Assembly (NCBI RefSeq): GCF_014205845.1
Contig: NZ_JACHCR010000001.1
Coordinates: 186,001-250,000, forward strand
Origin: Mucilaginibacter cryoferens
GTDB lineage: Bacteria > Bacteroidota > Bacteroidia > Sphingobacteriales > Sphingobacteriaceae
Direction of reading: 5' to 3'
Length of the DNA: 64,000 bases
The translations under genes and the position numbers were made by a program. Below, piece after piece: positions 1 through 64,000 of the stretch. Under the pieces are notes generated by a model, which did not search any database, had not been told where the DNA came from, and worked only from the letters and a program-made list of their open reading frames with translations. The stretch's first letter is position 1; every line of letters begins with the position of its first letter.

Positions 1-1040
1 CCTATGGCCGCGCAGGTTTCGTTGTAAGCCGTGGTATTGGGCAATTCGTAGTTGCCGCCAAAGCGTTCGCCATCGCCAACTGCTCCTATGCTGCCCTGCA
101 CGTATAACTTTTTGCTCACCATATTATCCCATATCTTATCAACGGCGGCTATGTACTCTTTGTCGCCGGTTAGGGCCGCAACATCCGTCATGCCCGAGTA
201 CAGGTACATGGCCCGTACGGCATGTCCTTCGGCTTCGTCCTGGTTGGTAACCGGGGTATTATCCTGCCAGTAAACACCATTCTCGAATGGATTTTTGCTT
301 TTGGTATTGTATTCTTTATGACCACGGGCATCTATAAAAAATTTAGCCAGGTCGAGATATTCTTTTTTGCCGCTGATGCGATACAGGCGTACCAGTCCCA
401 TCTCTACAATCTCGTGACCGGGAGCTACCGTACGCTTACCCGGCCCAAATGTGCGTACCAGCAGGTCGGCGTTTTTTAGGGCGATATTCAAAAAGTTACG
501 TTTACCGGTAGCCATAAAATGAGCGGCCGCGGCCTCATACATATGGCCGCAGTTATATAACTCATGGCTCATATTTTGTTCATTTACCCAACGCTCGGCA
601 CCGGCCCATGCCTGGGGATGTATCGGATCGATAGTGCGGGCGGTATACAGGTAACCATCGGGCTCCTGGGCTTTGCCTACTATGGTGATCATCGAATCGA
701 GGTAATGATCTAATTGCTTATCGGGATGAACGGCCAGGGAATACGATGCTCCTTCTATAGTTTTATAAATATCGGTATCATCAAAAGGATACGTAGTACA
801 AAACTTGCCGGCGTGAGCCGCGGCCATCTGGAAATTTTTAACCCTCCCGGTACTTTCGCAACGGGCAAACGATGCGGGAATAGTTGCTGTGCGGTTAGTT
901 TCGATGCGCGAGGTCCAAAAATGATCGGCCAGCTTTACGCTGGTAAACGGAACCGGCTGAATAGGATAATCCTGCTGCTTTTGTGCAACAGCAGCAAAGC
1001 TGCAACATACAGCTACTAATAAACAAATTGATTTACGCAT
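1..1040 (-). CDS. GH127/DUF1680-like secreted glycosidase, 3' end outside window
   Basis: The minus frame opens at ATG (1038-1040) and stays open to the window edge, giving 346 residues without a stop. Residues 1-19 form a signal peptide (MRKSICLLVAVCCSFAAVAQ region), so the enzyme is exported. The mature start (PVPFTSVKLADHFW) and the later motifs HELYNCGHMYEAAAAH and NTTAYNETCAAI are typical of the GH127/DUF1680 family, whose characterised members are beta-L-arabinofuranosidases that use a Cys/Glu catalytic pair. The Cys-containing catalytic region lies beyond the window, so activity cannot be checked. The gene is not next to a SusCD pair. A TAnnTTTG-like -7 box (TACATTTG on the minus strand, 1082-1089) lies 42 bp upstream. 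Confidence 0.85.
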   Translation of the reverse strand, partial: MRKSICLLVAVCCSFAAVAQKQQDYPIQPVPFTSVKLADHFWTSRIETNRTATIPASFARCESTGRVKNFQMAAAHAGKFCTTYPFDDTDIYKTIEGASYSLAVHPDKQLDHYLDSMITIVGKAQEPDGYLYTARTIDPIHPQAWAGAERWVNEQNMSHELYNCGHMYEAAAAHFMATGKRNFLNIALKNADLLVRTFGPGKRTVAPGHEIVEMGLVRLYRISGKKEYLDLAKFFIDARGHKEYNTKSKNPFENGVYWQDNTPVTNQDEAEGHAVRAMYLYSGMTDVAALTGDKEYIAAVDKIWDNMVSKKLYVQGSIGAVGDGERFGGNYELPNTTAYNETCAAI

Positions 1041-1081
1041 AATAGGTTACAAATAAAAGGCAATACCAAGGTATAACATTT

Positions 1082-1089
1082 CAAATGTA
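1082..1089 (-). promoter_or_regulatory. possible -7 element for the GH127 gene
   Basis: The minus strand reads TACATTTG, an exact fit to the Bacteroidota -7 consensus TAnnTTTG, 42 bp before the ATG. No clear -33 TTG is seen at the usual distance, so this is a weak call. Confidence 0.35.
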
Positions 1090-1268
1090 CATTAATTGTG
1101 TTTTACACACTAATTATTTTTTAGCGAATAACGGCAGAATATTAACGGATGATTAGTTTGAATTATCCTTAATATATGCATAGCAACAATAAGCAATTAA
1201 ACTTAACCTATTGTTCATGATAAATTTTAATGGGGAATTTACCTTTATTGACAGGAAAACAAAACGTC

Positions 1269-1622
1269 ATGAAAAGAAAACTTTTAACAACCCTTTTATT
1301 ATCCTGCTGCTTTTTAGCCTGCTTTGCCGCCTTTGCAGATTTTAGCGGAAGCTGGGCAGGCATACTGACCATGGAAAATGGCGACCAGTATCCCCTGACT
1401 TATAACTTTAAAATTGAAGGCGATAAACTAACCGGAACTGTAAATACTCCTAAAGGTGAGCTACCGGTAGATGATGGTAAAATTAACGGCGATAAATTTA
1501 CGTTTACAGTTACCCTTGGAGATATTGAAATACCACATAGCGGCAAATTTTATGGCGATTCTATAGGGGTTGATATTGCGGCTAATGGTGCCAAAGTACA
1601 TACCACACTCAAAAGGAAGTAA
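1269..1622 (+). CDS. small secreted protein of unknown function
   Basis: 117 residues. The ATG at 1269 is preferred over one at 1230 because it begins directly with a signal peptide (MKRKLLTTLLLSCCFLACFAAFA). The mature part is a run of short beta-type segments with alternating polar and hydrophobic residues (DFSGSWAGILTMENGDQYPL ... GKFYGDSIGVDI), consistent with a small beta-barrel or beta-sandwich. Proteins of this type occur in many Bacteroidota and are sometimes labelled as glycosidase-associated, but no catalytic motif is visible. It stands alone and is followed by an intrinsic terminator. Confidence 0.75.
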   Translation: MKRKLLTTLLLSCCFLACFAAFADFSGSWAGILTMENGDQYPLTYNFKIEGDKLTGTVNTPKGELPVDDGKINGDKFTFTVTLGDIEIPHSGKFYGDSIGVDIAANGAKVHTTLKRK

Positions 1623-1631
1623 TTGCATCAC

Positions 1632-1658
1632 AAATACCTGCACAAAACAGGTATTTTT
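1632..1658 (+). terminator. intrinsic terminator after the small secreted protein gene
   Basis: AAATACCTG (1632-1640), a 7-nt loop and CAGGTATTT (1648-1656) form a 9-bp stem that continues into Ts, 10 bp after the stop codon. Confidence 0.7.
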
Positions 1659-1672
1659 AAACTACTTAAGGG

Positions 1673-1680
1673 TATATTTG
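1673..1680 (+). promoter_or_regulatory. -7 element before the YciO gene
   Basis: TATATTTG matches the TAnnTTTG consensus exactly. It ends 10 bp before the ATG at 1691, so the mRNA would be almost leaderless. The -33 box is not clear. Confidence 0.4.
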
Positions 1681-1690
1681 TTTAATAAAT

Positions 1691-2311
1691 ATGCTCATCA
1701 AAATATATCCCGAAAATCCGAACCCAAAAGCGATAGAACAGGTTGTAGAAGTTTTGCGCAAAGGCGGATTGATCATTTATCCTACTGATACCATTTATGG
1801 TTTAGGCTGCGATATTACCAACCATAAAGCTATCGAAGCTATTTGCAAGATCAGGAACATAAAGCCCGAAAAGGCCAATTTTTCTTTTATCTGTTACGAT
1901 CTGAGCCATATCTCTGATTACATTAAACCCATAGATAACACCACCTTCCGTGTACTTAAAAAAGCTTTACCGGGGCCGTTTACTTTTATATTTAACGCCA
2001 GCCATAAAGTACCTAAACTGTTAAGTTCCAACAAAAAAACAGTGGGTATCAGGGTGCCCGATAATGACATTGCCCGCGAAATTGTACGCGTTTTGGGTAA
2101 CCCCATACTATCCACCTCCATTCGCGACGATGATGATATTGTAGAATACTCTACCGACCCCGAACTCATCTACGAAAAATACGAAGATCTGGTAGATATA
2201 GTGATAGACGGCGGCTACGGCGATAACGTAGCATCAACTGTAGTTGACTGCACCAATGGCGACTTTGAGGTTATTCGTGAAGGTAAAGGCGATTTGGAAA
2301 TGTATTTGTAG
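1691..2311 (+). CDS. YciO-type protein of the Sua5/YciO/YrdC family
   Basis: 206 residues. It aligns along its length with the YrdC fold: GGLIIYPTDTIYGLGCD (about 26-42), a KIRN..KPEKA segment, LPGPFTFIF, TVGIRVPDN and PILSTSI. Length and overall pattern (an N-terminal IYPENP start, CxDLS motif, C-terminal VIREGKGD) match E. coli YciO more closely than TsaC/YrdC. TsaC makes threonylcarbamoyl-AMP for tRNA t6A37. YciO retains the nucleotide-binding fold, but its physiological role is less certain, so a threonylcarbamoyl-AMP synthase label is possible but not proven. The gene is cytosolic and apparently monocistronic. Confidence 0.85.
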   Translation: MLIKIYPENPNPKAIEQVVEVLRKGGLIIYPTDTIYGLGCDITNHKAIEAICKIRNIKPEKANFSFICYDLSHISDYIKPIDNTTFRVLKKALPGPFTFIFNASHKVPKLLSSNKKTVGIRVPDNDIAREIVRVLGNPILSTSIRDDDDIVEYSTDPELIYEKYEDLVDIVIDGGYGDNVASTVVDCTNGDFEVIREGKGDLEMYL

Positions 2312-2347
2312 GCGAACAATTATTGTATTGTACTATTGTATAAATGA

Positions 2348-3442
2348 TCATGGTTTCCAAACCTGATCAATCATCATATAACGCCCATAATCAGCCGATA
2401 CTCCAATTAACGTTATTCCATTTTCACTAACGGTTAATCTTAACTCCGTAATAGCCTGTGGTTGGGCCGATGGAGGAAGTTTACTTAACGTTGTCTTCCC
2501 TGTTTTATAATCGTAATTAATAACTTTCAAAGTTCCCGGATCAGCATCTCCGCTCATCTTCCCCTTAAATATCACCTCCAATTGTTGCTTGTGATAGTTT
2601 AAAACAGCGGTAAATGTTTCAATGGAAAAACGAGCCAAAGAATCGGGCTTGCCACTTAGTTTTAATGCCGTTAACGGCAATTGAAGTATTGGTGGCTTAT
2701 CTTGTTTAAACTGTATTTTAGGATTAATCAACTCATCAATACGTGATTCTACGGGTTGCTGATAAAAACCAGTTATTTGATAAAAGCTTTGCATATTTCG
2801 CAGTGTCTCATCATTGTTTTTGCCTGCGATATAACAATCAAACAAAACATCGGCTATTTTACCGGGAAACTGTTTTTCTAATATATCTGCCAGTGCGTGT
2901 ACATTGTCGGTGGCCGGATAAGGGAGTTTTAGTTTTTTAAATTTGTTAACCCGGTCAATCAATTGTTGATATCTACTTTTTTGACCTGATTCGGTAAAAA
3001 AGTTAAGTGTATTGGCCAACAGTTGATCGTCGTTGATACGCAGTATATTTTTGGCCAATAAAAAATAGGAACGATGCTGATAATCAAATGTAGTGATATC
3101 AAAAGCCCGTAAATAGCTAAGTATTTCCTGATCATATTGACCATGGACAGAGCTTGAATTTGGAGATAGCTTTACTCCATCCATCCCGGCAAACATCCAC
3201 CCTGTACCAGGTCTGCTCACGGGGTTAAACATGATAAACTTAGATGAGCTGCGTTGATTATCAGAAAACTGAAGATTGCGGATAAAAACAGGAGCCAACG
3301 TGGTATTTATCCATTGCTTTACATGTGGCATGTTAGCCGGATAGTGATCGCCGGGATTAAGGTTGTATAAATCAACAAGTCTGTTTTGTGCAACAGCAGT
3401 AAATGAAGTTAGCACAAAAAAGAATAAGACAAGGTTTTTCAT
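2348..3442 (-). CDS. exported protein of unknown function
   Basis: 364 residues with an N-terminal signal peptide (MKNLVLFFFVLTSFTAVAQ) ending in the VAQ cleavage pattern common in this phylum, so it is periplasmic or surface located. No lipobox, membrane helix after the signal, or recognised catalytic motif is visible. A central segment (about 100-230) is rich in helices, and the C-terminal part (about 255-360) looks beta-rich (LEVIFKGKM, LKVINYDY). It converges with the YciO gene with only 36 bp between them. Family not recognised. Confidence 0.6.
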   Translation of the reverse strand: MKNLVLFFFVLTSFTAVAQNRLVDLYNLNPGDHYPANMPHVKQWINTTLAPVFIRNLQFSDNQRSSSKFIMFNPVSRPGTGWMFAGMDGVKLSPNSSSVHGQYDQEILSYLRAFDITTFDYQHRSYFLLAKNILRINDDQLLANTLNFFTESGQKSRYQQLIDRVNKFKKLKLPYPATDNVHALADILEKQFPGKIADVLFDCYIAGKNNDETLRNMQSFYQITGFYQQPVESRIDELINPKIQFKQDKPPILQLPLTALKLSGKPDSLARFSIETFTAVLNYHKQQLEVIFKGKMSGDADPGTLKVINYDYKTGKTTLSKLPPSAQPQAITELRLTVSENGITLIGVSADYGRYMMIDQVWKP

Positions 3443-3524
3443 AAGGTAAAATAACAGGGTAAACTATTCCCCTAATTTAAGAGAACTTATAAAACTACGC
3501 ATTGGAGGACAAATAATTTCCACC

Positions 3525-4295
3525 TTACTCCCTTATCCCCTTTATAAACCCCGGTATCTTCTCCATATACCCATCCTCTGCCAGTAACTTCACAAACTTA
3601 CTGCCCACAATAGCACCATTAGCATAGGCGCAAGCCTGGGTAAAGGTTTTATTATCTGATATACCGAAGCCAATGATAGTTGGATTTTTAAGTTCTAACG
3701 CGTTAACCCGTTTATAATAGTCTTCAATACTATTGGTTAATTGTAAACTCCCCCCTGTTATTGATGATGACGACAACAGGTAAATAAAGCTGTTACTCAA
3801 TTCATCTATCTTACGGATACGCTCTTCGGATGTTTGGGGCGTTACCAAAAATATGTTACTTAAGTTGTTGTCTATAAAATAGCTGGCATACATAGCCTCG
3901 TACTCGTACATCGGCAGATCGGGTACTATTACACCATCCACGCCCACCTCGGCAGCTTTTTTGCAAAAGCGCTCAACGCCGTATTGTACTATCGGGTTAA
4001 AATAGCCCATCAGTAAAATAGGAATGGTTACGCGTTTGCGCAATTCGGCAAGTTCTTCAAACAGCAGGTTAAGGGTCATGCCATTTTCCAGGGCCTGCTC
4101 CGAGCTATGTTGAATAGTAGGGCCATCGGCAACCGGATCGGAGTATGGGAAACCAATCTCTAAAAAATCGGCACCTGCTTTTTCCAAAGCTTCGGCAATG
4201 TTAACCGTAGTATTTAAAGCCGGGTAACCTGCAGTGTAATATATGGATAACAGGTTATCCTTTTTTGTAGCGAAAAGCTTATTAAGTCGGTTCAT
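3525..4295 (-). CDS. trpA: tryptophan synthase alpha subunit
   Basis: 256 residues, normal length for TrpA. It cleaves indole-3-glycerol phosphate to indole and glyceraldehyde-3-phosphate within the alpha2beta2 complex. The TIM-barrel signature ADFLEIGFPYSDPVADGP contains the two catalytic acids, Glu46 and Asp57, and the phosphate loop region IGFGIS and AIVGSKFV is present near the C terminus. It is last in the leftward trpD-F-B-A operon, 88 bp after trpB. No strong terminator hairpin is evident between it and the next leftward gene. Confidence 0.97.
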   Translation of the reverse strand: MNRLNKLFATKKDNLLSIYYTAGYPALNTTVNIAEALEKAGADFLEIGFPYSDPVADGPTIQHSSEQALENGMTLNLLFEELAELRKRVTIPILLMGYFNPIVQYGVERFCKKAAEVGVDGVIVPDLPMYEYEAMYASYFIDNNLSNIFLVTPQTSEERIRKIDELSNSFIYLLSSSSITGGSLQLTNSIEDYYKRVNALELKNPTIIGFGISDNKTFTQACAYANGAIVGSKFVKLLAEDGYMEKIPGFIKGIRE

Positions 4296-4383
4296 TGTAT
4301 TGTGTTTGTCTGAATCAGAATTTTATACTTAGCAGAATAATGGAGTTCAATTTTAAAATTTCTTTAATTCTGTAAATTCTGAT

Positions 4384-5565
4384 TTAGAAATTGAAATATT
4401 TAATATAGGTATCTAAATCCTTATCTCCCCTGCCCGATATACAGATCACTACTGTATCATCTAACTTAAAGGTCATTTTCTCCAGTTGGGCCAGCGCATG
4501 GGCGGTTTCTATAGCCGGGATAATACCTTCCATCTGTGAGCATAACAGGCCTGCCTGCAATGCTTCATCATCGGTAATGCTGGTATATTGCGCCCTGTTT
4601 ATTTTATATAAGTGCGCATGCTGCGGACCGATACCCGGATAATCCAGACCGGCCGATATAGAATAAGGCTCCACAACCTGCCCATCCGGCGTTTGCATCA
4701 ATATGGTGCGGCTGCCATGCAATACGCCCTCCTGCCCTAAAAATGTAGTAGCCGCGGAATGGCCGCTGTTAATACCTTTACCTGCTGCCTCAACGGCAAC
4801 CAGTTTTACATCCTCGTCATCCAAAAAATGATAGAACATGCCCATCGCGTTACTGCCACCACCTACACAGGCCAATACATATTGCGGCAGTTCGTTCCCG
4901 GTTTGCTCAAGCAACTGCTTTTTAGTTTCTTCGGATATAATGGATTGGAAACGCGCTACCATATCGGGATATGGATACGGGCCAACTACCGAACCTATGA
5001 TGTAATGTGTATCAACCGGGTTACCTATCCAATCGCGTAAAGCCTCGTTGGTGGCATCCTTTAAGGTTTTACTGCCCGATGATGCAGGCATTACGGTAGC
5101 GCCCAACATTTTCATGCGCGATACGTTTGGAGCCTGGCGGGCCATATCAATTTCGCCCATGTAAACCACACATTCGATGCCCATGAGCGCGCAAACGGTG
5201 GCGGTAGCCACACCATGCTGACCGGCGCCTGTTTCGGCAATAATTCGTTTTTTGCCCAAACGCTTGGCCAATAATATTTGCCCTATAGCATTATTGATCT
5301 TGTGCGAACCGGTATGGTTCAAATCTTCGCGCTTAAAATAAATGTTGGCACCATACTTTTCTGAATACCTTTTGGCATGGTATAACGGCGAGGGCCTGCC
5401 CACATAATTTTTCAGCAGATCATCAAACTCGGCTTTAAACCCTTCGTCACTAATAATATTGAGGTATTGCTGCCTTAACTCTTCTACGTTTGGATACAAC
5501 ATTTCGGGGATGTAAGCGCCGCCAAAATCGCCATAGTAACCATGCTCGTTAACTCCGTACTTCAT
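4384..5565 (-). CDS. trpB: tryptophan synthase beta subunit
   Basis: 393 residues from the ATG at 5565. An in-frame TTG at 5595 would add ten residues, but family members start at [20 protein letters not shown], so the ATG is chosen. TrpB condenses indole and serine using PLP; the Schiff-base lysine is in [10 protein letters not shown] (Lys89 from this start), the glycine-rich phosphate site is VGGGSNAMG, and catalytic Glu lies in AETGAGQHG. With the ATG start it overlaps trpF by 17 bp, indicating translational coupling. Confidence 0.97.
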
Positions 5566-6193
5566 CTGTAATATGTTGTTTTTTGATGATATCAAATGCT
5601 TGTTTTAGTTTGCCAATGTCTTTAACACCGGGTGCCGTTTCAAAACGGCTATTCAAATCAACCCCATAAAACTGCGGATGGCTGATCTTTTTTATTTCTT
5701 CCAGATTATCAAGGCTTATGCCACCCGATAAAAAGAATGGGATATCTAACTTATAATTATCCAACATCGCCCAATCAAATGTTTTACCAGAACCACCATA
5801 GGCCGCGGTTTTGGTATCGAACAGCAAATAATCTACTTTGTTTACGTAATTATTAAGCTGATCGAAATCAAAATTCTCATCCAGGCCAAAAGCTTTAAAC
5901 ACTATCACTTTGTCCCTAAAGCTATTGCTAAACTCGGGCGGTTCATCACCATGCAACTGTATTACGTTAAAACCGTAAGTATCAATAAGCGAGTGAATAT
6001 TTTCGGCATCCTCATTAACAAATACCGCTGTTTTTTGGATAGATGCAGGTAGGTTTTGCATTGCATCCACAGGCAATTCTGCAATATATCGCGGCGAAGG
6101 TTTGTAGCATATAAAGCCTACATAATCTGGCCCTAAGGCGGTTACGGCTTGTATATTTTCGGGATCTTTTAGACCACAAACTTTTATTTTCAT
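5549..6193 (-). CDS. trpF: phosphoribosylanthranilate isomerase
   Basis: 214 residues. TrpF performs the Amadori rearrangement of phosphoribosyl-anthranilate to CdRP. The N-terminal [11 protein letters not shown] carries the catalytic Cys6, and [19 protein letters not shown] carries the catalytic Asp and the phosphate loop; [10 protein letters not shown] and GVDLNSRFE complete the barrel. Its ATG overlaps the trpD stop by 4 bp (ATGA type, 6190-6193). A trpC gene, which often lies between trpD and trpF in this phylum, is absent here. Confidence 0.96.
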
Positions 6194-7185
6194 GCCTGGT
6201 TTTGCAATAGAAGGTTAAAACTGTTCAGGGCCTTTTTTCCTAATAAAGCTTCTTCTGCCTCATAAAAACAATCGGCAAATGTTTTTTCGGGCGTAATAGT
6301 TCTGATGGCTAAAGCCGCGTTGGAGAGTACAACATTATTTTGAGCGTTAGTACCATCGGCATTAAGCACGCTGCTAAATATGGCCGCCGATGCGCTTACG
6401 GTATCGCCTCCGGCAATTTCGGCAGGGTTTAATCTTTCAAAGCCTAACGCTTCAACACTATTTATTTTTTCACCTTCGGCAGAAAAAGTTTTAAAATCGC
6501 AGGTAAGCGAAACCTCGTCATATCCCTCTAACGCGTTCACTATGGTATACTTAGTGCTCGACTTTTGATAAAGATAGGCAAACACCCGGGCAAGCTCTAA
6601 GTTAAACACGCCAACAAGTTGATTTTGCGGCTTTGCCGGATTAACCAGCGGCCCCAGCATATTAAAAAATGTTTTTACACCCAGTTCCCTGCGGATGGGC
6701 GCCACGGTTTTCATAGCCGGGTGAAATAATGGGGCATGTAAAAAGCATATGTTAGCTTTATCAATCCCGCGTCTTAATTTATCGGTATCGTTGGTAAACT
6801 GGTAGCCCAGGTACTCCATCACGTTTGATGAGCCACAACCCGATGATACACCATAGTTGCCATGCTTGGCTACTTTATAACCCGCACCGGCCACCACAAA
6901 CGATGCAAGGGTAGATATATTGAAAGTATCCTTACCATCGCCGCCGGTGCCACACAAATCAATCAATTCGCCGGTTTGCAGGTCAATAGGCAGGCAAAGC
7001 TCCAGCATGGCATCACGAAAGCCTTCCAGCTCATCAACAGTAATACTGCGCATGCAATAGGCCGTCATAAATGCGGCCATTTGCGAGTTATTGTACTTAC
7101 CCTGCGCAATGTTTATCAAAATGCCTTTTGATTGTTCCCTGCTAAAGGTTTTGTGTTCGAATAGATGATTAAGTATCTGTTTCAT
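6190..7185 (-). CDS. trpD: anthranilate phosphoribosyltransferase
   Basis: 331 residues. TrpD transfers phosphoribosyl from PRPP to anthranilate. The PRPP loop CGTGGDGKDTFNIST (about 78-92) and the KHGNYGVSSGCGSSNVMEYLG segment are intact, as is GPLVNPA. It is the first structural gene after the trp attenuator; trpE and trpG, which usually come first, are not in this window. The REPIN-like repeat ends 3 bp before the ATG, so the ribosome must start directly beside a GC-rich hairpin. Confidence 0.96.
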   Translation of the reverse strand: MKQILNHLFEHKTFSREQSKGILINIAQGKYNNSQMAAFMTAYCMRSITVDELEGFRDAMLELCLPIDLQTGELIDLCGTGGDGKDTFNISTLASFVVAGAGYKVAKHGNYGVSSGCGSSNVMEYLGYQFTNDTDKLRRGIDKANICFLHAPLFHPAMKTVAPIRRELGVKTFFNMLGPLVNPAKPQNQLVGVFNLELARVFAYLYQKSSTKYTIVNALEGYDEVSLTCDFKTFSAEGEKINSVEALGFERLNPAEIAGGDTVSASAAIFSSVLNADGTNAQNNVVLSNAALAIRTITPEKTFADCFYEAEEALLGKKALNSFNLLLQNQA

Positions 7186-7188
7186 GAT

Positions 7189-7288
7189 GCCAAGCCCCCT
7201 AACCCCCTAAAGGGGGAATTTTTGATTTATAATGTTTTGCCAGTCCGCTTTTCTTTATCCCTCCCCCTTCAGGGGGCCGGGGGCTGGC
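7189..7288. repeat. REPIN-like pair of inverted GC-rich palindromes
   Basis: About 100 bp. The left end reads GCCAAGCCCCCTAAC followed by a CCCCCT/AGGGGG hairpin. The right end on the opposite strand reads GCCAGCCCCCGGC followed by the same kind of hairpin (CCCCCTTCAGGGGG). The two ends are inverted copies around an AT-rich core of about 40 bp. The architecture is that of two REP sequences in opposite orientation (REPIN). It lies in the trp leader transcript between terminator and trpD. Confidence 0.75.
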
Positions 7289-7292
7289 CAAT

Positions 7293-7320
7293 AAAAAAGG
7301 GTTACCGTATGGCAACCCTT
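7293..7320 (-). terminator. trp attenuator terminator hairpin
   Basis: On the minus strand AAGGGTTGCC, loop ATAC, GGTAACCCTT form a 10-bp stem (one G-U) followed directly by a T-run (7298 down to 7293). The ascending arm GGGTTGCC (7318-7311) can alternatively pair with GGCAATTC (7359-7352) just after the leader-peptide stop, giving an antiterminator. This is the classical arrangement for ribosome-mediated attenuation. Confidence 0.88.
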
Positions 7321-7359
7321 CTGAATATTATGTTAAAAAAAACAAAAAACGGAATTGCC

Positions 7360-7413
7360 TTACGATATCTCGTTAAGCCACCACCAGTTATTGTTTAATG
7401 CGTTCATTTTCAT
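7360..7413 (-). CDS. trpL: trp operon leader peptide with three consecutive Trp codons
   Basis: 17 codons reading MKMNALNNNWWWLNEIS then TAA; a second in-frame ATG is at 7407. The three Trp codons occupy 7378-7386. The Leu-Asn-Glu-Ile-Ser tail can fold with sequence after the stop as a pause hairpin (CTTA and TAAG arms with CGA/TCG and loop GATA, 7377-7359). A ribosome stalled on the Trp codons would free 7352-7359 to form the antiterminator; one that reaches the stop would mask it and allow termination. Position, composition and competing structures together identify a trpL-type peptide; expression is inferred. Confidence 0.88.
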   Translation of the reverse strand: MKMNALNNNWWWLNEIS

Positions 7414-7421
7414 TTATGGCA

Positions 7422-7452
7422 CAAATATGGAAATAGTTTTTATAAAAACAAA
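7422..7452 (-). promoter_or_regulatory. promoter of the trp leader and operon
   Basis: Minus strand: TTTG (7452-7449), 19-bp spacer, CATATTTG (7429-7422). This fits the Bacteroidota TTTG-N19-TAnnTTTG pattern except for C at the first base of the -7 box. It ends 8 bp before the leader ATG, so the transcript would be nearly leaderless for the leader peptide. Confidence 0.6.
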
Positions 7453-7485
7453 CAGAATGATAAATTTACAAGGAAGCAATTATTG

Positions 7486-7575
7486 AATTACTGAATTATT
7501 GATTTAATGAATTGGCAAAAGGCTCATCTTTCGCTTCAAAAATCAATAATTCAATAAATCGATAATTCAGTAATT
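7486..7575. repeat. AT-rich inverted repeat before the Kir channel gene
   Basis: AATTACTGAATTATTGATTT (from 7486) is repeated inverted, with few mismatches, at 7548-7575, with about 34 bp between the arms. It lies between the divergent trp and kir transcription units and ends 7 bp before the channel ATG. It might be a small mobile palindrome or a regulatory hairpin. Confidence 0.6.
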
Positions 7576-7582
7576 AATCCCC

Positions 7583-8527
7583 ATGGCTATACACAAAGAA
7601 AAAATAAACCCCGAGGATGACCTTGGCTTTGGCACGCAGCCGGTTGTTAAAAGCCAGCCCGTTATTAATAAGGATGGTTCCATTAACGTAAGGCGTACCG
7701 GCCTGCCATTTTTTACTACTGCCAATAATTACCATGCGCTTATTACCATGAGCTGGCGTAAGTTTTGGCTTATCGTTTTTAGCGGATACTTTACAACAAA
7801 TATCGTCTTCGCGTTTATCTACACATCGCTGGGGAAGGATGTATTGGATGGCCGTAGTGGCAGCACCTATTTTGATCAGTTTATGGATGCCTTCTTTTTT
7901 TCGGCACAAACTATATCTACTGTAGGTTATGGGCATATCAGCCCCAAAGGCATGGCCGCTAATAGTGTTGCCGCTTTAGAATCTATGATGGGTTTATTGG
8001 CCTTTGCACTGGCAACCGGTTTACTTTATGGGCGGTTCTCCCGGCCATCAGCTAAAATATTATACAGCGACAATGTATTGGTGGCCCCTTACCGCGATAA
8101 TGGCTGGGGCTTGATGTTCCGCCTGGCCAATTTAAGGCGTAATATATTGATTGACCTGGAAATAGAAGTTGTTTTTGGTTATAACGAGGAGGTGAACGGA
8201 AAAAACATCCGAAAGTTTTTCCAATTAGAACTGGAACGAAAATTTGTAAGTATTTTAACCGTTAACTGGACTGTGGTACACCCGCTTGATGAAAACAGCC
8301 CATTAAAAGATATGAGCAGGGAGGAATTGGAAACCAAACAAGCCAGTATATCTGTGATACTCAAAACTTTTGATGATACCTTTTCGCAAACCGTACACTC
8401 CCGCACATCCTACATATATAGTGATGTTGTTTGGGGCGCCAAATTTGTACCCGTATTCCATCGTAATGAAGAAGGACAGGCCATTTTGGACATGAGCAGG
8501 ATCAGCGAATATGAGTTGGTTCCGTAG
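7583..8527 (+). CDS. inward-rectifier potassium channel (KirBac type)
   Basis: 314 residues, the usual KirBac size. Two membrane helices (about 61-80 and 128-150) flank a pore loop with the K+ selectivity filter TVGYG at 113-117. The slide helix precedes TM1, and the C-terminal half (about 160-310) is the beta-rich cytoplasmic gating domain of Kir channels (VAPYRDNGWGLMFRLANLRRN..., HPLDENSPL). It would form a tetramer in the inner membrane. The gene stands alone, divergent from trp, with a repeat island downstream. Confidence 0.95.
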   Translation: MAIHKEKINPEDDLGFGTQPVVKSQPVINKDGSINVRRTGLPFFTTANNYHALITMSWRKFWLIVFSGYFTTNIVFAFIYTSLGKDVLDGRSGSTYFDQFMDAFFFSAQTISTVGYGHISPKGMAANSVAALESMMGLLAFALATGLLYGRFSRPSAKILYSDNVLVAPYRDNGWGLMFRLANLRRNILIDLEIEVVFGYNEEVNGKNIRKFFQLELERKFVSILTVNWTVVHPLDENSPLKDMSREELETKQASISVILKTFDDTFSQTVHSRTSYIYSDVVWGAKFVPVFHRNEEGQAILDMSRISEYELVP

Positions 8528-8618
8528 TTCGGTGGTATTTGCAGGCGATCTATCTTAGAGCCTGTTTAAATTTCTTTCAGAAACAATGAAACACACTCCA
8601 TTAAGCACATATAGAGCC

Positions 8619-8711
8619 GTCATTGCACGAAGCAATCCCCGACTTACAGAGTAGCTGTGCAAATCCGCTCTGTAAATTGGGGATTGCTTCGTCGTACCTC
8701 CTTATAATGAC
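8619..8711. repeat. palindromic repeat, copy A (GAAGCAATCCCC family)
   Basis: GTCATTGCACGAAGCAATCC near one end is mirrored by GGGGATTGCTTCGTCGTACC and AATGAC at the other, with ACAGAG/CTCTGT inner arms. Highly similar to 9081-9178 in the same orientation. Confidence 0.8.
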
Positions 8712-8793
8712 ATGATTGTAAAGTGTTGATTTTCAGTGTATTTTTTTAAAGTTTCTAATGCCCGAGATACAATTAGGTGTCTTCATAATTTTG

Positions 8794-8900
8794 TTCCCCT
8801 CTCGAGAGGGGGCGGGATGGGAAGTGCGGTGGCAGGGGTGTGTTCTACTGCGTTCTTTCGCGTGCATAAACACACCCCTCCGCCCCTCTCGAGAGGGGAA
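8794..8900. repeat. REPIN-like pair based on CCCCTCTCGAGAGGGG
   Basis: TTCCCCTCTCGAGAGGGGG at 8794 and its inverted counterpart ending at 8900 are each self-palindromic. They flank about 70 bp with a second inner inverted pair (GGGGTGTGT / ACACACCCC). The sequence differs from the trp-leader repeat, so a second REP family is present. Confidence 0.75.
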
Positions 8901-9080
8901 TCGCACATTCCCACCACTTTTTTAAAGAAGACCCCATTATTATTTAGTCCACAACCGCCCATTTGCAACCATGTCATTCCCGTTTTTTTCAGGTTAACTC
9001 TAGTTGTCACTTATAATGACATACTTTTAAAGCATTGATTATCAGTATCTATTTTTTTTAAACACAACACCATCGCCACT

Positions 9081-9178
9081 GTCATTGCGAGGTACGAAGC
9101 AATCCCCGACTTACAGAGTTGCTGTGCAAATCCGCCTTGTAAGTAGGGGATTGCTTCGTCGTACCTCCTCGCAAGGAC
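9081..9178. repeat. palindromic repeat, copy B (GAAGCAATCCCC family)
   Basis: GTCATTGCGAGGTACGAAGC begins the copy and the mirrored GCTTCGTCGTACCTCCTCGC plus AAGGAC ends it. It is more complete than copy A at the outer arms (GCGAGG / CCTCGC retained). Confidence 0.8.
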
Positions 9179-9324
9179 GGCCTTTTTTTAAGATGTCATT
9201 ACTGTTTTTTCTGGGTTACCCCCGGTTGTCACTCGCAATGACGATTTGTTTATTTATTTTTAAACAGGCTCTTACTAATTAATCAAACAAGACCAATGAA
9301 CTATTGAACCAGTGAACCAATAAA

Positions 9325-10140
9325 CTATTTCAACAGCGGATTTTTCTCCTTCGCAAATACGTTATAAACCATTTTATCTAAAAAGGCGGGTAATATTTTG
9401 CTCAGCAATACGGTGAGCTTTCCCTGCGTTGTCATAATCAGCGTACGGGAGCGGTTTTCTATACCGTTTACAATTATGTTTGCTACCTGGTCTGATGTCA
9501 TCATTTTATCTTCTTCCAGCGTGCTTTCCCTTTGCTCCACCCCTTCTTTATTTAGTGCTGTATTGCGGATGTTTGATGCGGTAAAGCCCGGGCATGCGGT
9601 TAACACATGTACCCCTGTTTTCAGGTTCTCAACCCTTAGTGCATCCAAAAAACCATTCATGGCAAATTTAGATGCCGAATACCCCGCGCGACCGGGTAAG
9701 CCCTTATAACCTGCTATAGACGATACACCAACTATGCTCCCTTGTGTTTTAAGTATCTCTGGCAAAGCATATTTAGTACAATATACCGTTCCCCAAAAGT
9801 TAACATCCATTAATGATTTAAGTACCTTAAGGTCAACATCGTTAAACAAGGCCCGCATGGAGATACCTGCATTGTTAATGAGTACATCAATTTTACCAAA
9901 GGTTGCAAGGGTTTGTTTAACCAATTGGACGCATTCATCCTCAATAGTTACGTCGCATTGAACGGCGAGGGCTTTAGTTTGGTAGCGCCTTTCAATATCC
10001 TGTGTAATTACGCAAAGGGTTACATATTGGCGGGCGGCTAATACAACGGTAGCGCCGCGTTTGGCGCATTCAATAGCCAATGATTTTCCTATGCCGGATG
10101 ATGCTCCGGTAATTACTATAACTTTATCATTCAATTTCAT
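9325..10140 (-). CDS. short-chain dehydrogenase/reductase
   Basis: 271 residues, classical SDR. The NAD(P) motif TGASSGIG is at 11-18, NNAG at 89-92, catalytic Ser140 or Ser141 in VSSIAG, and Tyr154-x-x-x-Lys158 in GYSASKFA. A basic residue after the first beta strand (AARQ) suggests NADP. The substrate cannot be told. Its ATG overlaps the end of the glycosyltransferase gene by 14 bp, so recR, the glycosyltransferase and this gene form one leftward unit. The hydrophobic C-terminal tail (VLLSKILPAFLDKMVYNVF) is common in membrane-associated SDRs. Confidence 0.9.
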   Translation of the reverse strand: MKLNDKVIVITGASSGIGKSLAIECAKRGATVVLAARQYVTLCVITQDIERRYQTKALAVQCDVTIEDECVQLVKQTLATFGKIDVLINNAGISMRALFNDVDLKVLKSLMDVNFWGTVYCTKYALPEILKTQGSIVGVSSIAGYKGLPGRAGYSASKFAMNGFLDALRVENLKTGVHVLTACPGFTASNIRNTALNKEGVEQRESTLEEDKMMTSDQVANIIVNGIENRSRTLIMTTQGKLTVLLSKILPAFLDKMVYNVFAKEKNPLLK

Positions 10141-10966
10141 AAGTAGAGGGGAATAGCTGCGGCATACCCTCCACCTTATTAATTTCGGGCACCTTAAATA
10201 AATATTTGATGGCGAAGATAATCATCGCACCATAAAATTCCTTAAGGTAATGCCAGCTTAATTTCGCATTGTTACCACTATTGAAATTGATAATATACGT
10301 TTTAGGGAAATAGTAATTTTTAAACCCCGCCAGCCTGATGCGATAGCTGAGGTCGATATCATAACCGTAAGTATGGAAACGCTCATCAAACAAGCCAATT
10401 TGGTTGATGGTTTCTTTGCGCATCAGCATAAACGCACTGTTGAGCACATCGGTTTCTGATGTTTGAAACTCCTCTACCCAATCTTTACGTTGCGTTGTAT
10501 CTGTAAGGCGCGATTTTGAGAAGTGTTTGGCCAGGCCTGTTAACTTAAAGAAAACCTCCCATGGCCTGGTAAAGCCATGTTTAGATTCGGAAAGGAAACG
10601 GCCATCCGGTGTAATCATTCTTACGCCCATACCGCCGGCATTTAAATGGACATCCATAAACTCCAATGCCTTCTCAATTGTTTTTTTGCCTGTAATTGTA
10701 TCCGCAGTGACTACTAAAACATACTCTCCAGTAGTTTCTTTAATCCCCTGGTTATAAGCCTTTGCCATGCCCGAATTTTGGGTATTGGCTATCACTTTAA
10801 CCTCCGGAAACTCGGCACGCAGCATCTCAACAGATTTATCTGCCGATGCATTATCAACCACAAAAACCTCGAAATTAATGCCAACAGCGGCCCTTATTAC
10901 CGAATTGAGCGCAATCCTGAGCATATCACAAGTATTGTAATTTACGATGATGACCGAGAGTTTCAT
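10127..10966 (-). CDS. family 2 glycosyltransferase
   Basis: 279 residues with a GT-A fold. LSVIIVNYNT starts the nucleotide-sugar domain, VVDNASADKS carries the UDP-binding acid, and NSGMAKAYNQGI plus GEYVLVVTADT follow, as in rhamnosyl- or N-acetylglucosaminyl-type GT2 enzymes. FDERFHTYGYDIDLSYRIRLAG is the acceptor-side catalytic region with the EDxDL-like motif. Likely adds a sugar to a lipid- or envelope-linked glycan on the inner face of the membrane. It begins 3 bp after recR ends and overlaps the SDR. Confidence 0.88.
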   Translation of the reverse strand: MKLSVIIVNYNTCDMLRIALNSVIRAAVGINFEVFVVDNASADKSVEMLRAEFPEVKVIANTQNSGMAKAYNQGIKETTGEYVLVVTADTITGKKTIEKALEFMDVHLNAGGMGVRMITPDGRFLSESKHGFTRPWEVFFKLTGLAKHFSKSRLTDTTQRKDWVEEFQTSETDVLNSAFMLMRKETINQIGLFDERFHTYGYDIDLSYRIRLAGFKNYYFPKTYIINFNSGNNAKLSWHYLKEFYGAMIIFAIKYLFKVPEINKVEGMPQLFPSTYEIE

Positions 10967-10969
10967 AAC

Positions 10970-11587
10970 TTACTTTGACAATGAGTTTTCATACGGAACA
11001 CGTGTAGCGATGGACCGCCCGAGGGTGATCTCATCTACGTACTCCAATTCTCCCCCAAAGGCTATGCCACGAGCGATGGTTGATATGGTAATATGGAAAG
11101 ATTTTATGCGTTTGTTTAAATAAAACAGGGTGGTATCGCCCTCCATGGTAGCACTAAGGGCAAAAATGATCTCTTTGGCCTCATTTGTTTTTAATCGCTC
11201 TACCAATGTATCAACCTGCAAGTCTGATGGACCAATGCCATCCATTGGGGATATTAAACCACCTAACACATGGTACACCCCATTATATTGGTTAGTATTT
11301 TCAATAGCCATTACATCGCGGGTATCTTCAACCACGCAAATAAGGCTGCGGTCGCGCTTATGGGATGAGCAGATCTCGCAAACAGCCTGATCTGAGATAT
11401 TGTGGCAAACATGGCAAAACTGAATTTCGTTACGCAGTTTGCTGATGGTGGTACTAAACCTTTCTACTTCCTGCTTATCCTGGTTAAGTAAATGCAACAC
11501 CAGGCGCAGAGCGGTCTTTTGACCCACCCCCGGCAGTTTTGCAAACTCGGCTACGGCATTCTCCAGTAATTTGGACGAAAAGTTCAT
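10970..11587 (-). CDS. recR: recombination mediator protein RecR
   Basis: 205 residues. Helix-hairpin-helix LPGVGQKTALRL (about 18-29), a C4 zinc finger CHVCHNISDQAVCEIC (about 58-73), a Toprim domain starting LICVVEDTRDVMAIE and the C-terminal RGIAFGGELEYVDEITLGRSI. With RecF and RecO it loads RecA on gapped DNA. It is the first gene of a leftward unit with the glycosyltransferase and SDR, a common RecR neighbourhood in this phylum. Confidence 0.97.
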   Translation of the reverse strand: MNFSSKLLENAVAEFAKLPGVGQKTALRLVLHLLNQDKQEVERFSTTISKLRNEIQFCHVCHNISDQAVCEICSSHKRDRSLICVVEDTRDVMAIENTNQYNGVYHVLGGLISPMDGIGPSDLQVDTLVERLKTNEAKEIIFALSATMEGDTTLFYLNKRIKSFHITISTIARGIAFGGELEYVDEITLGRSIATRVPYENSLSK

Positions 11588-11657
11588 TGGGCGAAGTTAA
11601 GGAATAAAATCTCTTTTTGCCATCGGGCGTAACGAAGTATCTGCTTGCCTATATTGA

Positions 11658-11677
11658 TGTTACCCATATGGGTAACA
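11658..11677. promoter_or_regulatory. perfect 20-bp palindrome, likely operator
   Basis: TGTTACCCATATGGGTAACA is its own reverse complement over all 20 bases, with no loop, as expected for a dimeric repressor site. It lies in the divergent region between recR and the DinB-fold gene, 70 bp before the recR start and 100 bp before the other. No regulator gene is adjacent. Confidence 0.6.
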
Positions 11678-11776
11678 GTTTTGTGATGGTGCAAACGGCG
11701 GGCGAGAATTAGTTTTATTTGCGAATGAAACAAATTTGATATGTATTTTGCAGATGTTGTTCAATAAATTTAACCC

Positions 11777-12271
11777 ATGCCAATAACTTACAGACAAGGA
11801 GCCGTTGGGGCAATGCTTGATGAATACGAAAAAGCAATTACCGAACTAAAAACAGTAATTGAACTTATACCCGACGATGCAATTACAATGATAACCGATG
11901 CCCAAACTGCCGATGAAAATTGCAGATCGGTACAAAGTATATTGGCGCATGTGGTATGCTCGGGCTTCGGGTACGCGGTAAGCATTTATAATTTGCAGGG
12001 GCACAACGTAATCCGCCCGCCAAAGTTTCCCCGGCTTAGTATAAAGGAATATTTAGAGGATTTGGATAGCCTGCTCTCCTATACAGTAACGGTGTTTAAT
12101 GAAAATTATCCATCGCAACAGTTTGATAATTCTGTAACAATAACATCCCGCTGGGGGCAAATTTATGATGCCGAACAAATGGCCGAGCACGCTATTGTAC
12201 ATGTACTGAGGCACAGGCGGCAAATTGAGCGAATTTTAATTGGCCCCTTAGCCAAAGCAATACTTCATTAA
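11777..12271 (+). CDS. DinB-superfamily four-helix protein
   Basis: 164 residues, almost all helical. The DinB/YfiT-type metal triad is visible as His58 (SILAHVVCSG), His138 and His142 (AEHAIVHVLRH). Proteins of this fold include thiol transferases and hydrolases, but many have no assigned reaction. Cytosolic. It is monocistronic, and a palindromic site lies about 100 bp upstream. The function is not predicted beyond the fold. Confidence 0.8.
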   Translation: MPITYRQGAVGAMLDEYEKAITELKTVIELIPDDAITMITDAQTADENCRSVQSILAHVVCSGFGYAVSIYNLQGHNVIRPPKFPRLSIKEYLEDLDSLLSYTVTVFNENYPSQQFDNSVTITSRWGQIYDAEQMAEHAIVHVLRHRRQIERILIGPLAKAILH

Positions 12272-12405
12272 TATCTATTTGCGTATTTTGTAAATTATCA
12301 TCAGTTTTATAAAAAACACTATCCAACCGTTACCGGCGTATTCGCAGGCAACATGTTGGTTGCTGTTTGTGAGGAGACAAACAGCCGAAATAAGAAATAA
12401 AAACA

Positions 12406-12429
12406 CTTCCGGATTTTCAGACTTCCGGA
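12406..12429 (+). repeat. short CTTCCGGATTTTC repeat, copy 1
   Basis: CTTCCGGATTTTCAGACTTC followed by CGGA ends 15 bp before the symporter ATG. The same sequence with one change and one insertion recurs at 13999-14024, 22 bp before the next gene. Just upstream (12362-12385) is a hairpin GCTGTTTGT / ACAAACAGC. Confidence 0.6.
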
Positions 12430-12444
12430 CTAAATAAATAGCTA

Positions 12445-13947
12445 ATGTCGCCAGGAGTACTATTATCATTTATTATCGGTTACTTTTTGGTATTGCTGGT
12501 TATCGCCTGGCTTACATCGCGCAAAGCATCAGATAACGATACTTTTTTTGTGGCTAACCGCAACTCCAAATGGTATTTGGTTGCCTTCGGGATGATTGGC
12601 ACGGCGCTTAGTGGCGTTACCTTTATCTCGGTACCCGGCAAGGTTGGCGCGCCATCCGGCGACCAGTTTTCTTACTTCCAGTTTGTGCTGGGTAATGCTG
12701 CCGGGTTTATTATTATAGCAACCGTATTACTGCCGCTTTATTACCGGCTAAAGCTCACCTCCATATATAGCTATATAGAAAGCGCTTTAGGCACCTGGAG
12801 CTATAAAACAGCAGCAGGTATTTTCCTTATCAGCCGGGTTATCGGCTCGGCCTTCCGGCTTTACCTGGTGGTTATTGTGTTGCAAAAATTTATTTTTGAT
12901 AGCTATAATATCCCCTTTGCGGTAACGGTGCTTATTTGTTTGGTGCTTATTTGGTCGTACACGTTTAAGGGCGGTTTAAAAACCATTATTATTACCGATA
13001 GCTTGCAGACATTTTTCCTGGTACTATCGGTATTTCTATCGATATATTTTATTTGCAGCAGCCTGCACATGAGCATTTTTGAGGCCGCCGATGCCATTAA
13101 AAACAGCAGCTACTCTAAAATCTTCTTTTTCGGCGATTTTCTGAGCAGTAAATTTCATTTCACCAAAGCGTTTTTAGGTGGCCTGTTTATTACCGTGGGG
13201 ATGACCGGCCTCGATCAGGATCTGATGCAGAAAAACCTCAGCCTTAAAAACATTAAGGAAGCCCAGAAAAACATGTTCAGCTTTACGGCTGTGTTTGTGG
13301 TTATCAATATCTTCTTTTTAAGCGTAGGTGCTTTACTTTGGATGTACGCCAACAAATACGGCATCCATGTTGATAAAACCGACTACCTGTACCCTACCAT
13401 AGCCCTTAAATATTTAGGTATTGTACCCGCCATGGTTTTCATGTTAGGGTTAACAGCCGCCACCTTTGCCACAACAGATTCGGCCTTAACAGCCTTAACC
13501 ACCTCTTTTTGTGTTGATTTTTTAGGCTTTAACAAAAAAAAGGATGTAAACAGCAAAAAAATGGTAAACACCAGGCATACGGTGCACATCGCCTTCTCGG
13601 GACTGATGTTTTTAACCATTATTATATTTAATGCCATTAACAACGATGCCGTGGTGAGCGCCATATTCTCGGTAGCATCATATACTTACGGGCCTTTGCT
13701 GGGCCTTTACTCTTTTGGATTATTTGTAAGCAACAGGCAGGTTAAAGATAAGTTGGTGCCGTTTATATGCATTGCCTCGCCGGCCATCTGTTACTTTTTA
13801 AATGCCGAATCGAAAACGCTTTTAGGAGGATATGTTTTTAGCAACGAACTCATCATTATAAACGGATTAATTACATTTGTTGGGCTGTTATTAACTTCGA
13901 GTGCGAAAGATGAGCAGACGGAAAATCTGAAAGTAATAAAGGGATAA
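12445..13947 (+). CDS. sodium:solute symporter family protein
   Basis: 500 residues and about 13 hydrophobic helices, typical of SSS-family inner-membrane carriers. The first helix LLSFIIGYFLVLLVIAWLTS is followed by the SSS feature FFVANRNSKWYLVAFGMIGTALSG. The signature region GMTGLDQDLMQKNLSLKN is near residue 253. Loop EDATFATTDSALTAL-type sequence near 345 holds the Na+-site Ser/Thr residues. The substrate could be a sugar, amino acid or sialic-acid-like compound and cannot be decided here. The gene is followed by the LOG-family gene after 99 bp. Confidence 0.9.
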   Translation: MSPGVLLSFIIGYFLVLLVIAWLTSRKASDNDTFFVANRNSKWYLVAFGMIGTALSGVTFISVPGKVGAPSGDQFSYFQFVLGNAAGFIIIATVLLPLYYRLKLTSIYSYIESALGTWSYKTAAGIFLISRVIGSAFRLYLVVIVLQKFIFDSYNIPFAVTVLICLVLIWSYTFKGGLKTIIITDSLQTFFLVLSVFLSIYFICSSLHMSIFEAADAIKNSSYSKIFFFGDFLSSKFHFTKAFLGGLFITVGMTGLDQDLMQKNLSLKNIKEAQKNMFSFTAVFVVINIFFLSVGALLWMYANKYGIHVDKTDYLYPTIALKYLGIVPAMVFMLGLTAATFATTDSALTALTTSFCVDFLGFNKKKDVNSKKMVNTRHTVHIAFSGLMFLTIIIFNAINNDAVVSAIFSVASYTYGPLLGLYSFGLFVSNRQVKDKLVPFICIASPAICYFLNAESKTLLGGYVFSNELIIINGLITFVGLLLTSSAKDEQTENLKVIKG

Positions 13948-13998
13948 ATTTAAGAGGAACAATAAAACATAATAATATATTTAGCGTACTATATAATT

Positions 13999-14030
13999 CT
14001 TCCGGATTTTCCGACTTCCCGGAATCCGGA
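13999..14030 (+). repeat. short CTTCCGGATTTTC repeat, copy 2, forming a hairpin
   Basis: CTTCCGGATTTTCCGACTTC matches copy 1. Here TCCGGATT (14001-14008) and AATCCGGA (14023-14030) make a perfect 8-bp stem, 16 bp before the ATG of the next gene. Confidence 0.6.
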
Positions 14031-14046
14031 CAACTACAAAAATAAT

Positions 14047-14754
14047 ATGACCGGAGAAGACAAAATAAGACAAGCATTCGAAAATAAAAACTGGCAGGAA
14101 ATTAAGGTAACCGACTCGTGGCAGATATTTAAAATAATGGCCGAATTTGTTGACGGCTTTGAAAAACTGGCCAAAATTGGCCCCTGCGTATCCATCTTCG
14201 GATCGGCGCGTACACACAACGATAACAACTATTACAAACTGGCCGAAGATTCGGCCCGCCTGCTTACAGAGCATGGCTATGGTGTAATATCTGGCGGCGG
14301 TCCCGGCATTATGGAAGCTGCCAATAAAGGCGCGTTTGAAGCGGGTGGTAAATCGGTAGGTTTAAACATCGAATTACCTTTTGAGCAATTTCATAATAAG
14401 TATATTGATAGGGATAAGATCATGGAGTTTGATTACTTCTTTATCCGCAAGGTAATGTTCATGAAATACTCGCAGGGCTTTATTATCCTTCCAGGTGGCT
14501 TTGGTACTATGGACGAATCATTTGAAGCAATGACCCTTATCCAAACCGGTAAAATTGCCCGCTTCCCCATCATATTTGTGGGTGTTGATTATTGGAAAGG
14601 CTTATTTAGCTGGATAGAAGAAAAAATGCTGGCCGATCAGCACAACATCAACCCCGATGATTTAAACCTGTACCGGGTGGTTGATACCGCCGAAGAAGCA
14701 GTTGATCATATCACACGTTTTTACAACAAGTATGTATTGAAACCGAATTTTTAA
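14047..14754 (+). CDS. LOG/TIGR00730-family Rossmann-fold protein
   Basis: 235 residues. The two family signatures are present: SGGGPGIMEAANKGA (82-96) and PGGFGTMDE (149-157), which together bind the phosphoribosyl group in cytokinin riboside 5'-monophosphate phosphoribohydrolases. The family was long mislabelled lysine decarboxylase. In bacteria such proteins hydrolyse nucleoside monophosphates, but the physiological substrate here is unknown. Cytosolic. A bidirectional terminator follows. Confidence 0.92.
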   Translation: MTGEDKIRQAFENKNWQEIKVTDSWQIFKIMAEFVDGFEKLAKIGPCVSIFGSARTHNDNNYYKLAEDSARLLTEHGYGVISGGGPGIMEAANKGAFEAGGKSVGLNIELPFEQFHNKYIDRDKIMEFDYFFIRKVMFMKYSQGFIILPGGFGTMDESFEAMTLIQTGKIARFPIIFVGVDYWKGLFSWIEEKMLADQHNINPDDLNLYRVVDTAEEAVDHITRFYNKYVLKPNF

Positions 14755-14764
14755 TAATGTTCCC

Positions 14765-14809
14765 ATAAACAAAAAATGCCATCCAAACCGAGTGGCATTT
14801 TTTGTTTAT
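14765..14809. terminator. bidirectional intrinsic terminator
   Basis: ATAAACAAAAAATGCCA (14765-14781) and its exact reverse complement (14793-14809) form a 17-bp stem with a run of A on one side and T on the other. It separates the convergent LOG and DUF1624 genes. Confidence 0.9.
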
Positions 14810-14852
14810 CCGCAACAGCCTTATTAATAAAGGCACTCAATACAATAATTAC

Positions 14853-16037
14853 CTACAAATAGCTTAGCCACCATTTTTCTTTATGAGTTTGCTTGTAGGC
14901 ATCATAACGTTTACATAAAGGGTACAGCCCAATTACAATTAAAGCCCATACGAGGTAAGCCACCGGTAACGAAAATCCATATCCCTTAAGGGTTGTGGTA
15001 AACCAAATTGGCTGATCCAGAATCCAGATCTTCCAGTTTTGACCTGGTGTTAAGGCTGATGTCACCAACGCTATCAGGTGGATGATGTAAATATGAATAA
15101 GGTAGTAGAACATGGGCACCCTACCGTATACCGAAACTACTTTAACCACAGCATTTTGTACCTTCTCTGTAAAGGCGAGGAATAAAAAGGCCGCACCCAG
15201 TGTCATTAAAACATACAGCAACGAAGGCGGATATTTATTTACTTTAATAAAAGACAGGAAGGTAAAAAAGGCATTTTTTTGAACACTCCATTTTACAGGA
15301 TCGCCATATATATTACTAAACCGAAGCGCAATAAACAATACAATGGCCGAAGCGCCTATGATAAGCAGTGTCTTTTTTCTTTTCTCCACAGCATACCCGG
15401 TAACATATAGTTGACCAAGGCAATAACCCAATGGCATTATAGCCACCAACGGTATTATGGGATAGCCTAGTAAAAAAATCTCATGATGCCAAAAAAATGG
15501 TCGCTGGTCATGCAGAAACGCCCAGCCAAAGCCTGCTAAATTATTGCCCTGCACATGTACATTATCCAATAAATTGTGCCCAAATATCACCACGATGCAG
15601 AGAACCAGGATAAGTTTTTTGGGCAGATGGATAAGTGCGGCCAGTACTATCATACTTATTCCCAATGCCCAAATGGTAATAAACAAAAACATGGGGAAGG
15701 TGATATTAAAATTCCAACCAAAGTTTACCACAACCATTTCGAGAAAAACCAGCCACAAGCCACGTTTCACTAAAAAAACCGACAAGTCTTTTTTGCTCTT
15801 TTTCTGCCCTATCAAGAATGCCGATGTACCGGCAAGCAGCATAAATATTGGTGCGCAAAAATGGGTTATCCAACGGGTGAAAAACAAAATGCCGCTGGTT
15901 TTATCCAAATCGAGCGGATCAAACAAAAACGAGCCCGAGTACAGGTAATCCCTCACATGGTCTAGCGCCATGATGATCATAATGGTACCCCGAAGAAAAT
16001 CAATAGATGTTATCCTGTTTTTGATGGTTGTTGTCAT
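14853..16037 (-). CDS. DUF1624 / HGSNAT-like multipass membrane protein
   Basis: 394 residues and about ten hydrophobic helices. The N-terminal ITSIDFLRGTIMIIMALDHV is the hallmark of the DUF1624/heparan-alpha-glucosaminide N-acetyltransferase catalytic family, with the Asp26-His27 pair of the first helix. Human HGSNAT moves acetyl groups across a membrane to terminal glucosamine. Bacterial relatives are thought to be transmembrane acyltransferases, but substrates are unproven. Monocistronic, with its start 180 bp from the divergent MFS gene. Confidence 0.85.
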   Translation of the reverse strand: MTTTIKNRITSIDFLRGTIMIIMALDHVRDYLYSGSFLFDPLDLDKTSGILFFTRWITHFCAPIFMLLAGTSAFLIGQKKSKKDLSVFLVKRGLWLVFLEMVVVNFGWNFNITFPMFLFITIWALGISMIVLAALIHLPKKLILVLCIVVIFGHNLLDNVHVQGNNLAGFGWAFLHDQRPFFWHHEIFLLGYPIIPLVAIMPLGYCLGQLYVTGYAVEKRKKTLLIIGASAIVLFIALRFSNIYGDPVKWSVQKNAFFTFLSFIKVNKYPPSLLYVLMTLGAAFLFLAFTEKVQNAVVKVVSVYGRVPMFYYLIHIYIIHLIALVTSALTPGQNWKIWILDQPIWFTTTLKGYGFSLPVAYLVWALIVIGLYPLCKRYDAYKQTHKEKWWLSYL

Positions 16038-16216
16038 TGTGATATTTTACGATATAGATAAATCATTACCAAGGCGTTGCAATTTACCGAAACCTTTTAA
16101 AATTATAAAAAACGGAGATGATTTTGAAACATAAAGATATGTGTTCCTGATCTGTCGCCATTGTTTTTTCTAAAAGTTATTATTCCCCAATAACATTTTA
16201 TCGTTATTTTGCAGCT

Positions 16217-17479
16217 ATGGATCAACCTGCCAAACTTAAACCCCAGGCTGCATTGGGCTTTATATTTGTTACCATGCTGATAGATGTTATTGGCTTTGGT
16301 ATTATTATACCCGTAATGCCCAAGCTGATAGAGAAGCTTATACACGGCACAATAAGCCAGGCTTCGCTATATTCGGGCTTAATGCTGTTGGCTTATTCGG
16401 TAATGCAATTCCTGTTTTCGCCCATGATAGGTAACCTGAGCGATAAATATGGCCGTCGCCCGGTGTTATTATCGTCGTTATTAGGTTTTGGGATAGATTA
16501 CCTTTTCCTGGCGTTTGCACCATCAATAGGTTGGCTGTTTATTGGCCGTACCATTGCCGGTATTACCGGGGCCAGCTTTACAACCGCCTCGGCCTATATT
16601 GCAGACATCAGCACACCAGAAAAACGCGCCCAAAACTTTGGGATGATAGGCGTTGCTTTTGGTATAGGTTTTATTATAGGCCCCGTTTTAGGTGGTATTT
16701 TGGGTAAATGGAACGTGCATTATCCGTTTTTTGCGGCCGCTGGCTTAGCTTTATTAAATGCGGCTTATGGCTATTTTATATTACCCGAGTCACTTGCTAT
16801 GGATCATCGCCGCCCGTTTGAATGGAAACGGGCAAACCCTTTGGGATCGTTATTGCAGCTAAAAAAATACCCTTCGGTAATTGGTTTGGCGGCTTCGCTG
16901 TTCCTGGTTTATTTTGCGGCACAATCTGTACAAAGCGTGTGGACGTTTTTTACCATCCTTAAATTTAGCTGGACCGAAGACCTGGTTGGTTATTCACTGG
17001 GTTTTATAGGCTTGATGATAGCCCTGGTTCAGGGAGGACTGATACGTATAACCCTACCCAAACTGGGGTTGGAGCGCAGCATTTGGATGGGGCTTTTACT
17101 TTATAGTGCCGGATTGATCCTGTTTGCCTTTGCTGCCAAAACATGGATGATGTTTGCATTTATGATTCCCTACGCACTGGGAGGTATTGCCGGCCCCGCA
17201 TTACAAGGGCTGATGACCAACCAGGTACCCGCCAATGAACAGGGCGAGTTACAGGGCGGTTTAACCAGCCTCATGAGTTTAAGCTCCATTTTTGGCCCCT
17301 GGGTAATGACAACCTTATTTTACTATTTTACCCGCAACCAGGCTCAGCTTTATATACCGGGCGCACCGTTTATATTGGGTGCATTGTTAATGCTGATAGC
17401 AGCCTTGCTGGCCATCAGAAGCTTTAAGAAAACAAAGCACACCCAACCAAAAGAATCAACTGTAACTGATTTATTATAA
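16217..17479 (+). CDS. TetA-type MFS transporter, copy 1
   Basis: 420 residues and 12 predicted helices. The motif-A loop [14 protein letters not shown] between TM2 and TM3 and the antiporter motif-C-like GxxxGPxxGG stretch ([14 protein letters not shown]) place it with TCR/Tet proton antiporters. It resembles the next gene closely in length and order of motifs ([27 protein letters not shown]), so the two probably arose by tandem duplication. The substrate is not predictable; tetracycline resistance should not be assumed. The gap to copy 2 is 42 bp. Confidence 0.92.
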
Positions 17480-17521
17480 TAGGCCAAAAACTTTTATAGT
17501 ACTTAACCCTTTATCAATTTA

Positions 17522-18784
17522 ATGACTAAAAAACCTAAAAAGCACTCAGCAGCGCTGGGATTTATATTTGTTACGCTGTTTATTGATGTGCTTGGTTTAG
17601 CAGTTATTATCCCCGTAATGCCCAAATTACTGGAAAGCCTGGGCCATGTTGATGTGAGTACGGCCGCGCAGTATAGCGGATACCTAACGTTCACTTATGC
17701 AACTATGCAATTTCTGTTCTCGTCGGTAGTTGGCAACCTGAGCGACAGGTATGGCAGGCGGCCTGTTCTATTAAGTTCGCTAATTGGCTTTGGTATTGAT
17801 TACGTTTTTATGGCCTTTGCGCCTACTATAGCCTGGTTATTTGTGGGCCGCATAATTGCAGGTATTACGGGTGCCAGCACTTCAACAGCAACAGCCTATA
17901 TTGCAGACATCAGCACGGGCAAAAACAGGGCTGCCAATTTTGGTCTTGTAGGCGCGGCATCTGGTGTAGGCTTTATTGTAGGTATAGCCATGGGCAGTTT
18001 CCTGGGCGAACTTAATATCAGGTTACCTTTTATGGCCGCCGCCGCATTTGCCCTTATTAATGCCGTTTACGGCTATTTTGTATTACCCGAATCATTGGCA
18101 CCAGAAAACCGGCGCAAATTTGAATGGAAAAAATCAAACCCCATAAGTTCGTTACGCAACCTTTCAAGGTACCCGGCATTAACCGGACTTATAACCGCTT
18201 TTTCGCTGGTATATATTGCCCAAAAAGCGGTAGAGTATGTAATGTCGTTTTTTGTAACCCTAAAATTTAACTGGCAGCTTAAAAGCATTGGTTACCTTGG
18301 TTTTTTTATAGGCATTGTTTTGGTAGCTATACAGGGTGGCCTCATCCGGCTCACTATCCCCAAATTTGGGATGGAAAAAAATATTATAGCGGGGTTGCTG
18401 TTTTACACCATCGGCCTTACACTTATTGCGTTTGCCACACAGGGCTGGATGATGTATGTATTTATGATACCTTATTGTTTGGGTGGTATCTCGGGGCCAT
18501 CATTACAGGGGATGATCACCAGTACAGTTTCCGCCAAAGAACAAGGTGAACTACAGGGATCTTTAGCCGGCATCAGCAGTTTGGCGGTAATTATCGGACC
18601 GCTGCTCATGAGTTCTGTTTTTCATATTTTCACCCACAAAAACACATCAACTTATTTTCCGGGCGCGCCTTATGTGCTCGGTGCCATACTTATGCTAATA
18701 AGTACATTTATGGCGATGAGAAGTTTTAAAAAGAATACTACAGCGCATATTAAGCAAGCAAAACAGGTTACTCCAGTCCGCTAA
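17522..18784 (+). CDS. TetA-type MFS transporter, copy 2
   Basis: 420 residues, identical in length to the gene before it and colinear with it: [54 protein letters not shown] and STVSAKEQGELQG. It has 12 membrane helices. Divergence is spread along the sequence, so the duplication is not recent. Its last 17 bp overlap the end of the convergent DUF502 gene, an unusually tight arrangement with no room for a terminator. Confidence 0.92.
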   Translation: MTKKPKKHSAALGFIFVTLFIDVLGLAVIIPVMPKLLESLGHVDVSTAAQYSGYLTFTYATMQFLFSSVVGNLSDRYGRRPVLLSSLIGFGIDYVFMAFAPTIAWLFVGRIIAGITGASTSTATAYIADISTGKNRAANFGLVGAASGVGFIVGIAMGSFLGELNIRLPFMAAAAFALINAVYGYFVLPESLAPENRRKFEWKKSNPISSLRNLSRYPALTGLITAFSLVYIAQKAVEYVMSFFVTLKFNWQLKSIGYLGFFIGIVLVAIQGGLIRLTIPKFGMEKNIIAGLLFYTIGLTLIAFATQGWMMYVFMIPYCLGGISGPSLQGMITSTVSAKEQGELQGSLAGISSLAVIIGPLLMSSVFHIFTHKNTSTYFPGAPYVLGAILMLISTFMAMRSFKKNTTAHIKQAKQVTPVR

Positions 18785-19358
18785 CTCCTCCCGATATTAC
18801 AAACTTCATCATATCGGCAGCGCTTTTATCTATCGGTTTTACTTTGCTGGCATCAACAATTACAACCTGCCCGGCAAATGAATAAGAATATGGAAAATAA
18901 ACAGCCACTTCGCCGGGTAAGCCCAGCGTAGCCAGATCTTTTTGAACAAGGAAGCCTATCTTTTTCAACCCAAATTCGTTTATCTCTACCAGAACAGGTT
19001 CATTAAACTTTTTCTCTTCGCCTACAAAGGCTTCGGTAAGGTCTTTTATTGATGAATATAAGAAAGCGAAAATAGGCAAGCGATTAAACCAGCGTTTAAA
19101 CCAACGCTTTATAGGATCGGTAATTACGTTGGTAACCAAAATACCGGCTATCATAATCACCACAACCACATTAAGAATACCAAGACCGGGGATATAAAGG
19201 TGTTTGCCTGTTTTATCAACCAGCAGATCACTTAAATTAAGTGCTTTATCAACGGTTGTTACACCCCAGTATATTAAAAAAATTGCCGCGCCAATGGGTA
19301 CAACCACCAACAAGCCTTTTGCAAAATACCTGATTAAAATTGTTGCAAACCTGTTCAT
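18768..19358 (-). CDS. DUF502 membrane protein
   Basis: 196 residues. Two membrane helices (about 8-30 and 58-80) precede a cytosolic or periplasmic domain with DUF502 features: a DPIKRWFKRWFNRLPIFAFLYSSIKDLTEAF segment, then VPYSYSFAGQVV-type sequence (AVYFPYSYSFAGQV). The function of the family is unknown. It lies 15 bp after the murF-alr gene and is probably cotranscribed with it. Confidence 0.85.
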   Translation of the reverse strand: MNRFATILIRYFAKGLLVVVPIGAAIFLIYWGVTTVDKALNLSDLLVDKTGKHLYIPGLGILNVVVVIMIAGILVTNVITDPIKRWFKRWFNRLPIFAFLYSSIKDLTEAFVGEEKKFNEPVLVEINEFGLKKIGFLVQKDLATLGLPGEVAVYFPYSYSFAGQVVIVDASKVKPIDKSAADMMKFVISGGVSGLE

Positions 19359-19373
19359 GATGCTTAACCTTTA

Positions 19374-21839
19374 TTATTCGTAAAAGTACACCCTTTTTAC
19401 CCTTTGCGAAACATTAGTTAATATTTCGTACGGAATGGTGCCTATCTGCTTAGCCAGTTCTTCAATCCGTTGATGCTGCTCGTCAAATATAATTACCTCA
19501 TCACCCTCGCGCACATCAAGGCCGCTTACATCCAGCATGCACATATCCATAGTAATATTACCTACGGTTGGTACCAGTGTACCCTTTACCAGCATTTTGC
19601 CTATACCATTGCCAAAAGCCCGTAAATAACCATCGGCATAGCCAATCCTTACGGTGGCTATTTTGCCATCCCGCGCCAGTTTACCGCTCCGTCCGTAGCT
19701 AATGGTATCTGCCGCCGGGATCTTTTTTACCTGTGCTATACTGGTTTTCAGCGTAGCGATGGGCTGTAAACCGGTCTCTGATGCCGGCACTGCCGAATCT
19801 ACCCCATACAGGCCAATCCCAAGCCTTACCATATCATATTGTGCCGATGGCCACCTAATGATGCCCGCCGTATTGCAAAGATGTTTGATCACTTTATAAC
19901 CTAAAGTTTTTTCTATTTCTTTAAAAGCCTTTTCAAAGCGTTTAATCTGCGTTTTAGTAAAATCATCGTGTTTGGCAGCTTCGCTGGCTACCAGGTGCGA
20001 AAACACCGACTGGATGCGCACATAACGGTTATCCTCCAACATATCACAAAGGGTTTCTATTTCGTGATTTTCGAAACCAAGGCGGTGCATCCCGGTATCT
20101 ACCTTTATGTGTACCGGATAATGTAAAATATCACAACCTAAGGCATATCTAACAAAATCATCCAGCAAACCAAAACTGTATATCACCGGCTCCAGCTTGT
20201 ACTCGGTTAACTTATCAAATGCCGATGCCTCCGGGTTTAACACCATTACCGGGAGATTAATACCAGCCTGCCTTAAGGCCACACCTTCGTCAATATAGGC
20301 AACTGCCAGGTAATCTACCTTATTATATTGCAGCATGTTAGCTACTTCAAAAGTACCGCTGCCATAGCTAAAAGCCTTCACCATGGCCATTACCTTCACC
20401 CCCGACTTAATCTTCGATTTATAAAAGTTAAGGTTACCCAATAAGGTATTGAGGTTTATCTCCATCACCGTTTCGTGAGCCTTTTGCGCCAAAGCCCTGC
20501 TGATGCGCTCGAACTCAAAACTGCGTGAACCTTTAATCAGGATGGTTTCATCCTTAAAATCCAGCTGTTTTAATTGCTGCAGCATGGTTGCAGTATCTTT
20601 AAAAAAGTGCTGTTCATCAATATTAAAGTACGATTGATGGCTCGATAAAGCCTCTCCTACCCCAATAAACTTATCCACCTTTTTGCCACCAATCAGCTCT
20701 GCCACCTGGCGGTACAATACCTCCTGCGGCAAGCCAGATTGATAAATATCTGATAGTATAACCGTTTTTTTATGATGCTGATTTTGCTGCCCCAAAAAGT
20801 TAAGTGCTATCTCCAGCGATTGCAGATCTGAATTGTAAGAATCGTCGATCACCGAGCAATTATTTATGCCATTCTTCAACTCCAGGCGCATGCTTACCGG
20901 TGCCAGTCGTTCTATCCTTTTATCGGCCTCCACCGCGCTGTAGCCCAACGCCAACATAGTGGCCCAGCAAACAATGGCGTTCTCTATAGATGCCTGATCT
21001 GAAAACGGGATCAAACATTCAATTTCCTGGTTCTGATAATGAGCCCGCAGGTAGTAGTTTTTGGCGATGGTTGTTTCGCTGAAAACGTACAGGTTAGCCT
21101 GGTTAAATTTACGGCTCCAGGTAAAAGTTTCCTTTGCTTTAATATCGGCCTGGTAGGTAATGAGTTGGTCGTAATTGTAAATAAGCTTGGTACAATTTTT
21201 AAACAAGCGCAGCTTCTCTAGCACCTTTTCGCGTGGGTTGCTAAAGCCTTCGTCGTGCGCGGTACCAATATGGGTAAGCACCCCTATTTCGGGCTTAATA
21301 ATAGCTTCCAGCTTATCCATTTCATTTATGGTAGAGATACCGGCCTCAAAAATACCCAGGGTGTTACTACTACTAATTTGCCACACCGAAAGTGGCACGC
21401 CTATTTGCGAGTTGTAGCTTTTGGGGTTGCGCACAATATTTCTATCGGCAGCCAGCAACTGGTACAGCCACTCCTTTACTATGGTTTTACCGTTGCTGCC
21501 GGTTATGCCTATTACCTGTAAATTAAACTTACTACGGTGGTGTGCCGCCAGGGCCTGCATAGCGGCCAACGGGTCGGCAACTATTAAAAAATTAGCTTCG
21601 GGTAAATTAAACTCAGGGCCGTGCTCTACTACAAAATTGCGTACGCCGGCTACATAAGCTTCGGCCACAAATTCGTGCCCGTTACGGCGCCCGCTTAACG
21701 CAAAAAACAAACCTTCGGCAGCATTATTAATACGGCGGCTATCGGTAAACAGGAGGCTGATAGTATACTCTTTAACAATATTACCACCCGCATTAATGAT
21801 CTGCTTTACCTCGGTTATGGAGTACTGATTGCTATGCAT
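19374..21839 (-). CDS. bifunctional MurF - alanine racemase fusion
   Basis: 821 residues. The N-terminal part (1 to about 455) is UDP-MurNAc-tripeptide:D-Ala-D-Ala ligase with the ATP loop GITGSNGKT at 111-119, the E-rich FEAGISTINEMDKL segment and SYNSDLQSL. The C-terminal part (from about 460) is alanine racemase: PLP Lys488 in AMVKAFSYGSG, the Tyr-containing YDMVRLGIGLYG, and the Arg/Asp region RIGYADGY. One polypeptide thus supplies D-Ala and adds D-Ala-D-Ala to the peptidoglycan precursor. The fusion is common in Bacteroidota. It is followed closely by DUF502. Confidence 0.95.
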   Translation of the reverse strand: MHSNQYSITEVKQIINAGGNIVKEYTISLLFTDSRRINNAAEGLFFALSGRRNGHEFVAEAYVAGVRNFVVEHGPEFNLPEANFLIVADPLAAMQALAAHHRSKFNLQVIGITGSNGKTIVKEWLYQLLAADRNIVRNPKSYNSQIGVPLSVWQISSSNTLGIFEAGISTINEMDKLEAIIKPEIGVLTHIGTAHDEGFSNPREKVLEKLRLFKNCTKLIYNYDQLITYQADIKAKETFTWSRKFNQANLYVFSETTIAKNYYLRAHYQNQEIECLIPFSDQASIENAIVCWATMLALGYSAVEADKRIERLAPVSMRLELKNGINNCSVIDDSYNSDLQSLEIALNFLGQQNQHHKKTVILSDIYQSGLPQEVLYRQVAELIGGKKVDKFIGVGEALSSHQSYFNIDEQHFFKDTATMLQQLKQLDFKDETILIKGSRSFEFERISRALAQKAHETVMEINLNTLLGNLNFYKSKIKSGVKVMAMVKAFSYGSGTFEVANMLQYNKVDYLAVAYIDEGVALRQAGINLPVMVLNPEASAFDKLTEYKLEPVIYSFGLLDDFVRYALGCDILHYPVHIKVDTGMHRLGFENHEIETLCDMLEDNRYVRIQSVFSHLVASEAAKHDDFTKTQIKRFEKAFKEIEKTLGYKVIKHLCNTAGIIRWPSAQYDMVRLGIGLYGVDSAVPASETGLQPIATLKTSIAQVKKIPAADTISYGRSGKLARDGKIATVRIGYADGYLRAFGNGIGKMLVKGTLVPTVGNITMDMCMLDVSGLDVREGDEVIIFDEQHQRIEELAKQIGTIPYEILTNVSQRVKRVYFYE

Positions 21840-21899
21840 GGCACGAATTTGCTTATATTATCTAACAATAGCATAATTTTTAACGAATTTTGACATCCA

Positions 21900-22382
21900 A
21901 TGGACGCCCCCAAAAAGATAAAAATAACCGACCCTAAAGTAGCTTTAGCCAAAGCCGAAAGCTTTTGCGCCTACCAGGAACGATCGCAACAGGAAGTGCG
22001 CGACAAGCTTTACGATTGGGGGTTATGGCCCGATGCCATTGAGCAAATTATAAGCGAGCTGATACAAAGCAATTTTTTAAATGAAGACCGTTTTGCCAAA
22101 GCCTACACCAAAGGTAAGTTTAGCCAAAAGGCCTGGGGGCGCATAAAAATAAAACAAGGCCTAAAACTGAAGCGTGTACCCGATGTATTGATCAAAAAGG
22201 CTCTTTTAACTATCGATCTGGACGACTACCTGGCAGCTTTAACCCGCTTACTGGATAAAAAAGCTGGTTCCATTATTGAAAAAAATGCATTCAAGCGCCG
22301 GTACAAGTTACAACAGTATGCTATGGGCCGCGGATACGAGGCCGACCTTATCTCTGAGGTTTTGAAAGTCAGCGACTTATAA
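21900..22382 (+). CDS. recX: regulatory protein RecX
   Basis: 160 residues with three repeated three-helix RecX units: AESFCAYQERSQQEVRDKLYDWG (about 19-41), FLNEDRFAKAYTKGKFSQKAWGRIKIKQGL and the C-terminal RRYKLQQYAMGRGYEADLISEVL. RecX modulates RecA filament growth. It is not adjacent to recA. Divergent from murF-alr with 60 bp between the starts. Confidence 0.93.
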   Translation: MDAPKKIKITDPKVALAKAESFCAYQERSQQEVRDKLYDWGLWPDAIEQIISELIQSNFLNEDRFAKAYTKGKFSQKAWGRIKIKQGLKLKRVPDVLIKKALLTIDLDDYLAALTRLLDKKAGSIIEKNAFKRRYKLQQYAMGRGYEADLISEVLKVSDL

Positions 22383-22410
22383 ACTATTTAAAAAAAAGTG
22401 AAAATTTCCC

Positions 22411-22440
22411 TTGCAGAACATCCAATTCTGTCTATATTTG
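22411..22440 (+). promoter_or_regulatory. promoter of the tRNA-Gly/tRNA-Leu unit
   Basis: TTG (22411-22413), 19-bp spacer, TATATTTG (22433-22440): an exact fit to the Bacteroidota sigma consensus. It lies 65 bp before tRNA-Gly. Confidence 0.8.
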
Positions 22441-22505
22441 CACTCCCGCAAACGAGATAGGCACACGGTTAACCGCAAAGCTACTCAAAGCAGGAAAATA
22501 CCAAT

Positions 22506-22578
<73 letters not shown>

Positions 22579-22579
22579 C

Positions 22580-22613
22580 AAAACCCTTCCATTAAACGAA
22601 GGGTTTTATTTTT
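22580..22613 (+). terminator. intrinsic terminator after tRNA-Gly
   Basis: AAAACCCTTC (22580-22589), 8-nt loop, GAAGGGTTTT (22598-22607) and ATTTTT. It suggests that tRNA-Leu is partly or wholly transcribed separately. Confidence 0.8.
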
Positions 22614-22650
22614 GAAGATCAAAAGCCTGTTAACAGGAAATGATCATCAT

Positions 22651-22735
22651 GCTCAGATGGTGGAACTGGTAGACACGCAGGACTTAAAATCCTGTTCCCG
22701 TAAACGGAGTGCGGGTTCGATTCCCGCTCTGAGTA
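22651..22735 (+). tRNA. tRNA-Leu (UAA)
   Basis: 85 nt with a long variable arm (GTTCCCGTAAACGGAGT region). Acceptor arms GCTCAGA and TCTGAGT (terminal G-U pair), anticodon stem CAGGA/TCCTG with loop CTTAAAA (anticodon TAA), T-arm GCGGGTTCGATTCCCGC. The gene is intact although it abuts a recombinase gene on the other strand. Confidence 0.96.
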
Positions 22736-24269
22736 CTGAACGGGAAAGATGCAATGGCTTGCATTCTTTCCCGTTTTTTTTTCGCCTTAACTCTTTGTTA
22801 ATCTGAAAGATAAGCTTAGCCGGTTCACTAATTCTACCGGTTCGATAATCCAATCCGTCAAAACCTAGTTTTTCCCTGAATATCGAACCAAGTACCTCTC
22901 TTTTCTTCAATATATCACCATCCAGAAACAACTCATTAAGCTTAGAAAGGGCCTCTATTGCCTTTACAAGCATATTATCAATACTCAATTGGTTCGAATT
23001 TTGGACCTTTGCCTCCGTTAGGACTAATTCCAACCTTTTTAACTTTTCCTCACATTCCCGCTTCATGATTTTATAATCATCGTGATCCAGCTTTTCATCG
23101 AAAAGCATATCCCTGGCATTAGCCAGTTTAGCATTCAGCTTTGAAATTTCCTCGCTTATTTCCCTTCTTCCGACATGGGATGAACCCTTATATATTCTAT
23201 AAATATCCGAAACAACCGTCTTGTATAACTCAATCATTCCAGCTGCCGGTATATATTTTTTAAGCATCTTAGCCCCTTCCTTGTTCATTTCGTCCGCTTT
23301 ATAACGACACCCGCAACCATAAGCGCCTTGAGCGTGATAATAGTAATAAAAACCACTTCTACCCTTTGAACCACTCCCGGTTAGCGGGCGATCACATTTA
23401 TCGCATTGCAGAAAGCCCTTTAAAGGTAATACGGCGCAGACCTTTACCGCCTGTACCCTAAGCACTCGTTTCTTCTCGCTGAGCACATCCTGAACATCAT
23501 AAAATAAAACTTCACTGATAATTGGCTCATGCTGTCCGTCCACCAATTGTTCGTCTTCATCCTTATATTGCTTGACGACAATTTTTCCACAATAAACAGG
23601 GTTTCTAACCTCCCGGTAGAAATTAGACTTGCTGATCATCAACCCTTTGTCATTGACCATTTTCCTGATCTGATCGGGTGCAAATACACCATCTACGATT
23701 GATTGAAATATCCAGCGCATCATTGGGGATTCTTTAGGATGAGGTACGATATATTTGCTACCATCTTCACGTGTTTTGTTATCGTAGCCATACGGTGCCC
23801 GCCCCATATATCTGCCCTCTTTCCTGGCCCTTCTCATCCCCTGCTTGACGTTCAAGGCACGGCGGTCATTTTCTACCTCCGGCGTGGCCAGGTAAAACGC
23901 GAGCATGATCTTATTTTCGGAAATTTCAAGGTTCAAAGGCTGTTCAACTGCCTGCGGTTCAATCCCCCACTTGGACAGCCTGCCGATCATTTGATAGGCA
24001 TCACTGGTATTCCGGCTGAACCTGTCCCATTTGGTAAAAAGTATGAGGCTGGTATGTTTGCCCTTGCTTTTACTTAACTCGGCTAACAGGCTGTTCCATT
24101 GCGGCCGGTTAAAAGTTTTAGCGGAATGATCTTCAAAGATCACCTTTCTGATGTCGATAGAATTTATAGCACAATATTTTCTTAAACGTTCTTCCTGGTC
24201 ACGTTGGGAGTAACCCTTGTCCGCTTGTTCGTCCGTACTTACCCTAATATACAAATCTGCTACCGTCAT
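22653..24269 (-). CDS. large serine recombinase (site-specific integrase)
   Basis: 538 residues as read. The N-terminal resolvase domain has catalytic Ser11 in YIRVSTDEQ, with the later Arg cluster KWDRFSRNTSDAY. It is followed by a Recombinase domain (about 160-265), a zinc-ribbon with CDKCDRPL and CGCRYKA cysteines (about 298-335) and a coiled-coil (about 375-440). The last 45 or so residues are encoded by the tRNA-Leu terminator and the antisense of tRNA-Leu itself, stopping inside its acceptor stem, so the natural C terminus may differ in the excised element. A 53-codon gene precedes it by 8 bp. Confidence 0.9.
   Translation of the reverse strand: MTVADLYIRVSTDEQADKGYSQRDQEERLRKYCAINSIDIRKVIFEDHSAKTFNRPQWNSLLAELSKSKGKHTSLILFTKWDRFSRNTSDAYQMIGRLSKWGIEPQAVEQPLNLEISENKIMLAFYLATPEVENDRRALNVKQGMRRARKEGRYMGRAPYGYDNKTREDGSKYIVPHPKESPMMRWIFQSIVDGVFAPDQIRKMVNDKGLMISKSNFYREVRNPVYCGKIVVKQYKDEDEQLVDGQHEPIISEVLFYDVQDVLSEKKRVLRVQAVKVCAVLPLKGFLQCDKCDRPLTGSGSKGRSGFYYYYHAQGAYGCGCRYKADEMNKEGAKMLKKYIPAAGMIELYKTVVSDIYRIYKGSSHVGRREISEEISKLNAKLANARDMLFDEKLDHDDYKIMKRECEEKLKRLELVLTEAKVQNSNQLSIDNMLVKAIEALSKLNELFLDGDILKKREVLGSIFREKLGFDGLDYRTGRISEPAKLIFQINKELRRKKNGKECKPLHLSRSVLRAGIEPALRLREQDFKSCVSTSSTI
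22739..22782 (+). terminator. intrinsic terminator after tRNA-Leu
   Basis: AACGGGAAAG plus ATGCAA pair with TTGCAT and CTTTCCCGTT around loop TGGC (one bulge), followed by eight or nine Ts. The recombinase frame reads through it on the opposite strand. Confidence 0.88.
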
Positions 24270-24277
24270 ATATAATT

Positions 24278-24439
24278 CTATATTTTAACGTATTGATCAA
24301 CAGATAATTTACCAATTTTATACATAAAATCCAAAATTACTTTCGCTTCTTCAATGGTAACTTTTGTGCCATGTTCCTTTAATATTTGCACAGCCATTTC
24401 AGGTGTTACCCTCCTGAGTTTGGGATCAATAAAATTCAT
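24278..24439 (-). CDS. 53-residue helical protein next to the recombinase
   Basis: ATG at 24439 (MNFIDPKLRRVTPEMAVQIL) and TAG at 24278 give 53 residues, mostly helical and charged (ILKEHGTKVTIEEAKVILDF). The spacing of 8 bp to the recombinase ATG and the regular codon pattern indicate a real gene in the same transcript. The P-K-L-R-R-x-T-P-E-M-A start and EEAKVILDFMYKIGKL end look like a conserved small domain of mobile elements, possibly a recombination directionality or accessory factor; that role is inference only. Confidence 0.7.
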   Translation of the reverse strand: MNFIDPKLRRVTPEMAVQILKEHGTKVTIEEAKVILDFMYKIGKLSVDQYVKI

Positions 24440-24544
24440 TGTCTTTAATATTAAAGCACAATGATTCTGATTTTAAAAACGAAGACTTGGGGACTTTTAA
24501 AGGGTGACCCTTAAGATTGATACACTGCGGAAATCGAACTTCAC

Positions 24545-24895
24545 TTAATTTGCAGGAAGTATCTTTTGTATATGTCCGGCATCATATTCGCGAAAATCCC
24601 TTTCAAAAGCATCAGGCCTTGCCCATATCTGAATCATAGATTTTTTACCTTTATAAAGCAAATTATACCATTCATGCACCGTATTACTGTATGAAATCAC
24701 ATCCAGACTATCCATTTCGCATTTTGGGAATCGCGCCTGTTGCTCTTCGGCGAAAAGCCATAACTGATCTTCCAGGTCTTTTAAACCCTTGATTCCATGG
24801 GATGCCATGTCTGATATCAACATCTTGCAATGCTCCTGCACGGCATTGATTAATAAATTGGCGGGTTTCCGGTAAGTAATCTCAACTATTCTCAT
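24545..24895 (-). CDS. small protein of unknown function
   Basis: 116 residues, predicted soluble and mainly helical, rich in acidic and aromatic residues (LKDLEDQLWLFAEEQQARF, VHEWYNLLYKGKKSMIQIW). No signal peptide and no family recognised. It is oriented with the recombinase and separated from the 53-codon gene by about 105 bp, so it may be cargo of the same element. A length of 351 bp open on an otherwise stop-rich strand supports coding. Confidence 0.55.
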   Translation of the reverse strand: MRIVEITYRKPANLLINAVQEHCKMLISDMASHGIKGLKDLEDQLWLFAEEQQARFPKCEMDSLDVISYSNTVHEWYNLLYKGKKSMIQIWARPDAFERDFREYDAGHIQKILPAN

Positions 24896-25446
24896 ACAAC
24901 TTAAAATTAATGGTAACAGGCAAAACGTACTGCCTGATTCATTAAATATTGCTCAGCGGATTTTGCTCAATCAAAATTCATCGGGTTTGTAACCAAGCCG
25001 CTTCCTATTTCATTTTAAGGCTGAGGAAACCTATATACTCTTCGTTTACTGTTAAGGGAATATTATAGGGCTACTTTGTTTAGCAACAACTTTGCGTATG
25101 CAACCACCGATACATCATCATGAAAGTTAGAACTTTACCGCTCCCCACTACTTTTCAAGTAAAAAGCCTTGAATTTCGAACCCCTCTATTGAGAATCTGC
25201 AACTTCCAAGGCTTTTCATTTTCCTGTAGGTAAATAAGTTTCATGGCTAATCCATATTGCTTTCTTAAACAAGAGAAACAACAAGATTCACAGACCCGGC
25301 TAAAACAGGGAAGTGGTTATAGCCGTAAAAAAAGGTGAGGTGTTAGTATTTTGAAGTTTGGATTGAGCCTAAATTGGTGAAGCTTGCCTTTCTTGAGCAC
25401 ACAAGCCGATAAGCATGAAATTTTGATAATTTAAGAAAAATTACTG
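24896..25446. other. intergenic stretch without recognisable genes
   Basis: 550 bp, AT-rich. The only structure noted is an inverted pair AAAAGCCTTG (25162-25171) and CAAGGCTTTT (25207-25216). The right end of the recombinase element may lie here, but no copy of the tRNA-Leu 3' end was found in direct orientation. Confidence 0.4.
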
Positions 25447-26763
25447 TCACCCAAGCACTGCGCTTAATATCAATACGCCAATTAAGCCTATAACAGAAAC
25501 GAGCGTTTCCATCAGGGACCAGGATAAAAAAGTTTGCTTCATTGATAAGCCAAAGTACTCTTTGAACAGCCAGAAAGAAGTATCATTAACATGCGAACAG
25601 AACAGGCTACCGGCACCAACGGCCAGTACCATGAGATTCGGCTCGGGCCCGTTAGGCCCCATCAGCGGATAAACGATCCCTGCGGCCGTTAGGCCTGCTA
25701 TGGTAGCTGAGCCAAGGCTAAGCCGTAATATAGCCGTAATAAGCCACGCTAAAAGCAAGGGGGGCAGGCTAAACTGCTGCAAAATGGATGCCATTTGGGT
25801 GCTTACCCCCGTTTCCACAAATATCTGTTTCAAAACACCGGCGCTTCCTATTATCAACAGGATCATCGCGACATCCTTAACCGCTTCGGCATAGATGCCC
25901 ATAATCGTAGCGATCCTTTTACCCGTCCAGATACCCAGCGTATACGTTGCGATACAGATGGTGAGGATCATGGCTATAGCAGGTTCACTGATAAAGCCGA
26001 CTATTGTTTTTACGCCCACGTTATCGCTGAATATCCTGGCTAACAAAGTGGCACCACCGATGATGAGTACCGGCAGCAAAGAGGAAATGATACTGTTTCC
26101 TATTCCGGGTAATTCCTCATCTGTTAGCTGATCAGCCTGCAAAATAATTGTCGGATTGGATTTCATACTTTTTAACGTGTTTGCAAAAATGGGTCCTGCA
26201 ATAATTATAGCGGGGATTGCAACGATAATACCATAGACAAAGGTTTTAGCCAGATCAGCGTGAAATTGGGACACCAGCGCCATGGGCGATGGGTGCGGCG
26301 GCACAAAGCCGTGCATTACCGAGAGCGATGCTAACATCGGTAACCCGACATATACCAGTGGCAACTTGTAACTGTAAGCTACTGAAAAGATGATAGGTAT
26401 CAGCAGAACAAAGCCTACATTATAAAATAGTGGGATGCCTACAATAAAACCGGTTAAAGACATGGCCCAGGTTACATACTTATATCCAAATGTATTTTTT
26501 AATACGGTGGCTATTTTTTGCGCCGCACCGCTATGGGCCACCAGTTTACCCAGCATGGCCCCTAATACAATAATAACGGCTAAAGATCCCAATGTATCCC
26601 CCAACCCCTTGTTAACAGCCTGGGGGATATGGCTTAGGGGCATGCCCAGCAGCAAAGCCGCCATGACGGATACGAGCAAAAATGCCAGGAAAGTATTTAC
26701 CCTGGCCCATGCAATTAACAATACCAACGTTATAATACAAGCAAACAGAATGAGTATAGCCAT
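25447..26763 (-). CDS. GntP-family gluconate/sugar-acid:H+ symporter
   Basis: 438 residues with about 12-14 hydrophobic segments. Matches GntP carriers through VNKGLGDTLGSLAVIIVLGAMLGK (about 51-74), the MHGFVPPHPSPMALVS loop, and the C-terminal HVNDTSFWLFKEYFGLS segment. It imports gluconate or related sugar acids across the inner membrane. It begins 7 bp after the IlvD/Edd gene ends, so it belongs to the sugar-acid operon; the substrate is likely a pentonate or a relative, by context. Confidence 0.93.
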   Translation of the reverse strand: MAILILFACIITLVLLIAWARVNTFLAFLLVSVMAALLLGMPLSHIPQAVNKGLGDTLGSLAVIIVLGAMLGKLVAHSGAAQKIATVLKNTFGYKYVTWAMSLTGFIVGIPLFYNVGFVLLIPIIFSVAYSYKLPLVYVGLPMLASLSVMHGFVPPHPSPMALVSQFHADLAKTFVYGIIVAIPAIIIAGPIFANTLKSMKSNPTIILQADQLTDEELPGIGNSIISSLLPVLIIGGATLLARIFSDNVGVKTIVGFISEPAIAMILTICIATYTLGIWTGKRIATIMGIYAEAVKDVAMILLIIGSAGVLKQIFVETGVSTQMASILQQFSLPPLLLAWLITAILRLSLGSATIAGLTAAGIVYPLMGPNGPEPNLMVLAVGAGSLFCSHVNDTSFWLFKEYFGLSMKQTFLSWSLMETLVSVIGLIGVLILSAVLG

Positions 26764-26770
26764 GGCTTGG

Positions 26771-28486
26771 TTAATGCGAATCGCGGGTTACTTTTGATCC
26801 TGAGCCACCTACCAAAAAATCCAGGTCGGCACCTTTATCGGCTTGCTGTACATGCTTTATATACAAGTTTGCATATCCACGTGTTGCAACCGGTATTGGC
26901 GGTATCCACCTGCTTCTTCTGTTGGTCAGCTCTTCATCGCTTACTTCAAGATGGATGCGCTTGCCTGCTACGTCCAGTTCTATCATATCGCCGTTTTCAA
27001 CAAGCCCCAAATTTCCGCCAATAGCAGATTCGGGAGATACATGGAGAATAACGGTACCATAGGCTGTGCCGCTCATCCTGCCATCAGATATCCGTACCAT
27101 ATCTATTACCCCCTTGTCCAGCAATTTTTTTGGTAACGTCATATTACCAACTTCGGGCATACCGGGGTAGCCCACAGGGCCCACACTTTTTAGCACCATT
27201 ACACAAGTTTCATCGATATCCAGATCAGGGTCATCTATTCGGGCATGGTAATCCTCAATATCTTCAAACACTACCGCGCGACCGCGGTGCTGCATTAGGC
27301 CAGGGCTTGCTGCGGATGGTTTGATGACCGCTCCGTTAATTGCCAGATTCCCTTTGAGCACTGTAATGCCAGCCTCCTGGATCAGCGGCTCCTTAAAATC
27401 ATAAATTACCTCCTTATTATAGTTTATTCCTGCATGGGCTATATTTTCAGCATGGGTTTTACCGCTAACCGTGATGGCATCCATTTTTAAAACTGATTCC
27501 ATTTGTTTTAAAACAGCCGGTACTCCACCTGCATAATAAAAGTCTTCCATCAGGAACTTACCTGATGGCATCAGGTTTACCAGCAAGGGCATTTTACTGC
27601 CGATGTCGTCAAAGTCTTCCAGGTTAAGCGGCACCCCAATCCGACCTGCAATAGCCGTAAGGTGGATAATAAAGTTTGATGACCCTCCTACAGCCGCGTT
27701 AACTTTAATGGCGTTTTTAAAAGCGTCAAGTGTTAGTATCTTAGAAATACGCAGATCTTCTTTAACCATTTCAACTATTCTCCTGCCAGACAGTTGTGCA
27801 AGTCTTTTCCGCCTCGCGTCAACAGCCGGAATAGCGGCTCCCCCTGTTAGGCTCATGCCCAATGCCTCCACCATACAGGCCATCGTGGATGCTGTGCCCA
27901 TCGTCATACAATGGCCCGGACTACGGGACATACAGCTTTCCACCTCCGCGTACTCGTCATAACTGATGTTACCTTTCTTTAACTCTTCTGTCAATTTCCA
28001 TACACTGGTACCCGAGCCAATATCCTGGCCGTGGTATTTTCCGTTCAGCATAGGCCCGCCCTGCACCACAATGGTTGGGAGATCTACACTTGCCGCCCCC
28101 ATTAAGGTAGACGGTGTGGTTTTATCACAGCCTGTAAGCAATACCACGCCATCAATCGGGTTCCCTCTTATGGATTCTTCTGCATCCATGCTGGCCAAAT
28201 TACGAAACAGCATGGCGGTGGGTTTGAGCAGCGTTTCGCCTAAAGACATAATTGGAAATTCAACCGGAAACCCACCGGCTTCGAGCACACCACGACGTAC
28301 ACTTTCTGCAATGTCGCGCAGATGCGCGTTGCAAGGTGTCAGCTCTGACCAGGTATTACAGATTCCTATTACCGGTCTGCCGTCAAACATATCTTCCGGC
28401 ATTCCCTGGTTTTTCATCCAACTCCGGTAGATAAGACCCATTTTATCTTTCTTGCCAAACCAGTCCGAACTTCTATACAATCCCAT
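26771..28486 (-). CDS. IlvD/Edd-family sugar-acid dehydratase (pentonate type)
   Basis: 571 residues. Cys52 (LTPCNAH), Cys120 (TGCDKTTPS) and Cys193 (GHCMTMGTAS) have the spacing (68 and 73) of the [2Fe-2S] ligands in L-arabinonate and D-xylonate dehydratases, and Lys122 would be the Mg-site lysine. This class removes water from a sugar acid to give a 2-keto-3-deoxy acid. Length and start (RSSDWFGKKDKMGLIYRSWM) also fit that subgroup rather than biosynthetic IlvD. Neighbours (FAH-fold dehydratase, GntP carrier, KGSADH remnant) support a Weimberg-type route to 2-oxoglutarate. The exact pentonate is undetermined. Confidence 0.9.
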   Translation of the reverse strand: MGLYRSSDWFGKKDKMGLIYRSWMKNQGMPEDMFDGRPVIGICNTWSELTPCNAHLRDIAESVRRGVLEAGGFPVEFPIMSLGETLLKPTAMLFRNLASMDAEESIRGNPIDGVVLLTGCDKTTPSTLMGAASVDLPTIVVQGGPMLNGKYHGQDIGSGTSVWKLTEELKKGNISYDEYAEVESCMSRSPGHCMTMGTASTMACMVEALGMSLTGGAAIPAVDARRKRLAQLSGRRIVEMVKEDLRISKILTLDAFKNAIKVNAAVGGSSNFIIHLTAIAGRIGVPLNLEDFDDIGSKMPLLVNLMPSGKFLMEDFYYAGGVPAVLKQMESVLKMDAITVSGKTHAENIAHAGINYNKEVIYDFKEPLIQEAGITVLKGNLAINGAVIKPSAASPGLMQHRGRAVVFEDIEDYHARIDDPDLDIDETCVMVLKSVGPVGYPGMPEVGNMTLPKKLLDKGVIDMVRISDGRMSGTAYGTVILHVSPESAIGGNLGLVENGDMIELDVAGKRIHLEVSDEELTNRRSRWIPPIPVATRGYANLYIKHVQQADKGADLDFLVGGSGSKVTRDSH

Positions 28487-28513
28487 AACTGCCTATATAT
28501 GTTAGTTTATAAT

Positions 28514-28712
28514 TTAGATTTCTTCGTTGCTTAAACAGCCGTTAGTTAGCTGCCAAATGCCTAATGGATTAGTGTTTTTTAATTCATTAGGCGGCAGGCC
28601 CTGCGGCATATTCTGGTAACATACCGGCCGCGTAAACCTGTTAATTGCCGCCGATGTGCTCCTGGGGCGGTTGTGGCCGGGAACGGACCGCCATGAACCA
28701 TGGCACTGCATA
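28514..28712 (-). pseudogene. C-terminal remnant of 2,5-dioxovalerate (KGSA) dehydrogenase
   Basis: Two minus frames together spell the C terminus of an NAD(P)-dependent 2-oxoglutarate-semialdehyde dehydrogenase: VCSAMVHGGPFPATTAPG in one frame, then after a frameshift near 28655 AINRFTRPVCYQNMPQGLPP and ELKNTNPLGIWQLTNG in another, ending in a stop. Only about 65 residues of an expected 500 or more remain, without the catalytic Cys and cofactor domain. It lies exactly where the last enzyme of the pathway would be, between the FAH-fold and IlvD/Edd genes. Confidence 0.85.
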
Positions 28713-28760
28713 CTTCAACTATATACAGATCAAAACCTATAACTTGTTCTCCAACCATCA

Positions 28761-29597
28761 TCAGGCAACTGTGTTAATCAATGTCCCAATTTCTGCAATG
28801 GTTATTTTTACAAGGTCGCCGGCATGTAGGGTAAAATCATCATGTGGTATTATGCCGGTGCCGGTCATTAAAAAGACACCGTGGGGAAAATCCAGTTCCC
28901 TAAACAGATAACTAACCAGTTCGGTATGTTTACGCTTCATTTGGTTTATGGAAATGTGATCGCTGAACACAACAGCAAAATCCCTGATGATCTCCATATT
29001 AATCCTTGTATCGGGATTGATCGGTTTTTCCTGCACCAGCAGGCAGGGGCCCAATGCTGCCGCGCCATTATATGATTTGGCTTGAGGCAGATAAAGCGGA
29101 TTTTCACCCTCGATGTCTCTTGACGACATATCATTGCCGATTGTATATCCTTCAATTGTGCCTGCCGAGCAAATAAATAAAGTCAATTCAGGCTCTGGCA
29201 CATTCCATTTAGAGTCTTTGCGGATGCGAACCTCGCCGCCAGGCCCAACTGTTCGGTGGGCAGGTGCTTTAAAAAAAAGTTCGGGCCGCTCTGCATCATA
29301 TACCCGGGTATAAAAGTCGCCCCCTTTTGCATCTTTTGATTCTTCTATCCGGGCTTCCCGGCTGCGAAAATAAGTTACGCCCGATGCCCATACTTCCTGA
29401 TCAGCAATAGGTACCAACAGCGCTGAAGTGATCAGCTCCTGCAATTGATCGTTGGCTTTAAGATGTTGCAGTTCATTGCTAACAGCTTCAAAAAGATTGC
29501 TGCGGTTTACAAAAACATTCCAGTTCTGCTCTTCAGACAAAAAATACTGCTCATTGTGGTTAACAATAATACCTCGCGTAGTGTTATAAATTCTCAT
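28761..29597 (-). CDS. FAH-fold 2-keto-3-deoxy-pentonate dehydratase
   Basis: 278 residues. The FAH-fold metal site is visible as Glu135 and Glu137 (VPEPELTL) and Asp156 in the strongly conserved [19 protein letters not shown]. The same spacing of metal ligands is seen in 2-keto-3-deoxy-D-arabinonate dehydratases, which make 2,5-dioxopentanoate. An alternative is another FAH-family hydrolase, but the genes around it favour sugar-acid catabolism. It is first in the leftward operon, and its stop abuts the aldehyde-dehydrogenase remnant. Confidence 0.87.
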
Positions 29598-30381
29598 GAT
29601 CGTTGGTTAAGCTTGGTGCGGTGAATATAGGATTTATTGATTTATTTCAGAACCATCACCAGGTAAGCAGGTGCTAAATAAGCCTTCTCAAGCGGTATTT
29701 ACTGTATATTGTTAATATATTACAAAAAATTGCGCCAATAATAAAGTGACCCGGTTTACCAAAGTTTTGCGTTTGATAGCCGTTTATCAAATCTCTGTTT
29801 ATCTTATCAATGATAGCGCTTCAATAAGGTATTAGTAAGGGACTACGCCATACTTCATTTGGCATTACTTAAACTATATAACAAACGATGAAACGTACAA
29901 GTTGGTGATAAATGTCAGCTGCTTTTCGTATCACAGACAAGGGCGTGCACACTGAATAAGATTAAATCACCACAGGCTTTATGGCGAAGACGGGCAGATT
30001 GATCCCCGAAACTCTAAGGATAGAGACCTCCCCATGCCAATAAATAGGTATTAACTAACATGGTGCCTGCCCAAGTAATACGCGGTTTGGCCAAACTACA
30101 GGTTTTGTAAAGTTTTACTAATCTCAATCATTTTAATGAACGCGCTATAAAAAATACAACTTTACTAACCCTAAGCATGGCGCGGTAACTTACCTTACCG
30201 AAGGCGAGCCAAAGCTATTGCCGCATACTGGAAAATTAATAGAAACTGAGTTAATAGAGCCTTTTCAGTTTGACCAAAATACGTTGAACAAGTTAATTTC
30301 GAGATCGTTAATTGCCATTTTTTATCTATTCAACACAAAGGGAGGGCACTCTATCAGGATGTGCTGGTTCAGATTGCTATC
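29598..30381. other. intergenic region upstream of the sugar-acid operon
   Basis: 784 bp between the FAH-fold gene and the AraC-type gene. It carries copy 1 of the shared motif (29711-29736). A plus-strand stretch at about 30175-30382 is open for some 65 codons without a start (GAVTYLTEGEPKLLPHTGKL, then a hydrophilic tail) and may be the remnant of a lost gene; it was not identified. Confidence 0.4.
29711..29736 (+). promoter_or_regulatory. shared island motif, copy 1
   Basis: GTTAATATATTACAAAAAATTGC and GCC. It shares the TTAATATATTACAA core with copies at 31476 and 31761 and lies 114 bp upstream of the FAH-fold gene start. Confidence 0.6.
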
Positions 30382-31272
30382 CTAATCTGTTAATTTCATT
30401 GCTTCGGTTCTGAGGTAGTTTTGCCGGTAATCCAGCGGATTTTTTTTTGTTAGGGTTTTAAACTGATGATAGAAGTGAGAAATATTATTATAACCACAGG
30501 CGTACCCGATCTCGGCCATATTAAACTCCTCTTCAACCAATAACCGGCATGCATGCCCTATCCTCACTTCCATTAAGAATTGGATATAAGTTTTTTTTGT
30601 TTTTGATTTAAAATACCTGCAAAACGAATGTTTGCCCATATTGATGATGGACGCTACATCCTCTAAAACAACTTTGCGATGATAATTACTAAAGGTATAT
30701 TCAAATATCGTATTGATCCGGCTTTGGTCAACCTTATTTACTTCAGGGTTAAAGCCACTGGATGATATCAACTCATATTCTTTCGAAGCCGCTATCAGTT
30801 CCAGTGCAGAAAATAAATTGATCAGTTTTCTGGCCGGAGAATCAAGGAGCATTTCTTCTGCTATTTTAGCTACTTTTCGTCTGGTTGCTCCTTTTAATCG
30901 CAAACCCAGCTTACTGATATGGAGTAACTTTACAATCGAACTTATTTCAGGAAGATTTAGAAAGGCATCCCCCCCAATATTATTTTGAAATAAAATGACG
31001 ATTGTCTCGCCAATTTTTTCATCATCCCGCTCCAGGCATTCTTTTTCGCCCCTGAAGGTATGGGGCAGGTTTGAGCCAAATAAAAATACATCACCATTTT
31101 TAAACGGGCCCACATGATCGCCTATCAGGCAGGTACCATATGTTCGTTTAAGTACTAGCAATTCACATTCCGGATGATAATGCCAGGCACTTGTTATGGC
31201 ATGTCCTATATCCTTATGAATATTAAAGGACTGTTCCGGGTTTGGAGTAGCCTTTTTCAATGTAGCCTTCAT
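30382..31272 (-). CDS. AraC-family transcriptional regulator with N-terminal cupin
   Basis: 296 residues. The N-terminal half (about 20-110) has a cupin-like sugar-binding pattern (AWHYHPECELLVLKRTYGTCLIGDHVGPFKNGDVFLFGSNLPHTF), and the C-terminal 100 residues contain the two AraC helix-turn-helix units (VASIINMGKHSFCRYFKSKT and MAEIGYACGYNNISHFYHQF). It is placed between the sugar-acid operon and the SusCD-GH3 genes and is the best candidate for the regulator that binds the three motif copies. Same strand as the sugar-acid operon but 785 bp away. Confidence 0.92.
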   Translation of the reverse strand: MKATLKKATPNPEQSFNIHKDIGHAITSAWHYHPECELLVLKRTYGTCLIGDHVGPFKNGDVFLFGSNLPHTFRGEKECLERDDEKIGETIVILFQNNIGGDAFLNLPEISSIVKLLHISKLGLRLKGATRRKVAKIAEEMLLDSPARKLINLFSALELIAASKEYELISSSGFNPEVNKVDQSRINTIFEYTFSNYHRKVVLEDVASIINMGKHSFCRYFKSKTKKTYIQFLMEVRIGHACRLLVEEEFNMAEIGYACGYNNISHFYHQFKTLTKKNPLDYRQNYLRTEAMKLTD

Positions 31273-31475
31273 CTTTTATAATTGGTTAATTATCCCTGAA
31301 TTTATAATTTATGACTGACATTTTGAAATGTGTTTTCTGTCAGCTAATATTTGTTACTATTTAACGCATGCTCCAATTTGGAATACGCCTCGGATTAAAA
31401 TAAACTTAAATATTTAATAATCAGCGAAATAAATAAAACATCAAACCGGCACCTAAAGTTCAATAAACGCTGCTT

Positions 31476-31506
31476 GCTAATATATTACAAAAATTTGCTT
31501 TGATAC
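31476..31506 (+). promoter_or_regulatory. shared island motif, copy 2
   Basis: GCTAATATATTACAAAAATT then TGCTTTGATAC. It lies 204 bp upstream of the AraC-type gene start, on the opposite strand to that gene. Confidence 0.7.
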
Positions 31507-31760
31507 TACGTTTCATTGCCTCATTATTCTGTATTCTATATAGCCCGGGATAGTACAGGAATTTCGGGTTATATTACTTTCCGTTTCATCTTCCTTGTGT
31601 ACAGCCCTCAGCAGCCCATGACATCCGATCTATCCAAATCCTCAGTCCATTTTATATCAACCGTAATCGGCAAAACTTAATAAACCGGCAGGGGACGAAT
31701 AGCACAATTGAATAATTATGTGCTATATCTATACAAAGTGTCTCATCTTAATTACGCCAT

Positions 31761-31792
31761 GTTAATATGTTACAATTTTTTGCTTTGATACT
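31761..31792 (+). promoter_or_regulatory. shared island motif, copy 3
   Basis: GTTAATATGTTACAATTTTT then TGCTTTGATACT. The extension TTTGCTTTGATACT is shared with copy 2. It lies about 380 bp upstream of susC. Confidence 0.7.
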
Positions 31793-32170
31793 GAAATTAC
31801 TTTTCAAGGAAGTTGCCTTTATTTGCTTCGTAACATAAAAGTTGCAAACCAATTATATAACCAGCAATACTGTTAATTTATTAGGTGCCGGTTTTGTTTT
31901 AATAAGATAGTTATAACCCATTATTGTATGTTGAGACATAGACAGTGATGCCTGGTTTTAAATGATCCTGTAAAATTGGCAACAGAATTTAATTGAATAA
32001 ATACAACTAAATCATAATTATATGAGATAAACTTACTTAATATCTAGCAGAACGGTGCCCCGGGCTGGTTCTGCATTCTTTCCTTTTTTTTCCGAAACCA
32101 CGGAAGCGGCTTTACCAAGCTGCAAGGGAATCTTTGTTTCAAATTTTAATCTATTTAACCTAATTAAATT

Positions 32171-35100
32171 ATGGAAAAAAAGTCATTACCATTATTATTT
32201 ACATGTACTTTGTTAGCTGTAGTCATGCTCTTGCAGTCTGCTGCGGTTACCAAAGCCGCGTCTGCATCAAAACTTGTTTTAAAAGCAGTTACCGGTAAGG
32301 TAACAGACGAAAAGGGAAGCGGTTTACCCGGTGTAACCATTACCGAAAAAGGTACGCACAACAATACTGTTACCAACGCGTCTGGCGATTATAAATTAGA
32401 TGTTGCCAATACCGGCGCAGTCCTGGTATTTACTTTCATCGGTTATTCTCCTCTCGAAATATCCGTCGGTAGTCAAACTACAGTAAATGCTGCAATGACG
32501 CCAACATCCAGTGCCTTAAACGAGGTAATTGTTACCGCACTCGGTATTAAAAGAGCGGCCAAAAGCCTTGGCTACTCTGCTCAGAAAGCTGATGTGCAGG
32601 CCATGCAAACCAACCGGACAACTAACCTTGCCAATGCACTCGAAGGTCAGGTGGCGGGTTTAGATGTATCCCCACCCGCGGCCGGGCCGGGCGGTAGTAC
32701 TAAAATTAGATTACGCGGGCAATCTTCCTTTACAGCAGACAATTCGCCACTTATCGTCATTAATGGTTTACCGATGTCGCAAGGTGCAAGCAGCAATAAT
32801 GGCTATACTCAAAATACAGACCAGGGAGATAATCTGCAGGGCATTAATCAGGATGACATTGAGTCCATGACCGTTTTAAAAGGTTCAACAGCCGCAGCCT
32901 TATATGGGTCGCGTGCAGTTAATGGCGCAATTATAATCACTACCAAAACCGGCGCTAAAAATACGGGCATTGGTATCGAGTTCAATTCCAACTTCACCCA
33001 AAGCCAGGCGCTTGATTTTACCGACTTTCAGTATCAATACGGGCAAGGTGAAAACAACATCAGGCCCTCATCCCAGGGTACAGCCCAAAGTTCTGGTGCC
33101 TGGAGTTTTGGCGTACCGTTTGATAATGTCCCTACATACCAGTTCGACGGAGTTCAGCGCCCATATGCGCCTGTAAAAAACCGCATCAATACTTTTTTCA
33201 GAGTTGCACCATCATGGAGCAATACAATTGCGATTTCAGGAGGAAATGATAAAGGAAGTTTCCGGGTTTCCATTTCTAACCAGGATGCAGACGGTATTGT
33301 ACCCAATAACAGCTTCCACAAAAAGATTTTTAACGTCGGCGTTAACTATAAACTTACCGATAAACTGTCTGCACAGTTCTACGTGAATTACGACCACCAG
33401 CTTAACAATAATCCGCCGGTTATTGGCATCCAGGGGCTATCCATTCCAACATCTATTTACAGACTTGCCAACTCGATAGATTTTAACGTGCTCAAAGCAG
33501 GCGCAATAGATGCCAATGGCAATGAAACACCTACATCGCGTTTTTCAACTGTCACCAACCCCTATTGGATCTTGGCAAACCAGGTTCAAAAACAAACTAA
33601 AGATCATTTATTAGGAACCGCCGTGGTGCGTTACCAATTCTTTGATTGGCTATATCTGCAGGGGCGTGCGAGTACAGATCTTTTACAAAGTACTTTTGAG
33701 GCCAATACCCCAACTGGAACATTATCTGTGGGCGCAGCACCGGCGGGCCTGTTTAATGGCGGGTATAGCATCAACACGGTAAACACCAGACAAAACAATT
33801 TTGATTTCTTACTGGGAGGTGGCCATACATGGAAAAATTTTGGATTTAACGCCACAGTGGGTGGTAATAACTTTCCTTTGGTTACATCAATGTTTAGTGA
33901 AAGCGTCACCAACTTTTACATTAGGGGCTTATACACTATTGGAAACGGCGTAACAAACACCTCTACCTATAACTTATCTAAACAAACGGTCAATTCCCTT
34001 TATGGTACTGCCGAGTTCTCTTATAAAAACTTGCTTTACCTCAATGTTACCGGTCGTACAGATTGGTATTCGGTATTAGCTAAAGATCTTGATCATTACT
34101 TTTACCCTTCAATTAGTGGTAGTTTCGTATTTTCAGAACTGCTTCCCGACGCAAAGTGGTTAAATTTTGGAAAGCTTAGGATTGCAATAGCCGAAACCGG
34201 AAGTGCAGGCACAGTTGCGCCGTATAATGCCTTAACTTTTGCACTATCCTCAAACGCATTTAATGGACTCCCGTTAGGAAGCATCAATAATACAATTTCG
34301 CCTAATCCCCGGATCAAGCCCTTTGGAGTTAACGAAAAAGAAATAGGACTTGAAATACACATGTTCAATAACCGTGTTAACCTGGATGTTGCTACATATA
34401 ATAAAAAAACCACCAATCAGGCTGTTCCCATAAGCCTTTCTGCGGCCAGCGGCTATAGCAGCACTTTGGTAAACTTAGGCGGGTTGGAGAATAAAGGACT
34501 GGAGTTTAACCTGGAGTTAATTCCGGTTCGAAACCAAAAGATAACATGGAAAACAGCGTTTAACACAGCCTTCAATTCATCTAAGGTTTTGTCTTTAGCT
34601 AACAACCAATCACAGCTGGTTGTTGGTAGCCCGGAGTTTTTCGGAACCATTGTTGATGTTGTAGGTTTACCGCTCAATCAAATTCAGGGTGCCACCTATA
34701 AGCGCGATGCGGCCGGAAATGTACTTTTAACGGGGGGGAAACCTACAGCAAGCACAACGCCCGTTAATTTTGGCAGTGGTTTGCCTACATCAACAGGCGG
34801 TTGGATAAATACAGTGATGTACAAAGGTTTTATTTTTGTTGCACATATTGATTATAAAGCCGGCGGAAAAGTTTTATCAAGCACCAACTTAAACTTATTA
34901 AGGGAAGGCCTATCAAAAGAATCGTTACCGGGCAGGGTTGGCGGTGTTATTTACCCGGGTGTAAATTCTACCGATGGCCTGCCGAACACAACCGCTGTAA
35001 ATGCGGAAGATTTTTACGCCAATTACCGTTCCACCAATATTCTTGACCCTTTTGTTTATAGTTCTAGCTTCATCAAGTTGAGAAACCTGTCGTTAGGGTA

Positions 35101-35305
35101 TGACCTGTCCAGGTTCATCAATAAAAAGTATGTGAAAAGCTTAGTGCTTTCGGCAGTATGTCACAACGTGCTGATCATTAAGAAATACACACCTAATATC
35201 GATCCCGAAGCGATAGGGTCAAGTGGCGATAATTTGACAGGATACGAACAAGCAGCGTTGCCAACCATACGCACCTATGGATTTAATATGAACATAAAAT
35301 TCTAA
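32171..35305 (+). CDS. SusC/RagA-type TonB-dependent outer-membrane transporter
   Basis: 1044 residues. Signal peptide (1 to about 30), a carboxypeptidase-regulatory-like domain (VTGKVTDEKGSGLPGVTITEKG, about 38-120), the plug domain with TNLANALEGQVAGLDV and RLRGQSSF followed by the SMTVLKGSTAAALYGSRAVNGAIIITTK region, and a beta-barrel ending in aromatic residues (TYGFNMNIKF). With SusD it imports oligosaccharides across the outer membrane. There is no STN domain, so it is not a FecR-signalling type; regulation probably comes from the AraC protein upstream. Confidence 0.95.
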   Translation: MEKKSLPLLFTCTLLAVVMLLQSAAVTKAASASKLVLKAVTGKVTDEKGSGLPGVTITEKGTHNNTVTNASGDYKLDVANTGAVLVFTFIGYSPLEISVGSQTTVNAAMTPTSSALNEVIVTALGIKRAAKSLGYSAQKADVQAMQTNRTTNLANALEGQVAGLDVSPPAAGPGGSTKIRLRGQSSFTADNSPLIVINGLPMSQGASSNNGYTQNTDQGDNLQGINQDDIESMTVLKGSTAAALYGSRAVNGAIIITTKTGAKNTGIGIEFNSNFTQSQALDFTDFQYQYGQGENNIRPSSQGTAQSSGAWSFGVPFDNVPTYQFDGVQRPYAPVKNRINTFFRVAPSWSNTIAISGGNDKGSFRVSISNQDADGIVPNNSFHKKIFNVGVNYKLTDKLSAQFYVNYDHQLNNNPPVIGIQGLSIPTSIYRLANSIDFNVLKAGAIDANGNETPTSRFSTVTNPYWILANQVQKQTKDHLLGTAVVRYQFFDWLYLQGRASTDLLQSTFEANTPTGTLSVGAAPAGLFNGGYSINTVNTRQNNFDFLLGGGHTWKNFGFNATVGGNNFPLVTSMFSESVTNFYIRGLYTIGNGVTNTSTYNLSKQTVNSLYGTAEFSYKNLLYLNVTGRTDWYSVLAKDLDHYFYPSISGSFVFSELLPDAKWLNFGKLRIAIAETGSAGTVAPYNALTFALSSNAFNGLPLGSINNTISPNPRIKPFGVNEKEIGLEIHMFNNRVNLDVATYNKKTTNQAVPISLSAASGYSSTLVNLGGLENKGLEFNLELIPVRNQKITWKTAFNTAFNSSKVLSLANNQSQLVVGSPEFFGTIVDVVGLPLNQIQGATYKRDAAGNVLLTGGKPTASTTPVNFGSGLPTSTGGWINTVMYKGFIFVAHIDYKAGGKVLSSTNLNLLREGLSKESLPGRVGGVIYPGVNSTDGLPNTTAVNAEDFYANYRSTNILDPFVYSSSFIKLRNLSLGYDLSRFINKKYVKSLVLSAVCHNVLIIKKYTPNIDPEAIGSSGDNLTGYEQAALPTIRTYGFNMNIKF

Positions 35306-35318
35306 TCCTCAATAAGAC

Positions 35319-36869
35319 ATGAAAAATATAACCATTATTTTAATTTCAGCGATCTGCATTTCTGTAATAAGCAGCTGCAATAAAGGATTTGATAAGTTGA
35401 ATATTAATCCAAACAATCCTACGAAACTTGACGCTGCATTTTTGTTTACAAATGCAGAATTTAGTACCTACGCGGCTATTATGGAAACAGAACCAACCGT
35501 GGTACAGCAATTCATCAACCCATTTACCGGTATTACCTCGGCGTTTAATTTTAATCAGGTAAACCAAGCCTACACTGTGCAAAGATGGAGTGCCGAGTTT
35601 ACAGGTACAAATACAGGAGCAACAACTTCTGCAGGCCCCGTGCAACTATTGGTGCAGATACTGAGCCAACTGAAAGAAAATACCGCCAGGACAAATTTAT
35701 ACAATGAAGCCAGAATATTGAAAGCCTATCAATTTATGACGCTGGTAGATACCTATGGAGATGTACCCTATACTGAAGCGGGCCAGGCTTATCTGGGCAA
35801 TATACTTACACCTAAGTATGATAATCAAGTGGCTATTTATACAGATATTGTTAATGAATTAACAACCGCTACTGCCGCGCTTGATCCTACAAAAGACATT
35901 GTTACGGCAGATGTGTTTTACGGGGGGAGTATTGCCCAATGGAAAAAATTGGGATACTCGTTGTTGTTGCGCGTTGGCATGCGCTATTCAAAATATGATG
36001 CGGCCAAAGCGCAAAGCATTGTGCAGGCTGCATTTGCCGGTGGAGTGATGACCTCTAACGCCGACAATTGCTTTTTAAAATATAATGTGACCTTTGTTAA
36101 CCCAGTTAGTCAAAATCTTTCTACACTAACCAATACCTATTATTTAGCAGAGCCTTTTGTAAACCAATTAAAAAATTCGGGAGACCCGAGACTAAAGTTT
36201 ATATCAGCGAAATATCCCAACCCGGCTGCCGCAACAAGTGGTGTGCCTGATACGCTGTCTGCCAATCAATTCGGTTTGCCAATAGGGTATAGTAGTGCCA
36301 CGTTGGCAACTGCGCCCGGGTTCAGGGGTGCTAATGGCTCTGGCTATAATTACTCGCAGATAAATTATAGCCTTTTGGGTAGTTTAACGGCGCCTCAGTT
36401 TTTTGTTACTTATGCACAAACACAATTACTACTGGCCGAGGCTGCTTTCAGAGGGTGGATAACCGGTGGAAATACGCCAGATATTTATTATGCCAATGGT
36501 ATCCGCGCGGCTATGGATCAATGGGCTTCCTACAATGCATCTGCCGTAATTCCGTTATCTACTGAAAACTCTTTTATCAATAGCCCGGTTAATGCTTATA
36601 ATGCCGCAAATGCCTTAAACCTGATCAATACGCAATACTGGATCGCGTCATGGGGTAATGGTTCCGAAGCATGGGCTAACTTTAGAAGAAGCGGTTTTCC
36701 AGCTTTATCGCCCAACACCATCGCCGGCCAAAGTATTACAGGTGGATTTGTTCGGCGGTATGTGTACCCAACGCTTGAGCTTTCGGCAAACCTAACTAAT
36801 TATAAGGCTGCCGTTGCAGATATTGGTGGTACAGATAATATGGACACCCGTGTTTTTTGGGACAAGTAG
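35319..36869 (+). CDS. SusD/RagB-type nutrient-binding lipoprotein (SusD-like_2 group)
   Basis: 516 residues. Lipoprotein signal with Cys20 in ISVISSCNKG, then NPNNPTKLDAAFLFTNAEF, AYQFMTLVDTYGDVPYTEA and the tetratricopeptide-like helices of the SusD fold. The C-terminal part holds NYSQINYSLLG and the WASWGNGSEAWANFRRSGFP-type ending of the SusD-like_2 subfamily. It caps the SusC barrel on the cell surface and binds glycan. It starts 13 bp after susC. Confidence 0.94.
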   Translation: MKNITIILISAICISVISSCNKGFDKLNINPNNPTKLDAAFLFTNAEFSTYAAIMETEPTVVQQFINPFTGITSAFNFNQVNQAYTVQRWSAEFTGTNTGATTSAGPVQLLVQILSQLKENTARTNLYNEARILKAYQFMTLVDTYGDVPYTEAGQAYLGNILTPKYDNQVAIYTDIVNELTTATAALDPTKDIVTADVFYGGSIAQWKKLGYSLLLRVGMRYSKYDAAKAQSIVQAAFAGGVMTSNADNCFLKYNVTFVNPVSQNLSTLTNTYYLAEPFVNQLKNSGDPRLKFISAKYPNPAAATSGVPDTLSANQFGLPIGYSSATLATAPGFRGANGSGYNYSQINYSLLGSLTAPQFFVTYAQTQLLLAEAAFRGWITGGNTPDIYYANGIRAAMDQWASYNASAVIPLSTENSFINSPVNAYNAANALNLINTQYWIASWGNGSEAWANFRRSGFPALSPNTIAGQSITGGFVRRYVYPTLELSANLTNYKAAVADIGGTDNMDTRVFWDK

Positions 36870-36901
36870 TTTATTGATAGCATATAACATATAGATTGGT
36901 G

Positions 36902-36933
36902 AAAAATACCGGCCGCAAATGGCCGGTATTTTT
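36902..36933 (+). terminator. intrinsic terminator between SusD and GH3
   Basis: AAAAATACCGGCC (36902-36914), loop GCAAAT, GGCCGGTATTTTT (36921-36933): a perfect 13-bp stem ending in Ts. It suggests lower or separate expression of the GH3 gene. Confidence 0.85.
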
Positions 36934-37005
36934 GCAATAATCCAATTGTAAAATCAAAATATTTAATTTAGTAAACCGGCCAACAAAGATCATTCCCCAT
37001 ATCCA

Positions 37006-39621
37006 ATGAAACTACTTTCTAAAATTTGCGTCCTGGCTTTGCTTATGTCGCCACTATATCTCCATGCTCAACAACGGCAATACCCATATCAAAATTATAA
37101 ACTCGATTTTACCACGAGAGTAAACGACCTGGTTAGCAGGATGACGTTGGAAGAGAAAGTAAGCCAAATGCTAAATTCTTCGCCGGCAATTCCGAGGCTC
37201 GCTGTTCCGGCCTATGATTGGTGGAACGAAGTACTACACGGTGTAGCAAGAACTCCATTTAAAGTAACCGTATACCCGCAGGCCATAGCCATGGCCGCTA
37301 CCTTTGATCGTCAATCTTTAAACCAAATGGCGGATTACGCTGCGCTGGAAGGCCGGGCTGTGCACAATAAAGCTTTGCAGATGGGCCGCGCCGGAGAAAG
37401 ATATATGGGCTTAACGTACTGGACACCAAACATCAACATCTTTCGCGACCCACGTTGGGGCCGCGGACAGGAAACCTATGGAGAAGATCCCTTTTTAACC
37501 GCAGCCATGGGTAATGCTTTTGTAAAAGGACTCCAGGGCGATGACCCTAAATATTTAAAAGCGGCAGCCTGTGCCAAACATTATGCCGTACACAGTGGCC
37601 CTGAGCCGTTACGCCATGTATTTAACGCTGATGTGAGTAATTATGACCTGTGGGACACTTACCTGCCCGCCTTTAAAAAGTTAGTTATTGATGCGAAAGT
37701 AGCAGGTGTGATGTGCGCCTATAATGCCTATAAAACACAGCCTTGCTGTGGAAGTGACCTGTTGATGGTGGATATTTTACGAAACCAATGGCATTTCTCG
37801 GGATATGTAACGTCTGATTGCTGGGGTATTGATGACTTCTTTAAAAATCATAAAACACATGCCAATGCGGAAGATGCTTCGGCAGATGCAGTATTACACG
37901 GTACGGATGTAGAGTGTGGTACCGACGCCTTTAAATCTCTGGTAGCTGCAGTAAAAGATGGCCGGATAGCTGAAAAACAGATCGATATTTCTGTTAAGCG
38001 TTTGTTTATGACCCGGTTCAGGCTTGGCATGTTCGATCCGCCCGAAATAGTGAAATACGCGCAAACACCAGCGTCCGTTTTGGAAAGCCCGGCACATCAG
38101 GAACATGCCCTTAAAATGGCCCGGCAATCTATCGTGTTACTTAAAAATGCAGATCATATTTTACCGCTAAGTAAATCCATCAAAAAAATAGTGGTGCTGG
38201 GCCCTAATGCGGACAACCCCATCTCTATATTAGGGAATTATAACGGTACGCCGTCAACTGCAACAACGGTTTATCAGGGGATAAGGCAAAAACTACCCAA
38301 TGCAGAAGTGGTGTATGAAAAAGCCATTAATTTTACAAATGATACCATGCTTGTTTATACCGATGTTGCGCAGCAATATCATAGCGATGGTCATCAGGGC
38401 TTCCGGGCCGAGTATTTTAATAACCGCGAATTAAAGGGTGATCCCGAGGTTCGGTACGAGGAAACAATAGCGCATGCCTGGCAGGAAGGAGAAGGTGTTA
38501 CAAGTACTATCAAGGCAAGAGACTTCTCGGCCAGGTACAGTACCATCTTTTCGGCGGTAAACGAAAGCGCTATCACGTTTGAAGTTGAGGGTGATGATGG
38601 CTACCGGCTCATGATCGATGGGAAAGAGGTTTTAAATGCCTGGACAAGAAACCGCTGGGGCGCACAGCAATATAAATTGCCTACCGAACCAGGCAAATCC
38701 TATCAAATTAGTTTGGAATTCTGGCAGGGTGACGGCAAAGCTAACATCAGGTTAAGTGCCGGTAACTATCAAAAAACGGATGCCGACGCTTTGGCCAACC
38801 GCATTAAGGATGCCGATGCGATTGTTTATGTTGGCGGCATTTCCCCGCAGCTCGAAGGTGAAGAAATGAAAGTTAACTATCCGGGGTTCAATGGTGGCGA
38901 CAGAACTTCCATAGCGTTGCCAGCCGCACAGACCGATTTCTTGAAAACCTTACAGGCGACGGGCAAACCGGTGGTTTTTGTGATGATGACGGGCAGTGCT
39001 CTGGCTATTCCCTGGGAGTCCGCGAATATTCCATCTATTGTTAACGCCTGGTACGGCGGACAAGCAGCAGGTACGGCAGTGGCGGACGTACTTTTTGGCG
39101 ACTACAATCCTGCCGGCCGCCTGCCAGTTACTTTTTACAAGAGCGACAAAGACCTGCCTGATTTTACCGACTATTCCATGAATAACCGGACATATCGCTA
39201 TTTTCAAGGTGATCCATTATACGGATTTGGTTATGGGCTGAGTTATACTACATTTAAATACCACAACCTGGTTATGCCGGCAGTTGTTAAACGCGGGAAG
39301 GCGTTACACCTGAGTGTGATGGTAACCAATAGCGGGCAATTGGCCGGTGATGAAGTAGTTCAGATCTATGTTATCCATCATCACCAGCAGATCAAAGTAC
39401 CGCTAAAAGCGCTGAAAGGATTCGCTCGTATATATCTTAAACCCGGAGAGTCGCGCAGGTTAAGGTTCAGTCTGTTACCGGGCGACCTGGCTGTAACCAA
39501 TGTTAATGGAGGACTGGTGGAACTGAAAGGGCAAATGACAATCAGCGCCGGTGGCTCTCAGCCTGACGAAAAGAACTATACCTCCAGCAATATCGTTAAA
39601 CAAACAGTAACCTTATTGTGA
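37006..39621 (+). CDS. GH3 beta-glycosidase with PA14 insert (xylosidase/glucosidase type)
   Basis: 871 residues. Signal peptide to about residue 22, a GH3 N-terminal barrel with the nucleophile Asp271 in GYVTSDCWGIDD, then the C-terminal alpha/beta sandwich interrupted by a PA14 domain (about 464-582, GFRAEYFNNRELKG ... EVEGDDGYRLMIDG ... NIRLSAG), and a fibronectin III-like tail (SYTTFKYHNLVMPAV onwards). The SDCWGI form of the nucleophile motif and the CCGSDLLMVD segment recall beta-xylosidases and related enzymes. Periplasmic or surface located. It is separated from susD by an intrinsic terminator. Confidence 0.93.
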   Translation: MKLLSKICVLALLMSPLYLHAQQRQYPYQNYKLDFTTRVNDLVSRMTLEEKVSQMLNSSPAIPRLAVPAYDWWNEVLHGVARTPFKVTVYPQAIAMAATFDRQSLNQMADYAALEGRAVHNKALQMGRAGERYMGLTYWTPNINIFRDPRWGRGQETYGEDPFLTAAMGNAFVKGLQGDDPKYLKAAACAKHYAVHSGPEPLRHVFNADVSNYDLWDTYLPAFKKLVIDAKVAGVMCAYNAYKTQPCCGSDLLMVDILRNQWHFSGYVTSDCWGIDDFFKNHKTHANAEDASADAVLHGTDVECGTDAFKSLVAAVKDGRIAEKQIDISVKRLFMTRFRLGMFDPPEIVKYAQTPASVLESPAHQEHALKMARQSIVLLKNADHILPLSKSIKKIVVLGPNADNPISILGNYNGTPSTATTVYQGIRQKLPNAEVVYEKAINFTNDTMLVYTDVAQQYHSDGHQGFRAEYFNNRELKGDPEVRYEETIAHAWQEGEGVTSTIKARDFSARYSTIFSAVNESAITFEVEGDDGYRLMIDGKEVLNAWTRNRWGAQQYKLPTEPGKSYQISLEFWQGDGKANIRLSAGNYQKTDADALANRIKDADAIVYVGGISPQLEGEEMKVNYPGFNGGDRTSIALPAAQTDFLKTLQATGKPVVFVMMTGSALAIPWESANIPSIVNAWYGGQAAGTAVADVLFGDYNPAGRLPVTFYKSDKDLPDFTDYSMNNRTYRYFQGDPLYGFGYGLSYTTFKYHNLVMPAVVKRGKALHLSVMVTNSGQLAGDEVVQIYVIHHHQQIKVPLKALKGFARIYLKPGESRRLRFSLLPGDLAVTNVNGGLVELKGQMTISAGGSQPDEKNYTSSNIVKQTVTLL

Positions 39622-39699
39622 AATTAAACAGCGCTTTACGTTTCTTAACTTGAGTATAGTTGTTTCTATAAATTCCACCTTGCCAGAGGAACAGATTAT

Positions 39700-39819
39700 T
39701 TAATATCTCTCCTTGTAAACTTTTCGAATCACACTTAAAATACCCTCTAAATCTTCAAATGGAGCATCTTGATTCCCGTACCTTAAAATCCTGTTTAAAC
39801 AGATTAGGCGCTGCTTCAT
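39700..39819 (-). CDS. possible 39-residue protein
   Basis: ATG at 39819 to TAA at 39700 (MKQRLICLNRILRYGNQDAP, then FEDLEGILSVIRKVYKERY). An AAGGAG sequence lies 7 bp before the ATG, which is rare in this window. Composition is that of a short helical basic protein. It could instead be the remnant of a longer gene. Not recognised. Confidence 0.35.
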   Translation of the reverse strand: MKQRLICLNRILRYGNQDAPFEDLEGILSVIRKVYKERY

Positions 39820-39882
39820 TTGTATCTCCTTTATAGGAGATGTATTTTTTTCTTCGGATCAGTGACTTAGCCGGAGATTCTG

Positions 39883-40359
39883 ATGAACCCTAAGGTCAGG
39901 ATTTCCGGACAATCACGACCCAAAAAACAAAGCAATCCCGGAGAGATCGATCTTGGTATTTTTTCCGGGAATAATACCCGCCTGGCGATATGCGAGGCGT
40001 TGATATTGGAAGGAAGGAATGCCATCGAAACCCAAAAGCATAATTTAAAGATCTTTAATTATGATCCGGTGAGAAAGCTATATTACCTATTGATTTATTA
40101 TAAAGGAGATACAAACAATTTTGATAGTTCCTGGGAAAGTTATATCGACGTCGTAGAATACTTTGTCGATTTTCCACAAGGGTATAAAAATCCTGGAAAG
40201 GTGGTCGAAATTACTTTATCTGACTTAAGCGACACCATCCTGCTGGGCAAAAGCATTTATGGCGCTGACATCGAATTATATCACATTTTTATCAATGTAA
40301 ATTACCGGTTGGCTTTAAATAAAAAGAAGGCAGGTCAAGCAAAGCCCGAAATTCTTTAG
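39883..40359 (+). CDS. protein of unknown function
   Basis: 158 residues, soluble, no signal peptide. Middle region is beta-rich and aromatic (LKIFNYDPVRKLYYLLIYYKG, YIDVVEYFVDFPQGYKNPGK), and the ends are charged. No family recognised. It stands alone between the GH3 gene and a SusD gene on the other strand and may be a leftover from a mobile or accessory insertion. Confidence 0.5.
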   Translation: MNPKVRISGQSRPKKQSNPGEIDLGIFSGNNTRLAICEALILEGRNAIETQKHNLKIFNYDPVRKLYYLLIYYKGDTNNFDSSWESYIDVVEYFVDFPQGYKNPGKVVEITLSDLSDTILLGKSIYGADIELYHIFINVNYRLALNKKKAGQAKPEIL

Positions 40360-40639
40360 TAATCGTGCAGGCAGTCATCTCCTGTGTCGGGTATTGAGGT
40401 CCCGCAATCTTTTGAATGCGTCCGCCTGTTAAATCATCCATTCCCAGGCTACATCATCATTCAAATTGTTGGCATTCTTTCTTTTGCATTATGCACCTGC
40501 TTCATCAGATGATTGGCCGTTGTCGTTGTAATTTCAAGGGTGTTAACATACAATCATTTTATGAAGTTTGATATTTATAACTACACCCTGCATTGGCTGT
40601 AACCAATAACAGGATGTAGTTCAATTAGTAACCCGTTAA

Positions 40640-42073
40640 CTAATAACCAGGGTTTTGTGTTAAATTGGGATTAAGCGATATTTCCCTGGCAGGTATAGGG
40701 TACAGGCTTAATGTAGCTGTAACATTGCCAATTACGCCATTGGCAGGTGTATAATGAGCTTTGTAATCCTGCATTACCGGCACCATAATATTCCACCTGA
40801 TGAGGTCAAACCAACGTTCTGCTTCATAGCAAAGCTCCACTCTTCTTTCGTTACGGATGGCGGTACGCGTATCGGTTTGTGTTAAACCGTTTTTTGACGC
40901 CAGGCCAGAACGGTTGCGAACCAGGTTTAACTGGGTAAGTGCTTCATCGGTTTTGCCGTTTTCGTTCAGGGCTTCGGCATACATCAATATCACATCGGCG
41001 TAGCGCAATACGGGCCAGTCGTTATCTCCTTCGGCACCCGCTGCAACAGTAGGATAAATAAATTTTTTGGCATAATAATAAACAAGCGAACCGGATGTAA
41101 ATACGCCAACAGCTGTATTCAACCTGTTATCGCCAGCCTCAAAGGCGTTGTATAATGAAGGTGTACCTATGTTACTACTCCCCCCACTGACACCAATAAT
41201 AGTGGTGCCCGATGTTTGTGGCACAAAGCCGCTGGCAAACGTATTACCCTCACCAAAACCACCTCCAAGATACTGAACAGAAAATATAATCTCGCGGTTG
41301 TTATCCTTACCTAATCCAAATACCTGGTCATAAGGCAATAAGGTGCCAGATGTAGCGGCAACGGTAGCTAGTATCGCCTCGGCTTGGGTTTCTTTATTCT
41401 CATACAAATAAACTTTCCCTAATAACGCGTTAGCGGCAATACTGGTTGCACGCCCAATATCAGATCCGGTATATGAGGCAGGCAATACCGCTGCCGCTTC
41501 AGTAAGATCTTTTTCAATTTGCGCGTAAATGGCTGTTGCAGTCGCCCGGTTATAAGTATAAGCCTGCTCTTCTGATGTTATCTCGGTAAGAATCAACGGC
41601 ACCCCGCCAAACATACGCACCAGGTTAAAATACATCAAAGCCCTTAAAAATTTAGCTTGCCCGGTATAGCCATCGCGGTTAGCCTGGGTCATAGGGGGCG
41701 TATTAACATGCCCCAGCACAATATTGGCAAAAGCAATGGTAGCGTAAAAACGCCCCCATGCATTTTGTAAATTGGTAGATGTTGCTGTCCAGGTTAGTTT
41801 TTCTTCTTCGCCATAGCCCACTTCACTTTCTCCATAGGTTTGAGCATTGTCTGATGGTATTTCGCCAAAACCATATTGCTCGTTGTAAATTGGCCTCAGG
41901 CTGCTATACGTGCCGTTAAGCGCGGTTTTAATATCAATTTCGGTTTTATAATAGGTACTTACAGGAACAATTCCCTGCGGTGTAAGGTCAACAAATGATT
42001 TCTTGCAAGCCGATAACGCAATTGAAAGTAAAAATATGCCTGAAGTACTTATGATGAGTTTATTAATTTTCAT
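40640..42073 (-). CDS. SusD/RagB-type lipoprotein (classical subfamily)
   Basis: 477 residues. Lipobox Cys23 (LLSIALSACKKSFVD), N-terminal SusD domain with TYYKTEIDIKTALNGTYSSLRP and KFLRALMYFNLVRMFGGVPLIL, and C-terminal RNRSGLASKNG and RNERRVELCYEAERWFDLIRW with NPNLTQNPGY at the end. It is the binding partner of the SusC gene that precedes it in the operon (gap 17 bp). No glycosidase gene follows in this window, so the ligand is unknown. Confidence 0.95.
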   Translation of the reverse strand: MKINKLIISTSGIFLLSIALSACKKSFVDLTPQGIVPVSTYYKTEIDIKTALNGTYSSLRPIYNEQYGFGEIPSDNAQTYGESEVGYGEEEKLTWTATSTNLQNAWGRFYATIAFANIVLGHVNTPPMTQANRDGYTGQAKFLRALMYFNLVRMFGGVPLILTEITSEEQAYTYNRATATAIYAQIEKDLTEAAAVLPASYTGSDIGRATSIAANALLGKVYLYENKETQAEAILATVAATSGTLLPYDQVFGLGKDNNREIIFSVQYLGGGFGEGNTFASGFVPQTSGTTIIGVSGGSSNIGTPSLYNAFEAGDNRLNTAVGVFTSGSLVYYYAKKFIYPTVAAGAEGDNDWPVLRYADVILMYAEALNENGKTDEALTQLNLVRNRSGLASKNGLTQTDTRTAIRNERRVELCYEAERWFDLIRWNIMVPVMQDYKAHYTPANGVIGNVTATLSLYPIPAREISLNPNLTQNPGY

Positions 42074-42090
42074 GATCTTTAAAATTTTAA

Positions 42091-45000
42091 TTAAAATCCA
42101 ATATTAGCCCCGATAATAAATGTGCGCGCTACAGGGTATGTACCCTGGTCAACGCCTGGAGTGGTAGGGTTGTTACCGCTGATATTTGCTTCGGGGTTAT
42201 AACCACTGTATTTAGTGATCAGGAACGGGTTTTGCGCGGTAAGGTATATCCTTGCCGATTTTAAAGCTATCTTTCGCAGTAAGGCATCTGTAAAACGATA
42301 TCCCAGCGTGATATTACGTACCCTTAAGTAAGATCCGTTCTCTACATCCTTTTGAACCAACGCATTACCCGGATTAACGAAACCAGAGGAGCCCGGAATA
42401 GGATAAGCCACCGTACGATCTGGCTGCGCAGGATCAAAGTAATTATTAAAATATTTGGTTAGCGTGTTTTGATTAGCATTACCGGTTATGGTTTGCCTGT
42501 TGTTACCATTAATGATGCTAACTCCTTGTACGCCCTGCACCAGGATGCTCAGATCATAGTTTTTATATTGAAACGTGTTGGTTAAACCATAAGTAAAATC
42601 GGGCAGGCCATGGCCTATCTCGGTGATATCTTTAATATCTATTTTGCCGTCGCCGTTCTGATCCTTAACTATCCAGTCTCCAATATGGTTACCCGAAGCC
42701 GCCTGCGGGTTAGCCGCCAGATCGGCCGCATTTTTAAATACACCGGTAACGGTGTACCCGTACATAATACCCAGGGGCTGTCCTACCCTAACCTGGTACA
42801 CATTATTCCACCCGTTGATGGCATTGGTATATGGTAATGAAGTCGGGCCGCCTAAATCCAACACTTTGGTAGTATAGGTTGAAAAATTGACATTACTATT
42901 CCAGCGTACGGCACCCAAATTAAAACCGGTGGTAGCTGTAAACTCGAAACCTTTGTTTTGCAGCTTGCCAAGGTTAGCCTGGTAAGTGGTAGCATAACCA
43001 ACATCAAGCGGCAGGGCCTTATTTAACAACATGCCGTTGGAGTTTCTTATAAAATAATCGGCTGTAAATACTATTTTACTATCCAACAGGCCAATATCCA
43101 TACCTACGCTGGTTTGGTCGTTTTTTTCCCAGGTAAGGTCGGGGTTGGCAAAGCTTGTTTGCTGTGAACCAAACAAACGGGTATTACCCGATGCATAGTT
43201 TCTGTTAAGCGCAATAGCATTTACGTAAGTAAAACTGCCAATGTTGGCATTTCCTGTACGACCGTAACCGCCCCTTAACTTTAATTCATTAATGCCAAGT
43301 TTTGCTAAATTATCTTTTAAAAACGACTCTTCAGATAATCGCCATCCCATTGAAAATGACGGAAAAACGGCATACCTGTTATTCGGCCCAAAACGGGATG
43401 AGGCATCCTGGCGCACGGCCGCGGTAAATAAGTACTTTTTGTTGTAATCATAAGTAAGCCTGCCAGCGTATGATACAAAAGTATTGGCATCAAACAACTC
43501 GGTACCAACTGTATTTGGCGAAGCCAGCGGGCTTTGTACAGCGGTTGTTATAAACGTGCCCGGTAACCCTGCCGTGTAGTTAATTTGCGAATCATACTTT
43601 TGTGCAGAAAACAGACCCAGTACATTAAAATGGTGCTTGCCGATGTTTTTATCATAGGTGGCCGTATTTTCCCATACCCAGTCAAAACTATCGCGAACAT
43701 TATCTGACGCGTATATACCGGCTAACAATGGATTTGAGAACGATGCGGTTGGTGCCTGCCCCGCCGCCATGGTGCCGGGGATGTAACCATGTACCCGTTC
43801 TGTTTCGAGCGTTGCGCCAATGTAACTCTTAAATTTTAAGCCCTCAATTGGCGTATACTCTAAAAACGCGTTGCTTAGGGTACGGTATGAACGGCTACGG
43901 TTAATAGACTGACTTAAGATACCAACCGGATTAAAAAAGTTGGTAGCAAAAAACACCGCTGTTGGCGATAAGTTGAATCCCAGGTCGCGGTCATAAGGCT
44001 GGGCAAAATCGCCGTTAGCACGGTGCACCGGCACCACAGGTTGAAATGTTAGTGCCTGGTTTAAAGGGCTTGGTAAGGCATAGTTGGCTACAAGCCCGGG
44101 CACGCCAACCAGCAAATCATTAGTATTGGCACCGGCACCGCTGGCTTGTCCGGAAGCCGGCTGCCTGAATTGTTCGGTATATGATGGCGAAATTGAAAAG
44201 CTTAACTTTAAATTCTTCACCAAATCTGCATCAAGGTTAACGCGTGTGGTTACACGGGTATAATCGGTACCTATTACTACACCCTCTTGCTTAAAGACAC
44301 CAGCCGAAGCATTGAATCTTATCTTATCGCTACCGCCAGAGGCGTTGATCTCAAAATTATGCATAGGTGCTGTTCTGAACACCTGTTTTTGCCAGTTAAC
44401 ATCGGGCAGTCCAGAAACGTCGCCATCAAAAATTGCCGGATAAGGCGTTCCCTTAATGCGACTAACATCTTTTACAAAAGCTACAAACTGGTCTTTCTTT
44501 AATACATCAATAAATTTATTAACGCTTTGAATACCAGTATAAGCTGATACAGAAAATACGGTTTTGCCCGCTTTACCACGTTTAGTAGTTACAATTATAA
44601 CCCCGTTTGCAGCGCGCGAACCATAAATTGCAGCCGATGCCGCGTCTTTCAACACCTCCAGCGATTCGATATCATTAGGGTTGATAAGGTTAAATGCCGC
44701 CGAATTTTCAAGCGGGTAACCATCAACCACAAATAACGGATCGTTAGAAGTGGCGGTAGAGCCTAACGAGCTTACTCCGCGTACACGAATGGTGGGTGCC
44801 GCGCCGGGTTTAGCTCCCTGGTCTGATTGTATCTGAACACCTGCTGCCAAGCCGGCTAAGGCCTCGCCGGGGGTACTTACCGGCTGATTACCTATATTTT
44901 TACCATCAACTTTGGTTATCGCAGATGTTACCGTGGCTCTTGATTGTGTACCGTAACCTACAACTACCACATCGCTTAAAGCATGCGGCGCATCGGCAAG

Positions 45001-45612
45001 TGCAATATCAATAACGGTTTTGTTACCCACTACAATCTGCTGACTAACCATGCCTATAAAAGAGAATACCAGGATGCTTTTCTCGTCGGGCACCTTTATC
45101 GAATATCCGCCATCGGCATTGGTTACCACACCCTGTTGGGTACCTTTTAGTGATACACTCACGCCGGGCAGTGTTTGCCCTTTACTATCAGTTACTTTAC
45201 CCGTTATAGTAATGGCTACTATTGCCACTGCCGGTTTAAGCGGCAAGCGCTTTTTGCGGATTATAATGGTATTATTTTCGCCCTGCACTATTTCAACAAG
45301 GTTTTTTGTAAAGCACTCATCCAATACCTTTTTCAACTCGATATTGGTTACGTTTAGTGTAACCGGCGCGGTAACGCTAATAACATCCGCGTCGCAAATG
45401 AAATTATAACCGGTTTGTTTGGTTAATTGATTAAGCACCTGTTTTACAGGTATATTTTTAACATTAATACTCACCTGCTGCCCAAAGCTGGCAGCACTTA
45501 CCTGCAAAAGAGTAAGCATCATAATAATGATGGTGAGCTTCATGATCAACAGAAATTTAGGGATATGACAAAGCACCTTCCCGCACTTTTGTGCAGTAAA
45601 AATTTTATACAT
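42091..45612 (-). CDS. SusC/RagA-type TonB-dependent transporter with STN signalling domain
   Basis: 1173 residues. After the signal peptide (MKLTIIIMMLTLLQVSAASFG region) comes an STN domain (about 47-118: VSINVKNIPVKQVLNQL ... NTIIIRKK), the carboxypeptidase-regulatory-like domain (ITGKVTDSKGQTLPGVSVSL), the plug (SDVVVVGYGTQSRATVTSAI, ALAGLAAGVQIQSDQG) and barrel ending VARTFIIGANIGF. The STN domain and the adjacent fecR gene make this a signal-transducing SusC: substrate binding would release the ECF sigma factor. It lies 127 bp downstream of fecR on the same strand. Confidence 0.96.
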   Translation of the reverse strand: MYKIFTAQKCGKVLCHIPKFLLIMKLTIIIMMLTLLQVSAASFGQQVSINVKNIPVKQVLNQLTKQTGYNFICDADVISVTAPVTLNVTNIELKKVLDECFTKNLVEIVQGENNTIIIRKKRLPLKPAVAIVAITITGKVTDSKGQTLPGVSVSLKGTQQGVVTNADGGYSIKVPDEKSILVFSFIGMVSQQIVVGNKTVIDIALADAPHALSDVVVVGYGTQSRATVTSAITKVDGKNIGNQPVSTPGEALAGLAAGVQIQSDQGAKPGAAPTIRVRGVSSLGSTATSNDPLFVVDGYPLENSAAFNLINPNDIESLEVLKDAASAAIYGSRAANGVIIVTTKRGKAGKTVFSVSAYTGIQSVNKFIDVLKKDQFVAFVKDVSRIKGTPYPAIFDGDVSGLPDVNWQKQVFRTAPMHNFEINASGGSDKIRFNASAGVFKQEGVVIGTDYTRVTTRVNLDADLVKNLKLSFSISPSYTEQFRQPASGQASGAGANTNDLLVGVPGLVANYALPSPLNQALTFQPVVPVHRANGDFAQPYDRDLGFNLSPTAVFFATNFFNPVGILSQSINRSRSYRTLSNAFLEYTPIEGLKFKSYIGATLETERVHGYIPGTMAAGQAPTASFSNPLLAGIYASDNVRDSFDWVWENTATYDKNIGKHHFNVLGLFSAQKYDSQINYTAGLPGTFITTAVQSPLASPNTVGTELFDANTFVSYAGRLTYDYNKKYLFTAAVRQDASSRFGPNNRYAVFPSFSMGWRLSEESFLKDNLAKLGINELKLRGGYGRTGNANIGSFTYVNAIALNRNYASGNTRLFGSQQTSFANPDLTWEKNDQTSVGMDIGLLDSKIVFTADYFIRNSNGMLLNKALPLDVGYATTYQANLGKLQNKGFEFTATTGFNLGAVRWNSNVNFSTYTTKVLDLGGPTSLPYTNAINGWNNVYQVRVGQPLGIMYGYTVTGVFKNAADLAANPQAASGNHIGDWIVKDQNGDGKIDIKDITEIGHGLPDFTYGLTNTFQYKNYDLSILVQGVQGVSIINGNNRQTITGNANQNTLTKYFNNYFDPAQPDRTVAYPIPGSSGFVNPGNALVQKDVENGSYLRVRNITLGYRFTDALLRKIALKSARIYLTAQNPFLITKYSGYNPEANISGNNPTTPGVDQGTYPVARTFIIGANIGF

Positions 45613-45739
45613 TTGTTTGGGATTAAATAATTGGTTAAGCGATTTAATTGGTATTTACCCTAATTAACCTTACAAGGCTAATCAACGCCGGGGGTGCGTC
45701 AACACTCCCGGTTTTTGGTTTTTTTTTTGAGGAGCGTAA

Positions 45740-46897
45740 TTATTTGGCTATAACGGTTATCCTCCTTTCTTCTATAACAAAACGAACCTTATCTACTAAT
45801 TCGATATTTTTAAGCAAGCTGGCCAGTCCTTTTGAGCGGGAGTAGTTTCCATCAAAGTTAATTCTGCTCATATCACCTTTATAGTTAACATCAACATCAT
45901 ACCATCTCGATATTTTTTTCATAATGGAGGTGATGTTTTCATTATTGAAAATAAAATTGTCATTCTTCCAGGCCATCACCTCATCAATATTAGCCTGTTT
46001 TATCGTCACCGCGTCGCCTAAAGTATTAACAGCCATTTGCCCTGGTTTAATAAGAGTGGCTTTGTTTTTGTAATTTACTTTAACAGACCCTTCCAATAGC
46101 GTAGTTGTTATAGCTTCATCATCAGCATAAGCGGTGATATTAAAATGAGTGCCTAAAACCTCCACAACCTGTTTACCGTTCACATCTATTTTAAAAGGCA
46201 TGGCTTTGTTTTTAGCAACTTCAAAATAAGCCTCACCTGTTACGGTTACTTTTCTTTCGGTACCTGTAAATTCATTGGGGAATATTAATGCCGATGAAGA
46301 ATTTAACCAAACTTTAGTACCGTCGGGCAGGGTGATATTGTATTTGCCGCCACGCGGGATAGTGATGGTGTTTAAAGAATTATCGGCTATTTGATTTTTG
46401 TCTCCGTTGTTATTGATAACTATTCCATTTCCTGATTTGGATATCGCGGCATTGCCTTGTTTACTCAGCACACCGTTTTGAGCGTCATCAAGCGTAATGG
46501 CATGTCCGTTAGCCAACGTTAGCACTGCTTTATTTGAACCCGGCTGTATATCATTTTTCGCAGCATTATTATTTTGCGCAACTGGCGGTGTAATCTTGCC
46601 TTTGTTATTGTTTGCAAAGTAAACACCAACAGATATGAATAACAGTACCGATGCCGCGGCAACATAAAACCACCTATGCATTTTTACAACTGGTGTTTGC
46701 CGCTCACGAAGGCTTGTTTGTAATTTATCATAAAGCAATCCCCTCAACCGCTCTTTCTCCGTGTTATCAAAGTTGACAAGGTGCGCGTTTGTTAAACCGG
46801 CATCATGCTGATATTCTTTGATCAGAATTTCTTCTTCGGGCGTACAATCCCCCCTTAAATACTTCTCGCACAGAGAAAGATATTGATCTTCTGTCAT
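45740..46897 (-). CDS. FecR-family anti-sigma factor
   Basis: 385 residues. Cytosolic N-terminal part (DQYLSLCEKYLRGDCTPEEE...), a single membrane helix at about 75-93 (WFYVAAASVLLFISVGVYF), then a periplasmic FecR domain (ITIPRGGKYNITLPDGTKVWLNSSSALIFP and GEAYFEVAKNKAMPFKI) and a DUF4974-like STN-binding end (WKNDNFIFNNENITSIMKKISRWYDVDVNY). It holds the ECF sigma inactive until the SusC STN domain signals. It is divergent from its probable sigma gene. Confidence 0.95.
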   Translation of the reverse strand: MTEDQYLSLCEKYLRGDCTPEEEILIKEYQHDAGLTNAHLVNFDNTEKERLRGLLYDKLQTSLRERQTPVVKMHRWFYVAAASVLLFISVGVYFANNNKGKITPPVAQNNNAAKNDIQPGSNKAVLTLANGHAITLDDAQNGVLSKQGNAAISKSGNGIVINNNGDKNQIADNSLNTITIPRGGKYNITLPDGTKVWLNSSSALIFPNEFTGTERKVTVTGEAYFEVAKNKAMPFKIDVNGKQVVEVLGTHFNITAYADDEAITTTLLEGSVKVNYKNKATLIKPGQMAVNTLGDAVTIKQANIDEVMAWKNDNFIFNNENITSIMKKISRWYDVDVNYKGDMSRINFDGNYSRSKGLASLLKNIELVDKVRFVIEERRITVIAK

Positions 46898-46959
46898 GAA
46901 TAGCTTAATTGTTGTAGTTTACAATTTGGTTTACATAAGTATAGATACATAAGCACCCG

Positions 46960-47009
46960 GCAACACACATAAAAAAAATGATTTTTATTATTTTTTTTAT
47001 GTGTGTTGC
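46960..47009. promoter_or_regulatory. perfect 19-bp inverted repeat between fecR and sigma genes
   Basis: GCAACACACATAAAAAAAA (46960-46978), 12-nt spacer, TTTTTTTTATGTGTGTTGC (46991-47009). It lies in the divergent region, 62 bp upstream of fecR and 76 bp upstream of the sigma ATG. Both arms would also form a hairpin ending in Ts, so it might act as a bidirectional transcription barrier rather than a protein site. Confidence 0.7.
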
Positions 47010-47085
47010 GATATTTAGAGTGCTGTGGAGGAATGAATATTTTTTTTTATTCCCAATAATCCATAGCTTTATCTCACCCAATTAT

Positions 47086-47694
47086 ATGCCAAGCGACAAT
47101 TTAACAGACTCAGAACTATTTGAGGCTATTATACTTAACAACGAAAAAGCGTTCAATCAACTATTTGAACGGCATTGGTTTAAAGTATATAGTGTTGCTT
47201 ACAAGTATGTTAAAGACGAAGAAACCGCCCTGGAGATAGCCCATGATATTTTTTTGAATATATGGAGCAAGCGCAAGCAACTCCAAATCAATTCCTTTAA
47301 AAGCTATATAGTTACCGCGGCCAGCTATCATGGTATCAGAAAAAAACAAAACATAGCGGGCATTCCAGTACAATACATTGATGACTATGGGCGCTTTGAA
47401 AATGATCGGTTATTGATTTCATCTGAGTACGCCCATAATGAGGGCGAACTTAATATAGAAGAACAGGAAGTTAACGAAACTGTTGATGTACTGCTTACTA
47501 ATCTCCCAAAAAGATGCCGTGAGATATATTACATGAGCAGAAGGGATCATTTATCGATCACTGAAATAGCAGATCAGCTTAATATCTCAAAAAGAACAGT
47601 GGAAAACCAGTTAACCGCAGCATTAAAACATCTCAGGGTTTCTTTAAACGTTGTGTTGTTGTTCGGCTATTTTATAATAAAATCTCTTAATTGA
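47086..47694 (+). CDS. ECF sigma factor (FecI-like)
   Basis: 202 residues from the ATG at 47086 (MPSDNLTDSELFEAII). An upstream in-frame ATG at 46978 lies inside the inverted repeat and would add a hydrophobic leader, so it is rejected. Region 2 is FEAIILNNEKAFNQLFERHWFKVYSVAYKYVKD, and region 4 is PKRCREIYYMSRRDHLSITEIADQLNISKRTVENQLTAALKHLR. It likely directs transcription of the FecR-controlled SusCD genes. Divergent from fecR, whereas such genes are often codirectional. Confidence 0.93.
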   Translation: MPSDNLTDSELFEAIILNNEKAFNQLFERHWFKVYSVAYKYVKDEETALEIAHDIFLNIWSKRKQLQINSFKSYIVTAASYHGIRKKQNIAGIPVQYIDDYGRFENDRLLISSEYAHNEGELNIEEQEVNETVDVLLTNLPKRCREIYYMSRRDHLSITEIADQLNISKRTVENQLTAALKHLRVSLNVVLLFGYFIIKSLN

Positions 47695-47759
47695 ACCTTC
47701 CGGGGCCATTGACCACCTTGTTCCGAAAATACGGGGTTGGCGATTCTGCTACACTTTGA

Positions 47760-48560
47760 TCATGCTAAACAATTGAAAGTAAAAACGCACCCTACTTCAG
47801 ATTTACACAAATCGATGCTCCAAATAGCACCGAATGGCCTGGTCAAGGCCTTCGGAACCTCCAAATTGGCTCCTATTTTTGCAATTCCCGACAGTTGCCA
47901 GCGGTTGTTGATAACCCAGGAATATCCGTATCCTAAATTTAAACCGGTTTGAAAATTGTTAATGGGGCTTCTTCCATTAATTAACATCATGCTATCCAAT
48001 CCTATTTTTTGGAAATACACGCCTCCTCCCAGCAAAAAACTGCCGGCAGATTTAAGCTGTTTCTCACTTTGCTCAAAGGCGGCCCTGACCGAAAATTTAT
48101 TCCCATTAAAAACATAGGTACCTTCCCCTCCTATTTGTGAAACTGAAAGATCAGGGTAGCTTACTATCCCGCGATCTACAGATAAAGGATCATAGAATCC
48201 CTTATATCGCTGAATAAACAGGTCAAGTACCAGGTGTTTGCGGTAATTGTGTATCTGAAAATCGGTCAATTTAGTTTTCCCATATGCTTTACCTTTCAGA
48301 GGGAAAAGTCCGTAGTCAAAAATCATATTGATCACGGTATTTTTAACTGATATTCCGGCACCTAAATTCAGCGGATTATTTGGCATGTATTTTTTATCTG
48401 CCGTAATCATCTCCAAAGAATTGGTGGATACATATCCCACCAGGAGAATTTTTTGGCTGTAAGGTTTTACGAAAGCAGTATCCGTATTCGCAGTTTGGGC
48501 CAGAGAGCCGCTGACAGCAAAAAGGTTCATTAAAAGCGCTGTTAAAATAAACTTTTTCAT
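47760..48560 (-). CDS. DUF4421 outer-membrane protein, possibly truncated at the C terminus
   Basis: 266 residues. Signal peptide MKKFILTALLMNLFAVSGSLAQ, then the DUF4421 pattern KPYSQKILLVGYVSTNSLE, YMPNNPLNLGAGISVKNTV and DFQIHNYRKHLVLDLFIQRYKGFYDP. Such proteins are usually somewhat longer and end in beta strands with aromatic residues. This one ends in KSEVGCVFTFNCLA, unlike a barrel terminus, and runs close to the sigma gene, so the 3' end may be lost or frameshifted. Function unknown. Confidence 0.75.
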   Translation of the reverse strand: MKKFILTALLMNLFAVSGSLAQTANTDTAFVKPYSQKILLVGYVSTNSLEMITADKKYMPNNPLNLGAGISVKNTVINMIFDYGLFPLKGKAYGKTKLTDFQIHNYRKHLVLDLFIQRYKGFYDPLSVDRGIVSYPDLSVSQIGGEGTYVFNGNKFSVRAAFEQSEKQLKSAGSFLLGGGVYFQKIGLDSMMLINGRSPINNFQTGLNLGYGYSWVINNRWQLSGIAKIGANLEVPKALTRPFGAIWSIDLCKSEVGCVFTFNCLA

Positions 48561-48932
48561 GATATGAATAGCGTTCAGGTCACATGTTCAGCCGGGATAA
48601 TTAATAACACACATCCCGTTCCAGGAACCATTACTAAACTGGGGGCGATTAATAATGGAACAAATACTTGCCAATCAACAGAAAGGAAAGCATTGTTAAG
48701 TATTTAACATTTAGATACCTTTCCATGTGTCTTACTTCCATAAAAGTAGCGATATTTTCTGTTTTGTAGATGAATCCGGTAAAATTTTGATGAAATCATT
48801 GATAAAACCCGGCCAGTTGGTATCGGTCCTTATATTCTTCAGTTTGTGTTGTTATTGGGGGGGGCTATTAACAGCAAAACCGTATCGCTTTTAAAACGAT
48901 ACGGTTTTCTGACGATCAGATCAGCTACGCGG
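48561..48932. other. intergenic stretch without genes
   Basis: 372 bp. Apart from the terminator hairpin at 48876-48908, nothing recognisable. The segment has a run of G (about 48857-48864). Confidence 0.5.
48876..48908 (-). terminator. terminator of the DUF4397 gene
   Basis: AAAACCGTATCG (48876-48887) and CGATACGGTTTT (48897-48908) form a perfect 12-bp stem with a 9-nt loop, 24 bp after the stop codon on the minus strand. Confidence 0.75.
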
Positions 48933-49619
48933 TTAATTGTGAAGAACCTCGTTCATCACCAGGTTTCCGCTGGCATCATCCGTTAAATACAGTGTATAAA
49001 TTTTGCCTGCCACCAAATTAGTAAAGGTAAAATTACCTATGTTGCTTTTGGATACGAGGCCATAAACCTGAACAGTAAGCGTACCTGGGGCTACATATTT
49101 GTAACCGGTTGCAATATCTCTCACCAGTGAACTATCAAAACTGTCGCCATTCGAGTTTTTTATGGTAATTATTGAAGGGGCCTTATCGCTTAAATGGATA
49201 AACTTGATCTTCACCTGCCCGTTGTTCGGAGTAGCCAGATCATCCTGATAGTTTTTTACCCTTGCCGATGAACCTGAACCGGCCAGGTAAACGGTAAAAC
49301 TCACGCCGTTGGCCGTGTAAAGCGAGCCGGTGGCGTAATCGGAATTTGCGCCCTCATTTTTAAATTCCGTAACCATGTTTTTACCAGAGGGTGCAGTGAT
49401 ATATGGAGATGCATCCGTATAATTAAGCCCTCCGCTAACCAAAACATTATTGGCCAGGGTAAAGCTTTGGGGGCCGGCTGTAGCGGATGCATTTACTACC
49501 TTAATATTAAATTGCCCGGAGGGGTCAATCGTATTTTTCTTACATGACGAAAATGACAGTGCTGTCACCATCAGCATAAGCGCTGAATAAACTTTTATTA
49601 AATTGGATGTTGTTTTCAT
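48933..49619 (-). CDS. DUF4397 lipoprotein
   Basis: 228 residues. Lipoprotein signal with Cys26 (ALSFSSCKKN). The body is an Ig-like beta-sandwich repeat: FNIKVVNASATAGPQSFTLANN and QVKIKFIHLSDKAPSITIK-type strands, then TLTVQVYGLVSKSNIGNFTF, which is the DUF4397 arrangement. Likely anchored to the outer membrane. Role unknown. It is monocistronic and terminated by a strong hairpin. Confidence 0.85.
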   Translation of the reverse strand: MKTTSNLIKVYSALMLMVTALSFSSCKKNTIDPSGQFNIKVVNASATAGPQSFTLANNVLVSGGLNYTDASPYITAPSGKNMVTEFKNEGANSDYATGSLYTANGVSFTVYLAGSGSSARVKNYQDDLATPNNGQVKIKFIHLSDKAPSIITIKNSNGDSFDSSLVRDIATGYKYVAPGTLTVQVYGLVSKSNIGNFTFTNLVAGKIYTLYLTDDASGNLVMNEVLHN

Positions 49620-49677
49620 GAATTTTTAATTTTTAAACATTTGGATTCCGGCAAAAGCAATTTGCCGGGTTGGACAG

Positions 49678-50121
49678 TTACATGTATTTTACTTTAATAA
49701 TAACCGGGATATGGGTTTTCAAATCGACCTTAAAATCGTCAAAAGACGGCTTTTTCATTTTGGTCATAAAAAAATTAGAGAACCCGAAACCCTCTTTAGG
49801 CATTCTGATCAGATCTTTGTCGATCTTCCCGTTTTCATTTTCATCGTCGATCATTGTGATACCGTAAATGCCGTCCTCTAGTTGACAACTCACAACTAAA
49901 GTTCCGTTAACAAGGTCTTTTTTATCGAACGTGAATTTTTTGAAAGGCTTTTCATCTTCATAACCCGCATTATCTTTAAATACGTTCACAATGATTTTCC
50001 CCTTAGGCGATCTGATGTCGGTGATTTTTACCTGCGTTTCTTTAATTTGCGTATAGGAAGCAAGGAAAATCATGAGCATTCCTGCAAGCAGGTTAATGCC
50101 GAATAGCGCTGTTTTTTTCAT
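49678..50121 (-). CDS. DUF2141-family exported protein
   Basis: 147 residues from the ATG at 50121 (MKKTALFGINLLAGMLMIFLASYTQ), which gives a signal sequence; the longer frame to 50181 adds residues unlike a signal. The body shows DUF2141 features: VKITDIRSPKGKIIVNVFKD, GTLVVSCQLEDGIYGITMID and DENENGKIDKDLIRMPKEGFGFSN, a DxNxNGKxD loop that may bind Ca2+. Predicted periplasmic. Function unknown. Confidence 0.85.
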   Translation of the reverse strand: MKKTALFGINLLAGMLMIFLASYTQIKETQVKITDIRSPKGKIIVNVFKDNAGYEDEKPFKKFTFDKKDLVNGTLVVSCQLEDGIYGITMIDDENENGKIDKDLIRMPKEGFGFSNFFMTKMKKPSFDDFKVDLKTHIPVIIKVKYM

Positions 50122-50420
50122 AGTCTTCTTTTTAATATTGTAAATACTTGAAGGCGAAAGTAGCCCCAGGCTGATAACCATGCTATGAAAAACTAAGTGA
50201 AGCGGGCATAATCACACCCAAACGTCGATATGTGCGAATTGAAAAAAAATACTTTTTTACTTTTCAGTTAACCCTCCTGATACGCAACAATCGGGCATCC
50301 TTGTCTTTACGTTAACCGTACATTTTATCTACCTTTTATTCTGGCCTGTTGGGCCTCAAATTTGCCCGTTTCGGGTTAAAATCTCAAGAAGAGGCTATTT
50401 AAACGGATAACTTTATTTGA

Positions 50421-51458
50421 ATGAATGATAAGTTACCCTTGGCTCGTTTAAGTCGCCTTACCTGGTTACAGGCAATAATTATCGGCTTTATTTTTTACCT
50501 GGTAGCCTCCCACAGCGGAGAAACGATACCTGTAATTCAATATACAGTGCTTACGATGTCTGGCATTCTGCTGGTTGGATATGCCGATATTTCGTTAATG
50601 ATAGCGCTTTCGCTGAGATTTTCTATCCGGTCGAGAAAATTCTCCGTTTACCGTCGTCTGTTAACTTATGCGGCAAGCGTCTTGATTTATCTTTTGTTAC
50701 GCCCGGCATTTTCCTATGTCACGGCAACACCATGGTCATTTTGGGATGCCGGAACATTCCTTGCATTCGTCGGGTCGGGAATTGTTATCAATACCCTGAT
50801 TACCCTGCTGCACGATTCGGTGCTATTGTATGAACATAAGCTGTACAGCGAACTGGAACTTTCCCGATTGCAGGCAAGTAATGCGGAAGCCAGGAACCTG
50901 GTATTGAAGCAACAAATTCAGCCTCATTTTCTATTCAACTCACTGAATACGCTGAAAGCTCTTTACAATAAAGACGCTAAGATAGGCGACGATTATATTG
51001 TGCATATGGCCAACTTTTTACGGGCATCTATCTTTCATCATGCATCCAATATTGCCACAGTGGAAGAAGAAATCAGGTTATTGACTGATTACCTGGAAAT
51101 GCAGAAAATCAGATTCGGCGCAGCCATGTATTGCACCATAGAATTATCGGAAGGGACTTTAAAAAACTTAAATCTGCCGTCATTCTCTTTGCAGCCGCTG
51201 CTGGAAAATGCCATCAAGCACAACAATTTCACCCAAGAGTCTCCGCTCTTTTTTAGAATCAGTCAGCAAGGCGAGTGGTTGGTTATCTCTAATAATCTTC
51301 AAAAGAAAAAAACAAATGTCACATCAACCAATTACGGGCTTGCCAATTTATCAGAAAGATACAGGCTGTTGTCGGGCGATGAAATTCGGATAAAGGAAGA
51401 CTACAACTCGTTTTCTGTAAGCATTAAACTATTAAAAGATGAAGATAATAATCATTGA
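50421..51458 (+). CDS. LytS/YehU-type sensor histidine kinase
   Basis: 345 residues. Four membrane helices (about 13-145) precede a coiled linker (LYSELELSRLQASNAEARNL), the His_kinase box QIQPHFLFNSLNTLKAL with phospho-accepting His169, and an ATPase domain with PSFSLQPLLENAIKHNN (N box) and TNYGLANLSERYRLL (G-like box). It should pass phosphate to a LytTR regulator. The start of that regulator overlaps its stop codon, but the regulator is a stub. Confidence 0.92.
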   Translation: MNDKLPLARLSRLTWLQAIIIGFIFYLVASHSGETIPVIQYTVLTMSGILLVGYADISLMIALSLRFSIRSRKFSVYRRLLTYAASVLIYLLLRPAFSYVTATPWSFWDAGTFLAFVGSGIVINTLITLLHDSVLLYEHKLYSELELSRLQASNAEARNLVLKQQIQPHFLFNSLNTLKALYNKDAKIGDDYIVHMANFLRASIFHHASNIATVEEEIRLLTDYLEMQKIRFGAAMYCTIELSEGTLKNLNLPSFSLQPLLENAIKHNNFTQESPLFFRISQQGEWLVISNNLQKKKTNVTSTNYGLANLSERYRLLSGDEIRIKEDYNSFSVSIKLLKDEDNNH

Positions 51459-51498
51459 GAACGAAAAGGTGCCAGCAACTGCTGCAATTAATTGTTAA
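51439..51498 (+). pseudogene. 19-codon remnant of a LytTR-type response regulator
   Basis: ATG at 51439 overlaps the kinase stop and reads MKIIIIENEKVPATAAINC before TAA at 51496. MKIIIIE(D/N)E is the usual first beta strand and acidic pocket of LytTR-type regulators encoded directly after such kinases. The rest of the receiver and the LytTR domain are missing. Confidence 0.65.
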
Positions 51499-51542
51499 AT
51501 GTATCCGTCCCGCTTCATTCAAACAACACAGACTAAACTACG

Positions 51543-51902
51543 ATGACTAAAAAAGTATATATAGCAGACGAAGATCCCGGGCTGATAGAGTTGATAATTA
51601 ATTTCCTGGAGGGTATTGGATACGAAGCGGACGGAAGCGTCGATCTTTTAGACTTGCTTTGTTTGGACAGCCCAGATTTGCCTGATGTTTTTTTGCTGAA
51701 TAGCGAGATATGGGGTGGAGAAAGTGAAATGATAAGCAGCTACCTGAAAAGCAATGAGCCAACCAGCACTATTCCGCTGATCCTGTTCTCCACATTAAAA
51801 AGGGGCGAACGAAGAACATTTGATCGTTATGCAGATGGTTTTATTTCTTTGCCTTTTGAAATAAATGAACTTCGGCGTTTGTTAGAAAAATTTGCCTCCT
51901 GA
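51543..51902 (+). CDS. CheY-like receiver with substituted phosphorylation site
   Basis: 119 residues, a single receiver domain without output domain. The acidic pocket is present (YIADEDPG), but the phospho-acceptor position in DVFLLNSEIWGGES is Asn instead of Asp. The switch Thr/Ser is in ILFSTLK. The conserved Lys before Pro is replaced by Leu in FISLPFE. It therefore looks like a pseudo-receiver that cannot be phosphorylated in the usual way. It lies 85 bp after the kinase gene and may act through protein contacts. Confidence 0.8.
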   Translation: MTKKVYIADEDPGLIELIINFLEGIGYEADGSVDLLDLLCLDSPDLPDVFLLNSEIWGGESEMISSYLKSNEPTSTIPLILFSTLKRGERRTFDRYADGFISLPFEINELRRLLEKFAS

Positions 51903-52313
51903 TCTTTTGCGAGCTCTATATAACCTCGGCAGATAAAGTCTGTCAGCTCATGGGCGAGCAGGAAAAAATGCAGGCATGTTTCCTCGAAATTAAGTGGCAA
52001 AGCACTTGCAACTTAATAGTTAATAACAATATCTACTGAGCGATCATTATTCCAACGGTGCCTGTATTACTTTACCAACAACACGTTTTGTGTTTCCATC
52101 CAACATATTCTTTCAGCTTAAATTTAATTTTATCATTAAAATCACTTTTTGCACCTTTTCTTTAAACGTCGTTTTTTCCGCTTCCCTGCCAACCTTGCCC
52201 GCTTCGGCCACTTTTCTCTTTTAAGATGGGCAGTTGCACCGCACCTTTGAATCAAATAACACAATCAGCATCAGGCTGCAAACAAAAAAATCAACAATAA
52301 AAAAAAGAATTTT
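51903..52313. other. intergenic stretch without genes
   Basis: 411 bp between the receiver gene and the beta-barrel gene. No ORF, hairpin or repeat of note seen. Confidence 0.5.
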
Positions 52314-52934
52314 ATGAAAAAGTTAATCTTAGCGCTACTTATTCTGGCATCTGCGAAAGCTTTCAGTCAAACAACCTCTACTACAACAACTCCAGAAAAC
52401 AAAAGCTCTTTTAATGGTATTATGAGCCACCTTGAATTTGGAATTAAAGCAGGTACAAACGTCAGTAATTTCGACAAGTTCAACCTTGCTACCGATCCAT
52501 TGATTGGCTACCACGCCGGTATAACAGTTGCGTATAAATTCACTGAGCACTTTATGGTTCAGGAGGATTTTCTTTACTCGCTGCAAGGCGCTAAACTTAA
52601 AGCTGGCATCCTGGGTACGCAAGATATTAAACTTTCCTACGTGCAGGTTCCTATCGTTTTCAAATACCGTACAACTTCCGGTTTCTACGCTGAAGCCGGT
52701 GCGCAAACAGGTATATTGCTTAAAGAAGAAATAGCAGGCTTAAATACCGGTGAGAAATTCGCCAAAAAAATTGATGCTGCTGCTATTGGCGGTATTGGTT
52801 ATCAATCTAAAATGGGACTGGGTATTGGAGCAAGATATGCTTATGGGTTTACAAAAGTTGCAAATACCCCATCGGCAACCCTTGGCGATTTTAAAAATAC
52901 CACCATTCAAGCCAGCATTTTCTACGTGTTTTAA
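52314..52934 (+). CDS. outer-membrane beta-barrel protein (PorT-like)
   Basis: 206 residues. Signal peptide MKKLILALLILASAKAFSQ, then alternating amphipathic strands: FGIKAGTNVSNFDKFN, GYHAGITVAYKFTEHFMVQE, GFYAEAGAQTGIL, GLGIGARYAYGFTKV and the C-terminal Phe of TIQASIFYVF. It matches the PF13568-type barrels of Bacteroidota. The specific role is unknown. A strong terminator follows. Confidence 0.88.
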   Translation: MKKLILALLILASAKAFSQTTSTTTTPENKSSFNGIMSHLEFGIKAGTNVSNFDKFNLATDPLIGYHAGITVAYKFTEHFMVQEDFLYSLQGAKLKAGILGTQDIKLSYVQVPIVFKYRTTSGFYAEAGAQTGILLKEEIAGLNTGEKFAKKIDAAAIGGIGYQSKMGLGIGARYAYGFTKVANTPSATLGDFKNTTIQASIFYVF

Positions 52935-52971
52935 CAGGCATCCATCCAAAATCAACATATACATTAAATTG

Positions 52972-53008
52972 AAAAGTCCCGTTTGCATACCGCACCGGGA
53001 CTTTTTTC
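52972..53008 (+). terminator. terminator of the beta-barrel gene
   Basis: AAAAGTCCCG (52972-52981), a 14-nt loop and CGGGACTTTT (52996-53005) plus more Ts, 38 bp after the stop. The rest of the gap to 53260 shows nothing else. Confidence 0.85.
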
Positions 53009-53259
53009 TTACCGGCCTGGAATTTCAAAATCAGAAACTCTTCTCAGCAAACAATTGTGAAATAAAAACATCTGGCAGGTTTAACTAATCAGACTTAACG
53101 GAAAAAGTATCTAACACTGATTAGCCCAAACGGTTAAACGCATTTGCGGTACCAAATATACCCGGTCGGGTTACGCTTCACTTCTGGTAAGGAACAATAA
53201 GTTCGAATCAAAAAAAAATGATCCCGCGGTCTTTCCCCGAGCCGCCTTAAAGTAAAAAA

Positions 53260-54594
53260 ATGAAAATAAGAATCGCTCTGCTAATACTTTTTTTTCTGCC
53301 CGGCAGCTTGTATGCACAGCAAAAATGGAATCTGAAGTCCTGTATCGAATATGGGTTGAAAAATAACAGGAACACCGTGGTATATGCCAATGAGAAAAAA
53401 GTGGCAGATGCCAAAGCTAAAGAAGCATTGGCCGACTATCTGCCTAAAATTAACGTAACCGGCACCTTTGATAATAACTTAAAAGTGCAGCAATCCGTAA
53501 TCCCGGCAGGCGTATTTGGCCCCGACCCAATTAAGGTAGCATTTTCGCAGAAATACAATACCAATGGTACTATACAGCTGGATCAGACCATTTATGACCA
53601 GTCGCTCTTAACCGGACTTAAAGCCAATAAGTACAACAGCCAGCAAGCCGATCTCAATATCAGGCAGAGCGAGGAGACCATCATATACAATATCAGCAAT
53701 GCCTATTTTCATATCTATGTTTACAGGGACCAACTGCGTCTATTAAAAAACAACCTGGAGTGTTATCAGAAGCAGATGGACATCTCCAGTCTACAGGTAA
53801 AAAAAGGTGTTGCGCTAGGGAAAGATTTGGATAAAGTTACCGTAGATTATAACAACGCGGTTTCCCAGATACGTGTAGCAGAAAGCAACCTCATCCTTGC
53901 CGAAAATCAGTTGAAGTATGAAATGGGATACGAAATTGCAGCTGCATTACCGGTTGACAGTACATCACAGGAGGATTTAAAAAGTTCGACGGTTGTAAAC
54001 AGCGACAATAATGATTTTATTGTCACTAACAGAACAGAATATCAGCTATCCGAAATTGACACTAAACTGCTGGAGATCGATCAAAAAAGGATTAAAGCAG
54101 GTGCCATGCCCAAACTAACCGGGTATGCACGCTATGGCGCGGTAGGTTTCGGTCAAACTTTAGGCCCCGCTTTCAATGATCTGAGCCCTTTTTCCGCAGT
54201 CGGTTTAAAACTGACCATCCCGCTTTTTGATTTTTTCAAACGTAACGCTCAGTACAATCAGGCCAGGTATAAAAGTATGAATGCTACCGAAACGCTCAAG
54301 CTGAATGCAGACAAATATCAGCTGGAATATGAAAATGCCCGCACTAAACTGATCAAGGCGCAAAGTAATATGGAAAACGACAAACATAATATAGACCTGG
54401 CTCAGTCTGTTTTCAACACAACCGATCTGCAATATCAGAAAGGGACTACAGACTTAACCGACTGGATCAACGCCCGAAACTCGATTAAAGACGCGCAAAA
54501 CAGCTACCTCAATTCACTTTACAGTTTTTACCAGGCCAAAATTGATTTGGAAAAAGCCAGCGGAACATTAAAAACCTTTTATACCTCTTTATAA
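53260..54594 (+). CDS. TolC-family outer-membrane efflux channel
   Basis: 444 residues. Signal peptide MKIRIALLILFFLPGSLYAQ, then two long coiled-coil repeats typical of the family: WNLKSCIEYGLKNNRNTVVYANEKKVADAKAKEAL with the N-proximal beta strand, and a second repeat starting near QLSEIDTKLLEIDQKRIKAG. The internal PLFDFFKRNAQYNQARYK segment is characteristic. It forms the outer-membrane duct of the tripartite pump. It is first of a three-gene operon, and the adaptor starts 6 bp later. Confidence 0.94.
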   Translation: MKIRIALLILFFLPGSLYAQQKWNLKSCIEYGLKNNRNTVVYANEKKVADAKAKEALADYLPKINVTGTFDNNLKVQQSVIPAGVFGPDPIKVAFSQKYNTNGTIQLDQTIYDQSLLTGLKANKYNSQQADLNIRQSEETIIYNISNAYFHIYVYRDQLRLLKNNLECYQKQMDISSLQVKKGVALGKDLDKVTVDYNNAVSQIRVAESNLILAENQLKYEMGYEIAAALPVDSTSQEDLKSSTVVNSDNNDFIVTNRTEYQLSEIDTKLLEIDQKRIKAGAMPKLTGYARYGAVGFGQTLGPAFNDLSPFSAVGLKLTIPLFDFFKRNAQYNQARYKSMNATETLKLNADKYQLEYENARTKLIKAQSNMENDKHNIDLAQSVFNTTDLQYQKGTTDLTDWINARNSIKDAQNSYLNSLYSFYQAKIDLEKASGTLKTFYTSL

Positions 54595-54600
54595 CCCATT

Positions 54601-55659
54601 ATGAAAACAAAATACATTGTCATTATTATTGGTATTGTGCTTACCGTGATAATTGCCTATAAGCTTTCGGCCAATAAAAAGAAGATCAACGAGAAAAACA
54701 GCAAAGCCACGGCAACCGATGTTCGCATACCGGTTAAGGTTGCTACCGTTGAAAACCAGCTACTGGAGATCAGTATCAAAAAGACCGGCAACCTGGCCCC
54801 ATTCAAAGAAGCAAAGGCATTAGCGATAACCGCCGGAACTATACTGCAATTACGGTTTAAATTGGGCGACCATGTTAACCAGGGACAGGTGCTGGCCGTT
54901 ACCGATGCCCGACTGTTACAACTGGAACTCGAGAAAGCGGAAAACAGTGCCCTCAAAGCGCGTCACGATCTGGATATTTATATAGAATTACTGCAGGGAA
55001 AAGCCGCTACCCTGGAGAAAGTAAACGATTTACGTCAAAATTACCTGGATGCGGTCAACCAGGTAGGTCGGGCCCGTAAAAATCTGGCCGATGTGGCTAT
55101 TAAAGCCCCTACATCAGGCATCGTATCGGCTAAAGCTGTGGAAGAAGGAGTATTTGTAAATACTGGCGCCGAAATAGCGACCATCATCAACCTTTCAAAG
55201 GCCAAGGTACAGGTTAATCTGACCGAAAGCGAGGTTTACCAGGTTGCACAGGGACAGCAGATAAAAATCACAACCGATGTTTATCCCGGAAAAGTGTTTA
55301 ACGGTATCATCAGTTTTATCAGTCCGCAGGCCAACCAAACCCATAATTATCCGGTAGAGATCATGGTTGATAATGCCAGCCAATCCATACTGCGGTCGGG
55401 TACGTTTGTATATGCCGATTTTTCACGAAAAACCAAACAGCAAATGTTGGTTATTCCGCGTGAAGCGCTTACCGAGAGTATAAAAAATGCAGCTGTTTAT
55501 GTGGTAAAAAATAATGTGGCCCGGCAGCAAGCAATTAAAACCGGGGTTGAACTTGGTGGAAACATCCAGGTGCTCAGCGGCCTGTCGCCGGGCGATATAG
55601 TGGTAACCTCCGGCCAAATCAACCTGAAAGACGGCAGTCCAGTAAGTACATCCAATTAA
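54601..55659 (+). CDS. RND efflux periplasmic adaptor (MFP/HlyD type)
   Basis: 352 residues. A single N-terminal membrane helix (about 5-22), then the lipoyl half-motifs GTILQLRFKLGDHVNQGQVLAV and VAIKAPTSGIVSAKAVEEGVFV split by a short coiled-coil hairpin, a beta-barrel part (KAKVQVNLTESEVYQVAQGQ), and a membrane-proximal end (GGNIQVLSGLSPGDIVVTSG). It joins the RND pump and the TolC protein. Spaced 6 bp from tolC and 11 bp from the pump gene. Confidence 0.95.
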   Translation: MKTKYIVIIIGIVLTVIIAYKLSANKKKINEKNSKATATDVRIPVKVATVENQLLEISIKKTGNLAPFKEAKALAITAGTILQLRFKLGDHVNQGQVLAVTDARLLQLELEKAENSALKARHDLDIYIELLQGKAATLEKVNDLRQNYLDAVNQVGRARKNLADVAIKAPTSGIVSAKAVEEGVFVNTGAEIATIINLSKAKVQVNLTESEVYQVAQGQQIKITTDVYPGKVFNGIISFISPQANQTHNYPVEIMVDNASQSILRSGTFVYADFSRKTKQQMLVIPREALTESIKNAAVYVVKNNVARQQAIKTGVELGGNIQVLSGLSPGDIVVTSGQINLKDGSPVSTSN

Positions 55660-55670
55660 AAGAACCCATC

Positions 55671-58600
55671 ATGTCAATAACAGAAATAGCCGTTAAACGG
55701 CCCTTACTTATCGTCGTTATATTCACCGTGCTGTTACTTTTTGGGCTGCTGAGTTACTCCAAACTAAATTACAACCTGTTGCCCAAGATTGAGGTGGCCA
55801 CCGTTTCGGTAAGTACCGTTTATCCCGGAGCATCTGCTTCAGAAGTGGAAACCTCGGTAACTAAAAAACTGGAAGATGCCTTCTCCTCTGTCGAGGGGCT
55901 GGATAAGATCACATCAACTTCCCAGGAAGGCATCTCTCAAATAGCCGTTCAACTTAAAAGCGGGACAGATATTGACGAAGCTGAACGAAACATCCAACGC
56001 AAAGCAGACCAGGCACAAAATGATCTGCCAGAGTCTATCAAGAAGCCGCTGGTGAACAAAATAAACTTAGAGGAAATACCGGTTATCAGGGCCGGGGTAA
56101 CCTCCAAACTTGCCCCGAAAGCTTTATACGATCTGATCGATAAACAAATTACACCGGTACTGCAAAATGTTTCGGGTGTGGGGCAAGTGAATATCATCGG
56201 TGGCGACGAACGGGAAATACAGGTTAATATAGACCAGGGAAAACTCAAAGCTTACGGAATGGACATTACGCAGATCACCGCCGCGGTGAATAATGCTAAC
56301 CAGTCATTCCCGGCCGGAAAGATCGAGACCCTGAACCAGCAATTATCCATTCAATATGATGCCAATGTCAATTCTATAGAGCAGATCAGGAACCTGATCA
56401 TCCGGCAAAAACCGGGCGAAGGCAGCATCTATTTGAAAGACGTAGCGGAGGTGGTTGATGCGACAGCAAAAACAACGGCTATCAATCACATCAACGGTTT
56501 GCCGTCCATCGGTGTTCAGGTAATTAAACAATCTGATGCCAATACCGTAAATGTAGCCAAAGCATTGAAAGCCGCTTTTGCACAAATCGAACAACAATAC
56601 TCGGGTCAGGATCTGAAATTTGCCATTTCCACAGATCAGTCAACTTATACGCTGAAATCTGCTGATGCCGTTATCGAAGATATGGGGTTGGCAATCCTGA
56701 TAGTAGGTTTTGTGATGCTGGCCTTTCTGCATAGTTTCAGGAGTTCCATGTTTGTGCTGGTGGCACTACCCTCGTCCATCATACCAACTTTTATCGCCAT
56801 GTACATGCTGGGCTTTTCCCTCAACCTGATGTCGTTAATGGCCTTGTCGCTTGTTGTTGGCATCCTCGTCGACGATTCTATTGTGGTGCTTGAAAATATA
56901 TACAGGCATCTCGAAGCAGGCGCAGACAAGAAAAAAGCGGCTCTTGACGGGAGAAGTGAGATCGGGTTTACAGCACTCGCCATTACACTGGTAGATGTGG
57001 TGGTATTTTTGCCGCTGGCATTGGCAGGAGGGCTTATCGGCTCTATTTTAAGGGAGTTCTCACTGGTGGTTGTAATCTCTACCCTCATGAGCTTATTCGT
57101 ATCCTTTACGGTAACTCCTATGCTGGCCAGCCGCTTTGGTAAGATTGAGGTAATGAATCCGAAAACGCTTTGGGGTAAACTTAATCTGGCCTTCGAGCAT
57201 ATGATCGATGCCTTAAAAGAAACCTACGGCCGAATGCTAACGGTTGCGCTGCACAAAAAGCGCTGGCTTTTATCCGGCGTTATCATTTTGCTCATCGGCT
57301 CTGTAATGCTGCTTGCAAAAGGCTTCATCGGTGCCGCCTTTATTCAGGCCGGAGATCAGGGAGAAGTAGTTATTAAACTGGAACTTACACCTGCAGCATC
57401 CGTGTACCAAACCAATATGATTACCCAGCAGGTAGAAAAAGTTATTATGGCACAGCCAGAAGTGAGCAAAGTATTCTCCAGTATTGGCTTTGTAGCTGGC
57501 AGTGTTGCCGGAACAAGTAACAGTGTGAATTTGGCAGAATTGACCGTTACGATGAAAGACCTCAAGGAAAGAAGCATTTCCTCAGAAGATTTTGGCGTTT
57601 TTATCCAACAGAAGTTAAGCGCGGTGATACCTGGGGTAAAAGTTACCGCTTCACCAACGTCTATTTCCGGTGCAAATGCCGGTGCGCCTATCCAGGTTGC
57701 TATCAAAGGCGTTAACCTTGCCGAGGTTCGCAAAGTGGCGGAAGCTTACCGAACGGTGATCGCAGGCGTACCGGGAACACAATTTGTTCAGTTATCTGTA
57801 AAAGACCAAAAACAGCAAGTGGAGGTAAAATTAAACCGGGAGAAAATGACGTTGCTTGGCCTTGATGCAAGCCAGGTAGGGCGCGCACTTCAAAATTCTT
57901 TTAGTGGTGATGATAACAGCAAGTTTAAACAGGCCGGAAACGAGTATGATATTTTGATAGGGCTCGACAGCTACAACCGTACGGATATCAGCAACGTAAG
58001 AAATCTTTCATTTACCAATAGTAACGGGCAAAGCTTTGTGCTTAGTCAGTTTGCGGATGTGAAAGACGGGCTTGGCGAAAGTGTACTGGAACGAAGCGAC
58101 CGCTTAGGTTCAATCACTGTAAATGCCAATGTGGCCGGGCGACCTACCGGAACAATTGCCGAAGAGATTAAGGCAAAAGCGAAAAACATTACAGTGCCGA
58201 AAGGTATTACAGTAGAATACCTTGGTGATGTTAAAAATCAGGGAGATGCCTTTGGCAGCCTGGGCCTTGCTTTGCTTACCGCAATTATACTGGTTTACCT
58301 CATCATGGTGGCGCTGTATGAAAGTACAATCTATCCTTTTGTCGTATTATTTTCTATTCCTGTTGCATTGATAGGTGCACTGCTGGCATTAGCGCTAACC
58401 ATGGAATCATTGAATATATTTTCGATCATTGGTATGATTATGCTGCTCGGACTGGTGTCCAAGAATGCCATCCTGATTGTTGACTTTACCAACCAACTGA
58501 AGGATGAAGGTTATCCGGTGACCAAGGCTTTGGTAGAAGCAGGTAAAGAGCGGCTCCGCCCGATTTTAATGACCACGTTGGCCATGATTTTAGGTATGCT

Positions 58601-58775
58601 GCCGATTGCGCTGGCTACGGGCCCCGGTTCTGAGATCAAGAACGGCATGGCCTGGGTAATTATCGGAGGGTTAACCAGTTCCATGATCCTGACACTATTT
58701 GTTGTCCCGTCAATGTACCTGATTATTGAAAACCTAAAAAACAGGTTTAGAGGAACCGCCAAACATAACCTTTAA
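55671..58775 (+). CDS. RND-family efflux transporter permease
   Basis: 1034 residues, standard for the HAE/HME families. TM1 (about 10-30) begins SITEIAVKRPLLIVVIFTVL. Two periplasmic loops and the TM4 acids are in SLVVGILVDDSIVVLENIYRHLEAG, where the adjacent Asp pair (DD) carries proton relay residues. The C-terminal half repeats the fold (GMIMLLGLVSKNAILIVDF ... ARPILMTTLAMILGMLPIAL). It should export hydrophobic drugs or lipids with proton drive; the substrate is unknown. Part of the three-gene pump operon. Confidence 0.96.
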   Translation: MSITEIAVKRPLLIVVIFTVLLLFGLLSYSKLNYNLLPKIEVATVSVSTVYPGASASEVETSVTKKLEDAFSSVEGLDKITSTSQEGISQIAVQLKSGTDIDEAERNIQRKADQAQNDLPESIKKPLVNKINLEEIPVIRAGVTSKLAPKALYDLIDKQITPVLQNVSGVGQVNIIGGDEREIQVNIDQGKLKAYGMDITQITAAVNNANQSFPAGKIETLNQQLSIQYDANVNSIEQIRNLIIRQKPGEGSIYLKDVAEVVDATAKTTAINHINGLPSIGVQVIKQSDANTVNVAKALKAAFAQIEQQYSGQDLKFAISTDQSTYTLKSADAVIEDMGLAILIVGFVMLAFLHSFRSSMFVLVALPSSIIPTFIAMYMLGFSLNLMSLMALSLVVGILVDDSIVVLENIYRHLEAGADKKKAALDGRSEIGFTALAITLVDVVVFLPLALAGGLIGSILREFSLVVVISTLMSLFVSFTVTPMLASRFGKIEVMNPKTLWGKLNLAFEHMIDALKETYGRMLTVALHKKRWLLSGVIILLIGSVMLLAKGFIGAAFIQAGDQGEVVIKLELTPAASVYQTNMITQQVEKVIMAQPEVSKVFSSIGFVAGSVAGTSNSVNLAELTVTMKDLKERSISSEDFGVFIQQKLSAVIPGVKVTASPTSISGANAGAPIQVAIKGVNLAEVRKVAEAYRTVIAGVPGTQFVQLSVKDQKQQVEVKLNREKMTLLGLDASQVGRALQNSFSGDDNSKFKQAGNEYDILIGLDSYNRTDISNVRNLSFTNSNGQSFVLSQFADVKDGLGESVLERSDRLGSITVNANVAGRPTGTIAEEIKAKAKNITVPKGITVEYLGDVKNQGDAFGSLGLALLTAIILVYLIMVALYESTIYPFVVLFSIPVALIGALLALALTMESLNIFSIIGMIMLLGLVSKNAILIVDFTNQLKDEGYPVTKALVEAGKERLRPILMTTLAMILGMLPIALATGPGSEIKNGMAWVIIGGLTSSMILTLFVVPSMYLIIENLKNRFRGTAKHNL

Positions 58776-58852
58776 ACATCAAACGCCTCGGGTTTCGATA
58801 ATCTTTCCCGTTAAAGCGCAGTCTTTCGTATCAAGCGAAATAGTTGAGGAGT

Positions 58853-58897
58853 AAGCTATGCGTATTTGTTTTACGTAATACCAAATACGCATAGCTT
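58853..58897. terminator. hairpin between convergent RND and TetR genes
   Basis: AAGCTATGCGTATTTG (58853-58868) and CAAATACGCATAGCTT (58882-58897) pair perfectly over 16 bp with a 13-nt loop. No long T-run follows, but its place between convergent genes suggests a bidirectional terminator. Confidence 0.7.
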
Positions 58898-58910
58898 TGT
58901 GAAACGCCTA

Positions 58911-59507
58911 CTATTGGTGCCTACCTACTATCCTTGCCACTGTCCATTGCCAGTTCTCCAAAATGCCATGGTTATCAAGTTTGCAAAGGTCGCGAAGTAT
59001 AGTAATAGATTCTATCCCAAATACAAGACTTAGCGCATATACCATATGGTCAAACTCTGGCTTTGAAACAGTATTGTTCAAAGGAGCCAATGCTTCTGCG
59101 ATCAAAGCAATACGTCTGCCGCCTCTTAACTGTGTTTGGTTATCAATTAACGATTCGCCAATAACAGAACTGAGGAAAAGTCTAAATTCACTTTCATTTT
59201 CTATAAACAGATTAAAATGATAATTTATTAATCGCTCAAGTCTTAGCGCAACGTTATCATCTGGCAAATCTTTAAACAAACCTTCGGGTTTTTCAGATTT
59301 AAGCTGAAGTGAAGCCTCCCTTTTCAGGGCATCCAGCTTGGTGAAATAGCGGTAAGCTGTCGCTTTTGAGATACCAGCCTCTTTTGCCGCTTGCTCAATA
59401 CTATTTAAATTTCCTTTTTTTAAAAGCTCATTTGCTTTTGATATTAAAACCTCGCGGGTCTTTAATTTCTGAATGATTCTTCCCTTATCTAATTGCAGCT
59501 TAGTCAT
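58911..59507 (-). CDS. TetR/AcrR-family transcriptional repressor
   Basis: 198 residues. The N-terminal helix-turn-helix reads NSIEQAAKEAGISKATAYRYFTKLDALKREA; the rest is a helical ligand domain (VFGIESITILRDL near the C terminus). It is divergent from the SDR-hydrolase pair (starts 75 bp apart) and convergent with the pump operon. A palindromic site on the shared promoter fits autoregulation plus control of the SDR operon. Control of the pump is possible but not shown. Confidence 0.9.
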   Translation of the reverse strand: MTKLQLDKGRIIQKLKTREVLISKANELLKKGNLNSIEQAAKEAGISKATAYRYFTKLDALKREASLQLKSEKPEGLFKDLPDDNVALRLERLINYHFNLFIENESEFRLFLSSVIGESLIDNQTQLRGGRRIALIAEALAPLNNTVSKPEFDHMVYALSLVFGIESITILRDLCKLDNHGILENWQWTVARIVGRHQ

Positions 59508-59556
59508 TGTGAGACTTTTTTCTCATTAAATTTTTTTAATTAAAATAAAGATAATA

Positions 59557-59584
59557 CATTTGTGAGACAATAGTATCACAAATG
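59557..59584. promoter_or_regulatory. TetR-type operator overlapping the SDR promoter and start codon
   Basis: CATTTGTGA (59557-59565) and TCACAAATG (59576-59584) are perfect inverted 9-bp arms around a 10-bp spacer. The left arm overlaps a -7 box TACATTTG (59555-59562), and the right arm covers the SDR ATG (59582). A second imperfect dyad, GTGAGACTTTTTTCTCATTA, lies beside the TetR start. Confidence 0.75.
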
Positions 59585-60352
59585 AAGAAAATAGCATTTA
59601 TCACAGGTGCCTCTTCCGGCATTGGAAAAGCGTTGGCGTTGGCATTAGCGAAAGAAAATTACAACCTGATTTTAACCGCCAGGAGAAAGAATTTGCTGGA
59701 CGAACTTAAAATAGAAATACAATTGGTTTACCCGGTTGAGATCTTGACACTTGAAATGGATATCCGGGATATCACAAATACCTTCGAACTAATTAATAGT
59801 TTAGATGATTGGTGGAAAAGTATTGACCTGCTGATAAACAATGCGGGACTTGCCGCGGGGCTGGACCATTTCCAGGATGCTGATTTCAACGATTGGAATA
59901 CCATGATCGATACTAACATCCGGGGATTGCTTGCAGTAAGCCAGCCTGTTTCAAAACTAATGGCAGCCCGTAGGCGGGGACATATTGTTAATCTCAGCTC
60001 CATAGCAGGGACGCAAGTATATGAAAAGGGAAACATTTATTGTGCCACCAAACATGCCGTTGAAGCGATCAGCAAAAGTATGCGCATTGATCTATTAAAA
60101 CATCGGGTGAGGGTAACTACGATCAGTCCCGGCGCAGTGGAAACGGAATTTTCGGCTGTACGTTTTAAAAAAGATATGGATCGCGTAAAAAAAGTTTATG
60201 AAGGTTATGAACCTTTAAAAGCGCAGGATGTTGCGGCGGCTATTATTTATGCCATATCGCAACCTGTAAATGTTAATATTAATTATATTGAAGTAACGCC
60301 CCTGGCACAGGCCAATGCATTTTATTTAGACAGAAATCAACAGGCATCATGA
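59582..60352 (+). CDS. short-chain dehydrogenase/reductase
   Basis: 256 residues, classical SDR. TGASSGIG at 8-15, NNAG at 86-89, catalytic Ser140 in NLSSIAG and Tyr153-x-x-x-Lys157 in YCATKHA. Similar to YdfG-type 3-hydroxy acid dehydrogenases (C-terminal NVNINYIEVTPLAQANAF). The ATG lies inside the operator. Overlaps the next gene by ATGA, so the two are coupled. Confidence 0.92.
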   Translation: MKKIAFITGASSGIGKALALALAKENYNLILTARRKNLLDELKIEIQLVYPVEILTLEMDIRDITNTFELINSLDDWWKSIDLLINNAGLAAGLDHFQDADFNDWNTMIDTNIRGLLAVSQPVSKLMAARRRGHIVNLSSIAGTQVYEKGNIYCATKHAVEAISKSMRIDLLKHRVRVTTISPGAVETEFSAVRFKKDMDRVKKVYEGYEPLKAQDVAAAIIYAISQPVNVNINYIEVTPLAQANAFYLDRNQQAS

Positions 60353-61167
60353 GAAAGGAAACAATTATTCGCGGCGTAAATATGGTTTACGATGATCTCG
60401 GAACAGGAGATGTTATTCTGCTGATCCATGGTCAGCCCTTCAACCGCAGCATGTGGAACGATCAGAAAGATCTACTACTTAAAAATTACCGGCTGATTAT
60501 TCCTGATCTGCGGGGCTATGGTGAATCTGGCATAACCGAAGGCATGGTATTACTGGATGAGCTGGCACTCGACCTGATTCATTTGCTGGATCAGTTAAGG
60601 ATAGGCAGGGCTATTGTAATAGGTCTGTCGATGGGTGGCCAAATTGCGTTGGAAATGTACAGGTGGCAACCGGGTTTGTTTAAAGGTATTGTGCTGGCCG
60701 ATACTGATGCCAGAGCAGAAGATGAGAAAGGTTATCAAAACCGACTAGCTCTTTCGGCTAAAATATTAAGAGACGGAATGGAAAGGTTTACAGATGAGAG
60801 GATCAGGCATTTTATGTGCACCAATACTTTTGAAAATAAGCCTGAAGTAACCGCCCGAGTTTCTTATATGATGAAAACCACCAACCCGGCAGGCTCGGCA
60901 GCGGTGCAGCGAGGGCGGGCGGAAAGGCTTGATTATACACCATTGCTGGAAAAAATAGACTTCCCGGCTTTAATAGTTGTTGGAGACCAGGATGAATTTA
61001 CCCCGGTAGAATGTGCAACCTATATGCATGAAAGAATCAAAAATTCAACACTCGCCGTATTAGCAAACTCGGGGCACATTGCCAATATGGAGCAGCCTGA
61101 TGAATTTAACAAAACATTGGAGAAATTTCTTTTAAGTTTAAACGGCTATACAATAGCAGTCTTGTAA
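60349..61167 (+). CDS. alpha/beta-hydrolase
   Basis: 272 residues. Oxyanion-hole motif HGQPFNRSMW (27-36), nucleophile Ser94 in GLSMGG (92-97), acid in VVGDQDEFTP and general-base His in NSGHIANMEQPDEF near residue 245. The family includes esterases, lactonases and C-C hydrolases; the substrate is not clear. It is coupled to the upstream SDR and shares its TetR-type operator. Confidence 0.9.
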   Translation: MRKETIIRGVNMVYDDLGTGDVILLIHGQPFNRSMWNDQKDLLLKNYRLIIPDLRGYGESGITEGMVLLDELALDLIHLLDQLRIGRAIVIGLSMGGQIALEMYRWQPGLFKGIVLADTDARAEDEKGYQNRLALSAKILRDGMERFTDERIRHFMCTNTFENKPEVTARVSYMMKTTNPAGSAAVQRGRAERLDYTPLLEKIDFPALIVVGDQDEFTPVECATYMHERIKNSTLAVLANSGHIANMEQPDEFNKTLEKFLLSLNGYTIAVL

Positions 61168-61332
61168 AACGAATTTAAATTTTTAAAAATCAGAACGTTA
61201 ACATCCGCTGAACAATCACATATCTTTAAAATCATTCTTCATCCGCGCCGTAGTTACTATATTCATTTTCAACCTCTACCATTAATAAAGCATGCCCACA
61301 AACCCGTTTCCAATGGAGGTAGTATTTATCTG

Positions 61333-62082
61333 TCAATATCTCCATTGGCTTATAGCGCTTTGTAATAACGGTTCCATTATTTTATACCCTGTAATATTAG
61401 GATGAACACCATCTTTGGTCAGGTTCTTTTTTAATCCACCTTCGCTATCTTTCATAGCATTGTAATAATCAAGGTAGGTTATTTGATGAGCAGCAGCGTA
61501 CACTTTTAGTTTATGGTTAAGATGGGCTATTTTTCCCGAAGGTTCCAGCCCCCTTTTCCAGGGATAATCTATTGCCGGTAATATTGAACAAATAACTGGT
61601 TTTATATGATTGGCCTTTGCCAGCTCGATCATCGACACCAGGTTGCCAAATATTTCATCAATAGTTGCCGGCCCTGTATTTCCGGCAATATCATTAGTGC
61701 CCCCCAAAATGATCACTATTTTAGGTTTAAGATTGATTACATCCTGCCTGAAACGCAGTAGCAGCTGCGGCGTTGTTTGACCGCTTATCCCCCTGTCAAT
61801 ATAGTTCATATTTACTTTAAAAAAGGAGGGATCGGTATCTGCCCAAAGTTCGGTGATAGAATCACCTATCAGCAATACCAGATCCTTTTTACCAGCACCC
61901 AGTTTTTTATTATCATCCTGGTAATATTTAAGATTGGCCCAATCATTATGCAGCTTGTTATCTTCCTCTTTTTCCTCAACGCTTACGGTTGTTACTTTCA
62001 TCTTTGAAGTATCCGTTAAACCTTGTCCATAGGCCGATAAATGCAGGCCCGAAATGATGATTACCTTTATTATATTTTTCAC
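61333..62082 (-). CDS. SGNH/GDSL-family hydrolase (exported)
   Basis: 249 residues. Signal peptide MKNIIKVIIISGLHLSAYGQ. Block I GDSITELW with nucleophile Ser75, block III GGTNDIAGN and block V DGVHPN carry the catalytic Ser, Asn and Asp/His residues of SGNH esterases. Such enzymes remove acetyl or acyl groups from glycans or lipids. It lies 100 bp after the SusD gene on the same strand, so it may belong to the third SusCD locus. Confidence 0.9.
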   Translation of the reverse strand: MKNIIKVIIISGLHLSAYGQGLTDTSKMKVTTVSVEEKEEDNKLHNDWANLKYYQDDNKKLGAGKKDLVLLIGDSITELWADTDPSFFKVNMNYIDRGISGQTTPQLLLRFRQDVINLKPKIVIILGGTNDIAGNTGPATIDEIFGNLVSMIELAKANHIKPVICSILPAIDYPWKRGLEPSGKIAHLNHKLKVYAAAHQITYLDYYNAMKDSEGGLKKNLTKDGVHPNITGYKIMEPLLQSAISQWRY

Positions 62083-62181
62083 TGGTATTATTCAACTTAG
62101 TTTTAAAAATTCCATCTAATGAAAAAGGAGGAGATAAATATAAATACCTCCCCCATTTTCACAACATTATATACACTTCAA

Positions 62182-63660
62182 CTAAAAGCCCGGGTTTTGT
62201 TTGGCAAGCGGATTGGTGTTTAATTCATCCAACGGAAGCGGGTACAACAAATAATTGGTATTGGCCGTACCTCTTTGCTGTTTGATGATATCCATCGCCG
62301 CCACTTTATGCACAGCCGAAGGGTCGGCAATCATTTGGTTACTGTACCTCACCAGGTCAAACCACCTGTCGCCCTGGAAAGCCATTTCAAACCTGCGCTG
62401 CTGATCTACCTCATCTCTGAAAAGATTTTTGCTGGCCAATATAGCAAGTGATGTTTCACCAATCCCTGCCCTCACCCGTATGGCATTAAGCCGGGCAAGG
62501 CCATCGGCTGTTGGTCCATTGAGCTCGTTTGATGCTTCTGCAAACATCAAGTAAACATCATCCAGCGTTAGCAGCGGATAGTTATCCTTACTCGCAAAAA
62601 AATTGGTGCTGCGCCATTTATATACAAACCAGCCCCCGTCATTACCATCTCCGGTTCCAAGTATAGCACTGGTATAGCTGGTGCCGCCTTCCACTGTTCC
62701 CCTGTTTTTCCACCTTTGGTCATTAACCGTATCTACCGCGTTCATCAGGTTATCTGTTGGAATATTGTATTTAGGAAAAGAATAGGAAGCTGGCGGGGAG
62801 GGTAAAACGAGGTCGGGCAAGGTAAACCCACCGTCATCGGTACCAGCATATTGCACCTCAAAGATAGATTCCTGGTGATTTTTGAAAGGCAGCAAGTCAT
62901 TAAACGGAGTGTTTAAACTTGTACCATAGTTTGCATTGCTCATCACTTTACCAGCAGCACTGATACATAGTTGCCATTTACGTTCATACAAATAAACCTT
63001 AGCCTGCAAAGCGTTCACCGCACCTTTAGTAGCCCTTGTACGGTCGATACCTGTATTGCCAAAACTTTCGGGCAGTAAACTTTCGGCTAAAGTAAGGTCA
63101 CTTTCAATTTGTGTATAAACCTGGTCGGTTGTGGAACGGGCCATAGCCGACTGGCTTTCTGTTTCTGTAGGTACTAAATGCAATGGCACACCACCAAAAC
63201 ATTTTACCAGGTTAAAATAATGCAGCGCTCTTAAAAAATAAGCTTCACCCAGTATCTGGCCACGTCTTTGGGTAGTAATACCCGTTGTTATAGATGGTAC
63301 ATATTTGATGACCGAATTGGCCCTATTGATGCCCTTAAAAGCATTTAGAAAAAGCCTGCCCGGTTGACTGGTTGTTGCGGTCCACTGAATTTTATCGAGC
63401 GCGAACACATCGGCATTAGCCGAGCTAACATCGTCAGAAGGCATTTCGCCCAACAGGTTCAATACAGAACCGTAATAGCCATCGTCCTGCAAAGCATCGT
63501 AGCAGCCTGTAATGGCCGATTCTGCGTCGTCGCCATTTTTGAAATAATTATCGGCAGTAATGGCGGTTAATGGTGGTTTGTCAAGCACTTTTTTACATGA
63601 CATGGTGCCGCAAAGCAGCATAGCCAGTACAAAAAGGAATTGATTAATATATCGTTTCAT
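62182..63660 (-). CDS. SusD/RagB-type lipoprotein
   Basis: 492 residues. Lipobox Cys22 (MLLCGTMSCKKVLDKPP), N-terminal NYFKNGDDAESAITGCYDALQDDGYYG, FLRALHYFNLVKCFGGVPLHLV, and C-terminal RDEVDQQRRFEMAFQGDRWFDLVRY with LNTNPLAKQNPGF. It binds glycan for the SusC partner that precedes it by 25 bp. Together with the SGNH hydrolase it suggests uptake of an acylated glycan, which is inference. Confidence 0.95.
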   Translation of the reverse strand: MKRYINQFLFVLAMLLCGTMSCKKVLDKPPLTAITADNYFKNGDDAESAITGCYDALQDDGYYGSVLNLLGEMPSDDVSSANADVFALDKIQWTATTSQPGRLFLNAFKGINRANSVIKYVPSITTGITTQRRGQILGEAYFLRALHYFNLVKCFGGVPLHLVPTETESQSAMARSTTDQVYTQIESDLTLAESLLPESFGNTGIDRTRATKGAVNALQAKVYLYERKWQLCISAAGKVMSNANYGTSLNTPFNDLLPFKNHQESIFEVQYAGTDDGGFTLPDLVLPSPPASYSFPKYNIPTDNLMNAVDTVNDQRWKNRGTVEGGTSYTSAILGTGDGNDGGWFVYKWRSTNFFASKDNYPLLTLDDVYLMFAEASNELNGPTADGLARLNAIRVRAGIGETSLAILASKNLFRDEVDQQRRFEMAFQGDRWFDLVRYSNQMIADPSAVHKVAAMDIIKQQRGTANTNYLLYPLPLDELNTNPLAKQNPGF

Positions 63661-63685
63661 ATCATTTAAGCTATTTAGTCATGAA

Positions 63686-64000
63686 TTAAAATTGAACGTT
63701 GATACCCAGTGTATAGGTTTTAGCGGGAGGATAAACACCATAATCCCTGCCGAAACCAGTATTGGATAGCGGATCGGCATTCACTTCAGGATCATACCCT
63801 TTGTACCTGGTAAATGTTAATATATTTTGCCCGGTAGCAAAAATCCTCAAAGAAGAGATCCCTACTTTTTTAATAAGGCTTACCGGAAAAGTATAACCAA
63901 GGGTTAAGTTTTTCAATCGCACGTAAGTACCACTTTCCAGGTATTGGGTAGAAAAAGTGCTGTTACCATTCGGGTCACCATAAACTTCACGTGGAAGATT
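63686..64000 (-). CDS. SusC/RagA-type transporter, C-terminal end (5' part outside window)
   Basis: 105 codons at the window edge, open to base 64000. The end of a SusC barrel: TYVRLKNLTLGYTFPVSLIK, LRIFATGQNILTFTRYKGYD and VYPPAKTYTLGINVQF. It is the first gene of the third SusCD pair. Nothing can be said about an STN domain or specificity. Confidence 0.92.
   Translation of the reverse strand, partial: NLPREVYGDPNGNSTFSTQYLESGTYVRLKNLTLGYTFPVSLIKKVGISSLRIFATGQNILTFTRYKGYDPEVNADPLSNTGFGRDYGVYPPAKTYTLGINVQF

Follow-up and report, generated by a model that had tools for sequence, protein, structure and literature searches.

In this study, we analysed a window of 64,000 nucleotides, positions 186001-250000 of contig 1 of the 7-Mb Mucilaginibacter cryoferens genome (G000), in which four tryptophan genes stand on the minus strand behind a Trp-rich leader in the order trpD-trpF-trpB-trpA. 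The first gene under the proposed control is trpD, encoding anthranilate phosphoribosyltransferase (6190-7185; TIGR01245, 294.6 bits), and it is followed by trpF for phosphoribosylanthranilate isomerase (5549-6193; PF00697, 133.6 bits), trpB for tryptophan synthase beta (4384-5595, start codon unsettled; TIGR00263, 591.5 bits) and trpA for tryptophan synthase alpha (3525-4295; TIGR00262, 227.1 bits), each score being above the cut-off of its model.

An earlier note on this DNA had described, upstream of these genes, a 17-codon frame with three consecutive Trp codons, a pause hairpin over its stop codon, an antiterminator whose first strand begins directly after that codon, and a 10-bp terminator with a T-run; all of these were found again. 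The leader frame, MKMNALNNNWWWLNEIS*, runs on the minus strand from 7413 to 7360 and comprises 17 residues and a stop codon (7362-7360), with a second ATG at 7407; its reading as a leader peptide is based on its sequence and its conservation. The three Trp codons (7386-7378) are, from the sequence and the family comparison, the proposed stalling site. The 1:2 hairpin spans the stop codon (7378-7357; 7378-7370 paired with 7365-7357) and folds with -8.2 kcal/mol (z -3.07; 2/200 shuffles equally stable), its other evidence being coevolution. Directly after the stop codon lies region 2, the antiterminator strand GGCAATTC (7359-7352), identified from sequence and comparison, which can form 8 bp with 7318-7311, two of them G-U. 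Folded alone, the segment 7361-7311 gives a weak structure (-8.5 kcal/mol, z -1.35; 20/200 shuffles equally stable), so that the case for the antiterminator has to come from comparison. Region 3 (7320-7311; sequence, swap test and fold) can pair with either region 2 or region 4, and as the 5' arm of the terminator it forms 10 bp with the 3' arm, region 4 (7306-7297), from which a T-run extends to 7293 (region 4 with T-run, 7306-7293; sequence, fold and coevolution). The terminator fold (7322-7293) reaches -16.9 kcal/mol (z -6.14), a stability found in none of 200 shuffles, and that of the whole leader (7421-7290) -33.4 kcal/mol (z -3.11; 1/200). An inverted-repeat search of 7160-7330 with default lengths returned nothing, though the terminator is plain in both sequence and fold.

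The genes trpE, trpG and trpC are found together on another contig, behind a second Trp leader, MIKNTNKNSWWHQLNLAAGYVFSQR*, which has its own promoter and terminator (leader and terminator at L031:720-870, about 285115-285265 of contig 3) and which, like the promoter of the trpD leader described below, was absent from the earlier note. The best NCBIfam model for TrpE was trpE_most, with 414.4 bits below the model cut-off of 517.7. Since the mechanically called trpE frame (GTG at 829 of L031) starts within the terminator region, translation of trpE probably begins at the ATG at 892. The trp pathway is thus split into two groups, each of which we infer to be read as one transcript, and Trp-leader attenuation would cover both halves of it in this genome.

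Between the terminator and trpD, the window contains a dispersed GC-rich short repeat (7191-7290), to which the genome holds at least 45 matches, itself included (40 of 106 candidates scored). Two of the matches flank trpG in the other group, one on each side. In relatives, terminator and trpD are separated by 8 to 329 nt. By eye, the N-terminal residues NSPFRGAGGLGG of the trpG frame as listed (L305:1982-2050) resemble a translation of the repeat, which may mean that the start of trpG is miscalled or that the repeat has become part of the gene.

Conservation of the Trp codons and of the alternative helices

TrpD matches were obtained in 135 of the 151 genomes of the family Sphingobacteriaceae, and the upstream regions of 90 of these were read (30 loci from the search and 60 spread over genera). 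A leader frame with WW or WxW is present in 84 of the 90. Under a strict rule (WW, an ATG start, at most 450 nt upstream of trpD), 80/90 regions contain such a frame, compared with 17/1800 dinucleotide shuffles, by which a chance frame is ruled out; on the opposite strand the strict WW frame occurs in 0/90. The scripted terminator was found in 82 of the 84 leaders, and the peptide outside the Trp run varies strongly between genera.

The six regions in which the script found no leader are of different kinds. In two loci of genus g3 (L035 and L037) the promoter box and the terminator are kept and no Trp codons precede trpD; in a third locus of this genus (L036) and in L050 nothing recognizable is left upstream of trpD; L092 has a single Trp codon, and L063 is cut by the end of a contig. 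Among 80 named trpD loci, which overlap the family genome set and hence are not an independent sample (74 are Mucilaginibacter, the rest being titled Bacteroidetes or Sphingobacteriaceae bacterium), a Trp-rich leader precedes the gene in 78, and by eye the two exceptions are a GTG start (L191) and a contig end (L257).

A comparable picture was obtained for trpE. TrpE has a match in 147/151 family genomes, and among the best 30 loci, which were read, 27 have a WW leader; the three others, all from genus g3 (L112-L114), show by eye a single Trp codon and have kept their terminators. In genus g3 the Trp sensor thus appears to have decayed in both gene groups. In a sample of the phylum, TrpE was detected at E <= 1e-100 in 45 of 198 genomes, all of one class, and in every one of the 40 loci read (39 outside the family and one inside) a W-rich leader frame stands before trpE, with a scripted terminator in 39.

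Two further searches concerned other patterns and genes. The pattern TTTG-N-ATG-N-TGGTGG gave 315 matches genome-wide and 336 when read backwards, and is of no use for finding Trp leaders. For branched-chain leaders, no consistent combination of leader and terminator was seen among 16 ilvD loci, of which L294 alone has a candidate by eye.

We then compared the pairing partners across genera. In this partner-swap test, duplex energies of partner segments were computed within their own sequence and against other genera, and partners were permuted among genera, which are treated as exchangeable with no tree modelled; 82 sequences from 19 genera were used for trpD and 68 sequences from 28 genera for trpE. 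For trpD, partners from the same genus pair better than permuted ones in the 1:2 helix (mean -6.87 vs -4.10) and in the 3:4 helix (-15.43 vs -11.85), the observed value being reached in 0/2000 permutations each time, and changes in one strand have been compensated in the other. The difference is smaller for the 2:3 helix (-11.99 vs -11.27; 54/2000), chiefly because region 3, with its TTGCC core, hardly varies. For trpE, none of 2000 permutations reached the observed value for 1:2, 2:3 or 3:4. Compared with segment shuffles, the pairing energy falls in the lowest 5% in 51/82 trpD sequences for 2:3 and in 41/82 for 1:2, and in 23/68 and 25/68 trpE sequences, respectively. The tests left out two of the 84 trpD leaders (L025 and L074, without a scripted terminator, with a hairpin visible in both) and two of 70 trpE leaders (L159, without a scripted terminator, and L121, whose leader lies too far upstream). 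Visibly wrong scripted hairpins were kept (L080 for trpD; L107, L158 and L163 for trpE), as were the rows of L110 and L122 (trpE), for which the script had also taken a wrong WW site. Taken as they are, the swap tests support all helices, the trpD antiterminator most weakly; with its moderate swap support it is the least secure of them. The earlier note had made its case depend in part on the WWW peptide and the alternative stems being conserved in relatives, and in both respects it is borne out, by the Trp run in 84/90 regions and by the swap tests for the helices.

Probable attenuation and its alternatives

On this basis, the element is very probably a ribosome-mediated transcription attenuator of the trpDFBA operon. 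The switching logic of its regions 1 to 4 is that of the Escherichia coli trp attenuator. The response to tryptophan, the reading of the operon as a single transcript and each of the kinetic steps are what we infer from this layout. With ample charged tRNA-Trp, the leading ribosome would reach the stop codon at 7362-7360 and cover region 2, upon which regions 3 and 4 would pair and RNA polymerase would stop at the T-run near 7293. When charged tRNA-Trp is scarce, the ribosome would stall on the three Trp codons and mask region 1, leaving region 2 to pair with region 3, so that no terminator would form and the operon would be read. In a leader that is not translated, the 1:2 hairpin would leave 3:4 free to form, and transcription would stop. 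The last Trp codon is followed by region 2, recognized by a GGCA-like motif, at a median distance of 18 nt (interquartile range 17-18; 81/82 leaders), a gap that fits a stalled ribosome hiding region 1 and not region 2.

It could be argued that the terminator is fixed and merely dampens transcription into trpD, the Trp-rich frame before it having no regulatory role. The response to tryptophan is indeed deduced, and L035 and L037 of genus g3 keep the promoter box and the terminator without any Trp codons. However, 84/90 regions retain Trp codons in a peptide that otherwise varies, and a fixed terminator would not keep the 1:2 and 2:3 pairings that the swap tests detect, which makes this explanation quite unlikely. 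An additional role in trans, as reported for trpL of Sinorhizobium meliloti (PMC7298713), in which the peptide or the prematurely ended transcript would affect other messages besides attenuating its own operon, is in our estimation similarly improbable. In its favour, a small mRNA with almost no leader would be set free by termination, as in S. meliloti; however, outside its Trp run the peptide differs strongly between genera, which does not point to a conserved target of the peptide. Control through TRAP, a riboswitch or a T-box likewise involves a terminator ahead of trp genes, but that a Trp-binding protein or direct binding of tryptophan or tRNA should govern this one, with the frame incidental, is extremely unlikely, given that both the Trp codons and the coding frame are conserved and that the window has only two tRNAs at the Rfam gathering threshold.

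Promoter position and the predicted start of the leader

Upstream of the frame, a promoter of the kind read by the primary sigma factor of Bacteroidota can be recognized from its sequence and from the spacing within the family. It consists of the -33 element TTTG (7452-7449) and the -7 box CATATTTG (7429-7422; consensus TAnnTTTG), which are 19 nt apart. TTTG near -33 has been described for promoters of Bacteroidota (PMC7366714), and in Flavobacterium psychrophilum the TAnnTTTG box is located at -12 to -5 (PMC9723704). As the box in our leader ends 8 nt before the ATG, this position places the predicted transcription start at about 7417, 4 nt before the AUG. The earlier note had remarked that translation in this phylum usually proceeds without Shine-Dalgarno pairing, and the remark is apt: the ribosome probably loads without such pairing, on an AUG preceded by about 4 nt of RNA.

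The same arrangement recurs in relatives. Both promoter elements, with TTG 18-22 nt from the -7 box, are present in 75 of the 84 family trpD leaders, and in these 75 the distance from box to start is 2-17 nt with a median of 10, which corresponds to a predicted 5' UTR of about 6 nt; the predicted UTR is shorter than 10 nt in 67/75. The named trpD loci have both elements in 78/78 leaders (median distance 9; 63 with a UTR below 10 nt). For family trpE, counted in 26 of the 30 loci (L121 and L112-L114 being left out by rule), both elements occur in 21/26, with a median distance of 8 and a predicted UTR below 10 nt in 21/21. In the phylum sample the distances before trpE are mixed: both elements were found in 24/40 leaders, with a median of 10, values up to 40 and a UTR below 10 nt in 14/24, and a box of any kind in 36/40, with a median of 13 and a UTR below 10 nt in 18, so that the short start is less uniform outside the family. 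Of 83 trpD leaders, one of the 84 having no box, 75 have a promoter ending at most 20 nt from the start, compared with 11/1660 shuffles; the start was set to the first ATG in frame that follows the last box, a rule that favours the observed side somewhat. An SD-like tetramer is present in 1/83. The short 5' UTR of the family trp leaders is a prediction drawn from the position of the promoter.

By comparison, mapped UTRs have a median of 32 nt in Bacteroides thetaiotaomicron, where 3.7% are under 10 nt, and of 24 nt in F. psychrophilum, where 5.5% are leaderless (PMC9723704). These published lengths and the leaders of the his genes were used for comparison because the control with ordinary genes of the window, only 1/45 of which has a strict promoter within 150 nt, was uninformative. 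Among 15 hisG loci, 13 have a His-rich leader and 12 a box, and the distance from the last box has a median of 31.5 nt. The two short distances are 12 nt in L124, which belongs to another family, and 7 nt in L135, where the short box has no -33 element and stands behind a box with a -33 element at 28 nt. The spacing is thus ordinary in most his leaders, and the predicted short start sets the family trp leaders apart from them. His-rich leader peptides, for example MNGIALHHLHLHHHHVVIS, precede hisG in ten loci of genomes of the same genus (L126, L128-L130 and L132-L137); by eye these leaders have no intrinsic terminator, and a similar block, GTTTCTACGCGAAATAAC, lies between leader and hisG. At hisG of two other members of the class (L123 and L124) a terminator is visible. 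The his leaders of the genus are possibly attenuators of a translational or Rho-dependent type.

The near-leaderless start is the one point here that is worth following. With an AUG only a few nucleotides from the 5' end, a ribosome unable to use Shine-Dalgarno pairing could load as the RNA emerges. We tentatively propose, while leaning slightly against it ourselves, that selection has kept the trp attenuators near-leaderless in Sphingobacteriaceae and, with less uniformity, in other Bacteroidia, early loading of the ribosome serving to synchronize translation with transcription. On this proposal, terminator-type trp leaders would be near-leaderless, and the his leaders of the genus, which lack a visible terminator and mostly have 5' UTRs of ordinary length, would not. 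Should the near-leaderless start hold, these leaders would provide a ready system in which to study how ribosomes that do without Shine-Dalgarno pairing can load quickly enough to control attenuation.

Comparison with known systems

The earlier note had considered such an attenuator noteworthy for Bacteroidota. While the element is real and conserved, this kind of switch is already catalogued for Bacteroidetes as Rfam family RF01692, which makes it less of a surprise than the note held; Weinberg et al. (2010) list Bacteroid-trp for Bacteroidetes with a 'y' for both RNA and cis-regulatory (PMC2864571). RF01692 describes a Bacteroidetes tryptophan peptide leader, and in relatives the matches above its cut-off precede trpD or trpE. 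The window element differs in its score: at gathering level, the Rfam scan of the window returned the two tRNAs and no trp leader family, and a permissive scan placed RF01692 at 7436-7311 of the minus strand with 37.9 bits (E 0.005 in 341 nt), below the cut-off of 49 bits, the model being aligned end to end (1-131 of 131). Whole genomes of the family were scanned with filters at which some weak matches are lost. In the M. cryoferens genome, the trpD leader is the single match at E <= 1 (E 0.0236), and the model does not find the genome's own trpE leader.

In these scans of the family, 8/151 genomes have a match above the cut-off and 83/151 one at E <= 1. Seven of the eight matches lie directly upstream of trpD and the eighth (G015) is on a contig without a TrpD match; a leader before trpD in the same genus (L012) scores 53.4 bits, above the cut-off. 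In 14 control genomes there was one match, in Bacteroides ihuae. A sample of the class gave matches above the cut-off in 9/197 genomes, five of which belong to one family (f12) and have it immediately upstream of trpE, and the trpE leader of L146 in that family reaches 76.2 bits. The trpD leader is therefore most likely, as judged from these scores, a divergent, sub-threshold relative by descent of RF01692. With 40/40 phylum-sample loci carrying one, Trp leaders before trpE extend far beyond what Rfam reports above its cut-off in the class (9/197). Among the papers listed by searches of open-licence main texts, none was seen that dealt with the mechanism of trp leaders in Bacteroidota or with their short 5' UTR. 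Within the phylum, 'strong clues' for leader-peptide attenuation before amino-acid biosynthesis operons have been reported for F. psychrophilum, although the word tryptophan is absent from the main text of that report (PMC9723704).

With the E. coli trpL attenuator the leaders share tandem Trp codons, the 1:2, 2:3 and 3:4 alternatives and a terminator before the structural genes; they differ from it in their predicted near-leaderless start and in having an SD-like tetramer in 1/83 only. The E. coli-type leader corresponds to Rfam RF00513 (Trp_leader), which has no match in the window at the gathering threshold and is absent from the 19 matches that the permissive scan listed up to an E of 5.

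In their predicted start, the leaders resemble those of two bacteria from other phyla. The attenuator RNA of S. meliloti starts with the ATG of trpL (PMC7298713), and in Streptomyces lividans TrpL1, MFAHSTRNWWWTAHPAAH, is transcribed leaderless (PMC8079986). Those leaders have other promoters and precede trpE, whereas the window element precedes trpD and, at its predicted start, keeps a few nucleotides before the AUG.
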